From: Aliiruegeria haliotis
Lineage (GTDB): Bacteria; Pseudomonadota; Alphaproteobacteria; Rhodobacterales; Rhodobacteraceae
DNA: 64,000 bases
Reading direction: 5' to 3'
Assembly: GCF_003003255.1 (NCBI RefSeq)
Contig: NZ_PVTD01000004.1
Location: forward strand, 124,001-188,000
Below, in pieces: positions 1 through 64,000 of this stretch; the first letter of the stretch is position 1; the number at the start of each line of letters is the position of its first letter. The position numbers and the translations under genes are program-made. The notes beneath the pieces are model-generated. The model did no database searches. It was not told where the DNA came from and saw only the letters and a program-made list of their open reading frames with translations.

Positions 1-174
1 CCCACAAAGGCCGTGGTGCAAAGCCCAACCCCGGGTGCCTTGGCGGCATTTGCCGATGCTGCGGCGCAAAACCAGTTTGACTGGCGCCGTCCGGGACTGG
101 CCGCCGATCCGGTGCGTTTTGCCCGCGATCGCTTTGCCGCCGCTTTCGGCATCGGCCACCGCAGCGTGGCCTGA
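1..174 (+). CDS. C-terminal end of an unidentified protein (partial)
   Basis: An open frame runs from the window edge to a TGA at 172-174 and gives the last 57 residues of a protein. The tail is Ala-rich, then has an Arg/Phe-rich helix-like segment (FDWRRPG, RFARDRFAAAF). Such an Arg/Phe helix close to the C-terminus is common in GT4-type glycosyltransferases, but no catalytic region is visible, so that is only a guess. Codon use is the same GC-rich pattern as radC downstream. I do not recognise the gene. Confidence 0.5.
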   Translation, partial: PTKAVVQSPTPGALAAFADAAAQNQFDWRRPGLAADPVRFARDRFAAAFGIGHRSVA

Positions 175-311
175 GGCGGGCAGTTCCGGCGATTCCCGCT
201 CCCCGGCCCCTAACGGATCAACCATTCGTTAACCATTCTGGGGCTTCCTTCACCCCACGCGGGCTATCGGACCGATGTGGGTGGTCGCGAGGCGCTGGAG
301 CGTTGCGACGG

Positions 312-1478
312 ATGAAGAACTTCTGGACGAGGGTGACCGGCCGCGCCGAACGGAATGCGGTGTCCGCGCCCAAATTCCCTCCGGCCCCGGCAGACGCGGG
401 GACTGCGATCTTTCCTCCGATCCCGGCTGACGCTTCGACGACACAGCCCGCCGGATTCGCCGAGACAGGCATCGCGCCGCTGGCGCGCCCTGATGGGCCT
501 GACACGCGGCACCGCGCGATTTCGCCCCCCGAACCGGCCGCCGGAGGACCGCTCATCCCCCCTCATCCGCAAGGCTTCGCGGAAGAAGCCACGGCACGGC
601 AAACCGTGCTCGACCTCGGACAGGTCCGCCCGGCAACCCTTTCACCGGACGCCATGTCCGGCCTCGCGGATCTTGACGCCCGGTTGCCTCCCATCGGAAC
701 CGAGACGCGCCCGGCCACGGAGCCCCGCTACCAGCACAACGATCGCCTGAACCGGGATGTCGCCGCCGGTGGCGGGCTGGTTGCCGGGGACGATGGCGCG
801 CTGCGGCCACACTACTGGGGCCACCGGGAACGCCTGCGGCAACGTTTTCTGAGCGGCGGGCACGAGGCAATGCCCGAATACGAACTGCTGGAAATGCTGC
901 TGTTCGACGCGATCCCGCGCATCGACGTGAAGCCGCTGGCCAAGCGGCTGCTGGCAACCTTCGGAGACCTGAACGGCGTGATCGCGGCTCCCGAAGCCCG
1001 GCTGATGCGGGTGGAGGGCGTCGTGCCCAAGGTCTTCTACCAGTTGCGGCTGGCACAGGCCTTCGCCCACCGGATGGCGCGTGCGAAGGTGCTGCAACGG
1101 CCGGTGCTGTCGTCATGGGACACGTTGATGGAGTATTGCAAGACTGTGATGGCGCACCGCGAAACGGAGCAGTTCCGCGTGCTCTACCTCGATCGAAAGA
1201 ACACGCTTGTCGCGGATGAGGCGCAGGCGGAGGGCACGGTGGACCACGTCCCGGTCTATCCGCGAGAAATCGTGAAACGCGCCCTTGAACTGAATGCAAG
1301 CGCGGTGATCCTTGTGCACAATCACCCCTCCGGCGACCCGACACCGTCAAACGAGGACATCGTGATGACCGACCGGATCAGCGATTCGTGCCGGGCTGTG
1401 GGGATCACGATCCACGACCACGTGGTGATCGGAAAGGAGGAAGACGCCTCCTTCCGGCAGATGGGATACCTGGCCTAG
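312..1478 (+). CDS. radC: RadC/JAB-domain DNA repair-like protein with long N-terminal extension
   Basis: RadC family protein. The C-terminal half carries the JAMM metal-binding motif (HNHPSGDPTPSNED, about residues 337-350). It is preceded by the helix-hairpin-helix-like region usual for RadC (YELLEMLLF... LAKRLLATFGDL). The first ~140 residues are Pro/Ala-rich, look disordered and are absent from typical ~225-residue RadC proteins. ATG 312 is preferred over the in-frame TTG at 303 because GGAG at 297-300 is well spaced for 312 and too close to 303. The molecular role of RadC is still debated; the metal centre is intact here. Confidence 0.9.
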   Translation: MKNFWTRVTGRAERNAVSAPKFPPAPADAGTAIFPPIPADASTTQPAGFAETGIAPLARPDGPDTRHRAISPPEPAAGGPLIPPHPQGFAEEATARQTVLDLGQVRPATLSPDAMSGLADLDARLPPIGTETRPATEPRYQHNDRLNRDVAAGGGLVAGDDGALRPHYWGHRERLRQRFLSGGHEAMPEYELLEMLLFDAIPRIDVKPLAKRLLATFGDLNGVIAAPEARLMRVEGVVPKVFYQLRLAQAFAHRMARAKVLQRPVLSSWDTLMEYCKTVMAHRETEQFRVLYLDRKNTLVADEAQAEGTVDHVPVYPREIVKRALELNASAVILVHNHPSGDPTPSNEDIVMTDRISDSCRAVGITIHDHVVIGKEEDASFRQMGYLA

Positions 1479-1519
1479 GCGGAGAGGCGATTCCGCCAAC
1501 CGAACCGCTGGGCCGTCAC

Positions 1520-2323
1520 CTAGGCGCCACTTTCCAGGCGTGGCGCGGACGCCAAGTGGGGTCGCATCAGCGAAGCAGTTTCGGAGGCATGGGTGATGGG
1601 CACCATGTGACCCGCGGTGGGGACCATCTCACATCTGGACCTTGGAAGGCGCCTGGCGAGCGTCGACAGGATCACGGAAATGGCGCCAGGACTTCTGCCG
1701 CCGCCGATCAGCAGGACCGGCAGTTCGAGGGCCTCCAGACGTCCCGGCGCGAGCAGGCCTGCGCAATCACCGTAAAGACCCGGCCATTGGTCCGGAACGG
1801 CGTGAATTCGATCAAGGATATAGGCTCGCTGATCCTCCCGGAAGCTGTCCCAAGGCGCGCCTGTCCCCCAGGTCTCGGTGAAGTACCGTGCAGCGGCGAC
1901 GCGATTGCCCGCCCGCAACCAGAAATCGAGGCGGTCAACTTCCGCCCTCTGATCCGCCGCCTGCGGGTGCTCTCCGAGGGCAGCAAAAAGAACCGGCTCG
2001 ATCAGCGTCAGGCTACGCACAAGCTCGGGTCGCTCCATCGCGAGGCGCAGGGCGACGACAGCGCCGAAGGAGTGACCAAGCAGGTGCTGACGTGCGTCAA
2101 GGCACGGGCGGCAAGCCCGGCTTGCGGCCTCGAAGAGGTTGCCGCCGCCGGGCCAGGGATCGGCCGCCCCATGACCGGGCATATCGGGGGCATACATGGT
2201 GATGCTGTCGCCAAGGTGCTCCGCGAGCGGCTGCCAGGCGCGGGAATTTCCCAGCATGCAGTGCAGGGCGAGGGCCGGTTCCGGCCCCTGCCCCAGCGAT
2301 CGAAAAGGGAGCTTCCCGCTCAG
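1520..2323 (-). CDS. Alpha/beta hydrolase, probable CTG start
   Basis: Alpha/beta-hydrolase fold protein with a nucleophile elbow GHSFGA and a C-terminal catalytic His (TAGHMVP). The first ATG (2257) would begin inside the second strand (LALHCMLGN) and remove the N-terminal strand of the fold. Reading upstream in frame gives a normal family N-terminus (LPFRSLGQGPEPALALHC). There is no ATG, GTG or TTG before the upstream stop. A CTG at 2323 overlaps the TGA of the DsbA-like gene as CTGA and has a run of G upstream as a possible ribosome site, so I take 2323 as the start (267 aa). The substrate cannot be told. If CTG is wrong, translation starts at 2257. Confidence 0.7.
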   Translation of the reverse strand: MSGKLPFRSLGQGPEPALALHCMLGNSRAWQPLAEHLGDSITMYAPDMPGHGAADPWPGGGNLFEAASRACRPCLDARQHLLGHSFGAVVALRLAMERPELVRSLTLIEPVLFAALGEHPQAADQRAEVDRLDFWLRAGNRVAAARYFTETWGTGAPWDSFREDQRAYILDRIHAVPDQWPGLYGDCAGLLAPGRLEALELPVLLIGGGRSPGAISVILSTLARRLPRSRCEMVPTAGHMVPITHASETASLMRPHLASAPRLESGA

Positions 2324-2919
2324 AGCTTGCCCCCCAGATGTGCGTCAAGATCCGCAAGGCGGTCGTGACCCCAGAACCGCTCATCGGTGTCGGTGATGTA
2401 GAAGGGCGCACCGAACACTCCCCGGTTTACTGCTTCTTCCAGGTTCGCCGCATAGGTCTCGGCGCCCGAGAGCAGTCCGCTGTCAGCCAGTGTCGGGTCG
2501 AATCCCGCGCTCTCGAGACAGGCGCGCACGACGCTATCCTCGGCGATGTCCTTTTCCTCGGCCCAGCAGGCACGCAGGAAAGCCCGCACCAACGCTCCGA
2601 GATCTCCGCCTCCGGCCGCCTGTGCGGCGATGATCGCGTAGGACGACGGCGCGGCATTGGTCGGCCAATGGGCCGGCTTGAAGTTGATCTCCAATCCCGT
2701 CTTCACCTTTGCGCGCTTTAGTTCCTGCATCCGGTACTCCAGCCGCGACGGATGGCGATCCTTTGGCGATACGCCGCCGGTGCGCGGGAACAAGGCGATA
2801 ATGTCCAGTGGCTTGTAGGTGATCGTGGCACCGTGACGGGCGGCAATCTTCTCCAGGCCATCGTCGGCAAGGTAGGTGAAGGGCGACAAGGTAGAGAAGT
2901 AGTAGTCGATATGCGGCAT
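2320..2919 (-). CDS. 2-hydroxychromene-2-carboxylate isomerase / DsbA-like oxidoreductase
   Basis: A 199-residue thioredoxin-fold protein of the HCCA isomerase (DsbA/kappa-GST-like) family. The N-terminus has the family pattern DYYFSTLSPFTYL, where a Ser-Pro replaces the CxxC of true DsbA. Near the C-terminus is the cis-proline loop GVFGAPFY. HCCA isomerases use glutathione to isomerise an intermediate of naphthalene-type degradation; chromosomal homologues without degradation genes nearby probably act on other glutathione substrates. It has no signal peptide, so it is cytoplasmic. The downstream hydrolase appears translationally coupled by a 4-nt overlap. Confidence 0.85.
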   Translation of the reverse strand: MPHIDYYFSTLSPFTYLADDGLEKIAARHGATITYKPLDIIALFPRTGGVSPKDRHPSRLEYRMQELKRAKVKTGLEINFKPAHWPTNAAPSSYAIIAAQAAGGGDLGALVRAFLRACWAEEKDIAEDSVVRACLESAGFDPTLADSGLLSGAETYAANLEEAVNRGVFGAPFYITDTDERFWGHDRLADLDAHLGGKL

Positions 2920-3352
2920 TGCATGCTCCCTGTTTTGCCACGGACCCTAGCGATGACCACCGGCTTTGCAACGGGTTGCAGAACATGCGGATCCCGAAAA
3001 TGGGGCGCCCTTCGGTTCGGGGCATGGCAGATCCCGTGATGCCCGCAGCCCGAGCCTTATCCTGCCTCCCGAACCATTTGCAGTACCGGCTGCGGAGCGC
3101 AGCCCCCCCGCTGCGGCCACGAACAGTAAACCACCCGCTCCAGTCGCCACCACCCACGGCCCAATTGCCGCGAACCGGACGCAATTCTGTGCGTTTCGCG
3201 CCTGCATCACAGGGCCAGGGCGGAAATCGGCGCAACACAAGGGCGCACACCGGCAAACACTTGCAGGAGAAGGTTCCCAAGGCTGTCCCCATGCGCTAGG
3301 GCGAAAGCGTCACCTTTTCGTTACGATTCCGCCACTCGGAGCCGCTGCCCCA
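2920..3352. other. Intergenic region between the DsbA-like gene and prs
   Basis: About 430 bases between divergently transcribed genes. It should hold the promoters of both. An open frame in frame with prs extends back to 2966, but it has poor coding character and prs homologues do not carry such an extension. No RNA gene or clear operator was recognised. Confidence 0.4.
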
Positions 3353-4363
3353 ATGCAACACCAGAGCCAGCCGAAGCTGATCGCCGGCAACGCAAACCTT
3401 CCCCTCGCACAGGGGATATCCCGCCGGGTCTCGATGAGCCGAGGCATGACCGTCGGCCTTGTCGATGCCCGCGTCGAGCGATTCAACGACCAGGAGATCT
3501 TTGTCGAGGTCTTCGAAAATGTCCGCGGCGAGGACATGTACGTGATCCAGCCGACCTCCAACCCGGCCAATGACAACCTGATGGAACTGCTGATCATGGC
3601 CGACGCGCTGCGCCGCTCCTCGGCCCAGCGGATCACCGCCGTGATCCCCTACTTCGGTTACGCCAGACAGGATCGCCGCGCCAAGGCCCGCACGCCGATC
3701 TCGGCCAAGCTTGTGGCCAACATGATCGCAGCCTCCGGCGTTGACCGGGTGCTGACAATGGATCTTCATGCCACCCAGATCCAGGGTTTCTTCGACATCC
3801 CGGTGGACAACCTCTATGCGTCGCCGATCTTCTCGCTCGATATCAAGCACAAGTTCAAGAAGAGGATGGACAAGGTCACCGTGATCTCGCCGGACGTCGG
3901 CGGCGTGGGCCGGGCCCGCGAGCTGGCACAGCGGATCGGCTGTGCGCTGGCCATCGTCGACAAGCGTCGCGAGAAGGCCGGCGAAGTGGCGGAAATGACC
4001 GTCATCGGCGATGTGAAAGGACAGACCTGTGTGATCGTGGACGACATCTGCGACACGGCCGGCACGCTCTGCAAAGCCGCCGATGTGCTGATCGAGGCCG
4101 GCGCCAAGGAGGTGCACTCCTATATCACCCACGGCGTCCTGAGCGGCCCGGCGGTGGAACGGATCACAAACTCCTCGATGAAAAGCCTGGTGATCACCGA
4201 TTCCATCGAACCGACAGAGTCGGTGAAGCAGGCAGAGAACATCCGCATCGTGCCGACAGCGCCGATGTTTGCGCAGGCGATCATGAACATCTGGAACGGT
4301 ACGTCGGTGTCGTCGCTGTTCGACCACGAGTCGCTGGCGGCGATCTACGAGGGGACCTACTGA
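3353..4363 (+). CDS. prs: Ribose-phosphate pyrophosphokinase (PRPP synthetase)
   Basis: Makes 5-phosphoribosyl 1-diphosphate from ribose 5-phosphate and ATP, feeding purine, pyrimidine, histidine and NAD synthesis. 336 aa. Seen: the flexible-loop region ([12 protein letters not shown]), the [14 protein letters not shown] segment, and the PRPP-binding signature [12 protein letters not shown] 3353 gives the normal length, with an N-terminus slightly longer than E. coli Prs ([13 protein letters not shown]). It is monocistronic, with a terminator hairpin right after it. Confidence 0.95.
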
Positions 4364-4387
4364 CACCACGTCCAGTCGGGACACGCG

Positions 4388-4413
4388 CGGGCGCCCAATG
4401 CGGCGCCCGTTAG
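4388..4413 (+). terminator. Hairpin after prs
   Basis: Perfect 8-bp stem CGGGCGCC (4388-4395) / GGCGCCCG (4402-4409), followed by only two T's before AGCGTTTCT. It is probably the prs terminator and may also serve the convergent lectin gene. Confidence 0.55.
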
Positions 4414-4427
4414 CGTTTCTCCGGGCG

Positions 4428-4778
4428 TCAATCGAGTTGCCAGTCGTCGTCGTGTGCGACCTCGCCGATTGCCAGCCAGTTGGCGCGGACGCGGCCTACC
4501 TTGGTATCGCCCCAGGTCCGAAACACCAGTTCGAACCCTTCGGCCGTGACTTGTGCCGTGGAGATATCGGCCCGCTGGTTGGTCTGGCCCTGGATGTCCC
4601 ACATCGCCAGGCCGACCTGCACGGCGGGCGTGCTGCGAAATGGCCGTTCGAATGTCACGCGTCGACGCGCGGTGCGCGTGCCCTCCCCGGTCCACATGGG
4701 CCCATCGTGTTCGAAGTCTGAAAAGACCAGGGTTTCGCCCTGCTCTACCCCGACCATGTGGTTGCGCAATCTGATCAT
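4428..4778 (-). CDS. H-type lectin domain protein
   Basis: A 116-residue protein whose second half matches the H-type lectin domain: FERPFRSTPAVQVGL, a WDI stretch, then FELVFRTWGDTKVGRVRANWLAIGE. This domain, known from Helix pomatia agglutinin and Dictyostelium discoidins, binds GalNAc/galactose in eukaryotes; bacterial roles are mostly unknown. There is no signal peptide or membrane segment. The start at 4778 follows a GGGGG ribosome site; an in-frame ATG at 4799 lacks one. It ends convergently with prs. Confidence 0.75.
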   Translation of the reverse strand: MIRLRNHMVGVEQGETLVFSDFEHDGPMWTGEGTRTARRRVTFERPFRSTPAVQVGLAMWDIQGQTNQRADISTAQVTAEGFELVFRTWGDTKVGRVRANWLAIGEVAHDDDWQLD

Positions 4779-4865
4779 CGTACCCCCGTCGTGCCACACT
4801 TTGGCGAATTCCGGGAGCGGAGCAAGGGGGGGTCTGCACCCCGGGTGGGACCGATTTGGCGGCGC

Positions 4866-6032
4866 CTAGTCTTCGGGGATGAGAGGTTGAGCCTTCGGGT
4901 GCCACGACGGACGTAGCTGGTCGATCGTCGTGGCACCGAGTTGCACCATGTTGATGGTGATGTCCTCGCGCAGGATGCTGTAGAGGTGCTCCGGCCCGCC
5001 TTCGCCAAGTGCGGCCGTCGCATAGAGAAAGCCGCGCCCCAGCAAGCAGAAATCCGCCCCACGCGAAAAAGCCCGGAGCATGTCGAGCCCCCCTTCGATG
5101 CCACTGTCAAAGAGAACCGCAGCACGTCCGTTCACTTCTCGGGCGACACCTTCGAGTGCATCGATCGAGGCGGGGGCCGCATCGAACTGACGACCGCCAT
5201 GGTTGGAGACAAGGATACCATCCGCGCCGATCTCGATCGCGCGGCGCGCATCTTCGGGATCCAGGATCCCCTTCAGGACGAAGGCACCGGGCCAGATGTC
5301 CCGCATCTGCCGCAGCATGTCCCAGTCCGGGCGCCCGTCGATCACCCGACCGACATGGCGCGCCGCACCTGCGAAGGTCTTGGTCGGGAAATAGGTTTCA
5401 AGTGTCTTGAACCGGGGCAGCCCACGGGCAAGGGTCGCCAGCGACCAATGGGGGCGGATCGCCGCACGGTATATCGATTGCGGTGTGAACTGCGGGGGCA
5501 CGGAAACGCCCGCCGCAAGTTGCCGTTCGCGACGGCTGTTCACTGGAACGTCAAGGGTGATCATCACCGTCCCGAAACCGCTCTCCCACGCCCGGCGCAG
5601 CACATCTGCTCGGATTTCCTCATCGATCGGGGTGTAAAGTTGAAACCAGCCGTTTCCGTCGCAAAGGGGGCCGATGGTTTCCGGCGCCTCGTTGGCAACC
5701 GTGGAGAGCGTGTACGGCATGCCCGTCCGGGCCGCAGCGCGGGCGAGGAAAGGTTCCGCATCCGGCCACATGAGACCGGACAGGCCAACCGGTGCCGCAC
5801 CGAAGGGAACCGACCACGACCGGTCGAACAACTCCGTCTGCAGTTCGGGTGTGAAGCGGCCGCGCGCCATGCGCGGCATCAGTTCAACCGCGTCCAATGC
5901 CTGCCGGTTGCGGTCGAGCAGGCGCTCCGCCCCGGTGCCGCTCTCAAGGTATTCCCAGGCGAAGAACGGCATTCGCTTTCTGGCCTTGGCCTTCAGATAG
6001 GCCAGCGACGGGTAACGGGTTTCGATAGACAT
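4866..6032 (-). CDS. FMN-dependent alpha-hydroxy-acid oxidase/dehydrogenase (L-lactate dehydrogenase type)
   Basis: A 388-residue member of the FMN-dependent 2-hydroxy-acid dehydrogenase family (LldD, glycolate oxidase, mandelate dehydrogenase). Seen: the N-terminal Tyr/Glu segment (FAWEYLESG), the loop LSTVANEAPE, the Gln/Tyr pair FQLYTP, and the active-site signature SNHGGRQFD that carries the catalytic His and the carboxylate-binding Arg. The late Gly-Arg segment (LLGRGFLYA) binds the FMN phosphate. The start at 6032 gives the family N-terminus (MSIETRYPSLAYLKAKA). The exact substrate (lactate, glycolate or another) cannot be read from sequence alone. No lactate permease lies beside it. 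Confidence 0.85.
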   Translation of the reverse strand: MSIETRYPSLAYLKAKARKRMPFFAWEYLESGTGAERLLDRNRQALDAVELMPRMARGRFTPELQTELFDRSWSVPFGAAPVGLSGLMWPDAEPFLARAAARTGMPYTLSTVANEAPETIGPLCDGNGWFQLYTPIDEEIRADVLRRAWESGFGTVMITLDVPVNSRRERQLAAGVSVPPQFTPQSIYRAAIRPHWSLATLARGLPRFKTLETYFPTKTFAGAARHVGRVIDGRPDWDMLRQMRDIWPGAFVLKGILDPEDARRAIEIGADGILVSNHGGRQFDAAPASIDALEGVAREVNGRAAVLFDSGIEGGLDMLRAFSRGADFCLLGRGFLYATAALGEGGPEHLYSILREDITINMVQLGATTIDQLRPSWHPKAQPLIPED

Positions 6033-6217
6033 GGGCGTGCTCGATATGTGAGTTCGCCCCCTGCTACTGTCGTGCCGCGGGAATTCCAATGCGACATCGG
6101 AACGGACGGCGCGCCCGGTCCGACGATCCGGCGGGTTGGAATCGACGAGGGCAGACGCCAACCGGCGAGGCACGATTCCATCGCCACAACGCAAGCGCGC
6201 CTCGTCGCCCGCACGGC

Positions 6218-6252
6218 AAAAAAAAGAACCCCGGGCGAAAGCCCGGGGTTCT
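6218..6252 (-). terminator. Rho-independent terminator of the atp operon
   Basis: A perfect 12-bp stem, AGAACCCCGGGC (6225-6236) with GAAA loop and GCCCGGGGTTCT (6241-6252). On the minus strand it is followed by a run of T (the A's at 6218-6224). It lies 24 bases beyond the atpC stop codon. Confidence 0.92.
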
Positions 6253-6275
6253 CCAAACTCCTAATGACGCGGAGA

Positions 6276-6671
6276 CTAATCCATCGCGTCCAGAAGGCTC
6301 ACCAGATCGGCAACGAGCTTCTCCGCCACGTCCTTGGCATCGCCGCTGGCCTCTGCCGCGCGGGCACGGGCATCCGCAAGGAACCCCTCCAGCGCTTCCT
6401 TGCCCTCGGCGCCCTGTGAGGCGTGTTCGGCCAGGACCGACATCGCATCGGCGTTGATCTCGGCGAATCCGCCGGTCACCGCGAAGGATGTCTCGGTGCC
6501 GTCGGCGCCGGTGACGGTGACGAGACCCGGGCGCAGGGTCGTAATGACCGGTGCGTGGTCGGGCATCGCCGTCATGTCGCCTTCGGCGGCCGGGATCTGA
6601 ACCTGGGTGGCCTCAAGCGACGCGAGCCGCTTTTCCGGGCTGACCAGATCGAACTGCATCGTGTTGGCCAT
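6276..6671 (-). CDS. atpC: F1Fo ATP synthase subunit epsilon
   Basis: Epsilon subunit, 131 aa, part of the central stalk of F1 and coupled to gamma. The N-terminal beta-barrel domain is clear (FDLVSPEKRLAS... IPAAEGDMTAMPDHAPVITTLRPG). It is followed by the helical C-terminal part, which can inhibit ATP hydrolysis in some bacteria. Last gene of atpHAGDC, 9 bases after atpD, with an excellent terminator after it. Confidence 0.95.
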   Translation of the reverse strand: MANTMQFDLVSPEKRLASLEATQVQIPAAEGDMTAMPDHAPVITTLRPGLVTVTGADGTETSFAVTGGFAEINADAMSVLAEHASQGAEGKEALEGFLADARARAAEASGDAKDVAEKLVADLVSLLDAMD

Positions 6672-6680
6672 GGGCCCTCC

Positions 6681-8105
<1,425 letters not shown>

Positions 8106-8123
8106 CTATGTGTCTCCAGTTTC

Positions 8124-9002
8124 TCAGAGCGCCTCGGCGCCCGAAATGATTTCGATAAGCTCGTTGGTGATCACGGCCTGACGGGAGCGGTTGAACTCGA
8201 TCGTCAGCTTGTCGATCATCTCGCCGGCGTTGCGGGTGGCGTTGTCCATCGCGGACATGCGTGCACCTTCCTCCGACGCGCCGTTTTCCAGCAGGGCGGT
8301 GAAGATCTGAGTCGACACGCCGCGGGGCAGCAGGTCGGCAAGGACACCTTCTTCGCTCGGCTCGTAGTCGTACAGCGCACCGGCTTCGTCGCCCTCTTCG
8401 GGGGCGTCGAACGTTGCCGGAATGATCTGCTTGACCGTCGGCTCCTGCGAGATCACCGAGATGAACTTGTTGTAGAAGATCGTGCAGACGTCGAACTCGC
8501 CGGCGTCGTAGCGGGCCATGAGGTCCTGGGCGATGCCCGAGGCGTTTTCATAGCCGACCTTCTTCACTTCGCTCATGTCGACGTGATCGACAAAGAGATC
8601 CGAGTAGTCGCGCTTGAGCTGCTCGCGGCCCTTCTTGCCGACAGTGATGATCTTCACCGTCTTCCCGGCAGCCCGAAGCTCTTCGATCTTCAGGCGCGCG
8701 GCCTTCACGATCGAGGAGTTGAAGCCACCGCAGAGCCCGCGCTCCGAGGTCATCACGACCAGCATCTGAACCTGGTCGCTGCCCGTCCCGGCAATGAGCC
8801 GGGGCGCGCTGTCACTGCCGCCAACGGAGGCGGCGAGGCCGCTCATCACGACCTCCATGCGCTCGGCATAGGGCCGCGCGCTCTCGGCCGCATCCTGGGC
8901 CCGCCGCAGTTTCGCGGCGGCCACCATCTGCATGGCCTTCGTGATCTTTCGCGTCGACTTGACGCTATCGATCCGGTTTTTGAGATCCTTTAGGCTGGGC
9001 AT
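8124..9002 (-). CDS. atpG: F1Fo ATP synthase subunit gamma
   Basis: Gamma subunit, 292 aa, the rotating central shaft of F1. The long N-terminal helix ([28 protein letters not shown]) and the conserved C-terminal helix ([34 protein letters not shown]) are both intact. It lies between atpA and atpD, with 14 and 21 bases of spacing. Confidence 0.97.
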
Positions 9003-9016
9003 CTACCGCTCCTCGC

Positions 9017-10555
9017 TTACGCGAAGCCCTTGGCGTACTCTTCCACCACGGCCTTGATGCGGTCCGACGCTTCGCCCTTCACCTTCGGATCCTCGTTGGT
9101 GATCCACTCCAGAAGGTCGGCGTGCTTTCCACGGACGAAGTTCAGCAGACCTTCCTCGAAACGACCGACGTCTTTGACGTTGATCTTGTCGAGGTAGCCG
9201 TTCACGCCGGCATAGATGACGACGACGATCTCGGCATTGGTCAGCGGCGAGTACTGCTGCTGCTTCATCAGTTCGGTCAGGCGCGCACCGCGGTTCAGCA
9301 GCTGCTGGGTGGCGGCGTCGAGGTCCGAGCCGAACTGTGCGAAGGCCGCCATCTCGCGGTACTGGGCAAGTTCCAGCTTGACCGGACCGGCGACGGATTT
9401 CATCGCGTTGGTCTGGGCCGAGGAGCCAACCCGCGACACCGACAGACCGGTGTTCACGGCCGGGCGGATGCCCTGGTAGAACAGTTCGGTCTCAAGGAAG
9501 ATCTGACCGTCGGTGATCGAGATCACGTTGGTCGGAATAAAGGCCGACACGTCGCCGCCCTGGGTTTCGATGATCGGCAGCGCGGTCAGCGAGCCGGCAC
9601 CGTTTTCCTCGTTCAGCTTCGCGGAACGCTCCAGAAGCCGGGAGTGCAGGTAGAAAACGTCGCCCGGGTAGGCTTCACGTCCCGGCGGACGGCGCAGAAG
9701 CAGCGACATCTGACGGTAGGACACGGCCTGCTTGGACAGGTCATCATAGATGATGAGCGCGTGGCGGCCATTGTCACGGTAGTACTCGGCCATGGCGGTG
9801 GCGGAATACGGAGCCAGGAACTGCATCGGCGCCGGGTCCGAAGCGGTGGCGGCAACGACGGTGGTGTATTCGATGGCGCCGGTTTCTTCGAGCTTCTTCA
9901 CCAGCTGCGCAACGGTGGAGCGCTTCTGGCCGACGGCCACGTAGATGCAGTAGAGCTTCTTGCTCTCGTCATCGCCAGCGGCGTCATTGTAGGATTTCTG
10001 GTTCAGGATCGTGTCGAGCGCCACGGCGGTCTTGCCGGTCTGACGGTCGCCAATGATCAGTTCCCGCTGGCCACGGCCAATCGGGATCATGGCGTCAACG
10101 GACTTCAGGCCGGTGGCCATCGGCTCGTGCACGGATTTACGCGGGATGATGCCGGGGGCCTTCTGGTCGGCGATGCGGCGCTCGGCAGCTTCGATCGGAC
10201 CTTTGCCGTCCAGCGGATTGCCCAGGCCATCGACAACGCGGCCCAGCATGTTGTCACCAACCGGCACGTCCACGATGGCATTGGTCCGCTTGACCGTGTC
10301 GCCTTCCTTAATGTCGCGGTCGGAGCCGAAGATCACGACACCGACGTTGTCGATCTCGAGGTTCAGCGCCATGCCCCGGATGCCACCGGGGAATTCGACC
10401 ATCTCACCGGCCTGGATGTTGTCCAGGCCGTGCACGCGGGCAATACCGTCACCGACGGAGAGCACCTGGCCCACCTCGGCAACTTCGGCTTCCTGGCCGA
10501 AATTCTTGATCTGGTCCTTGAGGATTGCGGAGATTTCCGCAGCTTGCAATGCCAT
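9017..10555 (-). CDS. atpA: F1Fo ATP synthase subunit alpha
   Basis: Non-catalytic nucleotide-binding alpha subunit, 512 aa. Walker [12 protein letters not shown], and the segment [14 protein letters not shown] typical of alpha subunits. The arginine-finger region is in VSRVGSSAQ. The start ATG overlaps the atpH stop codon by one base (TAATG), so the two are translationally coupled. Confidence 0.98.
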
Positions 10556-11115
10556 TACCCGACCTCTTTCATAGCGTTCTGGAGATTGGCGAGCTTCGCA
10601 CGGACGGACGTATCGACCATCTTGGAGCCCACCTTGACGATGAGACCGCCGATGAGGCTTTCGTCGACGGTCGTGTTCAGTTTGATGTCCTTGCCGAAGC
10701 GGGATTTCAGCATCTCGGCAATCGAGCCCGCCTGAGCATCGCTCAGTGCCGTGGCGGAGGTGACATCCGCGGTCACTTCGCCCTTTTCTTCGGCGATCTT
10801 CTCGGCCAGCGCTTTGAGCACATAGGACAGCGTGAAGAGGCGGCGGTTCGAGGCCATGAGCCCCAGGCCGTTCTTCATGACCTCGCCGAGGTTCATCTTG
10901 TCGGCCAGAGCCATGATGGCACTGGTCTGATCGGCACGGCTGTACACCGGCGAGTTGATCATGTTCTGAAGGTCAGCCGAGGCATCAAGCGCAGCCGACA
11001 GGGCGTCGGTATCAGCTTCGAGGGCATCAAGCTTGCCCTCGTCCTTGGCCAGTTCGAACAATGCCTGCGCGTAGCGCCCGGCAATGCTGGAGGAAATCGA
11101 AGCCGTTTCGGACAC
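10555..11115 (-). CDS. atpH: F1Fo ATP synthase subunit delta
   Basis: Delta subunit (OSCP-like), 186 aa, linking F1 to the peripheral stalk. The N-terminal helical bundle ([13 protein letters not shown]) and the C-terminal segment ([25 protein letters not shown]) are standard. I take the GTG at 11115 (protein begins MSETASIS) over the GTG two codons upstream at 11121. AAAGGGG lies five bases before 11115 and would touch the upstream codon. First gene of the operon. Confidence 0.95.
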
Positions 11116-11511
11116 GTCCACCCCTTTGCGTTGCGTGCGTCCAAAGCCCGGCAGCCTGGATGCACCTTGTTCCGGGCGGTAACCGCAGTTCCCCCCTCAA
11201 ATCGAAGAGCGATGTAACAGACCCGTTTGCACCCCGCAACACTCTTGGGAGGCGCAAATTCGTTTCAAAATACCCCTGCAAAAATGTGCTTTTCGATCGA
11301 ATCCAAGGCGCGGAGGGATTTGAAGCTGTCGTTAGCGCCCAAACCCGCTGCTTTCAGTGTGCAATGGCATACAATACATGCCGCATCGCAGCATGACCCC
11401 TAGCGGCCTTCCGTTGCGGCAGATTGTCCCGAGAATCGCGCTGCAACCCACGGGCGCAGGCTTTTCGAAAGGATTGGAACCGTTGCGAAACCTCCCGCGC
11501 AGACGCGGGAA
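11116..11511. other. Upstream region of the atp operon
   Basis: Roughly 400 bases without a supported gene, between the 3' end of the methyltransferase gene and the atpH start. The half nearest atpH is visibly more AT-rich (11200-11400) and should contain the atp promoter, though no convincing -35/-10 pair can be fixed by eye. Short open frames here have no coding look. Confidence 0.4.
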
Positions 11512-12306
11512 TCACCGGGAGCGGATTCGGAGCAGGCTCGGTGCCGGCGATCGGACCGGTTTTGCGCCAGCGGGTGCATTCACTGCATCGAGTACGCGAA
11601 GCGGATCGCGAACCATGTCTTTCACGGCCGATCCCCCGGGGGTTTGCAGCATCTTTGATGCCTCCGCCAGGAAGACGCCACCGGCAAGCGACGTGAACAC
11701 CTGGCGTCCGAACTTCTCCCACATTCCGGAAGACCGCAGCCAGAACCGTTTCTCCGACGGCGGACCGAAGAGCGCGGCAACGTGGCGCTCGGGCGTAAAT
11801 CCGTGCCGCAGCAGTTGCGCTTCGAGCTGTCCCGAGGAATAGGGCCGACCATAGCCGAAAGGTGTCACGTCGCGCCGCGCCCACAGGCCGGAGCGGTTCG
11901 GCACCACGAAGGTGACCTTGCCGCCCGGGCCGAGCACACGGTGGCATTCCTCCAGCACTTCGGCGGGATGATCGGACGTGTCCAGCCCATGCAGCAACAC
12001 GAGGCGGTCGACGCTTCCCGTCTCCAGCGGCCAAAGCGTTTCCTCGCAGAGAACAGACAGGTTGGGCAAGCCCTGCGGCCAAGGCATCACGCCCTGCTGC
12101 CCCGGCATCAGCGCGATCACCCGGCGTGCCTGTCCGAGATAGGGCCGCAACAATGGCACTGCAAAGCCGAACCCGGCCACGGTCTGGCCACGGGACTCTT
12201 CGGCCGGCCAGAAATCAACCAGCTGATCCCGGATCGCGCGTTGCGCCACCCGCCCCAGCTTGGTCCTGTAGTAGAAGTTTCTCAGGTCCAGCACATCAAG
12301 ATGCAT
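11512..12306 (-). CDS. Class I SAM-dependent methyltransferase
   Basis: A 264-residue methyltransferase-like protein. The N-terminal half has a SAM-fold arrangement: a degenerate glycine loop ([14 protein letters not shown]), an acidic strand end ([14 protein letters not shown]) and the post-motif segment [29 protein letters not shown]. The latter is the usual 'L.PGG.l..v.PN' of small-molecule and quinone-type methyltransferases. The C-terminal part is Pro/Arg-rich. It is divergent from gloB with a short shared promoter region. The substrate is unknown. Confidence 0.8.
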
Positions 12307-12373
12307 TGCGCCCGGCCTGCTCCTTGCCCATCTTGGTCATGACTTTAACCGCTCCTCCGAAAAAGGAAACGCC

Positions 12374-13135
12374 ATGGCACCGGAAATCGTCACCATCCCA
12401 TGTCGCAGCGACAATTATGCCTTCCTCCTTCACGACAAGGCGAGCGGCGCCACGGCGGTGATCGACGTACCGGAGGCCGCTCCGATCCGCGCGGCCCTGG
12501 CTGACCGTGGCTGGACCCTAACGGACATCCTGATCACGCATCACCATGACGATCATATCGACGGTGTCGAGACGCTGAAGGCCGAAACCGGCGCCCGCGT
12601 GGTCGGCGCATCCGCCGATTCCCACCGGCTGCCGCCACTCGACCTTGCCGTGGCAGAGGGCGACACCATCGCCGTCGGCGGGCTCAACGGAGATATCCTG
12701 GACGTCTCGGGACACACCATCGGCCACATCGCCTTCCATTTCCCCGGTGTCGTCTTCACCGCCGACAGCTTGATGGCGCTTGGCTGCGGCCGACTCTTCG
12801 AGGGGGATGCGCCCATGATGTGGGCCTCGCTCTCCAAGCTTGCGGCGCTGCCCGAAGACACAATCGTGTGCTCGGGCCACGAATACACCTCCGCCAATGC
12901 CGCCTTTGCGGCCACGATCGACCCCGACAACGCCGCGCTCAAGGCGCGGACGGAGGACATCGCCCGCAAACGCGCCTCAGGTGCCCCCACGGTGCCGTCG
13001 ATCCTGTCGGAAGAACTCGCGACCAACCCTTTCTACAGGGCGAAAGCCCCGGAGGTGAAAGCGCGCCTGGGAATGGCGGGCGCGCCGGACGTAGATGTCT
13101 TTGCAGAGATTCGCCGCCGGAAGGACGCGTTCTGA
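12374..13135 (+). CDS. gloB: Hydroxyacylglutathione hydrolase (glyoxalase II)
   Basis: Hydrolyses S-D-lactoylglutathione to D-lactate and glutathione, the second step of methylglyoxal detoxification. 253 aa. The dinuclear metal site motif THHHDDHIDG is at residues ~55-64, followed by further metal ligands in SGHTIGH, TADSLM and CSGHEYT. The C-terminal domain matches glyoxalase II rather than the wider metallo-beta-lactamase family. An AAAGGAAACGCC ribosome site precedes ATG 12374. Confidence 0.93.
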   Translation: MAPEIVTIPCRSDNYAFLLHDKASGATAVIDVPEAAPIRAALADRGWTLTDILITHHHDDHIDGVETLKAETGARVVGASADSHRLPPLDLAVAEGDTIAVGGLNGDILDVSGHTIGHIAFHFPGVVFTADSLMALGCGRLFEGDAPMMWASLSKLAALPEDTIVCSGHEYTSANAAFAATIDPDNAALKARTEDIARKRASGAPTVPSILSEELATNPFYRAKAPEVKARLGMAGAPDVDVFAEIRRRKDAF

Positions 13136-13477
13136 AGCACCGTCACGGCCCCGATGCGCCGCCGCCGCACCGGCGGAGCGATTCTGCCCGGTCTGGTCCT
13201 GTTCCATCGGGCGCATCGGCGGCCACGCCGTCAGATCACAGGCGGGGCCCGGGAAAATCGGCCTTCCGGGCGCAATACCGCAAGAAAACATGGCGTATCG
13301 CTTCCGCTGGCGACCTTTCACCCGCGATCACTTTTTGTGCAATTGCCGGCTTGAAGGGCCGTCAGCATGAAAAAAGACTTGAAGCCGCTGCTCCGCCCAC
13401 CAAACTTTAAAACAATGGGACCAGTGTAAAGGCGGGCGACCGCCGCGGGTCCAGCCGCAATAAAAGGAGCACGAGAC
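13136..13477. other. Leader/intergenic region before clpA
   Basis: About 340 bases with no clear gene. It becomes more A/T-rich toward clpA. It contains a 20-codon ORF starting ATGAAAAAAGAC at 13367 and ending with TAA at 13427-13429, but without a good ribosome site. No clpS gene is seen here, although clpS often lies next to clpA in other bacteria. Confidence 0.4.
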
Positions 13478-15814
13478 GTGCCGTCATTTTCGAACACACT
13501 CGAGCAGGCCATCCACGCTGCCCTGGGCTTTGCCAATGCCCGGCGTCACGAGCTGGCCACCCTTGAGCATCTGCTCCTGGCCCTGATCGACGAGCCGGAC
13601 GCAGCGAAGGTCATGCAGGCCTGCGACGTCGATCTGGAAGAACTGCGCCGTACCCTTGTCGAGTTCATCGAGGAGGATCTCGCCACCCTGGTGACGGAGG
13701 TCGAGGGGTCGGAAGCGGTGCCGACCGCCGCCTTCCAGCGCGTCATCCAGCGGGCCGCAATCCATGTGCAATCCTCGGGCCGCACCGAAGTGACCGGCGC
13801 GAACGTGTTGGTCGCGATCTTCGCCGAGCGGGAATCCAATGCCGCCTTCTTCCTGCAGGAGCAGGAGATGACACGGTATGACGCCGTGAATTTCATTGCG
13901 CATGGAGTGGCGAAGAACCCCAGCTTCGGGGAAGCGCGCCCGATCACCGGGGCGGACATGGAAGAGGAAGCCTCCCAACCCGGCGTCGAGGGGGAGGCGC
14001 AACCCGGCGAACAGAAGGAATCGGCACTCGCAAAATACTGCGTCGATCTGAACGCCAAGGCGCGGCAGGGCGACGTCGATCCGTTGATCGGCCGAAGCGC
14101 GGAGGTGGAGCGTTGCGTGCAGGTTCTCTGCCGTCGCCGCAAGAACAACCCGCTGCTGGTCGGTGATCCGGGCGTTGGCAAGACCGCTATCGCCGAAGGT
14201 CTGGCGCGCAAGATCACTGCCGGAGAAACGCCGGAAGTGCTGTCCGGTGCCACGATCTTCTCGCTCGACATGGGCGCGTTGCTGGCCGGAACGCGATATC
14301 GCGGCGATTTCGAGGAACGACTGAAAGCGGTCGTGACCGAATTGGAGGACCATCCGGACGCGGTGCTCTTCATTGACGAAATCCACACCGTGATCGGCGC
14401 TGGCGCGACGAGTGGCGGGGCGATGGATGCCTCCAACCTTCTCAAGCCCGCGCTGCAGGGCGGCAAGCTGCGCTGCATGGGTTCGACAACCTACAAGGAG
14501 TTCCGCCAGCACTTCGAGAAGGACAGGGCGTTGTCGCGCCGGTTCCAGAAGATCGACGTGAACGAGCCTTCGGTTGAGGACAGCGTCAAGATCCTGAAAG
14601 GCCTGAAGCCCTATTTCGAGGAGCATCACGACATCAAGTACACCGCCGATGCGATCAAGACCGCGGTGGAGCTCTCTGCGCGCTACATGAACGACCGGAA
14701 GCTGCCGGACAAGGCGATCGACGTGATCGATGAAGCCGGCGCGGCGCAGCACCTTGTTCCCGAAAGCCGACGGCGCAAGACCATCGGCACCAAGGAGATC
14801 GAGGCGGTGATCGCCAAGATTGCCCGAATCCCGCCGAAGAACGTCTCCAAGGACGACGCGGAGGTGCTTCGCGATCTGGATGCAAGCCTCAAGCGTGTGG
14901 TGTTCGGGCAGGATCGCGCTATCGAGGCACTTTCCTCCGCGATCAAGCTCGCCCGCGCCGGATTGCGCGAACCGGAAAAGCCCATCGGCAACTACCTCTT
15001 CGCGGGCCCCACGGGCGTCGGCAAGACCGAGGTCGCCAAGCAACTCGCGGACACGCTGGGTGTCGAGATGCTGCGCTTCGACATGTCGGAATACATGGAG
15101 AAACACGCGGTCTCTCGCCTGATTGGTGCACCTCCGGGCTATGTGGGCTTCGATCAGGGCGGGCTTCTGACCGATGGCGTGGACCAGCACCCGCATTGCG
15201 TGCTGCTCCTCGACGAAATCGAGAAAGCCCATCCAGACGTGTTCAACATTCTGTTGCAGGTCATGGATCACGGCACGCTCACCGACCACAATGGCCGGTC
15301 CGTGGACTTCCGAAACGTGATCCTGATCATGACCTCCAACGCCGGCGCGTCGGACATGGCCAAGGCCGCGATCGGCTTCGGCCGCGACAAGCGGGAAGGC
15401 GAGGATACCGCCGCCATCGAGCGGACGTTCACGCCGGAGTTCCGCAACCGCCTCGATGCGGTGGTCAGCTTCGCACCGCTTGGCAAGGAGGTCATCCTCC
15501 AGGTTGTCGAGAAGTTCGTTCTGCAGCTTGAGGCTCAGTTGATGGACCGTAACGTCACCATCGAGCTGACCAAGCCCGCGGCGGAATGGCTGGCCGAGAA
15601 GGGCTATGACGACAAGATGGGCGCACGCCCGCTTGGTCGGGTGATCCAGGAACACATCAAGAAGCCGCTGGCGGAGGAGCTGCTCTTTGGCAAGCTCACA
15701 AAGGGCGGCATCGTGAAGGTCGGCCTGAAGGACGGCGAGTTGGAACTGCGGATAGAAGAGCCGGGCAAACCGCAGCTCTCCTCCCGCAAGCCACCGCTGC
15801 TGACGGCTGACTGA
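13478..15814 (+). CDS. clpA: ATP-dependent Clp protease ATP-binding subunit ClpA
   Basis: AAA+ unfoldase that feeds substrates to ClpP, often via the adaptor ClpS. 778 aa. Order: Clp_N repeats (residues 1-150), then the first AAA module with Walker A GDPGVGKTAIAEG (~227) and Walker B VLFIDEIHT. The second AAA module has Walker A GPTGVGKTEVAKQ (~509) and LLLDEIEKAHPDVFN, followed by the C-terminal D2 small domain. It lacks the long middle coiled coil of ClpB, which fixes it as ClpA. The GTG start follows AAAAGGAGC. Confidence 0.96.
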   Translation: MPSFSNTLEQAIHAALGFANARRHELATLEHLLLALIDEPDAAKVMQACDVDLEELRRTLVEFIEEDLATLVTEVEGSEAVPTAAFQRVIQRAAIHVQSSGRTEVTGANVLVAIFAERESNAAFFLQEQEMTRYDAVNFIAHGVAKNPSFGEARPITGADMEEEASQPGVEGEAQPGEQKESALAKYCVDLNAKARQGDVDPLIGRSAEVERCVQVLCRRRKNNPLLVGDPGVGKTAIAEGLARKITAGETPEVLSGATIFSLDMGALLAGTRYRGDFEERLKAVVTELEDHPDAVLFIDEIHTVIGAGATSGGAMDASNLLKPALQGGKLRCMGSTTYKEFRQHFEKDRALSRRFQKIDVNEPSVEDSVKILKGLKPYFEEHHDIKYTADAIKTAVELSARYMNDRKLPDKAIDVIDEAGAAQHLVPESRRRKTIGTKEIEAVIAKIARIPPKNVSKDDAEVLRDLDASLKRVVFGQDRAIEALSSAIKLARAGLREPEKPIGNYLFAGPTGVGKTEVAKQLADTLGVEMLRFDMSEYMEKHAVSRLIGAPPGYVGFDQGGLLTDGVDQHPHCVLLLDEIEKAHPDVFNILLQVMDHGTLTDHNGRSVDFRNVILIMTSNAGASDMAKAAIGFGRDKREGEDTAAIERTFTPEFRNRLDAVVSFAPLGKEVILQVVEKFVLQLEAQLMDRNVTIELTKPAAEWLAEKGYDDKMGARPLGRVIQEHIKKPLAEELLFGKLTKGGIVKVGLKDGELELRIEEPGKPQLSSRKPPLLTAD

Positions 15815-15815
15815 G

Positions 15816-16805
15816 ATGACCGGGTATCAAGAGTTGGGGCGCCACACGGCGCCCCTTCTTGTGTTTGGCATCCTCTCGCTTCCGGTTGCGGCAGAGGCGC
15901 CGACTTTGGGCTTGCCGCTTGAATGCACGCTCGGTGTCGATTGCCACATTCAGCAATATGTCGACCGCGACCCCGGCCCGGGCGTTCAGGATTTCGCCTG
16001 TGGCAACCTGGCCAATGACGGGCACAAGGGCACGGATTTCGCCATTTCGACCCTGGCGGATATGGGGCGAGGTGTCCCCGTCGTCGCAGCCGCCCCGGGG
16101 ATCGTGCGCGGCGTGCGGGACGGCATGCCCGACATCGACGCGACCGATCCGGGCGCGCCTGACCTGACCAACCGGGAATGCGGCAACGGCGTCGCGATCA
16201 GCCACGGGGATGATTGGGAAACCCAGTATTGCCACCTCCGCAATGCCTCGGTCCGGGTGCAACAGGGCCAGAAGGTGGAGGCGGGCGAGCCACTTGGGCT
16301 GGTGGGGATGAGCGGGCTGGCGACCTTCCCACACGTCCATTTCTCCGTACGCAAGGGACGCGCGGTGATCGATCCGTTCCAGCCTGACATGTCCGCAACT
16401 TGCGGGCTGGAAACGATCCCCGACCTCTGGCAGGAGGCCGCAACCTATCGCCCCGGCGGCCTGCTCCAGATCGGTGTTCTCGACCGGGTCCCGGACTATA
16501 GCGAGGTCAAGGACGGGCTACCGGGCGTCGACCTTCCCAATACGGCGCCCTCCGCACTGGTCGTCTGGGGATTCGTCTTTGGCGGCGACGTCGACGACGA
16601 GATCGAGCTGTCCCTGGCAGGCCCCGGTGGTGCGCTTGGCAGCAATGTGGACACGCTGGAAAAACGGCAACCATTTCTCTACCGCGCCTGGGGCAAGAAG
16701 GCGCCGAAAGCCGGATTCCCACCGGGCGCCTACCGCGCGGAGGTCGTTCACCGGCGTGGCGGAGAGGTCCTCGACCACCGTATGGTCGAGTTCGAGCTGA
16801 ATTGA
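15816..16805 (+). CDS. M23-family metallopeptidase (LytM-like), secreted
   Basis: A 329-residue periplasmic peptidoglycan peptidase-like protein. After an N-terminal hydrophobic segment (LLVFGILSLPVAAEA) that looks like a signal peptide, the LytM domain shows its first zinc ligands as HKGTDF (about residues 69-74). The catalytic HxH is HVHF (about 173). The ~100-residue C-terminal part is beta-rich (FGGDVDDEIELSLAGPGG) and not recognised. It starts one base after clpA and is probably cotranscribed. All zinc ligands are present, so it may be an active endopeptidase. Confidence 0.88.
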   Translation: MTGYQELGRHTAPLLVFGILSLPVAAEAPTLGLPLECTLGVDCHIQQYVDRDPGPGVQDFACGNLANDGHKGTDFAISTLADMGRGVPVVAAAPGIVRGVRDGMPDIDATDPGAPDLTNRECGNGVAISHGDDWETQYCHLRNASVRVQQGQKVEAGEPLGLVGMSGLATFPHVHFSVRKGRAVIDPFQPDMSATCGLETIPDLWQEAATYRPGGLLQIGVLDRVPDYSEVKDGLPGVDLPNTAPSALVVWGFVFGGDVDDEIELSLAGPGGALGSNVDTLEKRQPFLYRAWGKKAPKAGFPPGAYRAEVVHRRGGEVLDHRMVEFELN

Positions 16806-16839
16806 TTTCGGCAACGGCGCATTTAGCCCGCTGAGGCCA

Positions 16840-19206
16840 TCAGCGCTCGGTCAGTTTCAACTCGATCCTGCGGTTCTGCGCACGGCCCTCTGGCGTATCC
16901 TCCAGCGAAATCGGTTGGAACTCGCCAAATCCATTGGCAGCAAGCCGATCGGGCGGGAAGCCGAGCTCCTCCGTCATGAAGCGGACCACGGACAGGGCAC
17001 GCGCCTGGCTGAGCTCCCAGTTGTCGGCATAGAGGCCGAATCCGGAAAGCGGCTGGTTGTCCGTATGACCATCGACCCGGATCACCCAATCGATTTCGGT
17101 GGGGATTTCGTCGGAAATGTCGGACAGGATATCAACGACCTGCGTGATCTGCTCCTGGCCTTCCGGCGCAAGCTGGGCGGAGGCGGGTTCGAACAGGACT
17201 TCCGAGGAGAAGACGAAACGGTCCCCCGCGATGCGCACACCTTCGCGGCCGCCAAGGATGGACCGCAGCTTGCCGAAGAATTCCGAACGGTAGTTCGCGA
17301 GATCTCTTGCCTCCGCTTCCAGCCGCCGTTTCTCCTCTTCCAGACGCAGGCGCTCAGCCTCTTCCAGCCGCGCGCGTGCGCGCTCCTCTGCGGCAACCTG
17401 GGCCAGCGCGGTGTTGAGCCGGGACCCCAGAGATTCAATCTGAACCTGGGCCTCTGCATCCCGCGCTTCGGCTGCATCCAGCAGGCCTTGCAACGAACCG
17501 AGCTGGCTTCGCAGCGCCGCGATCTGCTCGTTCATCACTGCCATGCGGCGCTGGCTTTCAGCCGAACGAGCCTCCTCCTGCTCCAGTTGCTTGTTGGCGG
17601 CGGCAAGCAAGGCATTGCGCTGCTCCGCTTCCGACATCTGGATGCGTCCTGCCTCCTCCAGCGCCAGCTTTGCCGCAAGCGCCGCCGCAAGTTGCCGACG
17701 GATATCGTCCCGGTCGCCCGTTGCCGCACGCAGGCTTTCGTTTTCCGCCGTCAGCCGCGCAGCCTCACTGCGAAGCTCCGCAAGATCGCGGGAGAGCGTT
17801 TCGACTGTCCGTTCCGCAGCTGCAAGGGCCGCTGCGGAGCCTGAGCCCGCCTCGACCGCTTCGGCCAGTTCGCTGCTCAGCCGCGCGGTGGCGGCGCGCT
17901 CGCTGTCCAGTGTATCGGACAGTTCCGCCACCCGCGCCTCGGCATCGGCGAGCGCCCGTGCGCTCTCGGCGTCGGTGGCCTGTGCTGCGGAAAGCTGCGC
18001 GGTCAGCGCGGCCGTGCGCGAGCGCATGGTTCCCATTTCGATCTGCAACTCGGCCAGATCATCCTGCGCCGCCGACAAGGCGGCAGCAGAGCTGTCCTGT
18101 CCGCTGCGCGCATCTTCCAGCGCAGCGGTCAGCCGGGCACGTTCGGCCTCTGCCGTTGCAAGGGCCTGAGTCAATCGTTCGGCCTCCGCCCGGGCATCGG
18201 CGAGGGCAGCGGACGTGCTCTCCCCGCGCGCCGTCTGGCTGGCAAGCTGCTCTTCAAGGCTGAGGCGGGTCAGCAATGCAGCGGCGAGTTTCTCGTCCAA
18301 CTGGGCTTCGGCGGATTCTGCCGCCGCAAGCATGGTCAGGGTTTCCTCTGCTTTCTGGCGCTGTTCCTCAAGCGCCAGCGTCATCGCCGTCAACTCGTCT
18401 TCGGCTCCTTTCAAACGTTCGCGAAGCGCCTGCGCTGCGGCCGCTTCGGCAAGCCGCGCGGCTTCTTCTTCGCTCAGCCGGGCTTGGAGATCCTCCGCCT
18501 CGGCCGACCAGCTCGCCAGAGCCTCATCCGCCTGCGCATTCTTCCGTTCCAGATCGGCAACCAGAGCGTCCAGCGCCTCCCGCCGAGCAGCGGCCAGCCG
18601 GGCTGCCTCGACCTGGGCGTCAATCTCTCCGCGCGCCGTGGCAAGCGCGGTTTCCAGCGCGTCGCGTTCGCCATCCAGCTGATCGCGCTCTGCCGTCAAC
18701 GCATCGCGTTCCGCCTCCAGCGCGGCGTTGTCCTGCGCCAGTTGATCTCCGGTGGTACGGGCCTGATCCCGCTGAACGAGGAGCATCGCGACCTGCGCTT
18801 CGAAATCGGATATCTGCGAGGCCTGCTGGTTGAGCTGCGCGTCAGCCTCGGCGAGTGCATCCTGCTGTTCCGCCATCTGCGAGCTCAGTGCAGCGATCAG
18901 GGCGGATTTCTCGTCGCGGTCGGCGATCGTCGCCGACAGCCGGGTATCCAATGTACCGACCTGTGCCTCCAGATCGGAGCTCTTCTGCCGCTCCAGCCCA
19001 AGGGCATCGGCCAATTGGGAGATCTCGGCGGAAAGCAGGTCAAGCTCGCTTTCCTGGCCGGTGATCGTCTCCCGCAGCATGAACTGTACGATCATGAAGA
19101 TCGAAAGGACGAACATCAGCACCAGCAACAGCGCCGTCATCGCGTCCACGAAACCGGGCCAGATCGAGCCCGAGAATCGGTCACTGCGCCGCCGGGAGAG
19201 CGCCAT
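16840..19206 (-). CDS. MotB/OmpA-like protein with very long coiled coil
   Basis: 788 aa. Residues ~15-45 are a MotB-like transmembrane helix (WPGFVDAMTALLLVLMFVLS) with an Asp at the position of the proton-carrying Asp of MotB. Residues ~46-630 are almost pure heptad coiled coil, rich in Ala, Glu, Gln, Leu and Arg. The last ~150 residues are an OmpA/MotB peptidoglycan-binding domain (FEPASAQLAPEG, RVDGHTDNQPL, NWELSQARALSVV, NGFGEFQPI, NRRIELKL). It lies 3 bases after the MotA-like gene. The known parts imply an ion-driven inner-membrane motor tethered to peptidoglycan; the task is unknown. Confidence 0.9.
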   Translation of the reverse strand: MALSRRRSDRFSGSIWPGFVDAMTALLLVLMFVLSIFMIVQFMLRETITGQESELDLLSAEISQLADALGLERQKSSDLEAQVGTLDTRLSATIADRDEKSALIAALSSQMAEQQDALAEADAQLNQQASQISDFEAQVAMLLVQRDQARTTGDQLAQDNAALEAERDALTAERDQLDGERDALETALATARGEIDAQVEAARLAAARREALDALVADLERKNAQADEALASWSAEAEDLQARLSEEEAARLAEAAAAQALRERLKGAEDELTAMTLALEEQRQKAEETLTMLAAAESAEAQLDEKLAAALLTRLSLEEQLASQTARGESTSAALADARAEAERLTQALATAEAERARLTAALEDARSGQDSSAAALSAAQDDLAELQIEMGTMRSRTAALTAQLSAAQATDAESARALADAEARVAELSDTLDSERAATARLSSELAEAVEAGSGSAAALAAAERTVETLSRDLAELRSEAARLTAENESLRAATGDRDDIRRQLAAALAAKLALEEAGRIQMSEAEQRNALLAAANKQLEQEEARSAESQRRMAVMNEQIAALRSQLGSLQGLLDAAEARDAEAQVQIESLGSRLNTALAQVAAEERARARLEEAERLRLEEEKRRLEAEARDLANYRSEFFGKLRSILGGREGVRIAGDRFVFSSEVLFEPASAQLAPEGQEQITQVVDILSDISDEIPTEIDWVIRVDGHTDNQPLSGFGLYADNWELSQARALSVVRFMTEELGFPPDRLAANGFGEFQPISLEDTPEGRAQNRRIELKLTER

Positions 19207-19209
19207 GGG

Positions 19210-20460
19210 TTACTCCCCCGAGCCCGGATCGATGATGGTATTCCGCCCGGCCTGCCGTTGTGCAGCATTGCGGGTCTTGCGGATCTCCCGTGCAAGGGTT
19301 GCGAGATCGGCACGCAACTCCGCCACGGTTTCCTGCCGGCCGGCTGCGAGTTCTTCCAGGATGCGCAGGAGTTGCACGTCGATGGAACGCAGCCGCATAC
19401 GGCTTTCGGCGTCGCCCGATCCACTGTCGATCAGGTCGCCCTCCTGATGGGAGCGCCCGGTCGCGACGTGCTGGATCATGCGCGTCTGACCCTCCGCCAT
19501 ACGCTCCTGCCCCTCGGCAATCCGCTCCAGGATGTCGGTGCTGCGGTCACCGTGCTGCATGGTGCGCGTCAGTGCCGTGACCGCGACCGCAACCTCGGAC
19601 AGCTTGTCATCCACCATGGCGCGCGAAATGTCGGATTGGTTGAACATCTCCCGCATCGCTTCCATCTGCTCGGCCATGTGGTCAAGCACGCCGACCAGGG
19701 CGCCGGCCTCGCCAGTGATCTCTCCCTCGCCGCCGGCGAAACCCAGGCGCGTGATGGAGGAAAGCCATTCTTCCAGTTCACGGTAGAAACGGTTCTGTCC
19801 GCGCGAGGCAAAGAGCTCCAGCAGCCCCACGACCAGCGACCCCGCAAGGCCCAGAAGCGATGAGCCAAACGCCGTCCCCATGCCACTGAGCTGTGCCTCC
19901 AACCCGCCCATGAGCTTTTCGAAAACCTGAATACCGGTTTCGCCTTCCTTGGGTGCGAGCGACCGGATGGTTTCCACCACGGCGGGAACCGTTGTGGCCA
20001 GCCCGTAGAACGTCCCCAAAAGTCCGAGGAAGATCAGAAGGTTGACGAGATATCGGGTAATGTCCCGGCCTTCCTCTATGCGGGTGGCCACCGAGTCGAG
20101 GATCGAACTGGCCGAGGTCGAGGAGATCTGCCGGTTCACGCCACGCGATCGCAGCAGCGCGGCCAATGGCGCCAACAGGCGCGGCGCGGGGCCATCGGCG
20201 GCGGCGCGATGATCGCGCACGAATGCCTCGATCCAGCGCACGGAGGACGACAGCTGCGCAACTTGCAGGAAACAGGCCAGCACGCCGACGATGAACACGA
20301 AGGCGATGAAACCGTTCAGGTAGGGGTTCGCCCAGAAAACCGGCTTGACCGCCGGGAAAATGGCCCACCCTCCGGCGCCGACGAGGCCGCATACGGCCAG
20401 CATCTGGACGATCTGGCGCACCGGTTGCGAGAACTGGGTCGTAGTAGGGCGGTCGCTCAT
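19210..20460 (-). CDS. MotA/TolQ/ExbB-like proton channel protein
   Basis: 416 aa. Two N-terminal membrane segments (residues ~15-35 and ~48-70) are followed by a cytoplasmic stretch. The ExbB-type pair of helices comes next (LVNLLIFLGLLGTFYGLATTV and MGTAFGSSLLGLAGSLVVGLLELFA). The C-terminal 170 residues are helical and charged (ILERIAEGQERMAEGQTRM), probably cytoplasmic coiled coil. It pairs with the downstream MotB/OmpA-like gene. No flagellar, Tol or Ton genes are near, so this is not a flagellar stator by context. Confidence 0.88.
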   Translation of the reverse strand: MSDRPTTTQFSQPVRQIVQMLAVCGLVGAGGWAIFPAVKPVFWANPYLNGFIAFVFIVGVLACFLQVAQLSSSVRWIEAFVRDHRAAADGPAPRLLAPLAALLRSRGVNRQISSTSASSILDSVATRIEEGRDITRYLVNLLIFLGLLGTFYGLATTVPAVVETIRSLAPKEGETGIQVFEKLMGGLEAQLSGMGTAFGSSLLGLAGSLVVGLLELFASRGQNRFYRELEEWLSSITRLGFAGGEGEITGEAGALVGVLDHMAEQMEAMREMFNQSDISRAMVDDKLSEVAVAVTALTRTMQHGDRSTDILERIAEGQERMAEGQTRMIQHVATGRSHQEGDLIDSGSGDAESRMRLRSIDVQLLRILEELAAGRQETVAELRADLATLAREIRKTRNAAQRQAGRNTIIDPGSGE

Positions 20461-20541
20461 GATACCGGCACGTCTCGACGCTTGTTTTCCTTGGTGGCCA
20501 CGTTAGTTGCCGCTCTGCAGAATGCCAATGTGCAACATGCC

Positions 20542-21108
20542 TCAGCGCCCATCCGATGCCGTGAGAGCACGCACACGCGCAGCCAGCCAGTCCAGATCCT
20601 CGTCCGCAAGGCCAAGTTCGGTCAGGTGATCGGCGGTATTGAACAGGTATTCGGTGTTCGGACCCCGTCCCCCCACCGCATGGGCGATGATTTGCGCCTG
20701 CTCCTCCAGTGGAAGGCCGCCGCAATACTGCACATGGTCGGGATCAATGACATAGGCCAGCGCCTGGATCGCCCGCCCATCGCGACACCTCAATGTGACG
20801 ATCTCTTCGAGGTAGGCGGAGGACACCAGTTCGCGTTCACGCAGAGCCGCGAGCGTCTCCGGTTCATGGCCCGGCATCACGCGAAAGGCGAGCCCGTCGC
20901 AATGGGCAACTTCCGACTGGTCCAGTGCAAGGACGAGACCCGGATTGGCCTCCGTGCCCCGGTGATGGATCGAACTCATGCAAAAGGCGCGGTGGTATCC
21001 CGTCAGGCGCGCGACCGCCTGCTCCTCCACCGGGAAGCCCGGGTGCCAGATAAGGCTTCCGTAGCCGAAGACCCACAAGGGTTGGGTGGTGTCGATATCC
21101 TGCAGCAT
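20542..21108 (-). CDS. Gamma-glutamylcyclotransferase, ChaC-like
   Basis: A 188-residue ChaC-family protein that degrades glutathione to 5-oxoproline and Cys-Gly. The signature VFGYGSLIW is at residues ~13-21. The catalytic Glu lies in the segment ALRERELVSSAYLEE. The C-terminal half keeps the family pattern (YVIDPDHVQYCGGLPLEEQAQIIAHAVGGRGPN). It is cytoplasmic. The MotA-like gene follows it on the same strand after an 80-base gap. The divergent plus-strand gene begins 62 bases upstream. Confidence 0.92.
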   Translation of the reverse strand: MLQDIDTTQPLWVFGYGSLIWHPGFPVEEQAVARLTGYHRAFCMSSIHHRGTEANPGLVLALDQSEVAHCDGLAFRVMPGHEPETLAALRERELVSSAYLEEIVTLRCRDGRAIQALAYVIDPDHVQYCGGLPLEEQAQIIAHAVGGRGPNTEYLFNTADHLTELGLADEDLDWLAARVRALTASDGR

Positions 21109-21170
21109 CTCTGGCCTCCAACGTGCTCAGAGGTGTAAACCGCAATTCGGAGCATCGCGAAAGGGGCGAC

Positions 21171-22178
21171 ATGAAACCGATCCGTCTGTTGTGGCTGGCC
21201 ATTGTTCTTGCGCTGGCATGGAGCGCTTGGTGGGGCTGGGGCGCCTGGCATGCCAGGGCCGGGCTGACCGGCTGGATGGAAGAACGCCGCGCCGCCGGCT
21301 GGCAGGCGGAGTGGTCGGATATCTCGGTGCAGGGTTTTCCCACCCGCATCGATCGCACCATCACGGACCTGACGCTGGCCAACACGGAATACGGCTGGGT
21401 GTGGTCAGCGCCCTTCTTCCAGATCCTCGGGCTGAACTACGAGAAGGATCACGTGATCCTTGTCTGGCCGGATACAATGACGGTCCAGACCACGGACGAG
21501 AAAATCGCGATCTCCGGCGATGACTTGCAGGGCTCGGTAACATTCGTCCCGGGATCGGATCGGCAACTGGAGACGGCAACGTTGGTTTTCGAGGGGTTGA
21601 AGCTCCGCTCGGACGCCGGGTGGACGAGTTCGCTTGAGCAGGCCCGCATCGCGACCCGTCCGGACGATGGGAGAGAAGGCGCCCGGGATATCGGCGTGGA
21701 GATTACCGGGCTCAAGCCGCGCGCGCCGATGCTGGAAAAGCTGGCGCAGGCGGGGTTGGTCCCGGCGGAGGTCGAGCGCCTGACGGCCGATCTGTCGGTG
21801 CAATTCGACCGCCCCTGGGACAAGGCCGCGCTGGAAGGCGTGCGACCACAGCCGCAGCAGGTCGATATTCGCAACCTCGGGGCGACCTGGGGTGCGCTGG
21901 AAGTGCGGATCGCCGGCGACGTGTCGGTCTCGCCTTCAGGCCAGGTCAGCGGCGAGGTGATGGTGAAGGCAACGAACTGGCGCGATATCCTTGAGGTCGC
22001 GCGCCAGAGTGGCGCCCTGCCCGACAGCATCGCCGATCCGATCGAATCCGCGTTGCTGCTGCTCAGCGGCCTTGCCGGCCGGTCCGAGACGCTGGACATT
22101 CCGCTGACCTTCTCGAACGGGCGCACGAAGCTCGGGCCGGTGCCGATCGGGCCGGCGCCGACGATCCGCATTCCCTGA
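21171..22178 (+). CDS. DUF2125-type membrane-anchored protein
   Basis: 335 aa. One N-terminal membrane helix (LLWLAIVLALAWSAWWGWGAW) is followed by a periplasmic beta-rich domain (WQAEWSDISVQGFPTRIDRTITDL). That opening fits the alphaproteobacterial DUF2125 family, for which no function is established; the repeated beta pattern resembles AsmA-like lipid-transfer folds, which is inference. ATG 21171 follows AAGGGGCGAC. The extensin gene ends convergently 7 bases downstream. Confidence 0.75.
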   Translation: MKPIRLLWLAIVLALAWSAWWGWGAWHARAGLTGWMEERRAAGWQAEWSDISVQGFPTRIDRTITDLTLANTEYGWVWSAPFFQILGLNYEKDHVILVWPDTMTVQTTDEKIAISGDDLQGSVTFVPGSDRQLETATLVFEGLKLRSDAGWTSSLEQARIATRPDDGREGARDIGVEITGLKPRAPMLEKLAQAGLVPAEVERLTADLSVQFDRPWDKAALEGVRPQPQQVDIRNLGATWGALEVRIAGDVSVSPSGQVSGEVMVKATNWRDILEVARQSGALPDSIADPIESALLLLSGLAGRSETLDIPLTFSNGRTKLGPVPIGPAPTIRIP

Positions 22179-22185
22179 GGTCCAG

Positions 22186-23232
22186 TTACTTGCAGTAGGC
22201 GCCGCTGCGATAGCGGGCGGTATCGAAATGGAAATGGTCCTGGTGGTAGCGGTCGGCATTGGGTCCGAGCACCGTGCCATAAGGACCGCAAGCCGCCTTG
22301 TGCATCCGCTTCAGGATCTTGCCATCTTTCCGTGTGCGCCATCCCTTGAGCACGCTGATCTGGCTGCCGTCTTTCAGCACGAAACCAGAGATATCGATGG
22401 CATGCCCCTTGGCATGCTCTGACAGTTTGCCGCCCGGGCGGTTGTTGCGTGTGCGGCATGCGTAATGCGCAGCGACCTTGATCTGCGCCACGCCCCCGCC
22501 ACGCTTGCCCACGGCCGGCTTCATTCCCTTTTCGATCCAGCTGTAGGTCGCCTTGGCGGTCGTGCAGTCCATCGTGGACGGCATCGACAGGCGCACACCG
22601 GCGATTTCCGTCACACGCACGGGGCTGGCGATACCACACCCACTCCCCGGCCGACCGACGGGCTTGATCGCCGTTCCCTTGATTGCGTTCACACCGCAAA
22701 CCGATCCGGCAGAGCCATAGCTGTTGCGGCTTCGGCGTTTGAAGAGTTTCTCGAACCCCGCGGGACGCACCTTGGGATGTGGAGAGTCAGGAGTGGCCGC
22801 ACGCGAACTGGCAGCGGCGAGCAGCACCATTTCCTTGGCCAGCGGGTGCGGTGGTCGCGCCGACGGCCGAAACTCCGGGTTGAACCCAACGCGCACCACC
22901 TGTCGGGTGACTTCGACCATGCCGTATCCCGCATCGTCCGCGCCGATTTCCTTTTGCAGAAAGACGCCGGAACGTGGTCTGGGCCGAATCCCGGCGTCGA
23001 ACCGCACCGGCGGCAGTGCGGTGTCGTCCTGACCTTCGGCGCCAGGTGCCGTTGGCGTCAGCGTCGCCATCGTGGCTGCGGCCAGAACTGCAACCTCCGC
23101 CGGTGCAGCAGCCGGCACCGCGGGCTCGGGCGCCGAGCGAGCCACCGGACGAAGGCTTGTGTTCGGGGCTTCTGCGGCTGCCACGCCGGCCGTAAACCCG
23201 GCAGCGACAAGCATCGACAGGGTGCGGATCAT
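22186..23232 (-). CDS. Extensin-like domain protein, secreted
   Basis: 348 aa. Signal peptide ([22 protein letters not shown]), a Pro/Ala-rich linker to about residue 130, then the extensin-like C-terminal domain with several Cys (CGVNAIKG, GSGCGIASPV, MDCTTAKA, YACRTRNN). Its putative metal/catalytic residues are in LSEHAKGHAIDISGF and YHQDHFHFDTARYR. The fold resembles D-Ala-D-Ala peptidases (VanY/MEPM-like), so a peptidoglycan role is likely but unproven. Its ATG overlaps the tyrC stop (ATGA). Confidence 0.88.
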   Translation of the reverse strand: MIRTLSMLVAAGFTAGVAAAEAPNTSLRPVARSAPEPAVPAAAPAEVAVLAAATMATLTPTAPGAEGQDDTALPPVRFDAGIRPRPRSGVFLQKEIGADDAGYGMVEVTRQVVRVGFNPEFRPSARPPHPLAKEMVLLAAASSRAATPDSPHPKVRPAGFEKLFKRRSRNSYGSAGSVCGVNAIKGTAIKPVGRPGSGCGIASPVRVTEIAGVRLSMPSTMDCTTAKATYSWIEKGMKPAVGKRGGGVAQIKVAAHYACRTRNNRPGGKLSEHAKGHAIDISGFVLKDGSQISVLKGWRTRKDGKILKRMHKAACGPYGTVLGPNADRYHQDHFHFDTARYRSGAYCK

Positions 23233-24164
23233 CCCGATGGTCCCTCCGTCTGTCCGCCACCGCGTCCGAAATCCGGGGCGGCGGTGTCCTGACCTGCCTC
23301 GATGATGCCGCGACGGATCGCCCGCGTTCGAGTGAAATAGCTGTGCAATTGATCGCCATCGCCGGTTCGGATCGCCCGCTGAAGCGACATCAACTCTTCG
23401 ATGAACCGACCGAGGATTTCCATCGTCGCGTCCTTGTTGTTGAGAAACACGTCGCGCCACATGGTCGGATCGGAGGCTGCAATCCGGGTAAAGTCGCGGA
23501 AGCCGGCGGCGGAGTACTTGATCACCTCGCTATCGGTCACCCGACCAAGATCATCGGCCACGCCCACCATCGTGTAGGCGATCAGGTGCGGCGCATGAGA
23601 GGTCACCATGAGCACCAGATCGTGGTGATCGGGATCCATGAACTCGACATTTGCCCCCATCCCTTTCCAGAAGGCCTCCAGCCGGGCGACGGCCTCCTTG
23701 TCCGTCGCCGCGTCGGGTACGACCAGAGTGTAGCGATTGTCGAAGAGCTCGGCAAAGCCCGAGCGTGGCCCGGAATGCTCGGTGCCGGCCAGCGGGTGTG
23801 CTGGAACGAAATGGACCCCCTCGGGCAGGTGAGGCTGCACCGCCGCGATCACCGCGCGCTTCACCGACCCGACATCGGTCACGGTGCAGCCCGGTTTCAG
23901 GCAAGGTCCTATTTCGGCGGCAACTTTTTCCATTGCTCCGACCGGGACGCAGAGCACCACGAGGTCGGCATCCTTCACCGCTTCGGCGGCGGTGTCCGTG
24001 ACGATGTCGCACAACCCATCCTCCCGCGCGATGGCGCGGGTTTCCGCCGATCGGGCGGTGCCCACGATCTCGCGCTGAAGCCCGGCGCGCCGCCCGGCGT
24101 GAATCATCGAACTCGCAATCAGGCCGAGGCCGATATAGGCGACGCGATCGTAGATCTGGCTCAT
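23229..24164 (-). CDS. tyrC: Prephenate/arogenate dehydrogenase family protein
   Basis: NAD(P)-dependent oxidative step of tyrosine synthesis. 311 aa. Rossmann motif [11 protein letters not shown] at the N-terminus; [11 protein letters not shown] and [13 protein letters not shown] are the diagnostic substrate-loop motifs of this family. The start at 24164 overlaps the hisC stop (ATGA), so it is translationally coupled. The pairing of this gene with a HisC-like transaminase suggests a tyrosine/phenylalanine branch operon. Whether it prefers prephenate or arogenate cannot be read here. Confidence 0.93.
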
Positions 24165-25246
24165 GCGTTCTCTTCCCGGAATGTGCGAATACCCTCGACG
24201 ACCCGCCGACAGCCGACCGTGTCGCCCACGGTGATCCGCAAGCAGTTTGGCAAGCCATAACCGCCGACCCGCCTCACGATCACGCCGAGGGTTTTCAGGT
24301 GCAGGTCTGCAGCCTCTGCCTCGGCAGGGTCTGCAAACCGTGCGAGTATGAAATTCGTCAGGCTCACGTCCGACGGCACCCCGAGCGCGGCCAGTTCCTC
24401 TCCCAGCCAGACCCGCAACCGCGCGTTCTCCGCCTTGCACCGCGTGGCCCAGTCCTGGTCCCGAACGGCGGCGATGGCAGCGGCCATCTGAAACTCGGAC
24501 AGATTGAAGGGCCCCCTGATGCGGTTCAGCACGTCGATGATCGGTTTCGGGCCATAGCCCCAACCGATCCGAAGCCCTCCAAGGCCATAGAGCTTGGAAA
24601 ACGTGCGGGTCATGACGACATTGTCCCGCTGGTCGACCAGCGACACCCCGCCATCGAACCCATCCACGAACTCCGCATAGGCCCCGTCAAGTACCAGCAG
24701 AGCGCCGTCGGGCAGGCCGTCGGCAAGCCGCGCAACCTCGTTGCCGCCGATCATAGTGCCGGTGGGGTTGTTCGGATTGGCGATGAAGACGAGCTTCGTC
24801 CGCTCCGTGCAGGCCGACAGCAGCGCGTCCACATCGGTGACCCGCTCCCGTTCCGCAGCCACGACCGGCGTAGCCCCTGCCGCCAGCGCCGAGATCCGGT
24901 ACATGGCAAAACCATGCTCGGTGTGCAGGACCTCGTCTCCCGGCCCGGCATAGGCCTGACAGAGGAAATTGATGATCTCGTCCGAGCCCACTCCGCAAAT
25001 GATCCGCTCCGGGTCAAGGCCGTGAACCTCACCGATGGCTTCCCGCAGCGGGGCGTGGTCCGTGTTCGGGTAGCGATGCAACCGTGTCAGGCACCCGGAC
25101 AGCGCCTCCGACACTTTCGGGCTGAACCCGAAGGGGTTTTCATTGGACGACAGCTTGAGGACATCCGCCACACCCTCGACATGGCTCTGCCCACCCTCGT
25201 AGAGGGCGATGTCCATGATACCGGGCTGCGGGATGATGGTGCTCAT
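24161..25246 (-). CDS. hisC: Histidinol-phosphate / aromatic aminotransferase
   Basis: PLP-dependent class I/II aminotransferase, 361 aa. PLP-Lys is in [15 protein letters not shown], the substrate-side motif is LSSNENPFG, and NPNNPTG is present. HisC enzymes often also transaminate prephenate or phenylpyruvate. Its coupling to tyrC makes that the likely job here. ATG 25246 follows AAGGAGACTGAC; an upstream in-frame start at 25318 has no such site. Confidence 0.92.
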
Positions 25247-25429
25247 GTCAGTCTCCTTGCAAGCTCCTCTTAGCGACAGCACCCGACCGGTTCCAGTAGC
25301 GGCTTTGCCTATTGGCAAAACAGGGTTTCCGCAAAAGCGATCAATGAACTACCGCATCCGCGCCCAATTTCAACCAGCATTGGCGCAGACAGGTTTCCTG
25401 GACGTCATTTGCATGTGGGAAAAGGCGCG

Positions 25430-26422
25430 ATGGCAAGACTCGAAACCGTTCACCAATTCAATGTGAAAAACCTGGATCTTCATCGGATCACCAAAGGGTT
25501 CATGGAAGAACTCTTCATCGAGGATGACGGGCGCGAGTTTGCGGGCATTGATGTGGGCAATGCACATGCTGTCATGTGGAACGTGGGAAACGGCAACAAC
25601 ATCACCGTTTTTGCCGGTCAAAAGCTCTACTATCATGAGCGGACGGGGTCGTATTCCGGAAATGTAGAGGTTCTTCTGGAGTACTATGATGTGAGATACG
25701 GCTCAGACCTTGACCATCCTTCCTGGGGAATCATGGGCGCCGAGGTCGAAGCATCGAAGGTTTTCGCAGCATCACAGACGATCTCCACGCGAGATGACCA
25801 AGCTGTTCTGAAACAGGCGCTTTCAGGAAACGACCATATGAAGTTCAGTGCCGCAGCAGACGTCGGATTTGGCTACAAGGGCGACGACAGGATGTATGGC
25901 CGAGGGGGCAATGACCAGCTTGATGGCGGAGCCGGAAACGATCTGTTGCGAGGTCAAGGCGGCAACGACTCGCTGAAAGGTCTAGCCGGACGCGACAAGC
26001 TCTTTGGCGGTACCGGCAATGATGTCCTGTTGGGCGGGAAGAACAACGACAAGCTGTTTGGTGAAGCGGACGATGATAGCTTGTTCGGACACGCGGGGTC
26101 TGATGACCTGCGAGGCGGTCGCGGAGCCGATCGGCTCCATGGCGGCAACGGCGACGACCTGCTTTCCGGGGGACAAGGCCAGGACAGGTTCATTTTCAGA
26201 AAAGGAAACGGGCAGGATGTGGTGAAGGACTTTCGTGACGATGTCGACACATTGGTACTGGACAAAGACCTGTGGGGTGGCGGGATGAGTAGGCATCAGA
26301 TCCTGAACATTTTCGCTTCTTCAAACGATGGGAACACGGTTCTCGAGTTCAGCAACGGGACCATCACCTTGCTAAATATCGACAACACGAACGCGCTGAT
26401 CGACGATTTGATCTTGGTGTAG
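25430..26422 (+). CDS. RTX calcium-binding repeat protein A
   Basis: 330 aa. The first ~130 residues are an unrecognised N-terminal domain. Residues ~150-250 hold tandem glycine-rich nonapeptide repeats (GGxGxDxLx type: [15 protein letters not shown] and on), which bind calcium outside the cell. The last ~80 residues ([15 protein letters not shown]...) are the usual C-terminal beta segment used by type I secretion. No signal peptide, and no ABC transporter or TolC gene nearby. Base composition is visibly less GC-rich than neighbours, hinting at transfer. AAAAGG precedes ATG 25430. It shares its layout with the RTX gene at 38008. Confidence 0.87.
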
Positions 26423-26497
26423 GTCTCTTCACAGGTTGCTCTCCCTGACTTTTCGACCATGCTTTCTCGCGTAAGTCCATGAGGGAACCCGAAGTAC

Positions 26498-26532
26498 AAA
26501 AAAAGGGCCGCCCCGGTTTCCCGGCGCGGCCT
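26498..26532 (-). terminator. Rho-independent terminator of rpsD
   Basis: On the minus strand, GGCCGCGCCGG, GAAA-type loop and CCGGGGCGGCC form an 11-bp stem with one mismatch. A T-run follows (A's at 26498-26504). It lies 24 bases past the rpsD stop. Confidence 0.9.
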
Positions 26533-26555
26533 CTGATGTGGAATGCTCGAAGAAC

Positions 26556-27176
26556 CTAGTTCTGAGCGTAGTATTCGATGACGAGGTTCGGTTCCATCTG
26601 CACCGCGTAGGGCACATCGCCGAGACCCGGGGTCCGGACAAAGGTCGCGGCCATCTTGGAGTGGTCGGCGTCGATGTAATCCGGCACGTCACGCTCGGGC
26701 AGCTGGGCAGCCTCCAGGACGATGGCGAGCTGCTTGGAGCGATCACGGACCTCGATCACATCGCCTTCCTTGACGCGATAGGAGGGGATGTTCACGCGCT
26801 TTCCGTTCACCTTGACGTGGCCGTGGTTCACGAACTGGCGGGCCGCGAAAATGGTCGGCACGAACTTGGCACGATAGACGACAGCGTCCAGACGACGCTC
26901 GAGCAGGCCGATCAGGTTCTCACCGGTGTCACCGCGCACACGCTCGGCTTCGGAGAAGATGCGGCGGAACTGCTTTTCGGTCAGGTCACCGTAGTAGCCC
27001 TTCAGCTTCTGCTTGGCGCGCAGCTGGAGGCCGAAGTCGGACATCTTGCCCTTGCGGCGCTGTCCGTGCTGGCCCGGGCCGTACTCACGGCGGTTGACGG
27101 GGGATTTGGGGCGGCCCCAAATGTTCTCGCCCATGCGGCGATCGATCTTGTACTTGGCAGACGTGCGTTTGGTCAC
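26556..27176 (-). CDS. rpsD: 30S ribosomal protein S4
   Basis: 206 aa, the full bacterial length. The N-terminal signature [21 protein letters not shown] and the S4 RNA-binding domain ([45 protein letters not shown]) are present. It nucleates assembly of the small subunit body. GTG start at 27176 after GGAGATCAGCC. It is monocistronic, as is common for rpsD in this order; the first S4 region lacks zinc-binding Cys. Confidence 0.97.
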
Positions 27177-27355
27177 GGCTGATCTCCTTCGTTAGCGCGG
27201 CGCCCGAAGGCGCCTGTGAAGGGCGTTGTCCTTTCCCTTGCGGGAGACAGGCATCCCCTTGCGGGGGCCACCAACACCAATGAATACCCCGAGCCTCGCG
27301 GCCGGGATGGCGCTTCCTAATGTCAGGCCATGGGGGAGTCAACCGCCCTTCACGC

Positions 27356-28426
27356 TCAGGCGGCAAGGCTCCGCGACACGAGGATTGCGGCATCCGCGGA
27401 CGTGAGGCGGCGGCGCGCGGGTGCTCCGTACATCCAAGGATCCGTCGCCAGCGACGGGTCGAGGTCGAGCAGGTCTTCCCGGTCCAGCGGGTCGAGTTCA
27501 TCGAGATCCGCTTCGTCCGGGTGAAAGCTCTCGCTCGGCACGCCATTCACGGTCAGAATCTGGTGATGTTCCAGCATCAGGTGGACATAGGTTACGGAGG
27601 CGACGGAAACGTCGCGCACGATCCCCGGACGGTCGCACAGGTCCTCCGCCCGCACCAGCACCTCCGGTTCCCCGAAAAGGTCGAACGCCGCGCGATCCTG
27701 CAACAGAATACGGTGGCCCGGCGATACCAACAGGTCGCTGTCGGGGCGGTTGGAAGCGAGCGCCGAGGCACGCAAGCGGATCGGCCGCAGCTGGGGCGAG
27801 GTGTGCAGCCGCGCGCCCGACATCCGGCGTCGTCCGGTCCAGAGCACGGGTTGCGGACCGTCGTCGCGTGTCAGCACCAGATCGCCCTCCAACAGGTTTT
27901 CCACCGGACGCGGGCCCTTCGGCGTCGCGATCGCAGCCCCTGCCGCAAAACAGATGACGCTGCGCTGCCCAGCCTGACGGGCCCGTTTCTCGGCACGCGT
28001 CGACGTGATCTTGCGCACGACCCAGAGCTCTACGCCCTGCGGCGGCAACTCGCCGAGGAACATTGCGAGCTCCTGCGGGCCGGCTTCGATCCGGCTGGCA
28101 ACATAGGCGCGGCGCCCATCGGTCAGGACGAAACACCGGTCCAGCAACTGGTCGTCCGCGATTTCGAGCGGCGCCGGCGCCGGGGCACCGATCTGTCCCA
28201 CGATCTGTCGCGCCTTTCGGGCCGCGCGCGCGTGAAGATCCGCCGATCCGATGGCGCCCCCAAGAAGGCCAATCTCGCCCGGGCCGTCCACCCGGGTCGC
28301 CTGTCCCGTCCAAACCCATGTCACGCCCGCGCGCATCTCCGACGCAGGGGCTGCGGGGATGCCATCGGTGATTGTCTGTGACCAGGGAATGACGAACGTG
28401 CCTTCGAAGCCCGTTCCCATTTCCAT
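27356..28426 (-). CDS. Hint (Hedgehog/intein) domain protein
   Basis: 356 aa. Residues 1-160 are unrecognised and contain no signal peptide. From about residue 163 there is a Hint domain beginning VICFAAGAAIATPKGPRPVENLLEGDLVLTRD, in which the Cys is the nucleophile for N-S acyl shift. The region continues with VLWTGRR and VSPGHRILL (the His of the conserved block). The Asp/Leu-rich tail (LDELDPLDREDLLDLDP) is unusual. Hint domains self-process, but many rhodobacterial copies are free-standing and of unknown use. Start 28426 is chosen over 28573; the ribosome site is weak. Confidence 0.85.
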   Translation of the reverse strand: MEMGTGFEGTFVIPWSQTITDGIPAAPASEMRAGVTWVWTGQATRVDGPGEIGLLGGAIGSADLHARAARKARQIVGQIGAPAPAPLEIADDQLLDRCFVLTDGRRAYVASRIEAGPQELAMFLGELPPQGVELWVVRKITSTRAEKRARQAGQRSVICFAAGAAIATPKGPRPVENLLEGDLVLTRDDGPQPVLWTGRRRMSGARLHTSPQLRPIRLRASALASNRPDSDLLVSPGHRILLQDRAAFDLFGEPEVLVRAEDLCDRPGIVRDVSVASVTYVHLMLEHHQILTVNGVPSESFHPDEADLDELDPLDREDLLDLDPSLATDPWMYGAPARRRLTSADAAILVSRSLAA

Positions 28427-28506
28427 TTGGCTGCTCTTTTTTTCTTGTCTGAGCGAAAGGTTACCACGAAAGTCGGCATCGGGAAAGAGCCCCGCGGGCA
28501 AGGCCG

Positions 28507-29382
28507 TCAGCTCGCCTGGTCGAGCAGGCCGGGCAAGCTGCGCCGCAACAGGTCGACCCCGCCCGGCCGCCAACCGAGACCTGCCAGCGCGTCGACCGGC
28601 ATGACGCTCACCTGCCCGGCATCCGCCCGTTGCGGCAACGGCGTCGTGCAGCCGGTCAATCGCGCCACTTCGCGCAACAGGTAGCGCCGATCCAGCAGCA
28701 GGTCGGAGACATTGAGCACCGGTGGCACCTTCCCTGTCAGGGCAAGCCGAACAGCCGCCGCGAGGTCACGTCCATGGACCTCCGTGGCGACGCGTGGGGC
28801 AATGTCTTCGCCGGCGCGGAAATCCCGAAACAGATTGGTCCACTTGTGCGGCATCCCCGAGACGGCGCAGCCATAGACTCCCGTGGCGCGCAGGCTCACC
28901 GTGCGCAGCCCCGGCCGTATCATCGCGGCCAGCGCCTGCTCGACCTCGAACTTCGCCCGGCCATAGAGCGTGTCGGGGCGCGGCGGCAGTGTCTCGGGCA
29001 GAGGCGTGCCCGGTGAATAGTCGCCATAGACGGCGCGCGACGACAGAAAGACGATGCGCCGGATCCCGGCCGATCGTGCCGCCTCGAAGACCCGCAAGCT
29101 GCCGTCGACATTGGCGCGCAGGAAACCCTTCGGATCTTCTCCCTCCCCACCTCGATACCGACCGGGAACATGGGAAAACGCCGCGTGGACCAAGGCATCG
29201 CACCCATCGAGCGCAGGTGCGGGGCCACTCAGGTCGTGGGTCTGGAATGCCACCGGCCGGGAAAACCCCTTCAGCCCTGGCTCTGTCCGACCCAGCACCT
29301 GGACCGCATCGCCCTGCCGCAGGGCCTCCTCCACGATGAACCGACCAACGGCACCCGTCCCGCCGGTCACAGCGAGTTTCAC
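28507..29382 (-). CDS. sqdC: Sulfolipid biosynthesis reductase/epimerase-like protein SqdC
   Basis: 291 aa, extended SDR: TGGTGAVGRF at the N-terminus and the catalytic YGRAK pair. It is the last of three overlapping minus-strand genes. In Rhodobacter sphaeroides the operon order is sqdB-sqdD-sqdC and SqdC is a reductase-like protein needed late in sulfoquinovosyl diacylglycerol synthesis; a mutant accumulates sulfoquinovosyl-dihydroxyacetone. The start is GTG, overlapping the sqdD TGA as GTGA. The assignment rests mainly on gene order; a general epimerase is the alternative. Confidence 0.75.
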   Translation of the reverse strand: MKLAVTGGTGAVGRFIVEEALRQGDAVQVLGRTEPGLKGFSRPVAFQTHDLSGPAPALDGCDALVHAAFSHVPGRYRGGEGEDPKGFLRANVDGSLRVFEAARSAGIRRIVFLSSRAVYGDYSPGTPLPETLPPRPDTLYGRAKFEVEQALAAMIRPGLRTVSLRATGVYGCAVSGMPHKWTNLFRDFRAGEDIAPRVATEVHGRDLAAAVRLALTGKVPPVLNVSDLLLDRRYLLREVARLTGCTTPLPQRADAGQVSVMPVDALAGLGWRPGGVDLLRRSLPGLLDQAS

Positions 29383-30236
29383 ACCGCCACCCTCGCCTGA
29401 TCCGGTCCGGGAAGGGTGGCAACGACCGGCACGGGTCCATCACCAGCAAATGCCTTCCAGAGTTCTATGAGCGGCGCCAGCTTCGCCGCCTTCGGATGCG
29501 GGTCCTGCCAGGGCTTCTCGTACTGGAAATGCAGCACGTGGATGGAGGACCAGTTCCACAACTCCGGCATGTTGAACCAGACGTATTGCAGCATGTTGTC
29601 AAAAATCGGCAACCCGTGCCAGTCAGGGAAGAAATGCTGCAGGAACGTCTGGTCCGTCCGCCGCCAGAACGCACCCGGCGTGTCGAGTTCCGCCAGCATT
29701 GCCTCGAAGGTCATCGCGCTTGGCCGGGCCGTGAAGACGCCAGAGTTCAGCCTGTGAAAATCCGCGAGGCTCTCGTAGACATTGGGCGCGGCCGAAAACT
29801 CCGGATAGTCGAACAGCCGATCACAATTCTTCAGCACCAGCGCATCTGCGTCGATGAAGACCACGGCCTGGTACTCCTCCATCTGCCACAGGCGCAGCTT
29901 CGCGAAATTGTCGAGCGGCGTGTGGAACGGTGGCTTCTGACCCTTGGTGAAAGGCGCAACCCCATGCAGGCGCTCGCGCGCATGGGAGTCGTTGAAGGCA
30001 TCCGACGTGGGCAACAGCTCGGTCTTCACCAGCCGCGCCCCGAGGTCGCTCAGCGGCGCGAGCTGGCTGCGGGACACCGCGCCAGTGTGAAGAACGACGC
30101 AATCCGCCTCCGTCCGGGTCAGCCTGATCGAGCGCACAAGCGCCCGCGCGCCCCGCACGTAGTCGGCATTCGTGACCAGGGTGACATAGGCGAGGTGCGA
30201 TTCCGGCGGGCGGTTCGCAAGGAGGCCTTCGGCCAT
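29379..30236 (-). CDS. sqdD: Glycogenin-like glycosyltransferase SqdD (GT8)
   Basis: 285 aa. GT8 fold: AYVTLVTNADYVRGARALVRSIR at the N-terminus, the metal-binding DxD in FIDADALVL, and a downstream LNSGVF segment. SqdD of R. sphaeroides is the glycogenin-like sulfoquinovosyltransferase. It is expected to transfer sulfoquinovose from UDP-sulfoquinovose onto the lipid acceptor at the membrane. The ATG overlaps the sqdB stop by one base (TGATG). Confidence 0.82.
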   Translation of the reverse strand: MAEGLLANRPPESHLAYVTLVTNADYVRGARALVRSIRLTRTEADCVVLHTGAVSRSQLAPLSDLGARLVKTELLPTSDAFNDSHARERLHGVAPFTKGQKPPFHTPLDNFAKLRLWQMEEYQAVVFIDADALVLKNCDRLFDYPEFSAAPNVYESLADFHRLNSGVFTARPSAMTFEAMLAELDTPGAFWRRTDQTFLQHFFPDWHGLPIFDNMLQYVWFNMPELWNWSSIHVLHFQYEKPWQDPHPKAAKLAPLIELWKAFAGDGPVPVVATLPGPDQARVAV

Positions 30237-31456
30237 CAGGACACGGACTTCAGATGCACCGCTTCGGGATCATGCACGACGCGCTTGGCAATATCCTTGG
30301 TCCACGCCGAGACGCAGGGGACGTGCTTGCGGTCGATCCGATGCGCATATTTCTCCGCCACGTGGACGATCTCATCGAGCAACCCTGTCTCCAGCTTGAT
30401 CGGATCGAGGCCGAGCGCCATGAACCCGTCATTTTTGACGATCAACTCGTTTTCGGCGGCTTCCTTGCGCGGGTTGGGCAGGAAGGCAATTTCGCAACCG
30501 GCCATCCTTGCGATCATCTCCGCCAGGTCGCGCACGCGGTGCGTCTCGGTCATCTGGTTGAAGATCTTCACCCGGTCGCCCGCCTCCGGCGCATCCCCGA
30601 GAGCCAGTTCGATGCAGCGCACCGTGTCCTGAATATGGATGAAGGCACGGGTCTGCCCGCCGGTGCCATGAACGGTCAGCGGATACTTGATCGCGGCCTG
30701 GATCAGGAAGCGGTTCAGGACCGTGCCGTAGTCGCCATCGTAGTCGAACCGGTTGATCAACTGCTCATGCCGGGCAGTCTGATCGGTGTTGGTTCCCCAG
30801 ACGATCCCCTGATGCAGGTCGGTGACCCGCAACCCGTCATTCTGCGCGTAGAACTGGAACAGAATCTGATCGAGCGACTTGGTCATGTGATAGACCGAGC
30901 CGGGTTTTGTCGGGTAGAGGATGTCGAGCCCCTTCTTCTCCCCTTCCAGGTTGGTGATCTCGACGTCGAGATATCCCTCCGGGATGGCCGCTCCGACCGA
31001 CGAATACCCGTAGACACCCATCGTACCGAGGTGGACCAGATGGGCATCGATCTCCGTTTCGACCAGTGCCGTCAGCAGGTTGTGCGTGGCGTTGACGTTG
31101 TTGTCGACGGTGTAGACCTTGTGGCGGTCTGATTTCATGGAATAGGGCGCTGCCCGCTGTTCGGCAAAGTGAATGATCGCGTCAGGGCGCATCTCCGCAA
31201 GCCACTGCTTCAGCCGCTGGTATTCCTTTGCCAGGTCCAGCAAGTGAAACTCGATCTCGTTGCCCGAAACCTGCCGCCAGATCCGGCAGCGCTCCTGGAT
31301 GGAATCCATGGGCGTCAGGGACTGAACGCCAAGTTCGGTATCGATCCAGCGTCGCGACAGGTTGTCGACGATGTGCACGTCATGTCCGAGATTGGACAGA
31401 TGCAGTGACGTCGGCCACCCGCAGAAACCATCCCCGCCAAGAACTGCAATACGCAT
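30236..31456 (-). CDS. sqdB: UDP-sulfoquinovose synthase
   Basis: 406 aa. Converts UDP-glucose and sulfite to UDP-sulfoquinovose, the committed step to the sulfolipid SQDG. NAD-binding GGDGFCGWPTSLHL, then the catalytic Tyr-Lys pair in GSVYHMTKSLDQ, and the insert VDNNVNATHNLL conserved in SQD1/SqdB. The length matches SqdB, longer than simple epimerases. ATG 31456 follows GGAGGGTGGATTTC. First gene of sqdBDC. SQDG substitutes for phospholipids under phosphate limitation; I cannot show a Pho box by eye. Confidence 0.94.
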   Translation of the reverse strand: MRIAVLGGDGFCGWPTSLHLSNLGHDVHIVDNLSRRWIDTELGVQSLTPMDSIQERCRIWRQVSGNEIEFHLLDLAKEYQRLKQWLAEMRPDAIIHFAEQRAAPYSMKSDRHKVYTVDNNVNATHNLLTALVETEIDAHLVHLGTMGVYGYSSVGAAIPEGYLDVEITNLEGEKKGLDILYPTKPGSVYHMTKSLDQILFQFYAQNDGLRVTDLHQGIVWGTNTDQTARHEQLINRFDYDGDYGTVLNRFLIQAAIKYPLTVHGTGGQTRAFIHIQDTVRCIELALGDAPEAGDRVKIFNQMTETHRVRDLAEMIARMAGCEIAFLPNPRKEAAENELIVKNDGFMALGLDPIKLETGLLDEIVHVAEKYAHRIDRKHVPCVSAWTKDIAKRVVHDPEAVHLKSVS

Positions 31457-31715
31457 GAAATCCACCCTCCTGGCTGCTCGCCGCTGTCTGCCTTGCCAAT
31501 TGATCTGTGGCCTTACCCAAGCGCCGTCCGGTTGTCGAATGAAACAAATACGACAACCGACTCTCCGCAGACGCACATTTAAGCCGCCATTGCGCCATGG
31601 GACTAGCTATGCGCACAGAAACCCGGCAAGTCCACTGCAACCACTTCGGAAGATTGCAACTTGCGGCAACGAGCCGCGCGACTAGGGTAACGGCGCAAGT
31701 CAAAGAGGCCAGACC

Positions 31716-32228
31716 ATGTCCGAAACCTCCTCCCGCCTGGTGCGCGTGCTGCGCGACCTTCTGCTGGCGATGCTGAATGCCACCCTGATCCTGATCGCAA
31801 TCTGCCTGTTTCTCGGCCTGCGGCTCGCCCACACGGTCGACGGCCTGACGGAGACCTTCGCGGACAACCTGATTTCTGCGGAACCGCTGCGGGACGATGT
31901 GCAAGGGATGACCGGCGAAATCGCTGCGCTGCGGGCCGATCTCGACGCAATCCGGGCGCAATCCGGTCAGTTGACCAGCGAGACCGCGCAGCGTCTGGAG
32001 GACCGCCTGCAGGCCTTCGACGCCCGCATCGCGGAGATCGGCACACGCGCGGCGGATGTTCACGCCCGGATCGACGCGGTGGCGATGGATCCCTCGGCGC
32101 TCGTGGAACAGGCAGCGGATCACCTTGTGGCGAGTGTCGCGGCCAGGTTCGGCACCCTCGGCACATGTGAGCCGCCCGGCCCCACGACGCCCTCCCGAGA
32201 GGCCGTGCCCTCCCCCGCTGGCGAGTGA
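31716..32228 (+). CDS. Membrane-anchored coiled-coil protein
   Basis: 170 aa, unrecognised. One hydrophobic segment (residues ~14-38, LLLAMLNATLILIAICLFLGLRL) is followed by heptad-rich helix (MTGEIAALRADLDAIRAQ, TAQRLEDRLQAFDARIAEI) and a Pro-rich tail. Its ATG follows AAAGAGGCC. It is convergent with the next gene, 2 bases apart. Such single-pass coiled-coil proteins are common beside cell-envelope genes; no function can be inferred. Confidence 0.7.
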   Translation: MSETSSRLVRVLRDLLLAMLNATLILIAICLFLGLRLAHTVDGLTETFADNLISAEPLRDDVQGMTGEIAALRADLDAIRAQSGQLTSETAQRLEDRLQAFDARIAEIGTRAADVHARIDAVAMDPSALVEQAADHLVASVAARFGTLGTCEPPGPTTPSREAVPSPAGE

Positions 32229-32230
32229 GG

Positions 32231-32605
32231 TCAGACCCGTCCGGTCCAGACCAGCCAGCAGACGAAGGCCGCGAAGATCAGCAGGATGTTGAGCATCAAC
32301 GGCGCCAGGATACCGATGAAGCGCCCCATGAGGCGATCCTTCGGGTCGATCTTTTCCAGGAAGGCCCGGAGATTCGCCTGCGCGCGCTCGACCCGTGTGT
32401 AGTCGATCTGGCGTCGCAGCTTCGGATGATCCCAGAGTTTTTGCATCTGGATCAGGTACCGGACGTCACGCTTTACCGACCTCGGCAGCAGCCCGGGCAC
32501 CCTGCGCAGCTTGCTCTCGAGCGTATCCGCCCCACCCGCGCCGAGTTTCGCGCGCATGAGCTCCGCAAGTGCGGCATTCGACTCCGGAAGCGTCTGTTCA
32601 GTCAT
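32231..32605 (-). CDS. Conserved hypothetical protein with C-terminal membrane helix
   Basis: 124 aa. A basic, helical cytoplasmic part (residues 1-95, DTLESKLRRVPGLLPRSVKRDVRYLIQ) is followed by a single hydrophobic tail helix (GILAPLMLNILLIFAAFVCWLVW). Start ATG 32605 removes 14 upstream residues of poor quality. The divergent hydrolase starts 86 bases away. No known domain recognised. Confidence 0.65.
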   Translation of the reverse strand: MTEQTLPESNAALAELMRAKLGAGGADTLESKLRRVPGLLPRSVKRDVRYLIQMQKLWDHPKLRRQIDYTRVERAQANLRAFLEKIDPKDRLMGRFIGILAPLMLNILLIFAAFVCWLVWTGRV

Positions 32606-32691
32606 GGGCGCCGCTATAGCGCGACCATTGGGCAAGGAAAACGACAAATCGGATGCTGGCCGCGCCGGGTTCGATTGGGTAACAGACCCAC

Positions 32692-33456
32692 ATGCTGACC
32701 TTCCATCGTCTCGGCCCCGACACGGGCACGCCTCTCCTGATCGTCCACGGCCTCTTTGGCTCCGCCCGCAACTGGGGCGTGATCGCGAAGCGGATCAGCG
32801 CCACACGCCCCGTCGTGACCGTCGATATGCGCAACCATGGCGAAAGTCCGCGCTTCGACACCAACTCCTACCCTGAAATGGCCGCCGATCTCGCTGAAGT
32901 CATCATGGCGCAGGGGGGGAAGGCAGACGTGGTCGGCCATTCCATGGGTGGAAAGGCAGCGATGGTCCTGGCGCTGGAACACGCCGAGATGATCAACCGA
33001 TTGGTCGTCGCCGACATTGCGCCGACGGCCTACGGACATACGCAGATGCCCCTGATCCATGCGATGCAGAGGCTCGACTTGTCCGACGTGAAAAAGCGCA
33101 GCGACGCCGATGCGCTTCTCGCGGCGGAGGTCGGGGATGCAGGGATTCGTGCCTTCCTCCTTCAATCCCTAGATCTTAAAACCGATCCACCAGGCTGGCG
33201 GCTCAACCTTGACGTGCTGGGCAAGGAAATGGACCTTATTCTCGGTTGGCCACGCTCCGCTACGGGCCAGTTTGACGGCCCCACATTGTTCCTGTCAGGC
33301 GGCGCTTCGGACTATGTCCTTCCGGAGCATCGCGCTGATATAAAGTCTCTTTTCCCCTCTGCGCGGTTCGCCAAAATTCCCGGCGCCGGCCATTGGCTTC
33401 ACGCCGAAAAACCCAGAGAGTTCGAAGCCGCGGTCCTGGCCTTCCTGAACGCCTGA
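32692..33456 (+). CDS. Alpha/beta hydrolase (YbfF-like esterase)
   Basis: 254 aa. The HG oxyanion motif is in LLIVHGLFGSARNWG, VDMRNHGESP is the family strand-loop, VVGHSMGGKAAMVLA holds the nucleophile Ser, and PGAGHWLHAEKP holds the catalytic His. The pattern fits the YbfF/BioH-like esterase group. It is cytoplasmic. The Asp of the triad is probably in LSGGASDYVLPE. The physiological substrate is unknown. Confidence 0.88.
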   Translation: MLTFHRLGPDTGTPLLIVHGLFGSARNWGVIAKRISATRPVVTVDMRNHGESPRFDTNSYPEMAADLAEVIMAQGGKADVVGHSMGGKAAMVLALEHAEMINRLVVADIAPTAYGHTQMPLIHAMQRLDLSDVKKRSDADALLAAEVGDAGIRAFLLQSLDLKTDPPGWRLNLDVLGKEMDLILGWPRSATGQFDGPTLFLSGGASDYVLPEHRADIKSLFPSARFAKIPGAGHWLHAEKPREFEAAVLAFLNA

Positions 33457-33543
33457 ACTTTTTTTGTTGATCCCGGTCAATGACTCGGCCTGCGGGGCCA
33501 TGCTAACGTAACGTCAGCCGATCAGCCGAAACGGGAGGATAGG

Positions 33544-33819
33544 ATGATCACGCTGGACGATATCGAGGACATGAACTGCCTCGACCGGGATCAGATCGCA
33601 GCTATTGCCGAACATGAGCACATCGGAGAGATGCAGGCCGCGCTGCTGGCCGAATACCTGATGCATATGCCGAAGGGACCTCAGAAGGTGCAGCAGATGA
33701 TCTGCGATGATATGCGGGTGGCAATGCACCGCGACGATGTCATGCATGCGAAGGACCTGTTCCGCACGTTGCAGCATTTCATGAAAGAACACCCCGAAGC
33801 CGCACGCGGAAGCATGTAA
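33544..33819 (+). CDS. Small helical conserved hypothetical protein
   Basis: 91 aa, His/Met/Asp-rich, all-helical (DRDQIAAIAEHEHIGEMQAALLAEYLMHMPKGP). CGGGAGGATAGG precedes ATG 33544, a strong ribosome site. No signal peptide or membrane segment. The His/Met/Glu pattern could bind metal, but that is only a guess. It lies alone between a hydrolase and a small membrane protein. Confidence 0.65.
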   Translation: MITLDDIEDMNCLDRDQIAAIAEHEHIGEMQAALLAEYLMHMPKGPQKVQQMICDDMRVAMHRDDVMHAKDLFRTLQHFMKEHPEAARGSM

Positions 33820-33863
33820 TGCACGGAATCAAGTTGTTTTCGAACGACTTTCCGGGCGCTAGT

Positions 33864-34046
33864 TCAGCGCTCGTAGAGTTCCTTCGCAATCAGCCAGGCC
33901 ACCGGGATGCCAAGAACAAGCCCGGCAACGATGGCACCGATGATTGCGGCCGCGGAAACCCAGCCCGCCACGAGCACCACGACGATGCCGATGCCCATGA
34001 TCACGGTCGAGGCCAGCGCATGGACTATCAGGGCTAATCTGGTCAT
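33864..34046 (-). CDS. Small two-helix membrane protein
   Basis: 60 aa, consisting almost wholly of two hydrophobic helices (IVHALASTVIMGIGIVVVLVAGW and AAAIIGAIVAGLVLGIPVAWLIA). Small proteins of this layout recur in Rhodobacteraceae and are sometimes mislabelled 'CTP synthetase' in databases; nothing in the sequence supports an enzyme. The short length and hydrophobicity fit a membrane regulator or assembly factor. Confidence 0.6.
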   Translation of the reverse strand: MTRLALIVHALASTVIMGIGIVVVLVAGWVSAAAIIGAIVAGLVLGIPVAWLIAKELYER

Positions 34047-34480
34047 GACACGCTTCCGTATTTTCCGGTTCCCCGGGCGGTTGGACTGATTCCTGGCACG
34101 TCAGGAGCGCACACCGGGTTACCCTTGCGTTGCCCTAGAGGACGACCGGAGTGGCCGCTTTGCTGGCCTCTTTCCCTTCGGCGCCACTCTGGACCTCTAT
34201 CGCCAGAAAACCCAAACGCCGACACGGTGCGTGCCTCCGAACTCCGCACCAATATCGCCCGGCTCTCGGGCAAGGTCGAGTGCAAACGCCGTCGCTCCTC
34301 CGCTGCACGGCACACCCTTCGGACCCGACAACCGCTGCGCGATGGAACAAGCCACTCAACGGCTGCGGGCATGTCGACGACTGATATTTGCGCGTGTCAC
34401 ATCAATACCGGTTCCGTCTTCCCTGATAGCACCGTGGTGGGTCACTTCGAGCCTGCCTGCGGCGGAAGCACCAACGAGAA
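34047..34480. other. Region without recognised gene
   Basis: About 430 bases with several short open frames on both strands, none with good start signals or recognisable motifs. No tRNA cloverleaf was found. It may contain the promoter of the small membrane protein and a degraded gene. The terminator of the TPR gene closes it on the right. Confidence 0.35.
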
Positions 34481-34501
34481 AGGGCGGCCTGTAGCCGCCC
34501 T
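34481..34501 (-). terminator. Terminator-like hairpin after the TPR gene
   Basis: Perfect 8-bp stem AGGGCGGC / GCCGCCCT (34481-34488 / 34494-34501) with a 5-base loop. On the minus strand it is followed by TTCTCG. It lies 44 bases past the stop of the TPR protein. Confidence 0.6.
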
Positions 34502-34544
34502 CCCAGATCAATCACGGTATCGGCGGGGAAAACCGCCGCAATGA

Positions 34545-35084
34545 TCAGTAGCTGTAACCACGCCCACTCTCGATGGCGTTGCGCAGAGCGTATTCCGGCC
34601 ATGTGCTGCGACCACCACGGGCCCGGATCTCCGTGAGTTGCACCCGGGCCGCCTCGACTTCCCCCTGCTCGACAAGGGCCTGCCCCATGTAGGAGCGCAC
34701 TAGCAGATTGTCGGGGTTCAACTCGATAGCCTCACGATAGAAGGCCATTCCGGCGTCAATATCACCGAGCTTCCGGGTCGCAAAACCGCGGTAGGTCAGG
34801 ACGCGATCACTCTGCTGCTCCGACATCGCGTCCAGCGTGTCGAGTGCGTGACGGTACTGGCCGGCATACGCGAACTCGCGAACCGCACCATACAACGTGT
34901 CATCGTCGAGACTGCCGCTCTGCGGGGCAGCGCATTTTTTCGTGTTCGGGTTCCAGACCAGCCCGTTCTTGCATTGGCTTGTGGTCTCGGTCGGCGTCGG
35001 CGGGGAGTCGCTCCCGGAACCGGCGGCATGGAGGGCCATTGGAAGGGCCAGAGAGAGGGTGGCAGCGGCGATAGTGCGGATCAT
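34545..35084 (-). CDS. Secreted TPR-repeat protein
   Basis: 179 aa. Signal peptide (MIRTIAAATLSLALPMALHA), then a short Ser/Thr/Pro linker with a Cys pair (CKNGLVWNPNTKKC). Two to three tetratricopeptide repeats follow (LYGAVREFAYAGQYRHALDTLDAMSE, TYRGFATRKLGDIDAGMAFYREAIELNPDN, SYMGQALVEQGEVEAARVQLTEI). It should be periplasmic and act as a protein-binding scaffold. The Cys pair could form a disulphide. It is a standalone gene with its own terminator. Confidence 0.8.
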   Translation of the reverse strand: MIRTIAAATLSLALPMALHAAGSGSDSPPTPTETTSQCKNGLVWNPNTKKCAAPQSGSLDDDTLYGAVREFAYAGQYRHALDTLDAMSEQQSDRVLTYRGFATRKLGDIDAGMAFYREAIELNPDNLLVRSYMGQALVEQGEVEAARVQLTEIRARGGRSTWPEYALRNAIESGRGYSY

Positions 35085-35217
35085 GGGGTGAGTCTCCTGT
35101 GGCGAGATTGTGCAATGGTAGCGCAGGAGGCCGCGAAGTCCGTGTCAGAGTTGTTCACGGGCACGTGATCCCCGACCACTCGGGTGGGCGGGCGCAGATT
35201 TCGCCGGGCCCAAACCG

Positions 35218-35682
35218 CTATTCGATGGTGATCGCCCCCTCGATCGTGTTGACAAACTTGCCGGTACTCGCGTCGGTGAGCGAGGAAAAGGTCCCGCCAC
35301 CGGACGCCCCCGTCCATTTGCCAGTGCCACCGGAAACGGTCCACTCACCGGTCAGCGCACCGTCTTCGCCCATTCCGCCGGCATGCCATTGCATGACCGC
35401 CTTGTCTCCGGTCGCCGTGTCGAAAACGCAGACGCCTCCGCCGGACACATCGGCCCCCATGACTTCGACCGAGCCGAAGCAGGGACCGCTTGCCCCTTTC
35501 AGGGGGTGCCCGTCGGACACTTCGAACATTTCGTAGCTGCCAGCCGTCTTCAGCACCACATGGCTGTCCGAAATTGGCATGGCTTCGTTAGCGCTGGTGC
35601 CAAGCCCCTTGGCAGTTTCCTCGAAGGTTTCAGAGATCGCGGGGGTCGCCGCCAGAGCGACGGCAAGGATCAGATTGCGCAT
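35218..35682 (-). CDS. Secreted beta-rich hypothetical protein
   Basis: 154 aa. Signal peptide (MRNLILAVALAATPAISE), then a mature part of about 135 residues with two Cys (GPCFGSVEV and GGVCVFD). A Gly/Thr-rich repeat pattern resembles beta-barrel strands (LTGEWTVSGGTGKWTGASGGGTFSSL). Allene oxide cyclase-like or lipocalin-like barrels have this look, but I cannot assign a family. ATG 35682 follows GGAGGATATCACC. Confidence 0.7.
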   Translation of the reverse strand: MRNLILAVALAATPAISETFEETAKGLGTSANEAMPISDSHVVLKTAGSYEMFEVSDGHPLKGASGPCFGSVEVMGADVSGGGVCVFDTATGDKAVMQWHAGGMGEDGALTGEWTVSGGTGKWTGASGGGTFSSLTDASTGKFVNTIEGAITIE

Positions 35683-36000
35683 GGTGATATCCTCCCAGGT
35701 TCATGTGTCCGGGCCGAAAGCCGCGGAAATGAAAGTGGGATAGTACCATACACGGTTCGATTTACGTAGGGGGATGCGGGTACGGGGTGCCTCTGGCCCA
35801 GTCCCGGCGGACCGTATCGATGGATGCAACGGTGCAGGGTGACATCCTCCCAACACAGACCCAATCCGGTTCCGAGCCGACAAAAACGAGAGGTTAGATA
35901 GCATACCAGTGTGGTCGCCCGCGCCTTTGACAGCGCGTGGCGCTGGTGTCCGCCATTCAAATGAATGGCACTCGACCCCGACCGGGTCAGAGGCTGCGGG
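35683..36000. other. Intergenic region with 18-bp inverted repeat
   Basis: About 320 bases downstream of lepA and upstream of the beta-rich secreted gene. Near the lepA end is a perfect hairpin, GCCATTCA (35952-35959) and TGAATGGC (35962-35969), without a T-run; it may mark the lepA 3' end. The part at 35720-35780 is AT-richer and probably holds the promoter of the secreted protein. Confidence 0.45.
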
Positions 36001-37800
36001 TCATTCCATCTTCAGGGCGTTGATGAACGCCTCTTGCGGGATCTCGACCCTGCCGAACTGGCGCATCTTCTTCTTGCCCGCCTTCTGCTTTTCCAGAAGC
36101 TTCTTCTTCCGGGTGGCGTCGCCGCCATAGCACTTGGCGGTCACGTCCTTGCGCATGGCCGAGAGGGTTTCCCGTGCGATCACCCGGCCGCCAATGGCCG
36201 CCTGAATCGGGATCTTGAACATATGCCGCGGAATCAGCTCCTTGAGCTTTTCGCACATCGCCCGGCCCCGCATTTCTGCCCGGTCGCGGTGGACCATCAT
36301 GGAGAGCGCGTCGACCGGTTCCTCGTTCACCAGCACCGACATCTTGACCAGATTGTCGGTTCGATAGCCGGAAAGCTGGTAGTCGAAGGAGGCGTAGCCC
36401 TTGGTCACCGATTTCAGCCGGTCGTAGAAATCGAACACGACCTCGTTCAGCGGCAGGTCATAGACCGCCATCGCGCGGGAGCCGGCATAGGTCAGGTCTT
36501 CCTGAATGCCGCGACGGTCCTGGCACAGCTTGAGCACGTCACCGAGGTACTCGTCCGGCACCATGATCGTGGCCTTGATGCGCGGCTCGTCGATATGGTC
36601 GATATCGGCTGGGTCCGGCATGTCGGCGGGATTGTGCAGCTCGATCTCTGTGCCGTCACGCATATGGATCTGGTAGATCACCGAGGGCGCAGTCGTGATC
36701 AACTCGATATCGTACTCCCGCTCGATCCGGTCGCGGATCACTTCGAGATGCAACAAGCCAAGGAAACCGCAACGGAAACCAAAGCCAAGCGCGGCGGAGG
36801 TCTCCATCTCGTAGGTGAAAGAGGCGTCGTTCAGCGCCAGCTTCTCGATGGCGGTGCGAAGATCCTCGAACTCCGCATTGTCGACCGGGAAGAGACCGCA
36901 GAAGACCACCGGTTGCGACGGCTTGAAGCCCGGCAAGGGCGTGTCGCAGGGCTTCTTCTGGTGCGTGATGGTGTCGCCGACACGGGTATCCCGCACCTGC
37001 TTGATCGAGGCGGTCAGGATGCCGATCTCGCCGGGGCCAAGCTCCGCGATATCCTGCATCTTGGGGCGCAGCACGGCGAGCTTGTCGACGCCGTATTTCG
37101 CGCCTGTCTGCATCATCAGGATCTGGTCACCCTTGCGGATAACACCATCCATGACACGGATCATGACGACAACGCCAAGGTAGGGGTCGTACCACGAATC
37201 CACCAGCATCGCCTTGAGCGGCGCATCGCGGTCACCGGTGGGCGCTGGCAGGCGTGTGACGATGGCCTCCAGCACGTCGGGAATGCCGACGCCGGTCTTG
37301 GCCGAAATCAGGCAGGCATCGGTGGCATCAATGCCGATCACGTCTTCGATCTGCTCGGCGATCCGCTCCGGCTCCGAGGCAGGCAGGTCGATCTTGTTCA
37401 GCACCGGTACGATCTCGTGATCCGCCTCGATCGCGGTATAGACGTTCGCCAGCGTCTGCGCCTCCACCCCCTGGGTTGCATCGACGACAAGAAGCGAGCC
37501 TTCAACCGCACGCATCGAACGGGAGACTTCGTAGGCGAAGTCCACGTGGCCGGGCGTGTCGATCAGGTTCAGGATATAGGTCTCGCCATCCTTCGCCGGG
37601 TATTCGATACGGACCGAGTTGGCCTTGATCGTGATGCCGCGTTCCCGCTCGATATCCATCGAGTCGAGAAGCTGCTCCTGCATGTCGCGCTCTGCAACAG
37701 TCCCGGTCATCTGGATGAGCCGGTCGGCAAGCGTCGACTTGCCGTGGTCGATATGGGCGACGATGGAGAAGTTGCGAATATGGCTGAGATCGGTGGTCAT
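36001..37800 (-). CDS. lepA: Elongation factor 4 (back-translocase)
   Basis: 599 aa. GTPase motifs GHIDHGKST-type P-loop ([16 protein letters not shown]), DTPGHVDF and NKIDLP. Domains II and III are like EF-G, and the LepA-specific C-terminal domain ends [27 protein letters not shown]. It binds stalled or mis-translocated ribosomes and supports growth in altered ionic conditions. Start 37800 ([12 protein letters not shown]) gives the usual N-terminus; the ORF itself extends to 37851. Confidence 0.97.
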
Positions 37801-38007
37801 GGGCGGCATATGAGGGGAAGTGGCGGGTTGGTCAAGGACAAGCGCGTGCATTCAAGCTGTGCAAGCGCCATCAAGACCGCGGAACCGCCCGCAAAACCGT
37901 CGACGCGTGACACACCCCAGCGTCGAACCTGCGATAACTGATCCATGTCATTTTTCCCCCATGGGATTGCCGATAACTGCCTATAGAATCAAAAAAAGGA
38001 GTTTCTC

Positions 38008-39042
38008 ATGGCCCTTGTCCGAGCAGCCGGTGCATTTCGCCAGGATCAATTCGACCTTGGCGCAACATACAACGTCCGCGACCATATATTCCGGTACGAC
38101 GACGATCCCTGGACAACATGGGGACGGACCTACAACGACGATTGGGGCATCGCATTCTCGGCCCCGGATGGCGCCTACGTGCTCTCCTTCGTCGGGCAGA
38201 ACCTCCAAATGACCGACACGGCGCTGAAGGGCGGAGAGGTCACCGGCGTCATCTACCAATACAACGGCGGTTCGGGATGGGGGGACATGTGGGCCATCCA
38301 GAACATTTCGAGCCCGGGGAACAAGATTTTCGCCGCCATGCGGACTCAGAAGCTCGGCGATGACATCGCATTGGCGAAGGATATGTTCTCCGGAAACGAT
38401 CGTTTCGAGCTGGGACGGCACGACGATTTTGCGCTCGGCTACGACGGCGCCGACAGGATAAAGGGCAATCGGGGCGACGACGAGTTGAGCGGTGGCAATG
38501 GCGCTGACAGGCTTCAGGGGGATCATGGCAACGACATCTTGCGTGGAGGGAAAGGGACCGACACGCTCCTCGGTGGCAGTGGGAAGGACAAAGCCCGCGG
38601 CGGGGCTGGCAATGACCAGCTCGAAGGTGGCAGAGGGGGTGATGCGCTCTTTGGCGAGGCTGGCAGCGACAAGCTATTGGGCCAGAACGGAAATGACCTG
38701 CTTGAGGGTGGCGGCGGCGCCGACATCCTGAAGGGCGGTGGGGGCCGTGACCTCCTGCACGGCGGGCGAGGCATGGACGTGTTGACCGGCGGCAGCCATG
38801 CCGACAGCTTTCTGTTTGGAAAGAGCTCCGGGCGCGACCGGATCACTGACTTCCGCGACAACGTCGACACGATCCGTCTGGCCGCCGATCTGTGGCAAGG
38901 CAATCTGACCGTGCGCGAGGTTGTGGACACGTTCGGAGCCGTAAAGGGCGATGCGGTTGTGCTGGACTTTGGCAAGCAGGAACTCACCATCGACGGCTAC
39001 GACGAGTTGGCATTCCTCATGAACGATATCCAGATCGCCTGA
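38008..39042 (+). CDS. RTX calcium-binding repeat protein B
   Basis: 344 aa. The N-terminal ~130 residues are rich in aromatic residues and Asp (NDDWGIAFSAPDGAYVLSFVGQNLQ). About ten RTX nonapeptide repeats (GGNGADRLQGDHGNDILRGGKG...) follow at residues ~155-265. The C-terminal segment (ITDFRDNVDTIRLAADLWQG) matches that of RTX protein A ([18 protein letters not shown]). The same three-part architecture shows they are paralogues. It probably leaves the cell by type I secretion, but no transporter is in the window. AAAAAGGAG precedes ATG 38008. Confidence 0.88.
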   Translation: MALVRAAGAFRQDQFDLGATYNVRDHIFRYDDDPWTTWGRTYNDDWGIAFSAPDGAYVLSFVGQNLQMTDTALKGGEVTGVIYQYNGGSGWGDMWAIQNISSPGNKIFAAMRTQKLGDDIALAKDMFSGNDRFELGRHDDFALGYDGADRIKGNRGDDELSGGNGADRLQGDHGNDILRGGKGTDTLLGGSGKDKARGGAGNDQLEGGRGGDALFGEAGSDKLLGQNGNDLLEGGGGADILKGGGGRDLLHGGRGMDVLTGGSHADSFLFGKSSGRDRITDFRDNVDTIRLAADLWQGNLTVREVVDTFGAVKGDAVVLDFGKQELTIDGYDELAFLMNDIQIA

Positions 39043-39168
39043 CGCTCCGGGCGCCGGGTTCGGCCCTTTGCCCGCCCCTGCACACATTGTCTGCGCGCCC
39101 AGCCACAGCCCCCGGCGTGGCCGCGCGGGCCGCCTGCGGCTAGTGTGGCGGTCAAGGAGGAGCGCAAC

Positions 39169-39759
39169 ATGCAGAAGATACAGGTACAGGGCGTCCATCA
39201 CATCACGCTGACCGGAGCCGACCGCCAGACATCGATAGATTTCTGGGAGGGGCTGCTGGGAATGCCGTTCGTTTTCGACCAGCCAAACCTCGATGATCCC
39301 GACGAAGGTCATCTCTATTTCGATCCCGGCGATGGCCGGCTGATCACGATCTTCACGGACGAGGGAAGGTCCCCCGACCCTCGGCCAGCGCCGCAGGAAC
39401 CGGGCATGGTGCATCACCTGGCCTTCAACCTCAGCCGGGCGGTGTTCTCGCAGGTCGTGAAACGACTGGACGCACGGGGCATTTCCCACTCGGGCGTGAA
39501 GGACCGTGGCTTCATGGATTCCATCTACTTCCGGGACCCGATGGGATTGCTGGTCGAGCTGGCGTGCTACAGGTTCGAGCCGCCAGTTGGCTGCACCCAC
39601 GCCGATGTCATGATCGAGGCACACCGGATGCGCGTCGCGCGCGGCGACTACAACATCCAGGAAATCCACCTGGCCGATGCCATCGAAACACTGGTCGGTC
39701 GTCGCCAGCAGAGCCTGTCGAAGGACCGCAGCCCGGGGGATCCCTACCGCACGCGCTAG
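39169..39759 (+). CDS. VOC-family (glyoxalase/extradiol dioxygenase-like) protein
   Basis: 196 aa. Vicinal-oxygen-chelate fold: QGVHHITLTGADRQTSIDFWEGLLGMPFVF gives the first metal-ligand His, GMVHHLAFNL the second, and GLLVELACYRF the ligand Glu. The family includes glyoxalase I, fosfomycin resistance enzymes and extradiol dioxygenases. ATG 39169 follows AAGGAGGAGCG. The substrate cannot be stated; no neighbouring catabolic genes help. Confidence 0.85.
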   Translation: MQKIQVQGVHHITLTGADRQTSIDFWEGLLGMPFVFDQPNLDDPDEGHLYFDPGDGRLITIFTDEGRSPDPRPAPQEPGMVHHLAFNLSRAVFSQVVKRLDARGISHSGVKDRGFMDSIYFRDPMGLLVELACYRFEPPVGCTHADVMIEAHRMRVARGDYNIQEIHLADAIETLVGRRQQSLSKDRSPGDPYRTR

Positions 39760-39830
39760 ACCGCCAAGCGGGGGGCACGGCCGGAGTACGAGGGAGCATT
39801 TCTCGATGCCGACCGGCGGTGGTGTTCTGA

Positions 39831-40421
39831 TCAGGCGAGGACCGGCCAGAGACTCGCCACCAGGAGCGAGGCCATCAGCCCGTTGAAGACCCTCAGTCGG
39901 GCGTGGCTGGTGAGCAAACGGGCCACCTGCTGGCCCAGTACGATCCAGCCAGAACAACTGGGCAGGTTGATGGCACCGAAGATGGCCGCGGTCAGCAGCA
40001 CCGCGGCAAAGGAATGGCCCGGCGTGTAGACGGTCACCGCCGTCAGTGCCATGGTCCATGCCTTCGGGTTGACCCATTGGAACACGGCCGCCTGAAGGAA
40101 TGTGAGCGGGCGCCCTTCGTGTGCCCCCTGCCCGGGCGGCATTGCCGTCGCGATCTCCCACGCAAGCCAGAGCAGGTAGATCACGGAGACACCGCGCAAC
40201 ACATCCCGGGCGGCAGGGATCAGGTCAAAGACCCGCGCCAGACCTGTTCCGACCAGAACCACCATCACGGTGAAGCCGATCGAGATCCCCAGAAGATGGG
40301 GCAACGTGCGACGCAGGCCGAAGTTTGCGCCCGAGGTCATCAGCATTAGGTTGTTCGGCCCCGGGGTGATCGAGGAGACGAAGCAGAAGGCGGCCAGGGC
40401 TGTGAGCAAATCAGGTGTCAT
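39831..40421 (-). CDS. LysE-family amino-acid exporter (RhtB type)
   Basis: 196 aa inner-membrane protein with about six helices. The LysE signature SSITPGPNNLMLM is near the N-terminus, followed by a conserved GISIGFTVMVVLVG segment. Members export amino acids such as lysine, threonine or homoserine lactone. The start at 40421 gives the usual N-terminus. It is divergent from the Lrp-type gene, which is a common export/regulator pairing. Confidence 0.9.
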   Translation of the reverse strand: MTPDLLTALAAFCFVSSITPGPNNLMLMTSGANFGLRRTLPHLLGISIGFTVMVVLVGTGLARVFDLIPAARDVLRGVSVIYLLWLAWEIATAMPPGQGAHEGRPLTFLQAAVFQWVNPKAWTMALTAVTVYTPGHSFAAVLLTAAIFGAINLPSCSGWIVLGQQVARLLTSHARLRVFNGLMASLLVASLWPVLA

Positions 40422-40494
40422 TGCACAATGATGCACCGATACCAGCGACATATGATTGCTTTCTCGATCGAGTACTGCCAAAAAACTGCAACAA

Positions 40495-40947
40495 ATGACG
40501 AAGATAGATTCGATAAATGAGCGAATCTTGCAGATCCTGCAAAGGGACGGGCGGATCAGCAATGCCGAGCTGGCCGATCGGGTGGGCCTGTCCGCCTCTG
40601 CGTGCCTTCGGCGGGTGCAGGAACTGGAACGATCCGGCGTGATAGCCGGCTACCGCGCGGTGCTGAACCCGGCGCGGTTGGGTCAGGGTTTCATGGCCTA
40701 TGTCGCTGTCGGGCTCTCGCAACACACCAAGTCAGCTCAGCAGGCATTCGAGCGTGCGATGGGGATCGCCCCGGAGGTTCGTGAATGCCACAACGTGACC
40801 GGCGGGGTGGAGTACCTGCTTCGCGTCGAGGTGGCGGATCTGGAGAGCTACAAGGCCTTTCACACCGACCGTCTTGGCGCCGTGCCCGAAGTGGCCACGA
40901 TCACCACCTACGTTGTCATGGCCTCCCCCAAGGACGACCGGGCCTGA
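40495..40947 (+). CDS. Lrp/AsnC-family transcriptional regulator
   Basis: 150 aa. N-terminal winged HTH (NERILQILQRDGRISNAELADRVGLSASACLRRVQELERSGVIAGY) and C-terminal RAM ligand-binding domain (FMAYVAVGLSQ... VTGGVEYLLRVEVADLESY). It likely binds an amino acid and controls the divergent LysE exporter through the 73-base shared intergenic region, which is AT-rich. Start ATG 40495. Confidence 0.93.
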   Translation: MTKIDSINERILQILQRDGRISNAELADRVGLSASACLRRVQELERSGVIAGYRAVLNPARLGQGFMAYVAVGLSQHTKSAQQAFERAMGIAPEVRECHNVTGGVEYLLRVEVADLESYKAFHTDRLGAVPEVATITTYVVMASPKDDRA

Positions 40948-41098
40948 GCCTCAGATGACTGGCGCGACCAATCCCGTAACAGGTTGCGAAATGCCGTGCC
41001 CGGATTGTTGAAAGAATCACTGTTTTCTGTCAGGCTGGCGCAACATCGGGGAAGATCCGCGCAAAGACGGCATTCCCCAGCAACCGAGGCAGAGCATC

Positions 41099-41422
41099 AT
41101 GAAACTCATTCCGACCACGTTGTTGATTCTTGCGCTCGCGGCACCGCTGAGCGTTGTGACCGCGCCCTCTGCGGAGGCCGGCTCCACCATCGAACGTGCC
41201 TGCATCAAGTCGAACCGCCGTGCCGCCTCGCGGCCGCTGTGCGACTGTATCCAGCGCGTTGCCGACCAGATGTTGACCCGCAAGGAGCAGCGAATGGCGG
41301 CGAAGTTCTTCAAGGACCCGCACATGGCGCAGGAGATACGGCAATCTGATCGCGCCAACCACGAAACGTTCTGGAAACGCTACAAGGCTTTCGGAACGAC
41401 CGCAGGCAACGTCTGCAACTGA
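41099..41422 (+). CDS. Small secreted four-Cys protein
   Basis: 107 aa. Signal peptide (MKLIPTTLLILALAAPLSVVTAPSAEA) and a mature helical part with four Cys (ERACIKSNRR, PLCDCIQRVA, GNVCN). Two disulphides are possible. Similar short secreted proteins are annotated as hypothetical in Rhodobacteraceae. No known domain. Confidence 0.7.
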   Translation: MKLIPTTLLILALAAPLSVVTAPSAEAGSTIERACIKSNRRAASRPLCDCIQRVADQMLTRKEQRMAAKFFKDPHMAQEIRQSDRANHETFWKRYKAFGTTAGNVCN

Positions 41423-41462
41423 CGGCGCCGCGCAACGGGCAAGCTGCGCAGAGCCTCACCAC

Positions 41463-41951
41463 TCACGATGGGTCCAGGTGCTGGCCGCGTTCAAGCGCGG
41501 TCAGCAATCTTTCCGACGTCTCCTCGATGAGCGCGAGCACGTCGTCGAAATTGTCCTCGTAGTAGGGGTCTGGCACATCGGACATCGCACCTGTACCATA
41601 GTCGAGGAAAAGGCGCGCCGGGGTCTCGTTTCCAACGGGACGTTGGCGTTCCATATCGCGAAGGTTCTGTGCATCCATGGCAAGAAGCAGGTCAAACCGG
41701 TCGAAATCGGCCGGCTGGAACTGGCGTGCCCGCAGGTCGGAGAGGTCGTAGCCAGCAGCGCGGGCGCTGGCCTGCATGCGGCGATCGGGCGGGTTTCCCA
41801 CGTGCCACGCACCGGTTCCCGCACTGTCCACCTGAACCTGCACCCCTCTCTGACGGGCCATTGCTCGGAACACGCCATCAGCGGTCGGCGAACGACAGAT
41901 ATTGCCAAGACAGACGAACAGGATGCGTTGGGCGGAGGTCGGGTTGGTCAT
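41463..41951 (-). CDS. Low-molecular-weight protein-tyrosine phosphatase
   Basis: 162 aa. The active-site loop CX5RS reads VCLGNICRSPTA at residues ~13-24. The general-acid Asp is in DVPDPYYED. Cytoplasmic phosphatases of this type often act on tyrosine kinases for exopolysaccharide; no such partner is seen here. It is divergent from meaB with a ~216-base intergenic region. Confidence 0.93.
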   Translation of the reverse strand: MTNPTSAQRILFVCLGNICRSPTADGVFRAMARQRGVQVQVDSAGTGAWHVGNPPDRRMQASARAAGYDLSDLRARQFQPADFDRFDLLLAMDAQNLRDMERQRPVGNETPARLFLDYGTGAMSDVPDPYYEDNFDDVLALIEETSERLLTALERGQHLDPS

Positions 41952-42167
41952 GAAACCTGCCTGCGCCCGCGCGCGCGGCAGGTCAACCCCGTTGGCCGGC
42001 AGGGCGTTACATTCCGGGCCGTTCCCATCTGCCGTGCCGCGCGGGTCCTGCAGCCCGGCTCTGAGTGCATGGCCGCCTGCCGTGGCACTCCAACCGCTGG
42101 ACATTCCCGCGTTCCGGAGGGAAAGACGGACGGTGGAACATTCGAGCGACAACGAGGAAGCCGAGCC

Positions 42168-43151
42168 GTGGATATCGAGGATCTTGCACGCCGGGTGATT
42201 GCCGGCGAAAGGCGCGCCCTGGCCCGCGCCATCACCCTTGTCGAAAGCCAGCGGGACGATCACCGCGACATGGCGATTGCCTTGGGCAAGGCCGTCGCGG
42301 GCACCGGACGCCAGGCACTTCGACTGGGCCTGTCGGGCACGCCCGGCGTGGGCAAATCCACCTTCATCGAGAGTTTCGGCAAGATGCTGACCGCACAGGG
42401 CCTGCGTGTGGCGGTCCTGGCGGTCGATCCGTCCTCGTCGCGCTCCGGGGGATCGATCCTGGGCGACAAGACCCGGATGGAGGAACTGTCGCGCGACCCC
42501 AGGGCCTTCATCCGCCCCTCGCCCAGCCAGTCGCAGCTGGGCGGCGTGGCGCGGCGCACGCGCGAGGTCGTGGCACTCTGCGAGGCGGCGGGCTTCGACG
42601 TGGTGCTGATCGAAACGGTGGGCGTCGGCCAGTCGGAGACGATGGTGGCGGAGATGTCGGACCTGTTCCTTCTGCTGCTGGCGCCGGCCGGAGGCGACGA
42701 GTTGCAGGGTGTGAAACGCGGGATCATGGAGATCGCCGACATGATCCTGATCAACAAGGCCGACGGCGAGTTGAAGCCGGTCGCCAACCGCACCTGCGCC
42801 GATTATGCGGGAGCGTTGCGGCTTCTGCGAAAGCGGCCCGAGGACCCGAAGGATTTCCCGAAAGCGATGACCGTTTCCGCCGTCGCGGGCGACGGGCTGG
42901 AGACAGCCTGGGAGGAGATGACAACGCTCGCCGACTGGCGGCGTGAGCACGGCCACTGGGACCTGCGCCGGGCGGAGCAATCCCGCCACTGGTTCGAGGA
43001 AGAAGTCAGGTTGGGCCTGCTTGCTCGACTGAGCAACTCAGCGGAGATGCGTGAGCGGATGCAGGCCCTCGGCAATTCGGTTGCCGGCGGGCAACTTGCC
43101 CCTGCGGCCGCTGCCGAAGAGATGTTGACCATTCTCGACGCGCGCGGCTGA
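42168..43151 (+). CDS. meaB: Methylmalonyl-CoA mutase-associated GTPase MeaB (ArgK)
   Basis: 327 aa G3E-family chaperone that loads and protects cobalamin on methylmalonyl-CoA mutase or relatives. P-loop SGTPGVGKSTFIE, then VDPSSSRSGGSILGDKTRM, DVVLIETVGVGQSE and NKAD. GTG 42168 follows GAGGAAG and gives the usual N-terminus; the long in-frame extension to 41478 is antisense to the phosphatase and rejected. The mutase itself is not in this window. One base separates it from the EamA gene. Confidence 0.92.
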   Translation: MDIEDLARRVIAGERRALARAITLVESQRDDHRDMAIALGKAVAGTGRQALRLGLSGTPGVGKSTFIESFGKMLTAQGLRVAVLAVDPSSSRSGGSILGDKTRMEELSRDPRAFIRPSPSQSQLGGVARRTREVVALCEAAGFDVVLIETVGVGQSETMVAEMSDLFLLLLAPAGGDELQGVKRGIMEIADMILINKADGELKPVANRTCADYAGALRLLRKRPEDPKDFPKAMTVSAVAGDGLETAWEEMTTLADWRREHGHWDLRRAEQSRHWFEEEVRLGLLARLSNSAEMRERMQALGNSVAGGQLAPAAAAEEMLTILDARG

Positions 43152-43152
43152 C

Positions 43153-44055
43153 GTGGGCAGCGCCTCGGAGAACCTGCGCGGGGCGTTATTCATGGTCGCC
43201 GCGATGGCGGCCTTCGCGCTGGAGGACATGTTCCTGAAATCCGCCGCGTGGGAAGTGCCCGTGGGGCAGATCCTGATGCTGTTCGGCACGGGCGGGACGT
43301 TGGGGTTCCTGATACTGGCGCGGATCAGAGGAGAGCGGGTCTTTACCCGCGCCCTCTTGAGTCGTGGCATCGCACTTCGTGCCGCGCTCGAGTCGACGGC
43401 CCGGCTGTGCTACACGCTGGCAATAGCGCTGACGCCACTGTCGAGCGCCTCCGCGATCCTGCAGGCCACACCTCTTGTTGTCGTTGCCGGTGCGGCGCTG
43501 CTGCTGGGCGAACGCGTCGCGTGGTCCCGGTGGCTGGCCATCCTCGCGGGTTTCGGAGGGGTTCTGATGATCCTTCGACCCGGGCCGGGAAGCTTCGAGG
43601 CGGCCTCTCTCTTCGCCGTATTCGGAATGCTCGGTTTTGCCGGGCGCGACCTGACCACCCGCGTCATGCCTCGTGGCCTGAGCAATGCGACGCTAGGGTT
43701 CTGCGGCTTCGTGGTCCTGATCCCGACCGGCGCGCTTTTCCTGGCCGCGACCGGTGGCGCGGTCTGGCCCAGCGCAAGCAGTTGGGCCGCGCTGGCCGCA
43801 GGCACACTCTTCGGTATCGTCGCCTATGCCGCGCTGACGGCCGCGATGCGCACAGGTGAGGTCTCCGTGGTGACGCCGTTCCGCTACAGCCGGCTACTGT
43901 TCGGCGTGACGCTGGGAGTGCTGGTCTTTGGTGAAAGGCCTGACACGGCCACCCTTCTGGGCAGCGCGGTGATCCTCGGTTCAGGTTTGTTCATCATGCT
44001 CGGCAGGCGGAAAACCGCCCCCGTCCAGCGCGCAAGTGGTGGCCGCTCAGCCTGA
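43153..44055 (+). CDS. EamA/DMT-superfamily transporter
   Basis: 300 aa with about ten membrane helices in two repeated EamA halves (LIGLL-like pattern TPLSSASAILQATPLVVVAGAALLLGE; VSVVTPFRYSRLLFGVTLGVLVFGE). It moves small metabolites; the substrate is unknown. GTG start one base after meaB, so likely cotranscribed. Its last nine bases overlap the 3' end of the convergent lipoprotein gene. Confidence 0.87.
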   Translation: MGSASENLRGALFMVAAMAAFALEDMFLKSAAWEVPVGQILMLFGTGGTLGFLILARIRGERVFTRALLSRGIALRAALESTARLCYTLAIALTPLSSASAILQATPLVVVAGAALLLGERVAWSRWLAILAGFGGVLMILRPGPGSFEAASLFAVFGMLGFAGRDLTTRVMPRGLSNATLGFCGFVVLIPTGALFLAATGGAVWPSASSWAALAAGTLFGIVAYAALTAAMRTGEVSVVTPFRYSRLLFGVTLGVLVFGERPDTATLLGSAVILGSGLFIMLGRRKTAPVQRASGGRSA

Positions 44056-44598
44056 CGCGGTGTCGTCCGGGCGCGACAGATCGATGGCAACCAGGCCCAA
44101 CTGGCGGGCCGCCTTCAGGGAGAGAATGGCCGAGTTCAGCCCCTGCGGCTGCTGGAAGCGCCGGATCGCGCTGCGGGTCTCTGCGGTCAACTCCCCGGTG
44201 ACCTCGCCACCATAGTATCCACGCACGCGGAGCGCCCGTTGCAACGATGCGATCACATCCGGCGTCAGGCGGTCGGGACAGGGCGTCTCGAACCAGACCT
44301 CGGAGCGTTCCTCCACGATGCGCTGCCGGGTCTCCTCGCTGTAGACTGCTTCGGCCTCGACCGTGCCATCGGCCGCACGTCTTTCGGGAGATACGAGAAC
44401 ACGTTCGGTCACGGTTTCAAGGGTTGCCGGGGTCTCGTCCCGGCCCCAGCACGTGCCGGGGGCGGCATCGGGCGGTCCCGACGCATCCCGCGCAGCGATC
44501 GGTTCCGCCTCAAGAATACGGGCCACCGCCGGTGCATTGTCGGAGGTACCGCAGGCTGCCAACGCCAGGCAGACGGCAAGGAAGGCAATCCGTTTCAC
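44047..44598 (-). CDS. Lipoprotein with peptidoglycan-binding (PG_binding_1) domain
   Basis: 183 aa. Signal peptide with lipobox LALAAC (VKRIAFLAVCLALAACGTSD), so it should be lipid-anchored. The middle region is of unknown fold. The last ~65 residues are a PG_binding_1 three-helix domain (IASLQRALRVRGYYGGEVTGELTAETRSAIRRFQ). GTG 44598 starts the signal peptide; the extra 21 upstream residues are not signal-like. Probably outer-membrane or periplasmic anchoring to cell wall. Confidence 0.8.
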   Translation of the reverse strand: MKRIAFLAVCLALAACGTSDNAPAVARILEAEPIAARDASGPPDAAPGTCWGRDETPATLETVTERVLVSPERRAADGTVEAEAVYSEETRQRIVEERSEVWFETPCPDRLTPDVIASLQRALRVRGYYGGEVTGELTAETRSAIRRFQQPQGLNSAILSLKAARQLGLVAIDLSRPDDTASG

Positions 44599-44988
44599 GC
44601 GGTCGGGTCCCGTATTGATCGTCAAATCGCTCCGCGCGACGCTAGCGTGGTGACCAGACAACGGGAAGGTGTACGTGGCCTGCTGCCAGGCGGTGTGGCG
44701 TGCGGGTCTCAGAGAACGCGGGCGGCGATCCGGTCAAGCGACCTGTCGGATGCCTGCGCATTGCCCGCAGGATGGACGTGCCATGGCGTGTTCGAATGTC
44801 CCGGGCGACGTGGGCTTCCATTTGCGTACCACGCCGGACGATGGTGGCGAAAGCCCACCCCTGCGGCAGCGTTTGTGGGTGCGAGCCGGATACGGCACCA
44901 GACCCCGGAGACGTTTGCGGAGTTTGCGACTGAATGGCGCCCCCGGTCGGAAGGCTGCCGGTTTCACCTTGCGATCGTCCAGCTCGCC
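44599..44988. other. Region without recognised gene
   Basis: About 390 bases between the lipoprotein start and the end of the FG-GAP gene. Several open frames cross it on both strands, but none has a start site, motif or codon pattern that supports a gene. It should contain the lipoprotein promoter. Confidence 0.35.
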
Positions 44989-45746
44989 TCAGCGACAGGC
45001 CATCGCTGCCCTGAACGCGCGCTCGCCGGTGTTCGGCCCGATGTCGCGCGCGCGCAGACGGCCCGCCTCCAGTCTCGTCGAGACAAGCCGGGTCCAGTCA
45101 CCTGAAGCGGTCACCATCTCCGTGCCCGAGCCGCAATCCCGAAGCCCCCCGGAAATCTCGCGGTCGCCAATGCGGTGGTTGCTCAGCCCGCCGAGGCTTG
45201 CGACCTGGCTCAGCGCACCGGCGTCGTAGCGCCAGACACGCAGGGTCTTTGCCAGGTGGGGCCGGTCGACATAGGCGAGCTCCACCTTGCCGTCGCCATC
45301 GAGATCGCCCACCCCGACGGGGGCCAGCCAGCGAAACCGGGTACCGATATGCGGGGTTGCAACCAGACGTGTGAAAGTGCCCGCATCAATACCCCAGATC
45401 GCCAGTCGAGCGCCGAGGTTCTGGTGGCTTTCAACCACCACGATCTCCGGCGCACCGTCGCCGGTGACGTCGACCAGCCGCGGCGCCACGTCCTCGAACA
45501 CCAAGGCCTCCGGCAGTTTCACTTGCAAGCGCGCACCGCCCGGACAAGTGCCCGCGCCGGAAAGCCGGACCTCAAGCCCGCCCCATTCCGAGTCATCGCC
45601 AAGGGCGCCGTGCGGGTAGCGGATTGTCGGCTCGACATAGCGTGCACTGGAGATCTGCTCGCAGGAGATGGGCACATCCTGCGCCGCACCGGGCCCCGGA
45701 ACGGCGATGGCAAGGGCCACCAGCATGCAGGCGGCCCGAAACATCA

Positions 45747-45747
<1 letters not shown>
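44989..45747 (-). CDS. Secreted FG-GAP/VCBS-like repeat protein
   Basis: 252 aa. Signal peptide (MMFRAACMLVALAIAVPGPGAAQ). The mature part has the calcium-binding loop pattern of FG-GAP propeller repeats (PRLVDVTGDGAPEIVVVE, VGVGDLDGDGKVELAYV). It also has Cys residues at the ends, possibly disulphide-bonded. The ATG overlaps the ferredoxin stop by one base (TGATG). Role unknown, possibly cell-surface or periplasmic binding. Confidence 0.78.
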
Positions 45748-46211
<464 letters not shown>

Positions 46212-46215
46212 TCAC

Positions 46216-46593
46216 ATGGTTCCCAGCCCGCCGCCGGACAGTTGGCCCCGCCCGCCCAGCTGCATTCCGGCGGAATTGCTGTTCCTGCCGCCGCAGGGCG
46301 CGCGGATCTGCGTGGCCGGGCTGGTGCTGGTACGCCAGCGTCCAGGCACAGCCAAGGGAGTGATCTTCCTGACACTGGAGGACGAGACCGGGACCTGCAA
46401 CGTGGTGGTCTGGGCCAAAACCTACGAGCGCTTTCGCCGGGCGGTGATCTCGGGGCGGCTGCTGCGGGTAACGGGACGGATGCAACGGGAGCAGAACGTG
46501 GTGCACGTGATCGCCGAGCAGATCGAGGACATCTCGCCCATGCTGGACGCGCTGCTGGATCCGGCGTTCGATCCGAACGCGACTCACGGCTGA
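46216..46593 (+). CDS. Orphan C-terminal OB-fold of DnaE2/ImuC
   Basis: 125 aa. The sequence from about residue 30 (ARICVAGLVLVRQRPGTAKGVIFLTLEDETG, then VVVWAKTYERFRRAVISGRLLRVTGRMQRE and VVHVIAEQIEDIS) matches the C-terminal OB-fold (tRNA_anti-like) of the error-prone polymerase DnaE2/ImuC. That enzyme normally has ~1,000 residues before it. No polymerase part, imuA or imuB is present. The ATG 46216 follows AAGGATCAC. It sits behind an SOS box. It may be a leftover of a deleted imuA-imuB-dnaE2 cassette or a free-standing DNA-binding protein. Confidence 0.78.
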   Translation: MVPSPPPDSWPRPPSCIPAELLFLPPQGARICVAGLVLVRQRPGTAKGVIFLTLEDETGTCNVVVWAKTYERFRRAVISGRLLRVTGRMQREQNVVHVIAEQIEDISPMLDALLDPAFDPNATHG

Positions 46594-46726
46594 GACCCGA
46601 CCGCAGGTGGTCGGCCATGCCCGGACACCTGCACGGCGCTCGCTGCAACCATTCTCTGTGATTTCGGCCCCGGGTGTGTTACGCAGGGTCAACCAGAGTC
46701 GCCACATTTGATACTGGAAAACTGCC

Positions 46727-46972
46727 ATGCTCCTCACACTCGTCGACAAAGACTCCTTCGACTATTCAGAAGCGAACCATGACGTGATCCTGGAAAAGCA
46801 AAGCTCCTGTGTTCCGCTCATCGGCGATCTGATCAAGGATGGCCACGGCCTGAGTGCGTTCAATGTCTATCGCGTCGAGGGCCGAGTGTTCCGGTCCAAG
46901 CCGGTCCGGAATGGTGAAGACACGGATTTCTCTAGCGTCTACCTGTTGGTTTCGACCGTGTCCCAGAACTGA
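46727..46972 (+). CDS. Small hypothetical protein
   Basis: 81 aa with a mixed, fairly AT-rich sequence (LLTLVDKDSFDYSEANHDVILEKQSSC). No recognised domain and no signal peptide. The ribosome site is weak (GGAAAACTGCC). It may be real because its composition is unlike a random shadow of a GC-rich gene, but the support is limited. Confidence 0.4.
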   Translation: MLLTLVDKDSFDYSEANHDVILEKQSSCVPLIGDLIKDGHGLSAFNVYRVEGRVFRSKPVRNGEDTDFSSVYLLVSTVSQN

Positions 46973-47587
46973 CACAACCGCCCCCTCGGACCTTCGAGAG
47001 CAATCACCGCTTCTTGGTGGAGTTCGGACTGACACTGGCGCAGAGCGAACGGCAACAGCGCCGCCGGGTACGCCGCCCGACTCGCTGGTACGCCAAAGAC
47101 CCACGCCTCACGAATGCCCGTTGGTGCGTCCTTCGATGCTGAGCCCACCCGATCCTGACGGAGGCCTCTGCGGTGGCTTTACTCCCTTGCCATTGACGGA
47201 CACCCTGCATCACGACCGCCTTCCCGCATCAAGCGCGACGGATCTGCTCGGCCTTTCGGGCCCGCGTCGCACCAACGATCCGAGAGAAAAGCAGAAATTC
47301 AGCGTCGCGTTTGCGTGAGCTCCTGTGCGCGACGCCCCGGAAGCCTGCCCGACTTTCGTTACATCCCTCACGGTGGCGGGAGAATGTGCTCGCGTTTCGC
47401 GAGTTCAACCCGTCCGTAGAAACCAAGCCACCGTTTCAAGCCCCCCTCGCCGCTGCGTGATGTGCCCGGCTGCACACAGACCCCTGTTCTGGCGCGGGTT
47501 CTGTTCGCCGGGCCAATCCCCATCTTGGCTTCATCGACGGCACCCAAGCCGCAGTGAAACAGATCAGTTGAACCGAAAGGACAGACC
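46973..47587. other. Gene-poor stretch before secreted paralogue A
   Basis: About 615 bases with no gene I can support. The open frames here lack start signals and motifs. It contains a Crp-type palindrome at 47461-47476 and the presumed promoter of the secreted protein. The region at 46990-47300 may be decayed coding sequence, as the codon pattern drifts in and out of frame. Confidence 0.4.
47461..47476. promoter_or_regulatory. Crp-type operator TGTGC-N6-GCACA (copy A)
   Basis: Perfect dyad TGTGC (47461-47465), spacer CCGGCT, GCACA (47472-47476). This resembles the E. coli Crp consensus TGTGA-N6-TCACA. The same dyad, with the same left flank GCGTGA, occurs upstream of the second paralogue. 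Its centre is about 119 bases upstream of the ATG at 47588. Confidence 0.65.
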
Positions 47588-48052
47588 ATGAAAACCATCG
47601 CACTTGCAACCGCCCTGACCGTCGCCGTCTCTGCCCCGGCTTTCGCGAACGAGCAACTTGCCAATGGCCTCGGCATCGATGCCAGCCAGTACACGACCGC
47701 GCAGATCGCAGCGCTGCGTGCCGCCACTGCCGATGACGAGCGGGCCGCCGCCAACTACATCCGAAAGAACGGTGGCGCGTCCGGTGCGACGGTCTCCACC
47801 AAGAGCTTCGGCAGCAATGACCGCGCGACCGAAATCGCCATCCAAAGCGCACTGGCCTCCGACGAGCGCGCTTCGGCCCGGTCGCTTCAAAAATCGGCTT
47901 CTGGCGTGACGGTTTCCACCAAGAGTGTCGGAACCTCCGCCGGACAGCGCCAGCTCGCCGCCTCGCTTGGTGTCGACCCGGCCGACTACACTCTGGCTGA
48001 GCTGGTCCATCTGAAGGGCGTCCAGTCGAGCGACAATGGCCGCGGCGAATAA
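47588..48052 (+). CDS. Secreted repeat protein A (paralogue of the gene at 49597)
   Basis: 154 aa. Signal peptide (MKTIALATALTVAVSAPAFA), then a domain QLANGLGIDASQYTTAQIAALRAA near the N-terminus and a similar one near the C-terminus (RQLAASLGVDPADYTLAELVHLKG). A Thr/Ser-rich middle repeats STKSFG/STKSVG. The protein ends SSDNGRGE. It is periplasmic or exported, with no Cys. ATG follows AAAGGACAGACC. I do not recognise a named family. It shares its layout and ending with the second paralogue. Confidence 0.78.
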   Translation: MKTIALATALTVAVSAPAFANEQLANGLGIDASQYTTAQIAALRAATADDERAAANYIRKNGGASGATVSTKSFGSNDRATEIAIQSALASDERASARSLQKSASGVTVSTKSVGTSAGQRQLAASLGVDPADYTLAELVHLKGVQSSDNGRGE

Positions 48053-48076
48053 CGTAAACGGCCCCTCTGTTTCTTT

Positions 48077-48104
48077 GCGGCCTCACGCTCCGGCGTGGGG
48101 CCGC
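48077..48104 (+). terminator. Hairpin after secreted repeat protein A
   Basis: 12-bp stem GCGGCCTCACGC (48077-48088), loop TCCG, GCGTGGGGCCGC (48093-48104), with one G-T wobble. A T-run is only partial (ACATCGTTT). It starts 25 bases after the stop codon, so it is the likely terminator. Confidence 0.65.
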
Positions 48105-48524
48105 ACATCGTTTCAAGACAGGCGAACTCGGGTACCTCCGCCCCAAAGTCACGCCATCCGCCCGGGTCTCGGGCTCTGCGGCACGCGACGCCGATCGACG
48201 GTGCACAAACAGTCCCGGAACGCGCAAGTCGCGCACTGGTCTTCAGAATCATCCTTCAGCACCGCTCGACTTGTCTGCGCCGCGCTGACGACGCGCGATT
48301 GGCTGCGCTTCGGTCCTGGACGCACCCCACGCACCCAAATGCGACGCGTGATTGCGGCGTCATGAACCACCCTGACTTTCAGCGAACGAGCGCCGGGTGC
48401 CGCGAGATTAGGCGGATGTACTGACTTGCCGGACAAATCCGCCCATTTGCTTCGAGAATTGCCTTGAGGACCTTCACGGATGGGACGACAAACGTGATTG
48501 CATGATCATATTCATATAACCGTC
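48105..48524. other. Upstream region of the Crp-family regulator
   Basis: About 420 bases with no supported gene. It becomes AT-rich near the regulator start (48490-48525). No TGTGC-N6-GCACA dyad is seen here, so autoregulation through that site is not evident. Confidence 0.4.
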
Positions 48525-49253
48525 ATGAACAGCACCGACACGATGCCCGTCGGGCGGACCGCCCGCAACCGCGCCTCCAGGTTCCTGAGCCGAACCGGAT
48601 GGTTGTCGACCCTCACCAACCGGTGCCGGACACTTGTCCTTTCCAGATGTCGACCGGTTTGCTTTGCAGCTGGCCAGACGATCTACACCCAAGGCGACAC
48701 TCCGGACGGCCTCTTCGGTTTCGTCGACGGTGGCATCAAGGTGTTGCGGGCTGGAGAGGACGGCGCGTTGGTGCAACTGCACCTGACCGAAGCCGGTTTC
48801 TGGACCGGGGAAACCGCGCTCTTCCATGGACAGACCCGTTTTTTCACTCTGGTTGCGACGCAACCGACGCTCGGGCTGCACCTGTCGCAGGACGATTTGA
48901 CGGACTTGCTGCACTGCAACCCGGACCGAGTGCCGGAGATCTACTCGTTGTCGCACCGGAACCAGGCGACGACCCTGCGGCTCATGGCGCATCTCATGAC
49001 GCCGAACTACGAACGCCGGATTGCCCTGCGGCTACTGCATTACGACGACATGTCCCAGGATCCGGATCGCTGGATCAAGCTGGGTCAGGAAGACCTCGCC
49101 CGCCTCCTCTCAGTTTCCATGCCGACGTTGCACAGGACCCTGCGCAGTTTCAAACGGACGGGATTGGTCGAACTTGGCTACGGGCGGCTGCGCGTTCGTG
49201 ATCGGAGTGCACTCCTTGCAACCTGCGCGAAGGATCGTGATCCCGCCGCGTAG
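48525..49253 (+). CDS. Crp/Fnr-family transcriptional regulator
   Basis: 242 aa. N-terminal cyclic-nucleotide-binding beta-roll (AGQTIYTQGDTPDGLFGFVDGGIKVLR), a long dimer helix, and a C-terminal Crp-type HTH (GQEDLARLLSVSMPTLHRTLRSFKRTGLVELGYGRLRVRD). Cys residues near the N-terminus are not spaced like the FNR iron-sulphur ligands. Whether it binds cAMP cannot be told. ATG 48525 is chosen; earlier TTG and later ATG 48543 are alternatives. It lies between the two secreted paralogues. Confidence 0.9.
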   Translation: MNSTDTMPVGRTARNRASRFLSRTGWLSTLTNRCRTLVLSRCRPVCFAAGQTIYTQGDTPDGLFGFVDGGIKVLRAGEDGALVQLHLTEAGFWTGETALFHGQTRFFTLVATQPTLGLHLSQDDLTDLLHCNPDRVPEIYSLSHRNQATTLRLMAHLMTPNYERRIALRLLHYDDMSQDPDRWIKLGQEDLARLLSVSMPTLHRTLRSFKRTGLVELGYGRLRVRDRSALLATCAKDRDPAA

Positions 49254-49596
49254 CGATGCCAGGCACCGCGCCGTGCTATCCAAAACACCCTCACCGGTGG
49301 TTTTTTTGATCTCACTTGCGTGACCCGTCGTGCGCCCGGCCCCTTCGGCAGGCACGTCGACAGGATACGACCGCAGCCGCACGGAGTACCGCCTCTCCCT
49401 GACCCTTTCAAAGATGCACTACGAGGAATTCAACCCCGCTCCGCCGCGCGTGATGTGCATTATCGCACAACTGCCCCGAAATTCTTCAGACTTCTGCAAA
49501 AAGATGTCGGTGCCTATCTCCCTTTCATCGAAGGCGCCCACAGCGGTGCCGCCCGAAACCGGAAAAGACACACACACGACACAAAGGACTTTATCG
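49254..49596. other. Upstream region of secreted paralogue B
   Basis: About 343 bases with no supported gene. A T-run at 49305-49311 after a small imperfect hairpin may terminate the regulator. It contains the second Crp-type dyad (49454-49469) and the promoter of paralogue B. Confidence 0.45.
49454..49469. promoter_or_regulatory. Crp-type operator TGTGC-N6-GCACA (copy B)
   Basis: Perfect dyad TGTGC (49454-49458), spacer ATTATC, GCACA (49465-49469). Same as copy A but with a different spacer. The left flank GCGTGA is shared. Its centre is about 135 bases upstream of the ATG at 49597. Confidence 0.65.
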
Positions 49597-50028
49597 ATGC
49601 TTCGCTTTGCTTTGACCACCGCACTGACGCTTTCCCTCGCAGCGCCCGCCTTTGCCAGCAGCCAACTTGCAAATGGTCTGGGTATCGACGCCAGCGACTA
49701 CACCACCGCCGAGATCGCGGCTCTGCGCTCCGCCGTTGCCGATGATGAAACCGCGGCGGCCAACTTCTATCGCAAAAACAACGGCGCATCTTCGGCCGAC
49801 ACCACCGAGCAGGCAATTGCATCGGCGCTGGCCGATGACGACCGCGCCTCGGCCCGCTCGATCAAGGCGTCCGCTTCCGGCGAGACCCTCTCCACCAAGA
49901 GCGTGGGCATTTCCGCCGGTCACCAGCAACTGGCCGACAACCTCGGTGTTGACGCCAACGAATACTCGCTGGCCGAACTCGTGCACCTGAAAGGTGTACG
50001 GTCGAGCGACAACGGCCGGGGCGAGTAA
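49597..50028 (+). CDS. Secreted repeat protein B (paralogue of the gene at 47588)
   Basis: 143 aa. Signal peptide (MLRFALTTALTLSLAAPAFA), N-terminal SSQLANGLGIDASDYTTAEIAALRSA, and C-terminal HQQLADNLGVDANEYSLAELVHLKG, ending SSDNGRGE like paralogue A. The two proteins are alignable over their whole length. It lacks the extra repeat of A in the middle. ACAAAGGAC precedes ATG 49597. Unrecognised family; likely periplasmic or exported. Confidence 0.78.
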   Translation: MLRFALTTALTLSLAAPAFASSQLANGLGIDASDYTTAEIAALRSAVADDETAAANFYRKNNGASSADTTEQAIASALADDDRASARSIKASASGETLSTKSVGISAGHQQLADNLGVDANEYSLAELVHLKGVRSSDNGRGE

Positions 50029-50062
50029 AACTCCGTTGCTGTCCCGGTCCCCTCCCAGCCGG

Positions 50063-50104
50063 GTCGGCATGCCGACGTGATCGCAGCCCCCTTGGCTGCG
50101 ATCA
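50063..50104. repeat. Two adjacent inverted repeats
   Basis: A perfect 14-base palindrome GTCGGCATGCCGAC (50063-50076) is followed by an 11-bp hairpin TGATCGCAGCC / GGCTGCGATCA (50078-50088 / 50094-50104). They lie between paralogue B and its terminator. Function unknown; they could be transcript-stabilising structures. Confidence 0.55.
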
Positions 50105-50136
50105 CCCGCATCAGAACGACCATCGAAATCCCGACA

Positions 50137-50165
50137 CCCCGCCGGACCGCCACCGGCGGGGTTTT
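50137..50165 (+). terminator. Rho-independent terminator after secreted repeat protein B
   Basis: Perfect 9-bp stem CCCCGCCGG (50137-50145) / CCGGCGGGG (50153-50161) with a 7-base loop, followed by TTTT (50162-50165). It separates the secreted protein from the ffh cluster. The rest of the gap to ffh (50166-50432) has no recognisable gene. Confidence 0.85.
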
Positions 50166-50432
50166 CCGTTCCAGGGGCATCGCACGGCATGCCCGGATTC
50201 TCCCTGCCTCCTCCCCCCCACGCTCTGACAATGCGCATCGCCCGTGGCCTTGACTCGCCCGCAGGAGCCGCGTAGACCGCGCGCAACACCCGGAAGTGTA
50301 GGCTTCCGGTCCTTCCCTCGTGGAGGATCGCCACCAGTCAGCGCGTTGCGCCCACTGGTGCGTTTGTGGTTTGCGAACCGGCTTCCTACATGGAAGCCAC
50401 GTGCAGTCAAAGGGCCGAAGGAGGGCCGGGGC

Positions 50433-51941
50433 ATGTTTGAAAATCTGTCAGAACGCCTCGGTGGAGTCTTCGACCGGCTGACCAAGCAGGGCGCTTTGTC
50501 CGAAGACGACGTGAAGACCGCCCTGCGGGAGGTTCGCGTCGCGCTTCTGGAGGCCGACGTCTCCCTGCCCGTCGCCCGTGAGTTCATCAAGGCGGTGCAG
50601 GGCAAGGCCACCGGTGCCGCGGTCACCAAGTCGGTCACGCCCGGCCAGCAGGTGGTCAAGATCGTCCATGACGAACTGGTGCATTTCCTCGCCGGGAGCA
50701 ACGAGACACCCGGCGAACTGAAAGTCGACAGCCCCCCCGCGCCGATCCTCATGGTCGGCCTGCAGGGCTCGGGCAAGACGACCACCACCGCCAAGCTTGC
50801 CAGGCGCCTGACGGAGAGGAACGGCAAGCGGGTGCTGATGGCATCGCTCGACGTCAACCGCCCCGCCGCCATGGAGCAACTGGCGATCCTCGGCACCCAG
50901 GTCGGTGTCGATACCCTGCCGATCATCAAGGGCCAGACGCCGGTGGACATCGCCAGGAGGGCCAAGCAGCAGGCGACGCTGGGTGGTTACGATGTCTACA
51001 TGCTCGACACCGCCGGCCGGTTGTCGATCGACGACCAGTTGATGGCGGAGGTCGAGGCTGTTCGCGATGTCACCACCCCGCGAGAGACGTTGCTGGTGGT
51101 CGATGGCCTGACAGGCCAGGACGCCGTCCACACCGCGGAGAATTTTGACGCGCGCATCGGCATTTCCGGCGTGGTGCTGACCCGGATGGACGGCGACGGC
51201 CGTGGCGGTGCGGCGCTCTCGATGCGCTATGTCACCGGCCAGCCGATCAAGTTCGTCGGCCTGGGCGAAAAGATGGACGCGCTGGAGGAGTTCCACCCTG
51301 AGCGGATCGCCGGACGCATCCTTGGCATGGGCGACATCGTCTCCCTCGTCGAAAAGGCGCAGGAAACGCTGGAGATCGAGCAGGCCGAGCGCATGATGAA
51401 GCGCTTCCAGAAGGGTCAGTTCAACATGAACGATCTGCGCTCGCAGCTTGAGCAGATGCTCAAGATGGGCGGCATGGAGGGCGTCATGGGCATGATGCCC
51501 GGCATGGGCAAGATGAAGAACCAGGTCGCCGACGCCGGGTTCGACGACAGCGTCCTGCGCCGCCAGATCGCGCTCATCAACTCGATGACCAAGAAGGAGC
51601 GCGCCGCACCGCAGATCCTTCAGGCCAGCCGCAAGAAGCGGATCGCCAAGGGTGCGGGGTTGGAAGTCAGCGAGTTGAACAAGCTGCTGAAGATGCACCG
51701 CCAGATGTCGGACATGATGAAGAAGATGGGCAAGAAAGGTCTGCTGAAGCAGGCCATGGCCGGGATGTTCGGCAAGGGTGGCGACATGCCCAAGGAACTC
51801 GCCGGTGCCAATCCCGCGGATCTTGAGAAGGCCGCGAAGGCGCTCGGCAAGATGCCCGGTGGTGTCCCTGGTGGCCTGCCCGGTCTTGGCGGCGGCATGG
51901 GTCTGCCGCCGGGTCTCTCCGGCTTTGGAAAGAAGAAATAG
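50433..51941 (+). CDS. ffh: Signal recognition particle protein Ffh
   Basis: SRP GTPase that targets membrane proteins cotranslationally. 502 aa. N and G domains with GLQGSGKTTTTAKLA, DTAGRL and TRMDGDGRGG. The Met-rich M domain (MEGVMGMMPGMGKMKNQ) is followed by a Gly/Pro-rich tail (GGVPGGLPGLGGGMGLPPG). ATG 50433 follows GGAGGGCCGGGGC. It heads a long plus-strand cluster that ends with rpmE. The SRP RNA gene is not seen here. Confidence 0.97.
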   Translation: MFENLSERLGGVFDRLTKQGALSEDDVKTALREVRVALLEADVSLPVAREFIKAVQGKATGAAVTKSVTPGQQVVKIVHDELVHFLAGSNETPGELKVDSPPAPILMVGLQGSGKTTTTAKLARRLTERNGKRVLMASLDVNRPAAMEQLAILGTQVGVDTLPIIKGQTPVDIARRAKQQATLGGYDVYMLDTAGRLSIDDQLMAEVEAVRDVTTPRETLLVVDGLTGQDAVHTAENFDARIGISGVVLTRMDGDGRGGAALSMRYVTGQPIKFVGLGEKMDALEEFHPERIAGRILGMGDIVSLVEKAQETLEIEQAERMMKRFQKGQFNMNDLRSQLEQMLKMGGMEGVMGMMPGMGKMKNQVADAGFDDSVLRRQIALINSMTKKERAAPQILQASRKKRIAKGAGLEVSELNKLLKMHRQMSDMMKKMGKKGLLKQAMAGMFGKGGDMPKELAGANPADLEKAAKALGKMPGGVPGGLPGLGGGMGLPPGLSGFGKKK

Positions 51942-51945
51942 ATCC

Positions 51946-52473
51946 ATGCGCACCCCGGTCCTTGAAACCTCACGCCTGTTCCTGCGTCGCCCCAACCGTG
52001 CCGATGTCGGCTCCGTCCTTGCGCGCCTGAAACGCGGCGAGACGCATATCGCCAGCGCCCCGTTGTCCGGCGAGGCCGCGCTGGGCCAGGTCGTTCCGAT
52101 CGTCTGCCATTGGGATCTTTGCGGTCTGGGCCTGTTTGCGGTGGTGCCGAAAGGCTGCGACGACCCGATCGGGTTGGCCGGCCCCTGGCACGCCACCGGT
52201 TGGCCGGAGCCGGAACTCGGCTTCCTGTTCTTCGATACTGCCGATGCCGACACGCTTGGCCCCGAAGCCCTGCGCGCAGCGCGCGATTTTGCGGAACGCG
52301 GCGTCGGCTGGAAGGATATCATCTCATACATCGATGCGGAGGATCGCCGCGGCGCCGCCCTGCTCCGCACGACGCAGGCAATCGCCGATCCGTTCTGCGA
52401 TACGCCCGAGGCCGCACTGACCTTCCGCCACCCCGTCCGCCGCAAGACAAACGGCTGGAAGCGCGCGGCGTGA
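51946..52473 (+). CDS. GNAT acetyltransferase 1 (divergent)
   Basis: 175 aa, RimJ/RimL-type GNAT: VLETSRLFLRRPNRADV opens the fold and PEPELGFLFF marks the core. The acetyl-CoA pyrophosphate loop, normally Q/R-x-x-G-x-G/A, reads DADTLGPEALRAA and lacks the GxG pattern. It starts 4 bases after ffh, so it is cotranscribed. It is the most divergent of six tandem GNATs and may bind acetyl-CoA poorly. Confidence 0.8.
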   Translation: MRTPVLETSRLFLRRPNRADVGSVLARLKRGETHIASAPLSGEAALGQVVPIVCHWDLCGLGLFAVVPKGCDDPIGLAGPWHATGWPEPELGFLFFDTADADTLGPEALRAARDFAERGVGWKDIISYIDAEDRRGAALLRTTQAIADPFCDTPEAALTFRHPVRRKTNGWKRAA

Positions 52474-52554
52474 TCCGGACCAGCGGACATATCGCTCCCT
52501 CGCTTTCGAGGGCGAAGCGGACGGGCGTGCCCCGGGCCGCATCGGAGGTGTGTC

Positions 52555-53088
52555 ATGACTGACGCTCCGACATTGAATACCGCACGCCTGATCCTCCGCG
52601 CCCAGCGTGTCGATGACTTCGAGCCCTTCGCGGCGATGCTTGCCACCGACCGATCCAGGTGGATGGGCGGTCCCTGCACCCGCCGGGACAGTTGGTTGTG
52701 GTTCGCGTCCGACTCCGGCGCGTGGAGCCTGATGGGCACCGGCGGCTGGACCATCGAGCGACGCGAGGACGGCGCGGTCCTGGGCCAGATCGGCTGCAAC
52801 AAGCCGGACTTCTTCCCGGAAACCGAGCTGGGCTGGATGCTCTACGAGGGGTTCGAGGGGCGTGGCTATGCCTTCGAGGCCGCCGCCGCCGCCCGCGACT
52901 GGGCCTTCGGCACGCGTGGGTTGCCTACTCTGGTCAGCTACATCAGCCCGGACAACCTCGGCTCGATCAGGCTGGCCGAACGGTTGGGCGCAATCCGCGA
53001 CGATGCAGCCGACCGCCCGGAGCCGGACGACCTCGTCTACCGCCACCCTCACCCTTCGGGCGACGGCGGGATGGAGGCCTACGCATGA
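52555..53088 (+). CDS. GNAT acetyltransferase 2
   Basis: 177 aa RimJ/RimL-type GNAT. N-terminus TLNTARLILRAQRVDDFEPF; core PETELGWMLYEGFEGRGYAFEAAAAARDW, with the acetyl-CoA loop EGRGYAFEA intact. RimJ/RimL enzymes acetylate N-termini of ribosomal proteins, but this copy's target is unknown. It overlaps copy 3 by ATGA. Confidence 0.88.
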   Translation: MTDAPTLNTARLILRAQRVDDFEPFAAMLATDRSRWMGGPCTRRDSWLWFASDSGAWSLMGTGGWTIERREDGAVLGQIGCNKPDFFPETELGWMLYEGFEGRGYAFEAAAAARDWAFGTRGLPTLVSYISPDNLGSIRLAERLGAIRDDAADRPEPDDLVYRHPHPSGDGGMEAYA

Positions 53089-53612
53089 CAACGTTCAACA
53101 TCCCAACGCTCCAGACCGATCGTTTCACGCTGCGCGCCCCGTGCCTGTCGGATTTCGAGGCCTATGCCGCTTTCGGCTCATCGGAGCGCAGTGCGCCCGT
53201 TGGCGGCCCCTTTGACCGTACCACCGCATTCCGGAATCTGTGCGCCCTTGGCGGGCAATGGCAGTTGCGCGGCTATGGTCGCTGGATCGTCGCGGGCAAG
53301 GAGACAGACGCCCCGCTCGGCATCGTCGGCATCTACCACCCCGACGACTGGCCGGAACCAGAGATTGGCTGGACCCTGTTCGAAGAGGCCGAAGGCCGTA
53401 GCGTTGCCTTTGAGGCCGCACAGGCGACCCGCGCCTTTGCCTATGAGACCCTGGGGTGGACGACGCTCGTCAGCCACGTCGCCCCGGACAACACGCGTTC
53501 CGCCGCGCTCGCTCGCCGCATGGGCGCCGAGAAGGAGGGCGTGTTCCAGCACCCAAGTTATGGCCAGTTCGACATCTGGCGGCACCTCTCTCCTGACGAG
53601 GTGGCGGCATGA
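53085..53612 (+). CDS. GNAT acetyltransferase 3 (loop altered)
   Basis: 175 aa. Same fold as its neighbours (TLQTDRFTLRAPCLSDFEAYAAF; PEPEIGWTLFEEAEGRSVAFEAAQATRAF). The acetyl-CoA loop reads EGRSVAFEA, with Ser replacing the second conserved Gly. Start overlaps the end of copy 2 (ATGA) and its end overlaps copy 4 (ATGA). It is probably a paralogue by tandem duplication. Confidence 0.86.
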   Translation: MTTFNIPTLQTDRFTLRAPCLSDFEAYAAFGSSERSAPVGGPFDRTTAFRNLCALGGQWQLRGYGRWIVAGKETDAPLGIVGIYHPDDWPEPEIGWTLFEEAEGRSVAFEAAQATRAFAYETLGWTTLVSHVAPDNTRSAALARRMGAEKEGVFQHPSYGQFDIWRHLSPDEVAA

Positions 53613-54145
53613 CGACGATCACGATCCCCACGCTCGAGACCGAGCGCCTGATCCTTCGCGCCCCGCGCATCGAGGATTTCGACACCTGCCGCACCTTCAT
53701 CACCTCCGAACGTTCGCATTTTGTGGGCGGTCCGGTGGACGATGACAGGCAAGCCTGGCGCGCCTTCGCCCATATCTCCTCGATGTGGCTCCTGCGTGGC
53801 GCCGGGATCTTCGTGCTGGAACGTCGCGACACCGGCACCATCGTCGGCGGCGCCGGTCCCTGGGAGCCGGTGAGCTGGCCCGAGCCCGAACTCAGCTGGG
53901 CCGTCTGGAACCCGTCGGAAGAGGGCAAGGGCTTCATCACCGAAGCGATGAAGCGCATCCTGCCGTGGGTCTGGGACGACCTCGGATGGGAGACCTGCGT
54001 TTCCTATGTTGACCCCGATAACCACCGCTCCGCCGCCGTCGCACGACGGCTGGGCGCGGTGATCGATCCCGATGCCGCCGTACCCGCGGGCGAAGAAGAC
54101 GAGCCACTGCACGTCTGGCGTCACCGAAAGGGGACCCGGGCATGA
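53609..54145 (+). CDS. GNAT acetyltransferase 4
   Basis: 178 aa RimJ/RimL-type GNAT. N-terminus TLETERLILRAPRIEDFDTCRTF; core PEPELSWAVWNPSEEGKGFITEAMKRILP, with the acetyl-CoA loop EGKGFITEA intact. It starts in an ATGA overlap with copy 3 and ends in one with copy 5. The GGP motif after the first helices (FVGGPVDD) is shared by most copies. Confidence 0.88.
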   Translation: MTTITIPTLETERLILRAPRIEDFDTCRTFITSERSHFVGGPVDDDRQAWRAFAHISSMWLLRGAGIFVLERRDTGTIVGGAGPWEPVSWPEPELSWAVWNPSEEGKGFITEAMKRILPWVWDDLGWETCVSYVDPDNHRSAAVARRLGAVIDPDAAVPAGEEDEPLHVWRHRKGTRA

Positions 54146-54660
54146 GTATGAATGTGGTCATCCCGACTGTGGAGACAGAACGCCTGACGCTGCGCGCCTT
54201 TCGCATCGAGGATTTCGAGACCTATGCCGCCTTCTTTGCCTCGGATCGGGCCTGCCACGTCGGTGGGCCGAAGGACCGGCGCGGCGCGTGGGGCGACTTC
54301 ACCAGCGACACGGCCGCTTGGCAGCTTCGCGGAGCCGGAATGTGGGCGGTGGACCACAAGGAGACCGGTGCGCTTGCCGGTTGGGTGGGGATTGTCGAGA
54401 CCGTTTTCTACGAGGAGCCGGAACTGGGCTGGATGCTGACCGAAGCCTTCGAGGGCCAGGGACTCGCCCGGGAAGCGGCGCTGGCTGCTCGCGACTACGC
54501 TCGCGAAAAGCTGGGCCTCGACGGTCTTGTGAGCTTCATCGAGGCCGGCAACACCCGGTCGATCCGACTGGCGGAACGCCTTGGCGCGACGCGCGAGGAG
54601 ACCCGCGACAACGGTCGTGGCCCGTTCCACGTCTATCGTCATCCGAAAGGAGCCGCCTGA
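54142..54660 (+). CDS. GNAT acetyltransferase 5
   Basis: 172 aa RimJ/RimL-type GNAT. TVETERLTLRAFRIEDFETYAAF; core EEPELGWMLTEAFEGQGLAREAALAARDYA with the loop EGQGLAREA intact. It begins in an ATGA overlap with copy 4 and ends with TGATG against copy 6. Sequence is closest to copies 2 and 3. Confidence 0.88.
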   Translation: MSMNVVIPTVETERLTLRAFRIEDFETYAAFFASDRACHVGGPKDRRGAWGDFTSDTAAWQLRGAGMWAVDHKETGALAGWVGIVETVFYEEPELGWMLTEAFEGQGLAREAALAARDYAREKLGLDGLVSFIEAGNTRSIRLAERLGATREETRDNGRGPFHVYRHPKGAA

Positions 54661-55265
54661 TGGGACACCGCGATATCCCCGTGCTGGAAAGCGAGCGCCT
54701 GATCCTCCGTGGGCCCGAGCCCGACGACTACCCGAACTTCCGTTCGACCTTCTCTTCCTACCGCTCGCGTTTCATGGGCGGGCCGCTCAACGCCTACGAG
54801 ATCTGGATGCTCTATGCCGCCGAGATCGGCCATTGGGAGATCCGCGGTTTCGGCATGTGGATGATCCATCTGCGGGATACCGACGAGACACTCGGCATGG
54901 CTGGCGGCTGGTTCCCCCCCAAGTGGCCGGAACGGGAGATCGCCTGGTTCATCTGGCCAGAGGTCGGCGGGCATGGCTACGCGCTGGAGGCCACGCACCT
55001 GGCACGCAAGTACTTCTACGAGCAGGACGGCTGGGACACCGCCGTTTCCTACCTCGACCCCAAGGACCTTGACTCCATCCGGCTCGCCGAACGCCTTGGC
55101 GCGACGAAGGACAAGGAGGCGACGTCGGTCGACGGCAACGACGTGATCTACCGCCACCCGACACCGGAGCAATTGCGTGACGGCCAGTTGCGCGACGGGA
55201 TCGAACTGGAGATCCGCTCCTACTACGACCCGCTCTTCAAGCCGAAAGGATACGCAATTGACTGA
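54660..55265 (+). CDS. GNAT acetyltransferase 6
   Basis: 201 aa. VLESERLILRGPEPDDYPNFRSTF; core PEREIAWFIWPEVGGHGYALEATHLARKYF with the loop GGHGYALEA intact. The C-terminus is about 25 residues longer than the other copies (EIRSYYDPLFKPKGYAID). Its end overlaps the chorismate mutase gene by 8 bases. Confidence 0.87.
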   Translation: MGHRDIPVLESERLILRGPEPDDYPNFRSTFSSYRSRFMGGPLNAYEIWMLYAAEIGHWEIRGFGMWMIHLRDTDETLGMAGGWFPPKWPEREIAWFIWPEVGGHGYALEATHLARKYFYEQDGWDTAVSYLDPKDLDSIRLAERLGATKDKEATSVDGNDVIYRHPTPEQLRDGQLRDGIELEIRSYYDPLFKPKGYAID

Positions 55266-55554
55266 CGCCGTCCACAAGGCCGCCGAGGTGCTCAAGGGGC
55301 ACCGGGAGAGCATAGACAGGCTTGATGCGATCCTCGTCTACACGCTGGGCGAGCGGTTCAAGCACACCCAGGCCGTGGGGAAACTCAAGGCCGAACACGA
55401 CCTTCCCCCGTCCGATCCCACGCGCGAAGCCGCGCAGATCGAACGGCTCGAAGACCTGGCGAGACGGGCCGACCTGGACCCCGATTTCGCCAAGGCTTTC
55501 CTGAACTTCATCATCCAGGAAGTCATCCGACACCACAAGAAACACCAGGAATGA
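55258..55554 (+). CDS. Chorismate mutase (AroQ type)
   Basis: 98 aa all-helical AroQ-type chorismate mutase: the three-helix layout with RESIDRLDAILVYTLGERFKHTQAVGKLK. Converts chorismate to prephenate, the branch point to tyrosine and phenylalanine. TTG 55258 follows AAAGGATACGCAA and gives the usual N-terminus. Its first 8 bases overlap the last GNAT gene. It connects in function to the tyrC/hisC genes at 23-25 kb. Confidence 0.87.
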   Translation: MTDAVHKAAEVLKGHRESIDRLDAILVYTLGERFKHTQAVGKLKAEHDLPPSDPTREAAQIERLEDLARRADLDPDFAKAFLNFIIQEVIRHHKKHQE

Positions 55555-55601
55555 CGGTCGCCTAGCCGACCCCATCAACGCCATTCAAAGGAGAAACACC
55601 A

Positions 55602-55997
55602 ATGGCCATGAAAATCCGTCTCGCCCGTGGCGGCTCCAAGAAGCGCCCCTTCTACTCCATCGTTGCAGCCGACAGCCGCATGCCGCGCGATGGCCGCTTC
55701 ATCGAGAAGCTGGGGACCTACAACCCGCTGCTTCCCAAGGATTCCGAAGACCGCGTGAAAATGGACCTGGAGCGCGTGCAGTACTGGCTCGACCAAGGTG
55801 CCCAGCCGACCGACCGGATCGTCCGCATGCTGGAAGCTGCCGGCGTCCGCGAGAAAGCAGAGCGCAACAACCCCGAGAAGGCCCAGCCCGGCAAGAAAGC
55901 CGTCGAGCGCGCCGAGGAAAAGGCAGCAAAGGCCGCCGAAGCTGCAGAGGCCGCCGAAGCCCCCGCCGAGGAAGCCGAAGAGGCCGCAGCCGAGTAA
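55602..55997 (+). CDS. rpsP: 30S ribosomal protein S16
   Basis: 131 aa. Conserved N-terminus [44 protein letters not shown]. Beyond about residue 80 there is an Ala/Glu-rich, charged tail typical of alphaproteobacterial S16. AAAGGAGAAACACC precedes ATG 55602. Followed by a small ORF and rimM, the usual rpsP-rimM-trmD-rplS order. Confidence 0.96.
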
Positions 55998-56021
55998 TCG
56001 GCACGGGTCGGTCGCGGGGAT

Positions 56022-56174
56022 ATGCTGCGTCTTGTCATCTGGGGTGGGCTCTTTGCAGCCGGCCTCTGGACCGGCGTCGAGGCACATCGGATCGTCCTTG
56101 ACGACCGTTGCCTCGACGCTGGCGGACGGATTGGCATGCGTGGCGTCTGCGAAGGAGTGACGAGCGATGGTTGA
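56022..56174 (+). CDS. Small conserved ORF between rpsP and rimM
   Basis: 50 aa, too short for a usual ORF filter. ATG 56022 after GGGGATA. Hydrophobic start ([24 protein letters not shown]) and two Cys in DDRCLDAGG and RGVCEG. I recognise similar small proteins of this position and pattern (hydrophobic helix, then DDRCLDAGG) in Rhodobacteraceae. It overlaps rimM by 8 bases. Function unknown; likely membrane-anchored with a periplasmic disulphide. Confidence 0.7.
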
Positions 56175-56670
56175 TCGCGTGGTCGTCGGCGCAATCGCCG
56201 GCAGTTTCGGCGTCAAGGGAGAGGTGCGGCTCAAGAGCTTCTGCGCCATGCCGGAGGATATCGCGTCCTACGGCACCCTGTATTCCGAAGACGGCGCACG
56301 CAGCTTCACCGTCACACTGACCCGCCCCGTGAAGAACGGCTTTGCGGCGCGTCTGACCGACGTGGCGACGAAAGAGCAGGCGGACGCCCTGAAGGGTGTC
56401 CGCCTGATGGCTGACCGGCATCGCATGCCAGATCTGCCTGACGACGAGTTTTACCACGCCGATCTGATTGGCCTGGAGGTCCGCGACACCGGCGGCACCC
56501 TGCTGGGCACCGTGCGAGCGGTGCAGGAATATGGGGCCGGCGACATGCTGGAGATCCACGGCCCCGGTCTCAAGACCACCGTCCTTCTCCCCTTCACGCG
56601 GGAGGCTGTGCCGACGGTGGATCTCGCGGCTGGCCGGATCGTTGCCGACCCGCCCGAGGGGCTGTTCTGA
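56167..56670 (+). CDS. rimM: Ribosome maturation factor RimM
   Basis: 167 aa. N-terminal RimM barrel ([21 protein letters not shown]) and C-terminal PRC-barrel ([39 protein letters not shown]). It binds S19 and helps 30S head assembly. Standard place between rpsP and trmD. Confidence 0.95.
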
Positions 56671-56683
56671 TGGGACAGGTCTG

Positions 56684-57613
56684 ATGCGCTACTGGGCCCT
56701 CGGCCTGGCCGGCGGCCTGTTCTATGCCGCGCCGATCGGGGCGGGGCTCACCGGCGCTAGCTACTTCGCCATCGTGCCCTTCACTGGGCTCTTTTTCCTC
56801 TGGCTTCTGGTGATGCGGCACACACCGTTCGAGGGCGGTGCCGCGGCGATACTTCCGACGCTCATGCTGCACGGTGCACTGGCTTCCATGTGCCTTGGAG
56901 CCGGACACATGCTGCGCGCCGTTCTGGGCGTGGAGGCAAAGGCGCCGCTGCTGGCATGGCTTGTGATGGGGCTTGGCGGGATCGCCCTTGGCCGCATCAT
57001 CTGGCGCCCCCGGAAGGAGGCGGAGGTGGAAGCCCTCCTCGAAAAGGCCTTGAGATCACTCGATACCTTCGCTGGCGAAGCGGAGCAGATCCTGGATGAG
57101 GAGCCGGACCTGCCACTCCGTCACCCAACCGGCGCCGAGGCTGCTGCGCTAGCTGTTGCCTATGGTGCGCTCGACGCCTTGCCCGCCGATGGCGCCCGTG
57201 AGGATACCTTGCACGATATCGTCACGCCGCTCGAACAGGAGGTGCGCAGCCATGTCCTGCTGGAAGCTCTCGCCAACCGTGCAGAGCGCACCGGCACCCG
57301 CCGCGATCGCCACGCGGCCCTGCTGCTGGCCGCCGACGGCAGCCTTGCCTGGCGCGAGTTGGGCGAAGGGCGGATGGCAACGGTCTTCGAACAGATCGTG
57401 GACTCCGCCGACACCGTCACACTTGCCCATTTCCTGCGCCACGCCAATGCACTTCTGGAGGGGTTCCCGACAACGGCCCGCGACCTGCCAGGCCCTGCGC
57501 GCCTGCGCGAAATCGCCGGCCAGATCGTCAGCCCACATCCGGAACTGGCCACGGGACTGACGCAACTCGCCCACCGGCTCGAAGACCTCCAACCGGAGAT
57601 GCCCGATGACTGA
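56684..57613 (+). CDS. Membrane protein of unknown function between rimM and trmD
   Basis: 309 aa. Residues 1-105 contain about four hydrophobic helices (LGLAGGLFYAAPIGAGLTGASYF, IVPFTGLFFLWLLVM, LLAWLVMGLGGIALGRIIW). Then a ~200-residue soluble helical domain (LEKALRSLDTFAGEAEQILDE, TPLEQEVRSHVLLEALANRAERTGTRRDRHAALLLAADG). I do not recognise it. Its last 8 bases overlap trmD, so it is part of the translation operon. Confidence 0.75.
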   Translation: MRYWALGLAGGLFYAAPIGAGLTGASYFAIVPFTGLFFLWLLVMRHTPFEGGAAAILPTLMLHGALASMCLGAGHMLRAVLGVEAKAPLLAWLVMGLGGIALGRIIWRPRKEAEVEALLEKALRSLDTFAGEAEQILDEEPDLPLRHPTGAEAAALAVAYGALDALPADGAREDTLHDIVTPLEQEVRSHVLLEALANRAERTGTRRDRHAALLLAADGSLAWRELGEGRMATVFEQIVDSADTVTLAHFLRHANALLEGFPTTARDLPGPARLREIAGQIVSPHPELATGLTQLAHRLEDLQPEMPDD

Positions 57614-58409
57614 CACTCCCAAATCCCACGGACGGCTGTCCATCAGCGCCAGCCTGAAACCACGCGACCTGATGGGCGGAAACCCAAGACTGAAGGGCGC
57701 CTGGACCGCGAAGATTGTCACCCTCTTCCCGGAGGCTTTCCCCGGTGTGCTGGAGCATTCGCTGACCGGCAAGGCCTTGCAGGACGGGCTTTGGGCGTTG
57801 GAGACGATCGACCTGCGTCGCTTCGGCGAAGGGCGGCACCGCAACGTCGATGATACGCCGGCCGGCGGGGGCGCGGGCATGGTGCTGCGGGCCGATGTCG
57901 TGGGCCGGGCGCTCGATGAGGCGGCGGAAGGGACACGAGGTGTCTGGCCGGTGATCTACCTGTCGCCGCGCGGCAGGCCCTTCGACCAGTCCATGGCCCG
58001 GCAGTTGAGTGCAACCGACGGGGTGACGCTGCTGTGCGGGCGGTTCGAAGGGGTCGACGAACGGGTCATCGAACACTTCGGCATCCAGGAAGTGTCGCTT
58101 GGCGATTTCGTGATGACAGGCGGGGAGATTGCCGCGCAGGCCATGATCGATGCCACGGTGCGGCTCTTGCCCGGTGTGCTTGGAAACCAGGCATCAACCG
58201 AGGAAGAGAGTTTTTCCAATGGCTTGCTGGAGCACCCGCAATACACGCGTCCGGCCATCTGGAAAGGGCGCGCCATCCCCGAGGTTCTGATGTCCGGTCA
58301 CCACGGTCGCATCGCCGAATGGAGACGGGAGATGTCCGAGGCACTCACGCGCGAACGTCGTCCCGACCTTTGGAAATGCCACTCGGAAGACGGATCCGAC
58401 GAGCGATAG
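57606..58409 (+). CDS. trmD: tRNA (guanine-N1)-methyltransferase TrmD
   Basis: 267 aa SPOUT methyltransferase making m1G37 in tRNAs that read CNN codons, which prevents +1 frameshifting. The knot region LLCGRFEGVDERVIEH and GDFVMTGGEIAAQAMIDA is clear. An N-terminal extension of about 25 residues is present (MTDTPKSHGRLSISASLKPRDLMGGNPRL) and may reflect an early start; ATG at 57672 is an alternative. Confidence 0.95.
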   Translation: MTDTPKSHGRLSISASLKPRDLMGGNPRLKGAWTAKIVTLFPEAFPGVLEHSLTGKALQDGLWALETIDLRRFGEGRHRNVDDTPAGGGAGMVLRADVVGRALDEAAEGTRGVWPVIYLSPRGRPFDQSMARQLSATDGVTLLCGRFEGVDERVIEHFGIQEVSLGDFVMTGGEIAAQAMIDATVRLLPGVLGNQASTEEESFSNGLLEHPQYTRPAIWKGRAIPEVLMSGHHGRIAEWRREMSEALTRERRPDLWKCHSEDGSDER

Positions 58410-58761
58410 CATGCAGAACCGCCGCGGCTCGTCCCGGCGGTGCAGTGGCCCGCGCAAAGCGCTCGCGGACCGTCGCGACACGAGCCGTTGCGGCCATGAT
58501 GCCGGGCTTGCGCTGTGCCGTTTCATGCAGTAGGAACCGCCCATCCCGAGCGGGCAACCGACTCGGGTGGTTTCGTTATTCGACCGGATCTTCAGGCAGG
58601 CCTTCTTCGGCCTCTTCCTGCCGGTACGGAGGACGCAACCAACCAAGGAAAGATGACCTGACCTCCGGCGGGCGCGATCGCGGACCCGATAGAAGACCAG
58701 GAGCTCCGGGGCGCGAGAGAAACTTTGCGGGCAAACCGCAAGCAGATAGAGGAGCGTTCAG
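58410..58761. other. trmD-rplS intergenic region with hairpin
   Basis: About 350 bases. A hairpin with AACC and CCCGAG on the left (58535-58550) and CTCGGG, GGTT on the right (58562-58572), followed by TTCGTT, looks like a terminator or attenuator after trmD. The rest probably contains a second promoter and the leader of rplS. No gene recognised. Confidence 0.45.
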
Positions 58762-59133
58762 ATGAACCTGATCGCAGAACTGGAGGCCGAACAGGTTGCC
58801 TCCCTCGGGAAGGAAATTCCCGATTTCAAGGCCGGCGACACCGTTCGCGTCGGCTACAAGGTTACCGAAGGCTCGCGGAGCCGGGTGCAGAACTACGAAG
58901 GTGTCTGCATCGCGCGCAAGAACGGCGAAGGCATCGCCGGTTCCTTCACCGTCCGCAAGATCTCGTTTGGTGAGGGCGTGGAGCGTGTCTTCCCGCTGCA
59001 CTCGACCAACATCGAAAGCATCACCGTGGTTCGCCGCGGCAGGGTTCGCCGCGCGAAGCTCTACTACCTGCGCTCGCGCCGCGGCAAGTCGGCACGTATC
59101 GCCGAAGACAACACCTACAAGCCCAAGTCGTAA
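58762..59133 (+). CDS. rplS: 50S ribosomal protein L19
   Basis: 123 aa. Signature [33 protein letters not shown]... [39 protein letters not shown]. It sits at the 30S-50S interface. AGAGGAGCGTTCAG precedes ATG 58762. Followed by rpmE 11 bases later. Confidence 0.97.
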
Positions 59134-59144
59134 GGAGAGGCGAG

Positions 59145-59366
59145 ATGAAAAAGGATATCCATCCCGACTACCACCTGATCGACGTCAAGATGACCGACGG
59201 CACCGTGGTTCAGATGAAATCGACCTGGGGCAAGGAAGGCGACCAGTTGGCGCTGGACATCGATCCCTCCGTGCACCCTGCCTGGACCGGCGGCTCGACC
59301 AAGCTCATGGACGCCGGCGGCCGCGTGTCGAAGTTCAAGAAGAAATACGAAGGCCTCGGCTTCTGA
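59145..59366 (+). CDS. rpmE: 50S ribosomal protein L31, zinc-free type
   Basis: 73 aa. [28 protein letters not shown]... and [21 protein letters not shown]-like end. The CxxC zinc ligands of the 'C+' form are absent, so this is a C- paralogue, as usual for this group. AAGGAGAGGCGAG precedes its ATG. A good terminator follows. Confidence 0.95.
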
Positions 59367-59390
59367 GCCAGAGCGCTATTGGACAGTGCG

Positions 59391-59419
59391 AACGCCGCTC
59401 CTTCGGGGGCGGCGTTTTT
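59391..59419 (+). terminator. Rho-independent terminator after rpmE
   Basis: Stem AACGCCGCTCC (59391-59401) / GGGGCGGCGTT (59406-59416), a TTCG-type loop, followed by TTT up to 59419. It ends the long ffh-rpmE cluster. Confidence 0.9.
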
Positions 59420-59565
59420 CGTTGCACAGAGCGCTCGGCACCATCCGCGAGGGCCCCCTCTCCCACCGGTGCAAATCACGGGCAGAATCCGCGTGTTCGG
59501 GACTTCATCCCCCGCCTGTGCGGCGATAGGAGTGGGTCGAACCCGGAAAACCACTGGAGCACCCC

Positions 59566-60606
59566 ATGAACATCGATCTTCTCAAACGTCTTTGCGAAAC
59601 CCCCGGTGTGCCGGGCCACGAAGACCGGGTACGGGAGCTGATCCTGTCCGAGGTCGAAGGCCTGTTCGACGCCATCGAGGTCGACGCAATGGGCTCGCTG
59701 CTGTGCCGTCGCGATGCCCGGGGCGGCGCGAAAACGCCGAGCAAGGTCATGTTGCTCTGCCACATGGACGAGATCGGCTTTCTCGTCAGCCACGTCTCCA
59801 AGGAAGGGTTCGTGTACTTGCAGCCGGTTGGCGGGTTCGACCCGCGCAACCTGTTCTCCCGTCGGGTGATGATCTGCACCGAGGGCGGTGACCTGAAAGG
59901 GGTCATGAATCCCGGCGGACGCCCCGTGCACATCGCCTCGGCCGAGGACCGCAAGAAGATCCCCGAAGTGCACGAATTCTTCGTCGACACTGGGCTGGGC
60001 GAGGCAACGAAGGACCATGTGAAGGTTGGCGACATGGTCGTCATGGATGAACCCTTCCTGGAGATGGGCGACAAGCTTGTTTCGAAGGCGCTCGACAACC
60101 GGGTCGCCTGCTGGCTGGGGATCGAGGCGATCCGGAGCCTGGGAGATGCCGCACATTCGGCCGAGATCCACGTGGCGTTCACCACCCAGGAAGAAGTCGG
60201 TCTGCGAGGCGCCCGCACGGCGGCCTACCGCGTACAGCCGGATATCGGGCTGGGCATCGACACGACCCTGGCCTGCGACACGCCCGGAGTGCCCGAGCAG
60301 GATCGCACGACAGAACAGGGCAAGGGGTTCGGCCTGCATGTGCGTGACAGCTCCTTCATCGCCGACAAGGCGCTGGTTGCGGAGTTTGACGCGCTGGCGA
60401 CCGAAGCGGACATCCCATTCCAGCGCACGATGCTGCGTGCTGGCGGGCAGGATGGTGCTGCGGCACAGCAAGCCGCCGCCGGGGCTCGGGCGGTCGGGAT
60501 CGTGGTGGGAACCCGCTACATCCATACCGTCACCGAGATGGTCGACCGTCGCGACTTGCAGGCCGCGTGCGATATTCTCGGCGCGTATCTCTCTCGGGAA
60601 ACATGA
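59566..60606 (+). CDS. M42-family aminopeptidase
   Basis: 346 aa. Metal-binding motifs of the M42 (glutamyl aminopeptidase / FrvX) family: LLCHMDEIGFLV, KALDNRVACWLG, FTTQEEVGLRGAR and the late RYIHTVTEM. A typical member forms a dodecameric cytosolic peptidase. Some M42 proteins are annotated as endoglucanases by old homology; nothing here supports that. It is a single gene. Confidence 0.9.
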   Translation: MNIDLLKRLCETPGVPGHEDRVRELILSEVEGLFDAIEVDAMGSLLCRRDARGGAKTPSKVMLLCHMDEIGFLVSHVSKEGFVYLQPVGGFDPRNLFSRRVMICTEGGDLKGVMNPGGRPVHIASAEDRKKIPEVHEFFVDTGLGEATKDHVKVGDMVVMDEPFLEMGDKLVSKALDNRVACWLGIEAIRSLGDAAHSAEIHVAFTTQEEVGLRGARTAAYRVQPDIGLGIDTTLACDTPGVPEQDRTTEQGKGFGLHVRDSSFIADKALVAEFDALATEADIPFQRTMLRAGGQDGAAAQQAAAGARAVGIVVGTRYIHTVTEMVDRRDLQAACDILGAYLSRET

Positions 60607-61000
60607 TCGGCTGACGGCCGAGGTCGGGAGCGCTTGTGGGGCAGCCCCGCCTGCCCTCCCGACTGTCACTCCAATGGCCCACCCCTCCGGGTACCCACGT
60701 TGTTTCCGTCTCTCCACGGCGTCGCAAGATGCACTGTGCCCCCAACTGGGAGGCGCAGGGGCGCTGCATACACCCAGATCGGCCCATATTCGCAAAGTTT
60801 CCCCAGTGGGCCTTGCGGTCCGCCAGAGGGTTGCAGCCAATTCGGGCCGACCGGGTACAATGTCGGAACCCGCGTATCGTCAGAACCGCCGACCCTGAGC
60901 GCGAGGCCTCCTGCGCTGACGTTGGCGCCACACGTCACTCGGGCATGAGCCGCACATCAGCAGTCATTTCCCAGGAAACACCGGATCGCGTGATCGTCGC
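60607..61000. other. Intergenic region with nested inverted repeats
   Basis: About 394 bases. A stem GTCGGGAG (60623-60630) / CTCCCGAC (60656-60663) encloses GGGCAG / CTGCCC; it lies just past the peptidase stop and may terminate it, though without T's. The remainder has no recognisable gene, though GGCCCA and TGGGCC blocks suggest RNA structure. No sRNA family was recognised. Confidence 0.4.
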
Positions 61001-61951
61001 TCAGGCCGCCAACCGGGATGCAAACAGTCGCGTGCCGGGTGCCGAGAGCCGCGTTGCGCCGAGACGCAGGACATTCGCTCCAGCGCCAAGTTTGAAGCGA
61101 GCCAGTCCGGGTTTGGTCTCCGTATCGATCACATCAAGTTCCAGGCTTTGGATCCCCCGCACATGCATCCAGACCATCGCGCGCCACAGCAACAGGTTGT
61201 GCGCATCGACCCGGCGCCCTTCCGCGCCGTTCCAGCCGATATGATAGCTTGCCGCTGTGCCGTGCAGCAGGAACAGCATCGCCGCCAACGGGCGTCCGTC
61301 CCGTTCGGCCGTGAAAAGGCGGGTGGATCGCGGCCCGCCAGCGCGGGCCCATGCCAACGCGAAGGCCGGCGGGAGGGACTTGTAGCCTCGGTCCCGCGCC
61401 TGTGCCACCTCCCTGCGAAACAACCAGTGATCCGGATCGTCCGGCATTGCAGCATGTCGAACCGTCAGACCCGCCCGTTCCGCCCGACACAGGCGGTTGC
61501 GCCACTTCTGTTGCATCCGGCGGCGCATGGCCTCTGGCATTGGCGTGAGGTCAATCCGCGCCACGGAGAGTGGCGTTACCGCCGACATCCATCCAGCCGC
61601 TTCCAACGGATCCCCCTCATCGTCGAGGTCCGGTGTGACGGTCACGGCCCCGAATTCCCCCCGCAACTGCCCAAGCAGTGACCGCAATCCGTTGCGGCGC
61701 ACGTCCACCGGAACCTCCGGCGCCCAAACCGGCCCCCGGGTCAGAACCGCGGAGGCGCCGAGCAGCGGCCAACGCCGCTCGAGGATCATGGCGCTGACCT
61801 TTCCGCGCCACGCCCTGTCAATGGGAGTGAAGCTGCGTGCACGCACGCCCTGTGCGGCCATCGCCCGGGCGTAGATCGGGTGTTGCTGCAATGGCGTCGC
61901 CGCATGTCGCGGCAACACAGGCACGTCGGTTTCGGTCCAGGGAATCGTCAT
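61001..61951 (-). CDS. FemAB-like GNAT-fold acyltransferase
   Basis: 316 aa. Two GNAT-like halves; C-terminal half with LFTAERDGRPLAAMLFLLHGTAASYHIGWNGAEGRRVDAHNLLLWRAMVWMHVRGIQSLELDVIDTETKPGLARFKLG resembles the FemAB/peptidoglycan-bridge and PEP-CTERM-associated acyltransferases. Probably transfers an acyl or aminoacyl group. Start 61951 gives a clean N-terminus (MTIPWTETDVPVL). It is divergent from the small ORF at 61997. Confidence 0.7.
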   Translation of the reverse strand: MTIPWTETDVPVLPRHAATPLQQHPIYARAMAAQGVRARSFTPIDRAWRGKVSAMILERRWPLLGASAVLTRGPVWAPEVPVDVRRNGLRSLLGQLRGEFGAVTVTPDLDDEGDPLEAAGWMSAVTPLSVARIDLTPMPEAMRRRMQQKWRNRLCRAERAGLTVRHAAMPDDPDHWLFRREVAQARDRGYKSLPPAFALAWARAGGPRSTRLFTAERDGRPLAAMLFLLHGTAASYHIGWNGAEGRRVDAHNLLLWRAMVWMHVRGIQSLELDVIDTETKPGLARFKLGAGANVLRLGATRLSAPGTRLFASRLAA

Positions 61952-61996
61952 GACGTCATTAACGGGACCGCAACCTAAGGCGTGGTTAATCGCGGT

Positions 61997-62146
61997 ATGA
62001 AACATACTCCTCCCCCCGTTCTCGGCCAGGTTGCGCCGCCTCCTCGCCCAACGCTGCAAGGGGCGCTGTGGCTCGCCTGCTTCCTCTCGGTTCCGGTGTT
62101 CCTGCTCCTGACTGCGGCAGAGTGGACATGCCGCTGGATCTTCTGA
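61997..62146 (+). CDS. Small membrane protein
   Basis: 49 aa, not in standard length ranges. A Pro-rich start (MKHTPPPVLGQVAPPPRP) is followed by one hydrophobic helix (LWLACFLSVPVFLLLTAA) and a short Trp/Cys tail (EWTCRWIF). The ATG is preceded only by a modest site. The pattern of a Pro-rich cytoplasmic end and a single membrane helix recurs as small hypothetical proteins in this order. Function unknown. Confidence 0.55.
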   Translation: MKHTPPPVLGQVAPPPRPTLQGALWLACFLSVPVFLLLTAAEWTCRWIF

Positions 62147-62286
62147 CGCCGCATCCCATTTCCGCTCTTTTCCTCGGCCCGATCCGGCAGTAGAGCCACC
62201 GGGCTGGGCTGTCGCCCGGGGCCTTCACGGATGCAATCCAGATCCGCAAGCCCCGCGCGTGGGCAATCGGGAAAGAGGACATCAGC

Positions 62287-63096
62287 GTGGCGCATATCAT
62301 CATCGTCGGCAACGAGAAGGGCGGCTCCGGGAAATCCACCACCTCCATGCATGTCGCAACGGCACTGTCGCGGATGGGTCATCGCGTGGGGACGCTCGAC
62401 CTCGACCTGCGTCAGCAAAGCCTCGGACGCTATCTGGAAAACCGCCGGGCCTATTGCTCTGCCAACGGCCTGACCCTCGCAACCCCGCATTTCATGCAGT
62501 TGCCTGAGATCGCAGAGCAGGACGTGCCGCAAGGGGTCAACCCACAGGATCATCGCCTGTCCATTGCAGTCGAGATGTTGGAGGCAGACCACGACTTCGT
62601 GTTGATCGACTGTCCCGGTTCACACACGCGCCTGAGCAAGCTCGCCCACTCCATGGCCGACACGCTCATCACGCCACTCAACGACAGTTTCGTCGATTTC
62701 GACCTGTTGGCGCGGACCCGTCCGGAGGATGGTGCCATTCTCGGACCGTCTGTCTACTCGGAGATGGTCTGGAGTGCACGGCAATCCCGCGCGGAGGCCG
62801 GGCTGCCGCCGATCGACTGGATCGTCACCCGAAACCGCCTTGGCTCGCAGCAGATGCACAACAAACGCAAGGTCGGCGAGGCGCTGGGAAAGCTGTCGAA
62901 ACGGATCGGCTTTCGCGTGTCACACGGGTTCAGCGAGCGGGTCGTGTTCCGGGAGCTGTTCCCGCGTGGCCTGACATTGCTGGACCTGCGGGATATCGGG
63001 GCGGACCGGCTGAACCTGTCGAACATTGCTGCCCGCCAGGAGCTCCGCGACCTGATCACGGTTCTGAACCTGCCGGACGTGCAGGTGAAATTCTAG
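62287..63096 (+). CDS. mipZ: MipZ-type division-plane ATPase
   Basis: 269 aa ParA/MinD-family ATPase. Deviant Walker A NEKGGSGKSTTSMHVA at residues ~9-24, then DLDLRQQSLGRYLENR and VLIDCPGSHTRL. The sequence matches MipZ, which forms a gradient from the ParB-bound poles and blocks FtsZ off mid-cell in alphaproteobacteria. GTG 62287. No parB is in the window. Confidence 0.92.
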   Translation: MAHIIIVGNEKGGSGKSTTSMHVATALSRMGHRVGTLDLDLRQQSLGRYLENRRAYCSANGLTLATPHFMQLPEIAEQDVPQGVNPQDHRLSIAVEMLEADHDFVLIDCPGSHTRLSKLAHSMADTLITPLNDSFVDFDLLARTRPEDGAILGPSVYSEMVWSARQSRAEAGLPPIDWIVTRNRLGSQQMHNKRKVGEALGKLSKRIGFRVSHGFSERVVFRELFPRGLTLLDLRDIGADRLNLSNIAARQELRDLITVLNLPDVQVKF

Positions 63097-63112
63097 TAAC
63101 CGGCGCCTTGCC

Positions 63113-63700
63113 TCAGGCGAGGCGTGCGAGACGTTGCACGAAGGGATCGGCGGCCAGGCGTGCCTCGGCGCGGCGGGACAGCTTGAGGTCCCGGGACCAT
63201 TCACCACCAAGCTTCAGCGCGGAACACAGGGCGGCGCGCCCGGACGACATCCGGCGGCGGGTTTCGGGGTCTCCGACCACATGCAGACGTGCCTTGGGCG
63301 CCGCCTGCAACCGGATCCGGCGAATGGCGTCTGCCGCCTGACGGCTCGGCCGCTGGGTTGTCGCGCCAGCGGACTCGACCCGCGACGGCTTGACCGGGGC
63401 CAGTGCGGCCAGAAGCGCGGACGTGCCATCGGACCCATCTGTCATCTCGGGCACATAGGGTGCGATGCGGATGCAGGCGCCCTGCTGGCGTCGGGCATCC
63501 CGGGCCTGTGCCGATTGGCTGTGGAACAGCAGAAGCACGCCCAACAGGGCGGATCCCGATCCCAGAAGACCGGGCAACGCCGCGAACTCCGGCAGGTTGT
63601 TCTGAACGTATTCCATCGAGCCGCAAAGGATGGCGCCAAACCCGATCAACGGGATCGCGGCCACACGGCTCAGGCGGGTCTTTCCACTGGCTATGGTCAC
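63113..63700 (-). CDS. Membrane protein with basic cytoplasmic domain
   Basis: 195 aa. Two N-terminal hydrophobic helices (VAAIPLIGFGAILCGSM and GLLGSGSALLGVLLLFH), then a ~130-residue basic, Arg/Ala-rich region (AADAIRRIRLQAAPKARLHVVGDPETRRRMSSGRAALC). Unrecognised. It ends 17 bases from the convergent mipZ gene. ATG 63700 follows AAGGGAGATCCGACGTG on the minus strand. Confidence 0.65.
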   Translation of the reverse strand: MTIASGKTRLSRVAAIPLIGFGAILCGSMEYVQNNLPEFAALPGLLGSGSALLGVLLLFHSQSAQARDARRQQGACIRIAPYVPEMTDGSDGTSALLAALAPVKPSRVESAGATTQRPSRQAADAIRRIRLQAAPKARLHVVGDPETRRRMSSGRAALCSALKLGGEWSRDLKLSRRAEARLAADPFVQRLARLA

Positions 63701-63832
63701 GTCGGATCTCCCTTGTTCCTAGCTTGACGCTAGGCAGAGATCGCGGCTGGTTTGTGGCACGTGTCGGGAGCTTTCTGGCCACTTTTGGGACCTGACCCGA
63801 ACCCGCCGCGACCATCGCACAGGCGGCGAGCC

Positions 63833-64000
63833 TCAGAAGAGCGATTCGGCGGGCCGGGATTCCCGGGCCACTTCCAGGGCCTGCATCGGAGCAAGGTCCG
63901 GTCGCTCGATGGCGCGGATCCCGGCCTTGGCGAGAAACTCGCCGGCGGAGATCACATCCTCGTGGACCGTCATCACCTCGCGCCGGAAAAAGCACAGCAA
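63833..64000 (-). CDS. C-terminal end of an unidentified protein (partial)
   Basis: The open frame enters from the right edge and ends with TGA at 63833-63835. The last 55 residues include FFRREVMTVHEDVISAGEF and IERPDLAPMQALEVARES. I do not recognise the family. The gene is cut by the window edge, so its start and length are unknown. Confidence 0.5.
   Translation of the reverse strand: MLCFFRREVMTVHEDVISAGEFLAKAGIRAIERPDLAPMQALEVARESRPAESLF

Follow-up and report, generated by a model that had tools for sequence, protein, structure and literature searches.

A conserved TGTGC-N6-GCACA dyad before exported repeat protein genes of Rhodobacteraceae, and a LysR-type regulator as its candidate reader

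Two exported-protein genes share an operator-like dyad

The window, a stretch of 64,000 nucleotides from the genome of Aliiruegeria haliotis (G000 in our set), contains two genes for small exported proteins on either side of a gene of the Crp/Fnr family. We list the features of this locus below:

47461..47476, plus strand: dyad TGTGC-N6-GCACA before the first exported-protein gene, with GCGTGA directly 5′; the same element stands before relatives of the gene
47523..47543, plus strand: promoter-proximal block resembling CATCTGTCTCATCGAAGGCGC (8 mismatches in 21), 46 nt past the dyad, with a predicted -10 and transcription start
47588..48052, plus strand: exported repeat protein of 154 aa, with no match to Pfam above cut-off
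48498 (or 48531)..49253, plus strand: Crp/Fnr-family gene, a probable bystander; extra paralogue of the Crp gene at G000:C6
49454..49469, plus strand: dyad TGTGC-N6-GCACA before the second exported-protein gene, with GCGTGA directly 5′; the same element stands before relatives of the gene
49517..49537, plus strand: promoter-proximal block (5 mismatches in 21), 47 nt past the dyad; TATCTC at 49515-49520 is a possible -10
49597..50028, plus strand: exported repeat protein of 143 aa, paralogue of 47588..48052

A sequence-only reading of this DNA had described the two proteins as paralogues that can be aligned over their full length and that flank a Crp-family gene, with a perfect dyad and the flank GCGTGA before each, and had proposed that the three genes form a self-contained module. 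The descriptive part of this reading was correct. The proteins are identical at 103 of 154 positions (67%, E = 3e-67), both dyads and their flanks lie at the positions given above, and the protein encoded between them has cNMP-binding and HTH_Crp_2 domains. The distance from dyad to start codon is 111 nt for the first gene and 127 nt for the second. These are the only perfect dyads in the window, where 0.02 would be expected, and two were reached in none of 100 shuffles. The 5.04-Mb source genome holds three, including both window sites, against five for a reversed control pattern, so the dyad is not abundant genome-wide. Its geometry, with arms spaced 5-6-5 and a TGTG core, is that of a Crp/Fnr operator; being evenly spaced, it contains T-N10-A and T-N12-A and no T-N11-A. 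A scan of positions 47300-50200 for the sigma-70 consensus gave no match. Elsewhere in the window (51778-54145), several successive open reading frames past an ffh-like gene resemble GNAT acetyltransferases on visual inspection.

Judged by eye, both exported proteins have a Sec-type signal peptide. Neither matched Pfam or NCBIfam above cut-off, and a Pfam search with 21 relatives gave a best E of 0.0022, with hits scattered over families. Cysteine is absent from all 21 aligned members, and stretches like QLAxSLGVDAxDYSLAELVxLK are common among them. The AlphaFold model of the 143-aa protein is all-helical and of low confidence (mean pLDDT 61, pTM 0.30), which makes it too poor for a fold search. 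Our guess is that these are envelope proteins of a stress response.

The dyad is conserved before the protein family

A profile search for this protein family found a match in 62 of 394 genomes of the Rhodobacteraceae (E ≤ 0.001; some matches are weak), and all nine genomes of the genus have one. We gathered 79 regions upstream of family genes, including those of 25 loci on named contigs (Tropicimonas, Aliiruegeria, Boseongicola, Sulfitobacter, Thalassobacter and Nioella among them). Thalassobacter stenotrophicus CECT 5294 and an Aliiruegeria type strain are among the carriers of family genes. Of these regions, 52 had no 30-mer in common, and 50 were left once the window pair was removed. The best dyad was perfect in 11 of the 50 and had one mismatch in 25, two in 3, three in 2 and four in 9, the last amounting to no recognisable site. 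The sequence-only reading had suggested looking for the dyad near other copies of the family. A site with at most one mismatch occurs in 36 of 50 regions, compared with 1.2% of dinucleotide shuffles. Among 481 regions upstream of other open reading frames, listed mechanically from the named loci, 15 had such a site.

Adding the window pair to these 36 gives 38 regions with good sites. Among them, the arms persist from genus to genus, and what varies is the central six bases and the sequence around the dyad. Each position of the GTGA 5′ of the dyad is conserved in about two thirds of them. A block like CATCTGTCTCATCGAAGGCGC was recognisable in 15 of the 38 (at most 7 mismatches in 21), beginning 46-48 or 55 nt past the dyad; with the possible -10 in this block, the centre of the dyad would lie near -65 relative to the predicted start. 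It might be argued that the dyads have no function and were simply copied when a gene was duplicated together with its upstream region; the window genes are indeed paralogous, and a 25-nt segment that starts 5′ of the dyad and extends into its left arm aligns at 76%. We regard this as extremely improbable, given that the arms alone have been held constant across genera and that the dyad also precedes unrelated genes. Sequence comparison thus indicates that the dyad is a real, conserved operator-like element before this family of exported proteins. This conservation makes co-regulation of the two window genes very probable.

We also considered an activator of the NifA/sigma-54 type, the site of which is TGT-N10-ACA. 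The dyad fits this pattern, but we rejected this candidate because visual inspection of the upstream regions showed no -24/-12 element.

The intervening Crp gene is probably a bystander

The position of the Crp gene between the two exported-protein genes, and the 5-6-5 arm spacing that the dyad shares with Crp sites, make it natural to suppose that this Crp protein binds both dyads and forms a local, self-contained module with its neighbours. We assigned proteins to the Crp subfamily at a threshold of at least 245 bits, chosen at a gap in the score list. With the best seven candidates per genome scored, the subfamily is present in 10 of 394 genomes, only three of which (G000, G007 and G042) are among the 62 with the exported-protein family. 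The 25 named family loci, viewed over up to 8 kb per side (less at contig ends), yielded no Crp relative, nor did 30 further family loci with about 1.5 kb per side, and the window is the only place where we found a Crp gene of this type beside a family gene. Within the genus, eight of nine genomes have the subfamily; the other, G001, has no Crp match, yet a family gene of this genome is preceded by the variant TGTTC-N6-GCACA.

The regions upstream of the Crp-type genes point the same way: none of 19 contains the TGTGC dyad with at most one mismatch. Nine of the 19 contain a different dyad, CCATCA-N2-TGATGG (at most two mismatches; L032, L035, L036, L038, L039, L124, L126, L128 and L131), mostly near the start codon. 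It is found in 1.4% of shuffles, a comparison that is descriptive because the motif was picked after viewing the same sequences. This may possibly be the subfamily's own operator. The region upstream of the window Crp gene has neither motif. Eight Crp copies outside the window locus, including G000:C6, have neighbour genes in common, and the window copy has none of them; two genes next to the core Crp gene, scanned as four proteins, gave no Pfam match. In the recognition helix, the window protein presumably has Met-Pro where E. coli CRP has Arg-Glu.

Taken together, the rarity of this Crp among the family genomes and loci, and the lack of the dyad before Crp-type genes, led us to reject it as the main reader of the dyad, and we consider a local Crp module very unlikely. 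Of the module as first proposed, the co-regulation of the two exported-protein genes stands, by virtue of the dyad conserved before the family. Its control by Crp and its self-contained nature are not supported, as Crp rarely accompanies the family. The window Crp gene is probably a bystander, although its product could act as an additional regulator.

A LysR-type regulator is encoded beside family genes

A different candidate is a LysR-type transcriptional regulator (LTTR), the gene of which lies outside the window in the source genome (G000:C8:179890-180765, minus strand). A third member of the exported-protein family is divergent from it, and TGTGC-ACAACT-GAACA lies between the two genes. 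Both LTTR proteins that we scanned have the domains PF00126 (LysR HTH_1) and PF03466 (substrate-binding) above cut-off. The source genome encodes a second LTTR (G000:C1) that is 45% identical. A literature search returned no recognised description of this LTTR or of the exported proteins.

Orthologues of the LTTR (E ≤ 1e-60) are present in 321 of the 394 genomes (81%) and in all nine of the genus, including the Crp-negative G001. They accompany the exported-protein family in 43 of 44 genomes at a family threshold of E ≤ 1e-10, in 50 of 52 at E ≤ 1e-5 (Fisher p 0.0018) and in 56 of 62 at E ≤ 0.001, leaving six without; LTTR-negative genomes were read by hand from the orthologue search. Co-occurrence alone is weak evidence here because the LTTR is found in 81% of all 394 genomes.

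In 15 genomes, the LTTR gene divergently adjoins a family gene. These comprise eight from the 30 further family loci; G000, G007, G348 and G363, for which coordinates were used; and G002, G006 and G008, for which the divergent reading frame was recognised by eye. An orthologous LTTR was found near a family gene in none of the 25 named loci, which had been found with a search pattern that favoured the dispersed type; in these loci the LTTR would act from afar, as it would in the window. In L241 and L242 (G004 and G003), the divergent neighbour of the LTTR gene codes for an exported protein in which some stretches resemble EF-hands, and EF-hand models match the L241 fragment at scores under their cut-offs.

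The dyad precedes the LTTR gene itself

We read 40 LTTR loci, a non-random sample made up of the 30 best-scoring and those of the genus. For the analysis of upstream regions, two loci with an adjacent family gene were removed and three others of this kind were kept, giving 38 regions. The best dyad had 0, 1, 2 and 3 mismatches in 1, 20, 11 and 6 of these, respectively. A site with at most one mismatch is found in 21 of 38, compared with 1.6% of shuffles; the other 17 have two or three mismatches, and three of the six weakest sites belong to paralogues of about 45% identity. Of the 21 good sites, 20 begin 23-57 nt 5′ of the predicted start codon, and the remaining one at 115. Upstream of lysR in G000 and G007, the flank GTGATGTGC of the window sites is also present.

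Many of these loci include azoR, which encodes an azoreductase. This gene is found in 24 of the 40, and the dyad has at most one mismatch in 14 of them and at most two in all 24. One protein encoded divergently from an LTTR gene matched NCBIfam azoreductase models, below their cut-offs.

Dyad sites across the taxonomic family

We searched all 394 genomes for TGATGTGC-N6-GCACA and found 61 matches in 44 genomes, compared with 5 for the reversed pattern, an excess that overstates the signal because the reversed pattern differs in composition and 36 of the 61 sites have no target that can be named. Two of these 36 are at contig edges, and many of the other 34 are inside open reading frames. Small exported-protein genes follow 21 of the 61 sites, eight of them in one genome and of a divergent 'LGVTSPAEL' type without established homology to the window proteins. 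Four sites precede lysR/azoR, azoR, FMN reductase and glutathione S-transferase (GST) genes.

In G112 (L174 and L182-L188), eight sites each precede a gene for an exported protein of 83-93 aa, and five of these proteins, encoded on four contigs, are near-identical. That near-identical proteins each come with a site suggests that a gene was recently dispersed together with its promoter. L165 (G278) has a site flanked by a GST gene on one side and, on the other, by a divergent open reading frame that is MscL-like by eye. The nine genomes of the genus contain 19 perfect dyads, eight of which are before family genes. Among the nine of the other 11 that we examined, one is at a contig edge, one (L062) precedes an azoR-like gene of the flavodoxin fold and the rest are mostly inside open reading frames.

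The range of genes preceded by the dyad (lysR, azoR, FMN-reductase, GST and exported-protein genes) would also be explained if some other regulator common in the Rhodobacteraceae read it and the LTTR gene were merely one more target. We think this unlikely. No other regulator was seen to be repeatedly adjacent among the loci that we viewed, in a survey that covered part of the regulators. Moreover, a dyad close before the LTTR start codon, with the LTTR gene beside its likely targets, is the usual arrangement for regulators of this type as outlined in a study of HpdR (PMC5431877).

A proposed model of dyad recognition

The comparison of sequences shows the conservation of the dyad, its presence before lysR (also where azoR is nearby) and the adjacency of the LTTR gene to family genes. 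On this basis, we consider it likely that the dyad is the site of a Rhodobacteraceae LTTR encoded outside the window, that the window genes arose by dispersal of one of its targets and have kept the promoter of that target, and that the Crp gene is a bystander. By binding the dyad in the divergent region that holds its own promoter, the LTTR would control its own gene and the adjacent one; that neighbour encodes an azoreductase in many genera and, elsewhere, a small exported repeat protein. The exported-protein gene may, in some lineages, have spread through the genome with its promoter, and the two window genes would be such copies. There, LTTR bound about 65 bp 5′ of the likely transcription start would switch the genes. 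The trigger may be a small molecule, and the association with azoreductase, FMN reductase and GST genes hints at a quinone or another electrophile.

We tentatively raise a broader possibility, that this LTTR, often paired with an azoreductase, is the master switch of undescribed, fast-diverging exported repeat proteins that multiply as cassettes of gene plus promoter within the genomes of Rhodobacteraceae and that form an envelope arm of a quinone or electrophile response. Exported proteins without a Pfam family gain a specific candidate regulator across many genera of Rhodobacteraceae, and the flavin reductases and GST offer them a possible physiological setting. Evidence for LTTRs that recognise the evenly spaced TGTGC-N6-GCACA without T-N11-A is scarce, and the LTTR reading contributes another case. 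The locus also illustrates how the reading of a single genome can mislead: a transcription factor gene beside a site need not encode its reader.

Comparison with known regulatory systems

The E. coli CRP site, TGTGA-N6-TCACA, has arms spaced 5-6-5. Our dyad shares this geometry and the TGTG core, and in the window its sites have a Crp-family gene next to them. It differs in the fifth base of each arm, and the Crp subfamily is missing from most family genomes and often has another dyad upstream. LTTRs of the VtlR/LsrB type activate small proteins; the resemblance would be that small-protein genes of unknown kind are among the targets. Pairs of an LTTR and an azoreductase (FMN-dependent NADH-azoreductase) provide another parallel, as azoR is found in 24 of 40 LTTR loci. 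Here, unlike in such pairs, exported-protein genes replace or accompany azoR, and dispersed copies carry the same site.

T-N11-A is the usual LTTR motif. The 2017 study of HpdR from Pseudomonas putida describes this motif as variable among LTTRs and HpdR as lacking it (PMC5431877). According to the same source, LTTRs usually bind 60-80 nt 5′ of the start of the target, often overlapping their own promoter, and LTTR genes are mostly divergent from the target (PMC5431877). The study identified the imperfect inverted repeat GCCCCTGTGC-n6-GCACAGCGGC, which contains the element CTGTGC-n6-GCACAG that the HpdR promoter requires; mutating the most conserved bases of two elements caused a strong loss of induction or abolished controllable expression, and purified HpdR shifted the mobility of its promoter DNA (PMC5431877). 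HpdR differs from our candidate in genus and target: it regulates hpdH in 3-hydroxypropionate metabolism and responds to that acid (PMC5431877). The two are alike in being LTTRs with a divergent promoter region that contains TGTGC-n6-GCACA and no T-N11-A, a likeness of site and arrangement (PMC5431877). The site and mobility shift of HpdR give the LTTR reading of the dyad an experimental parallel in another LTTR (PMC5431877).
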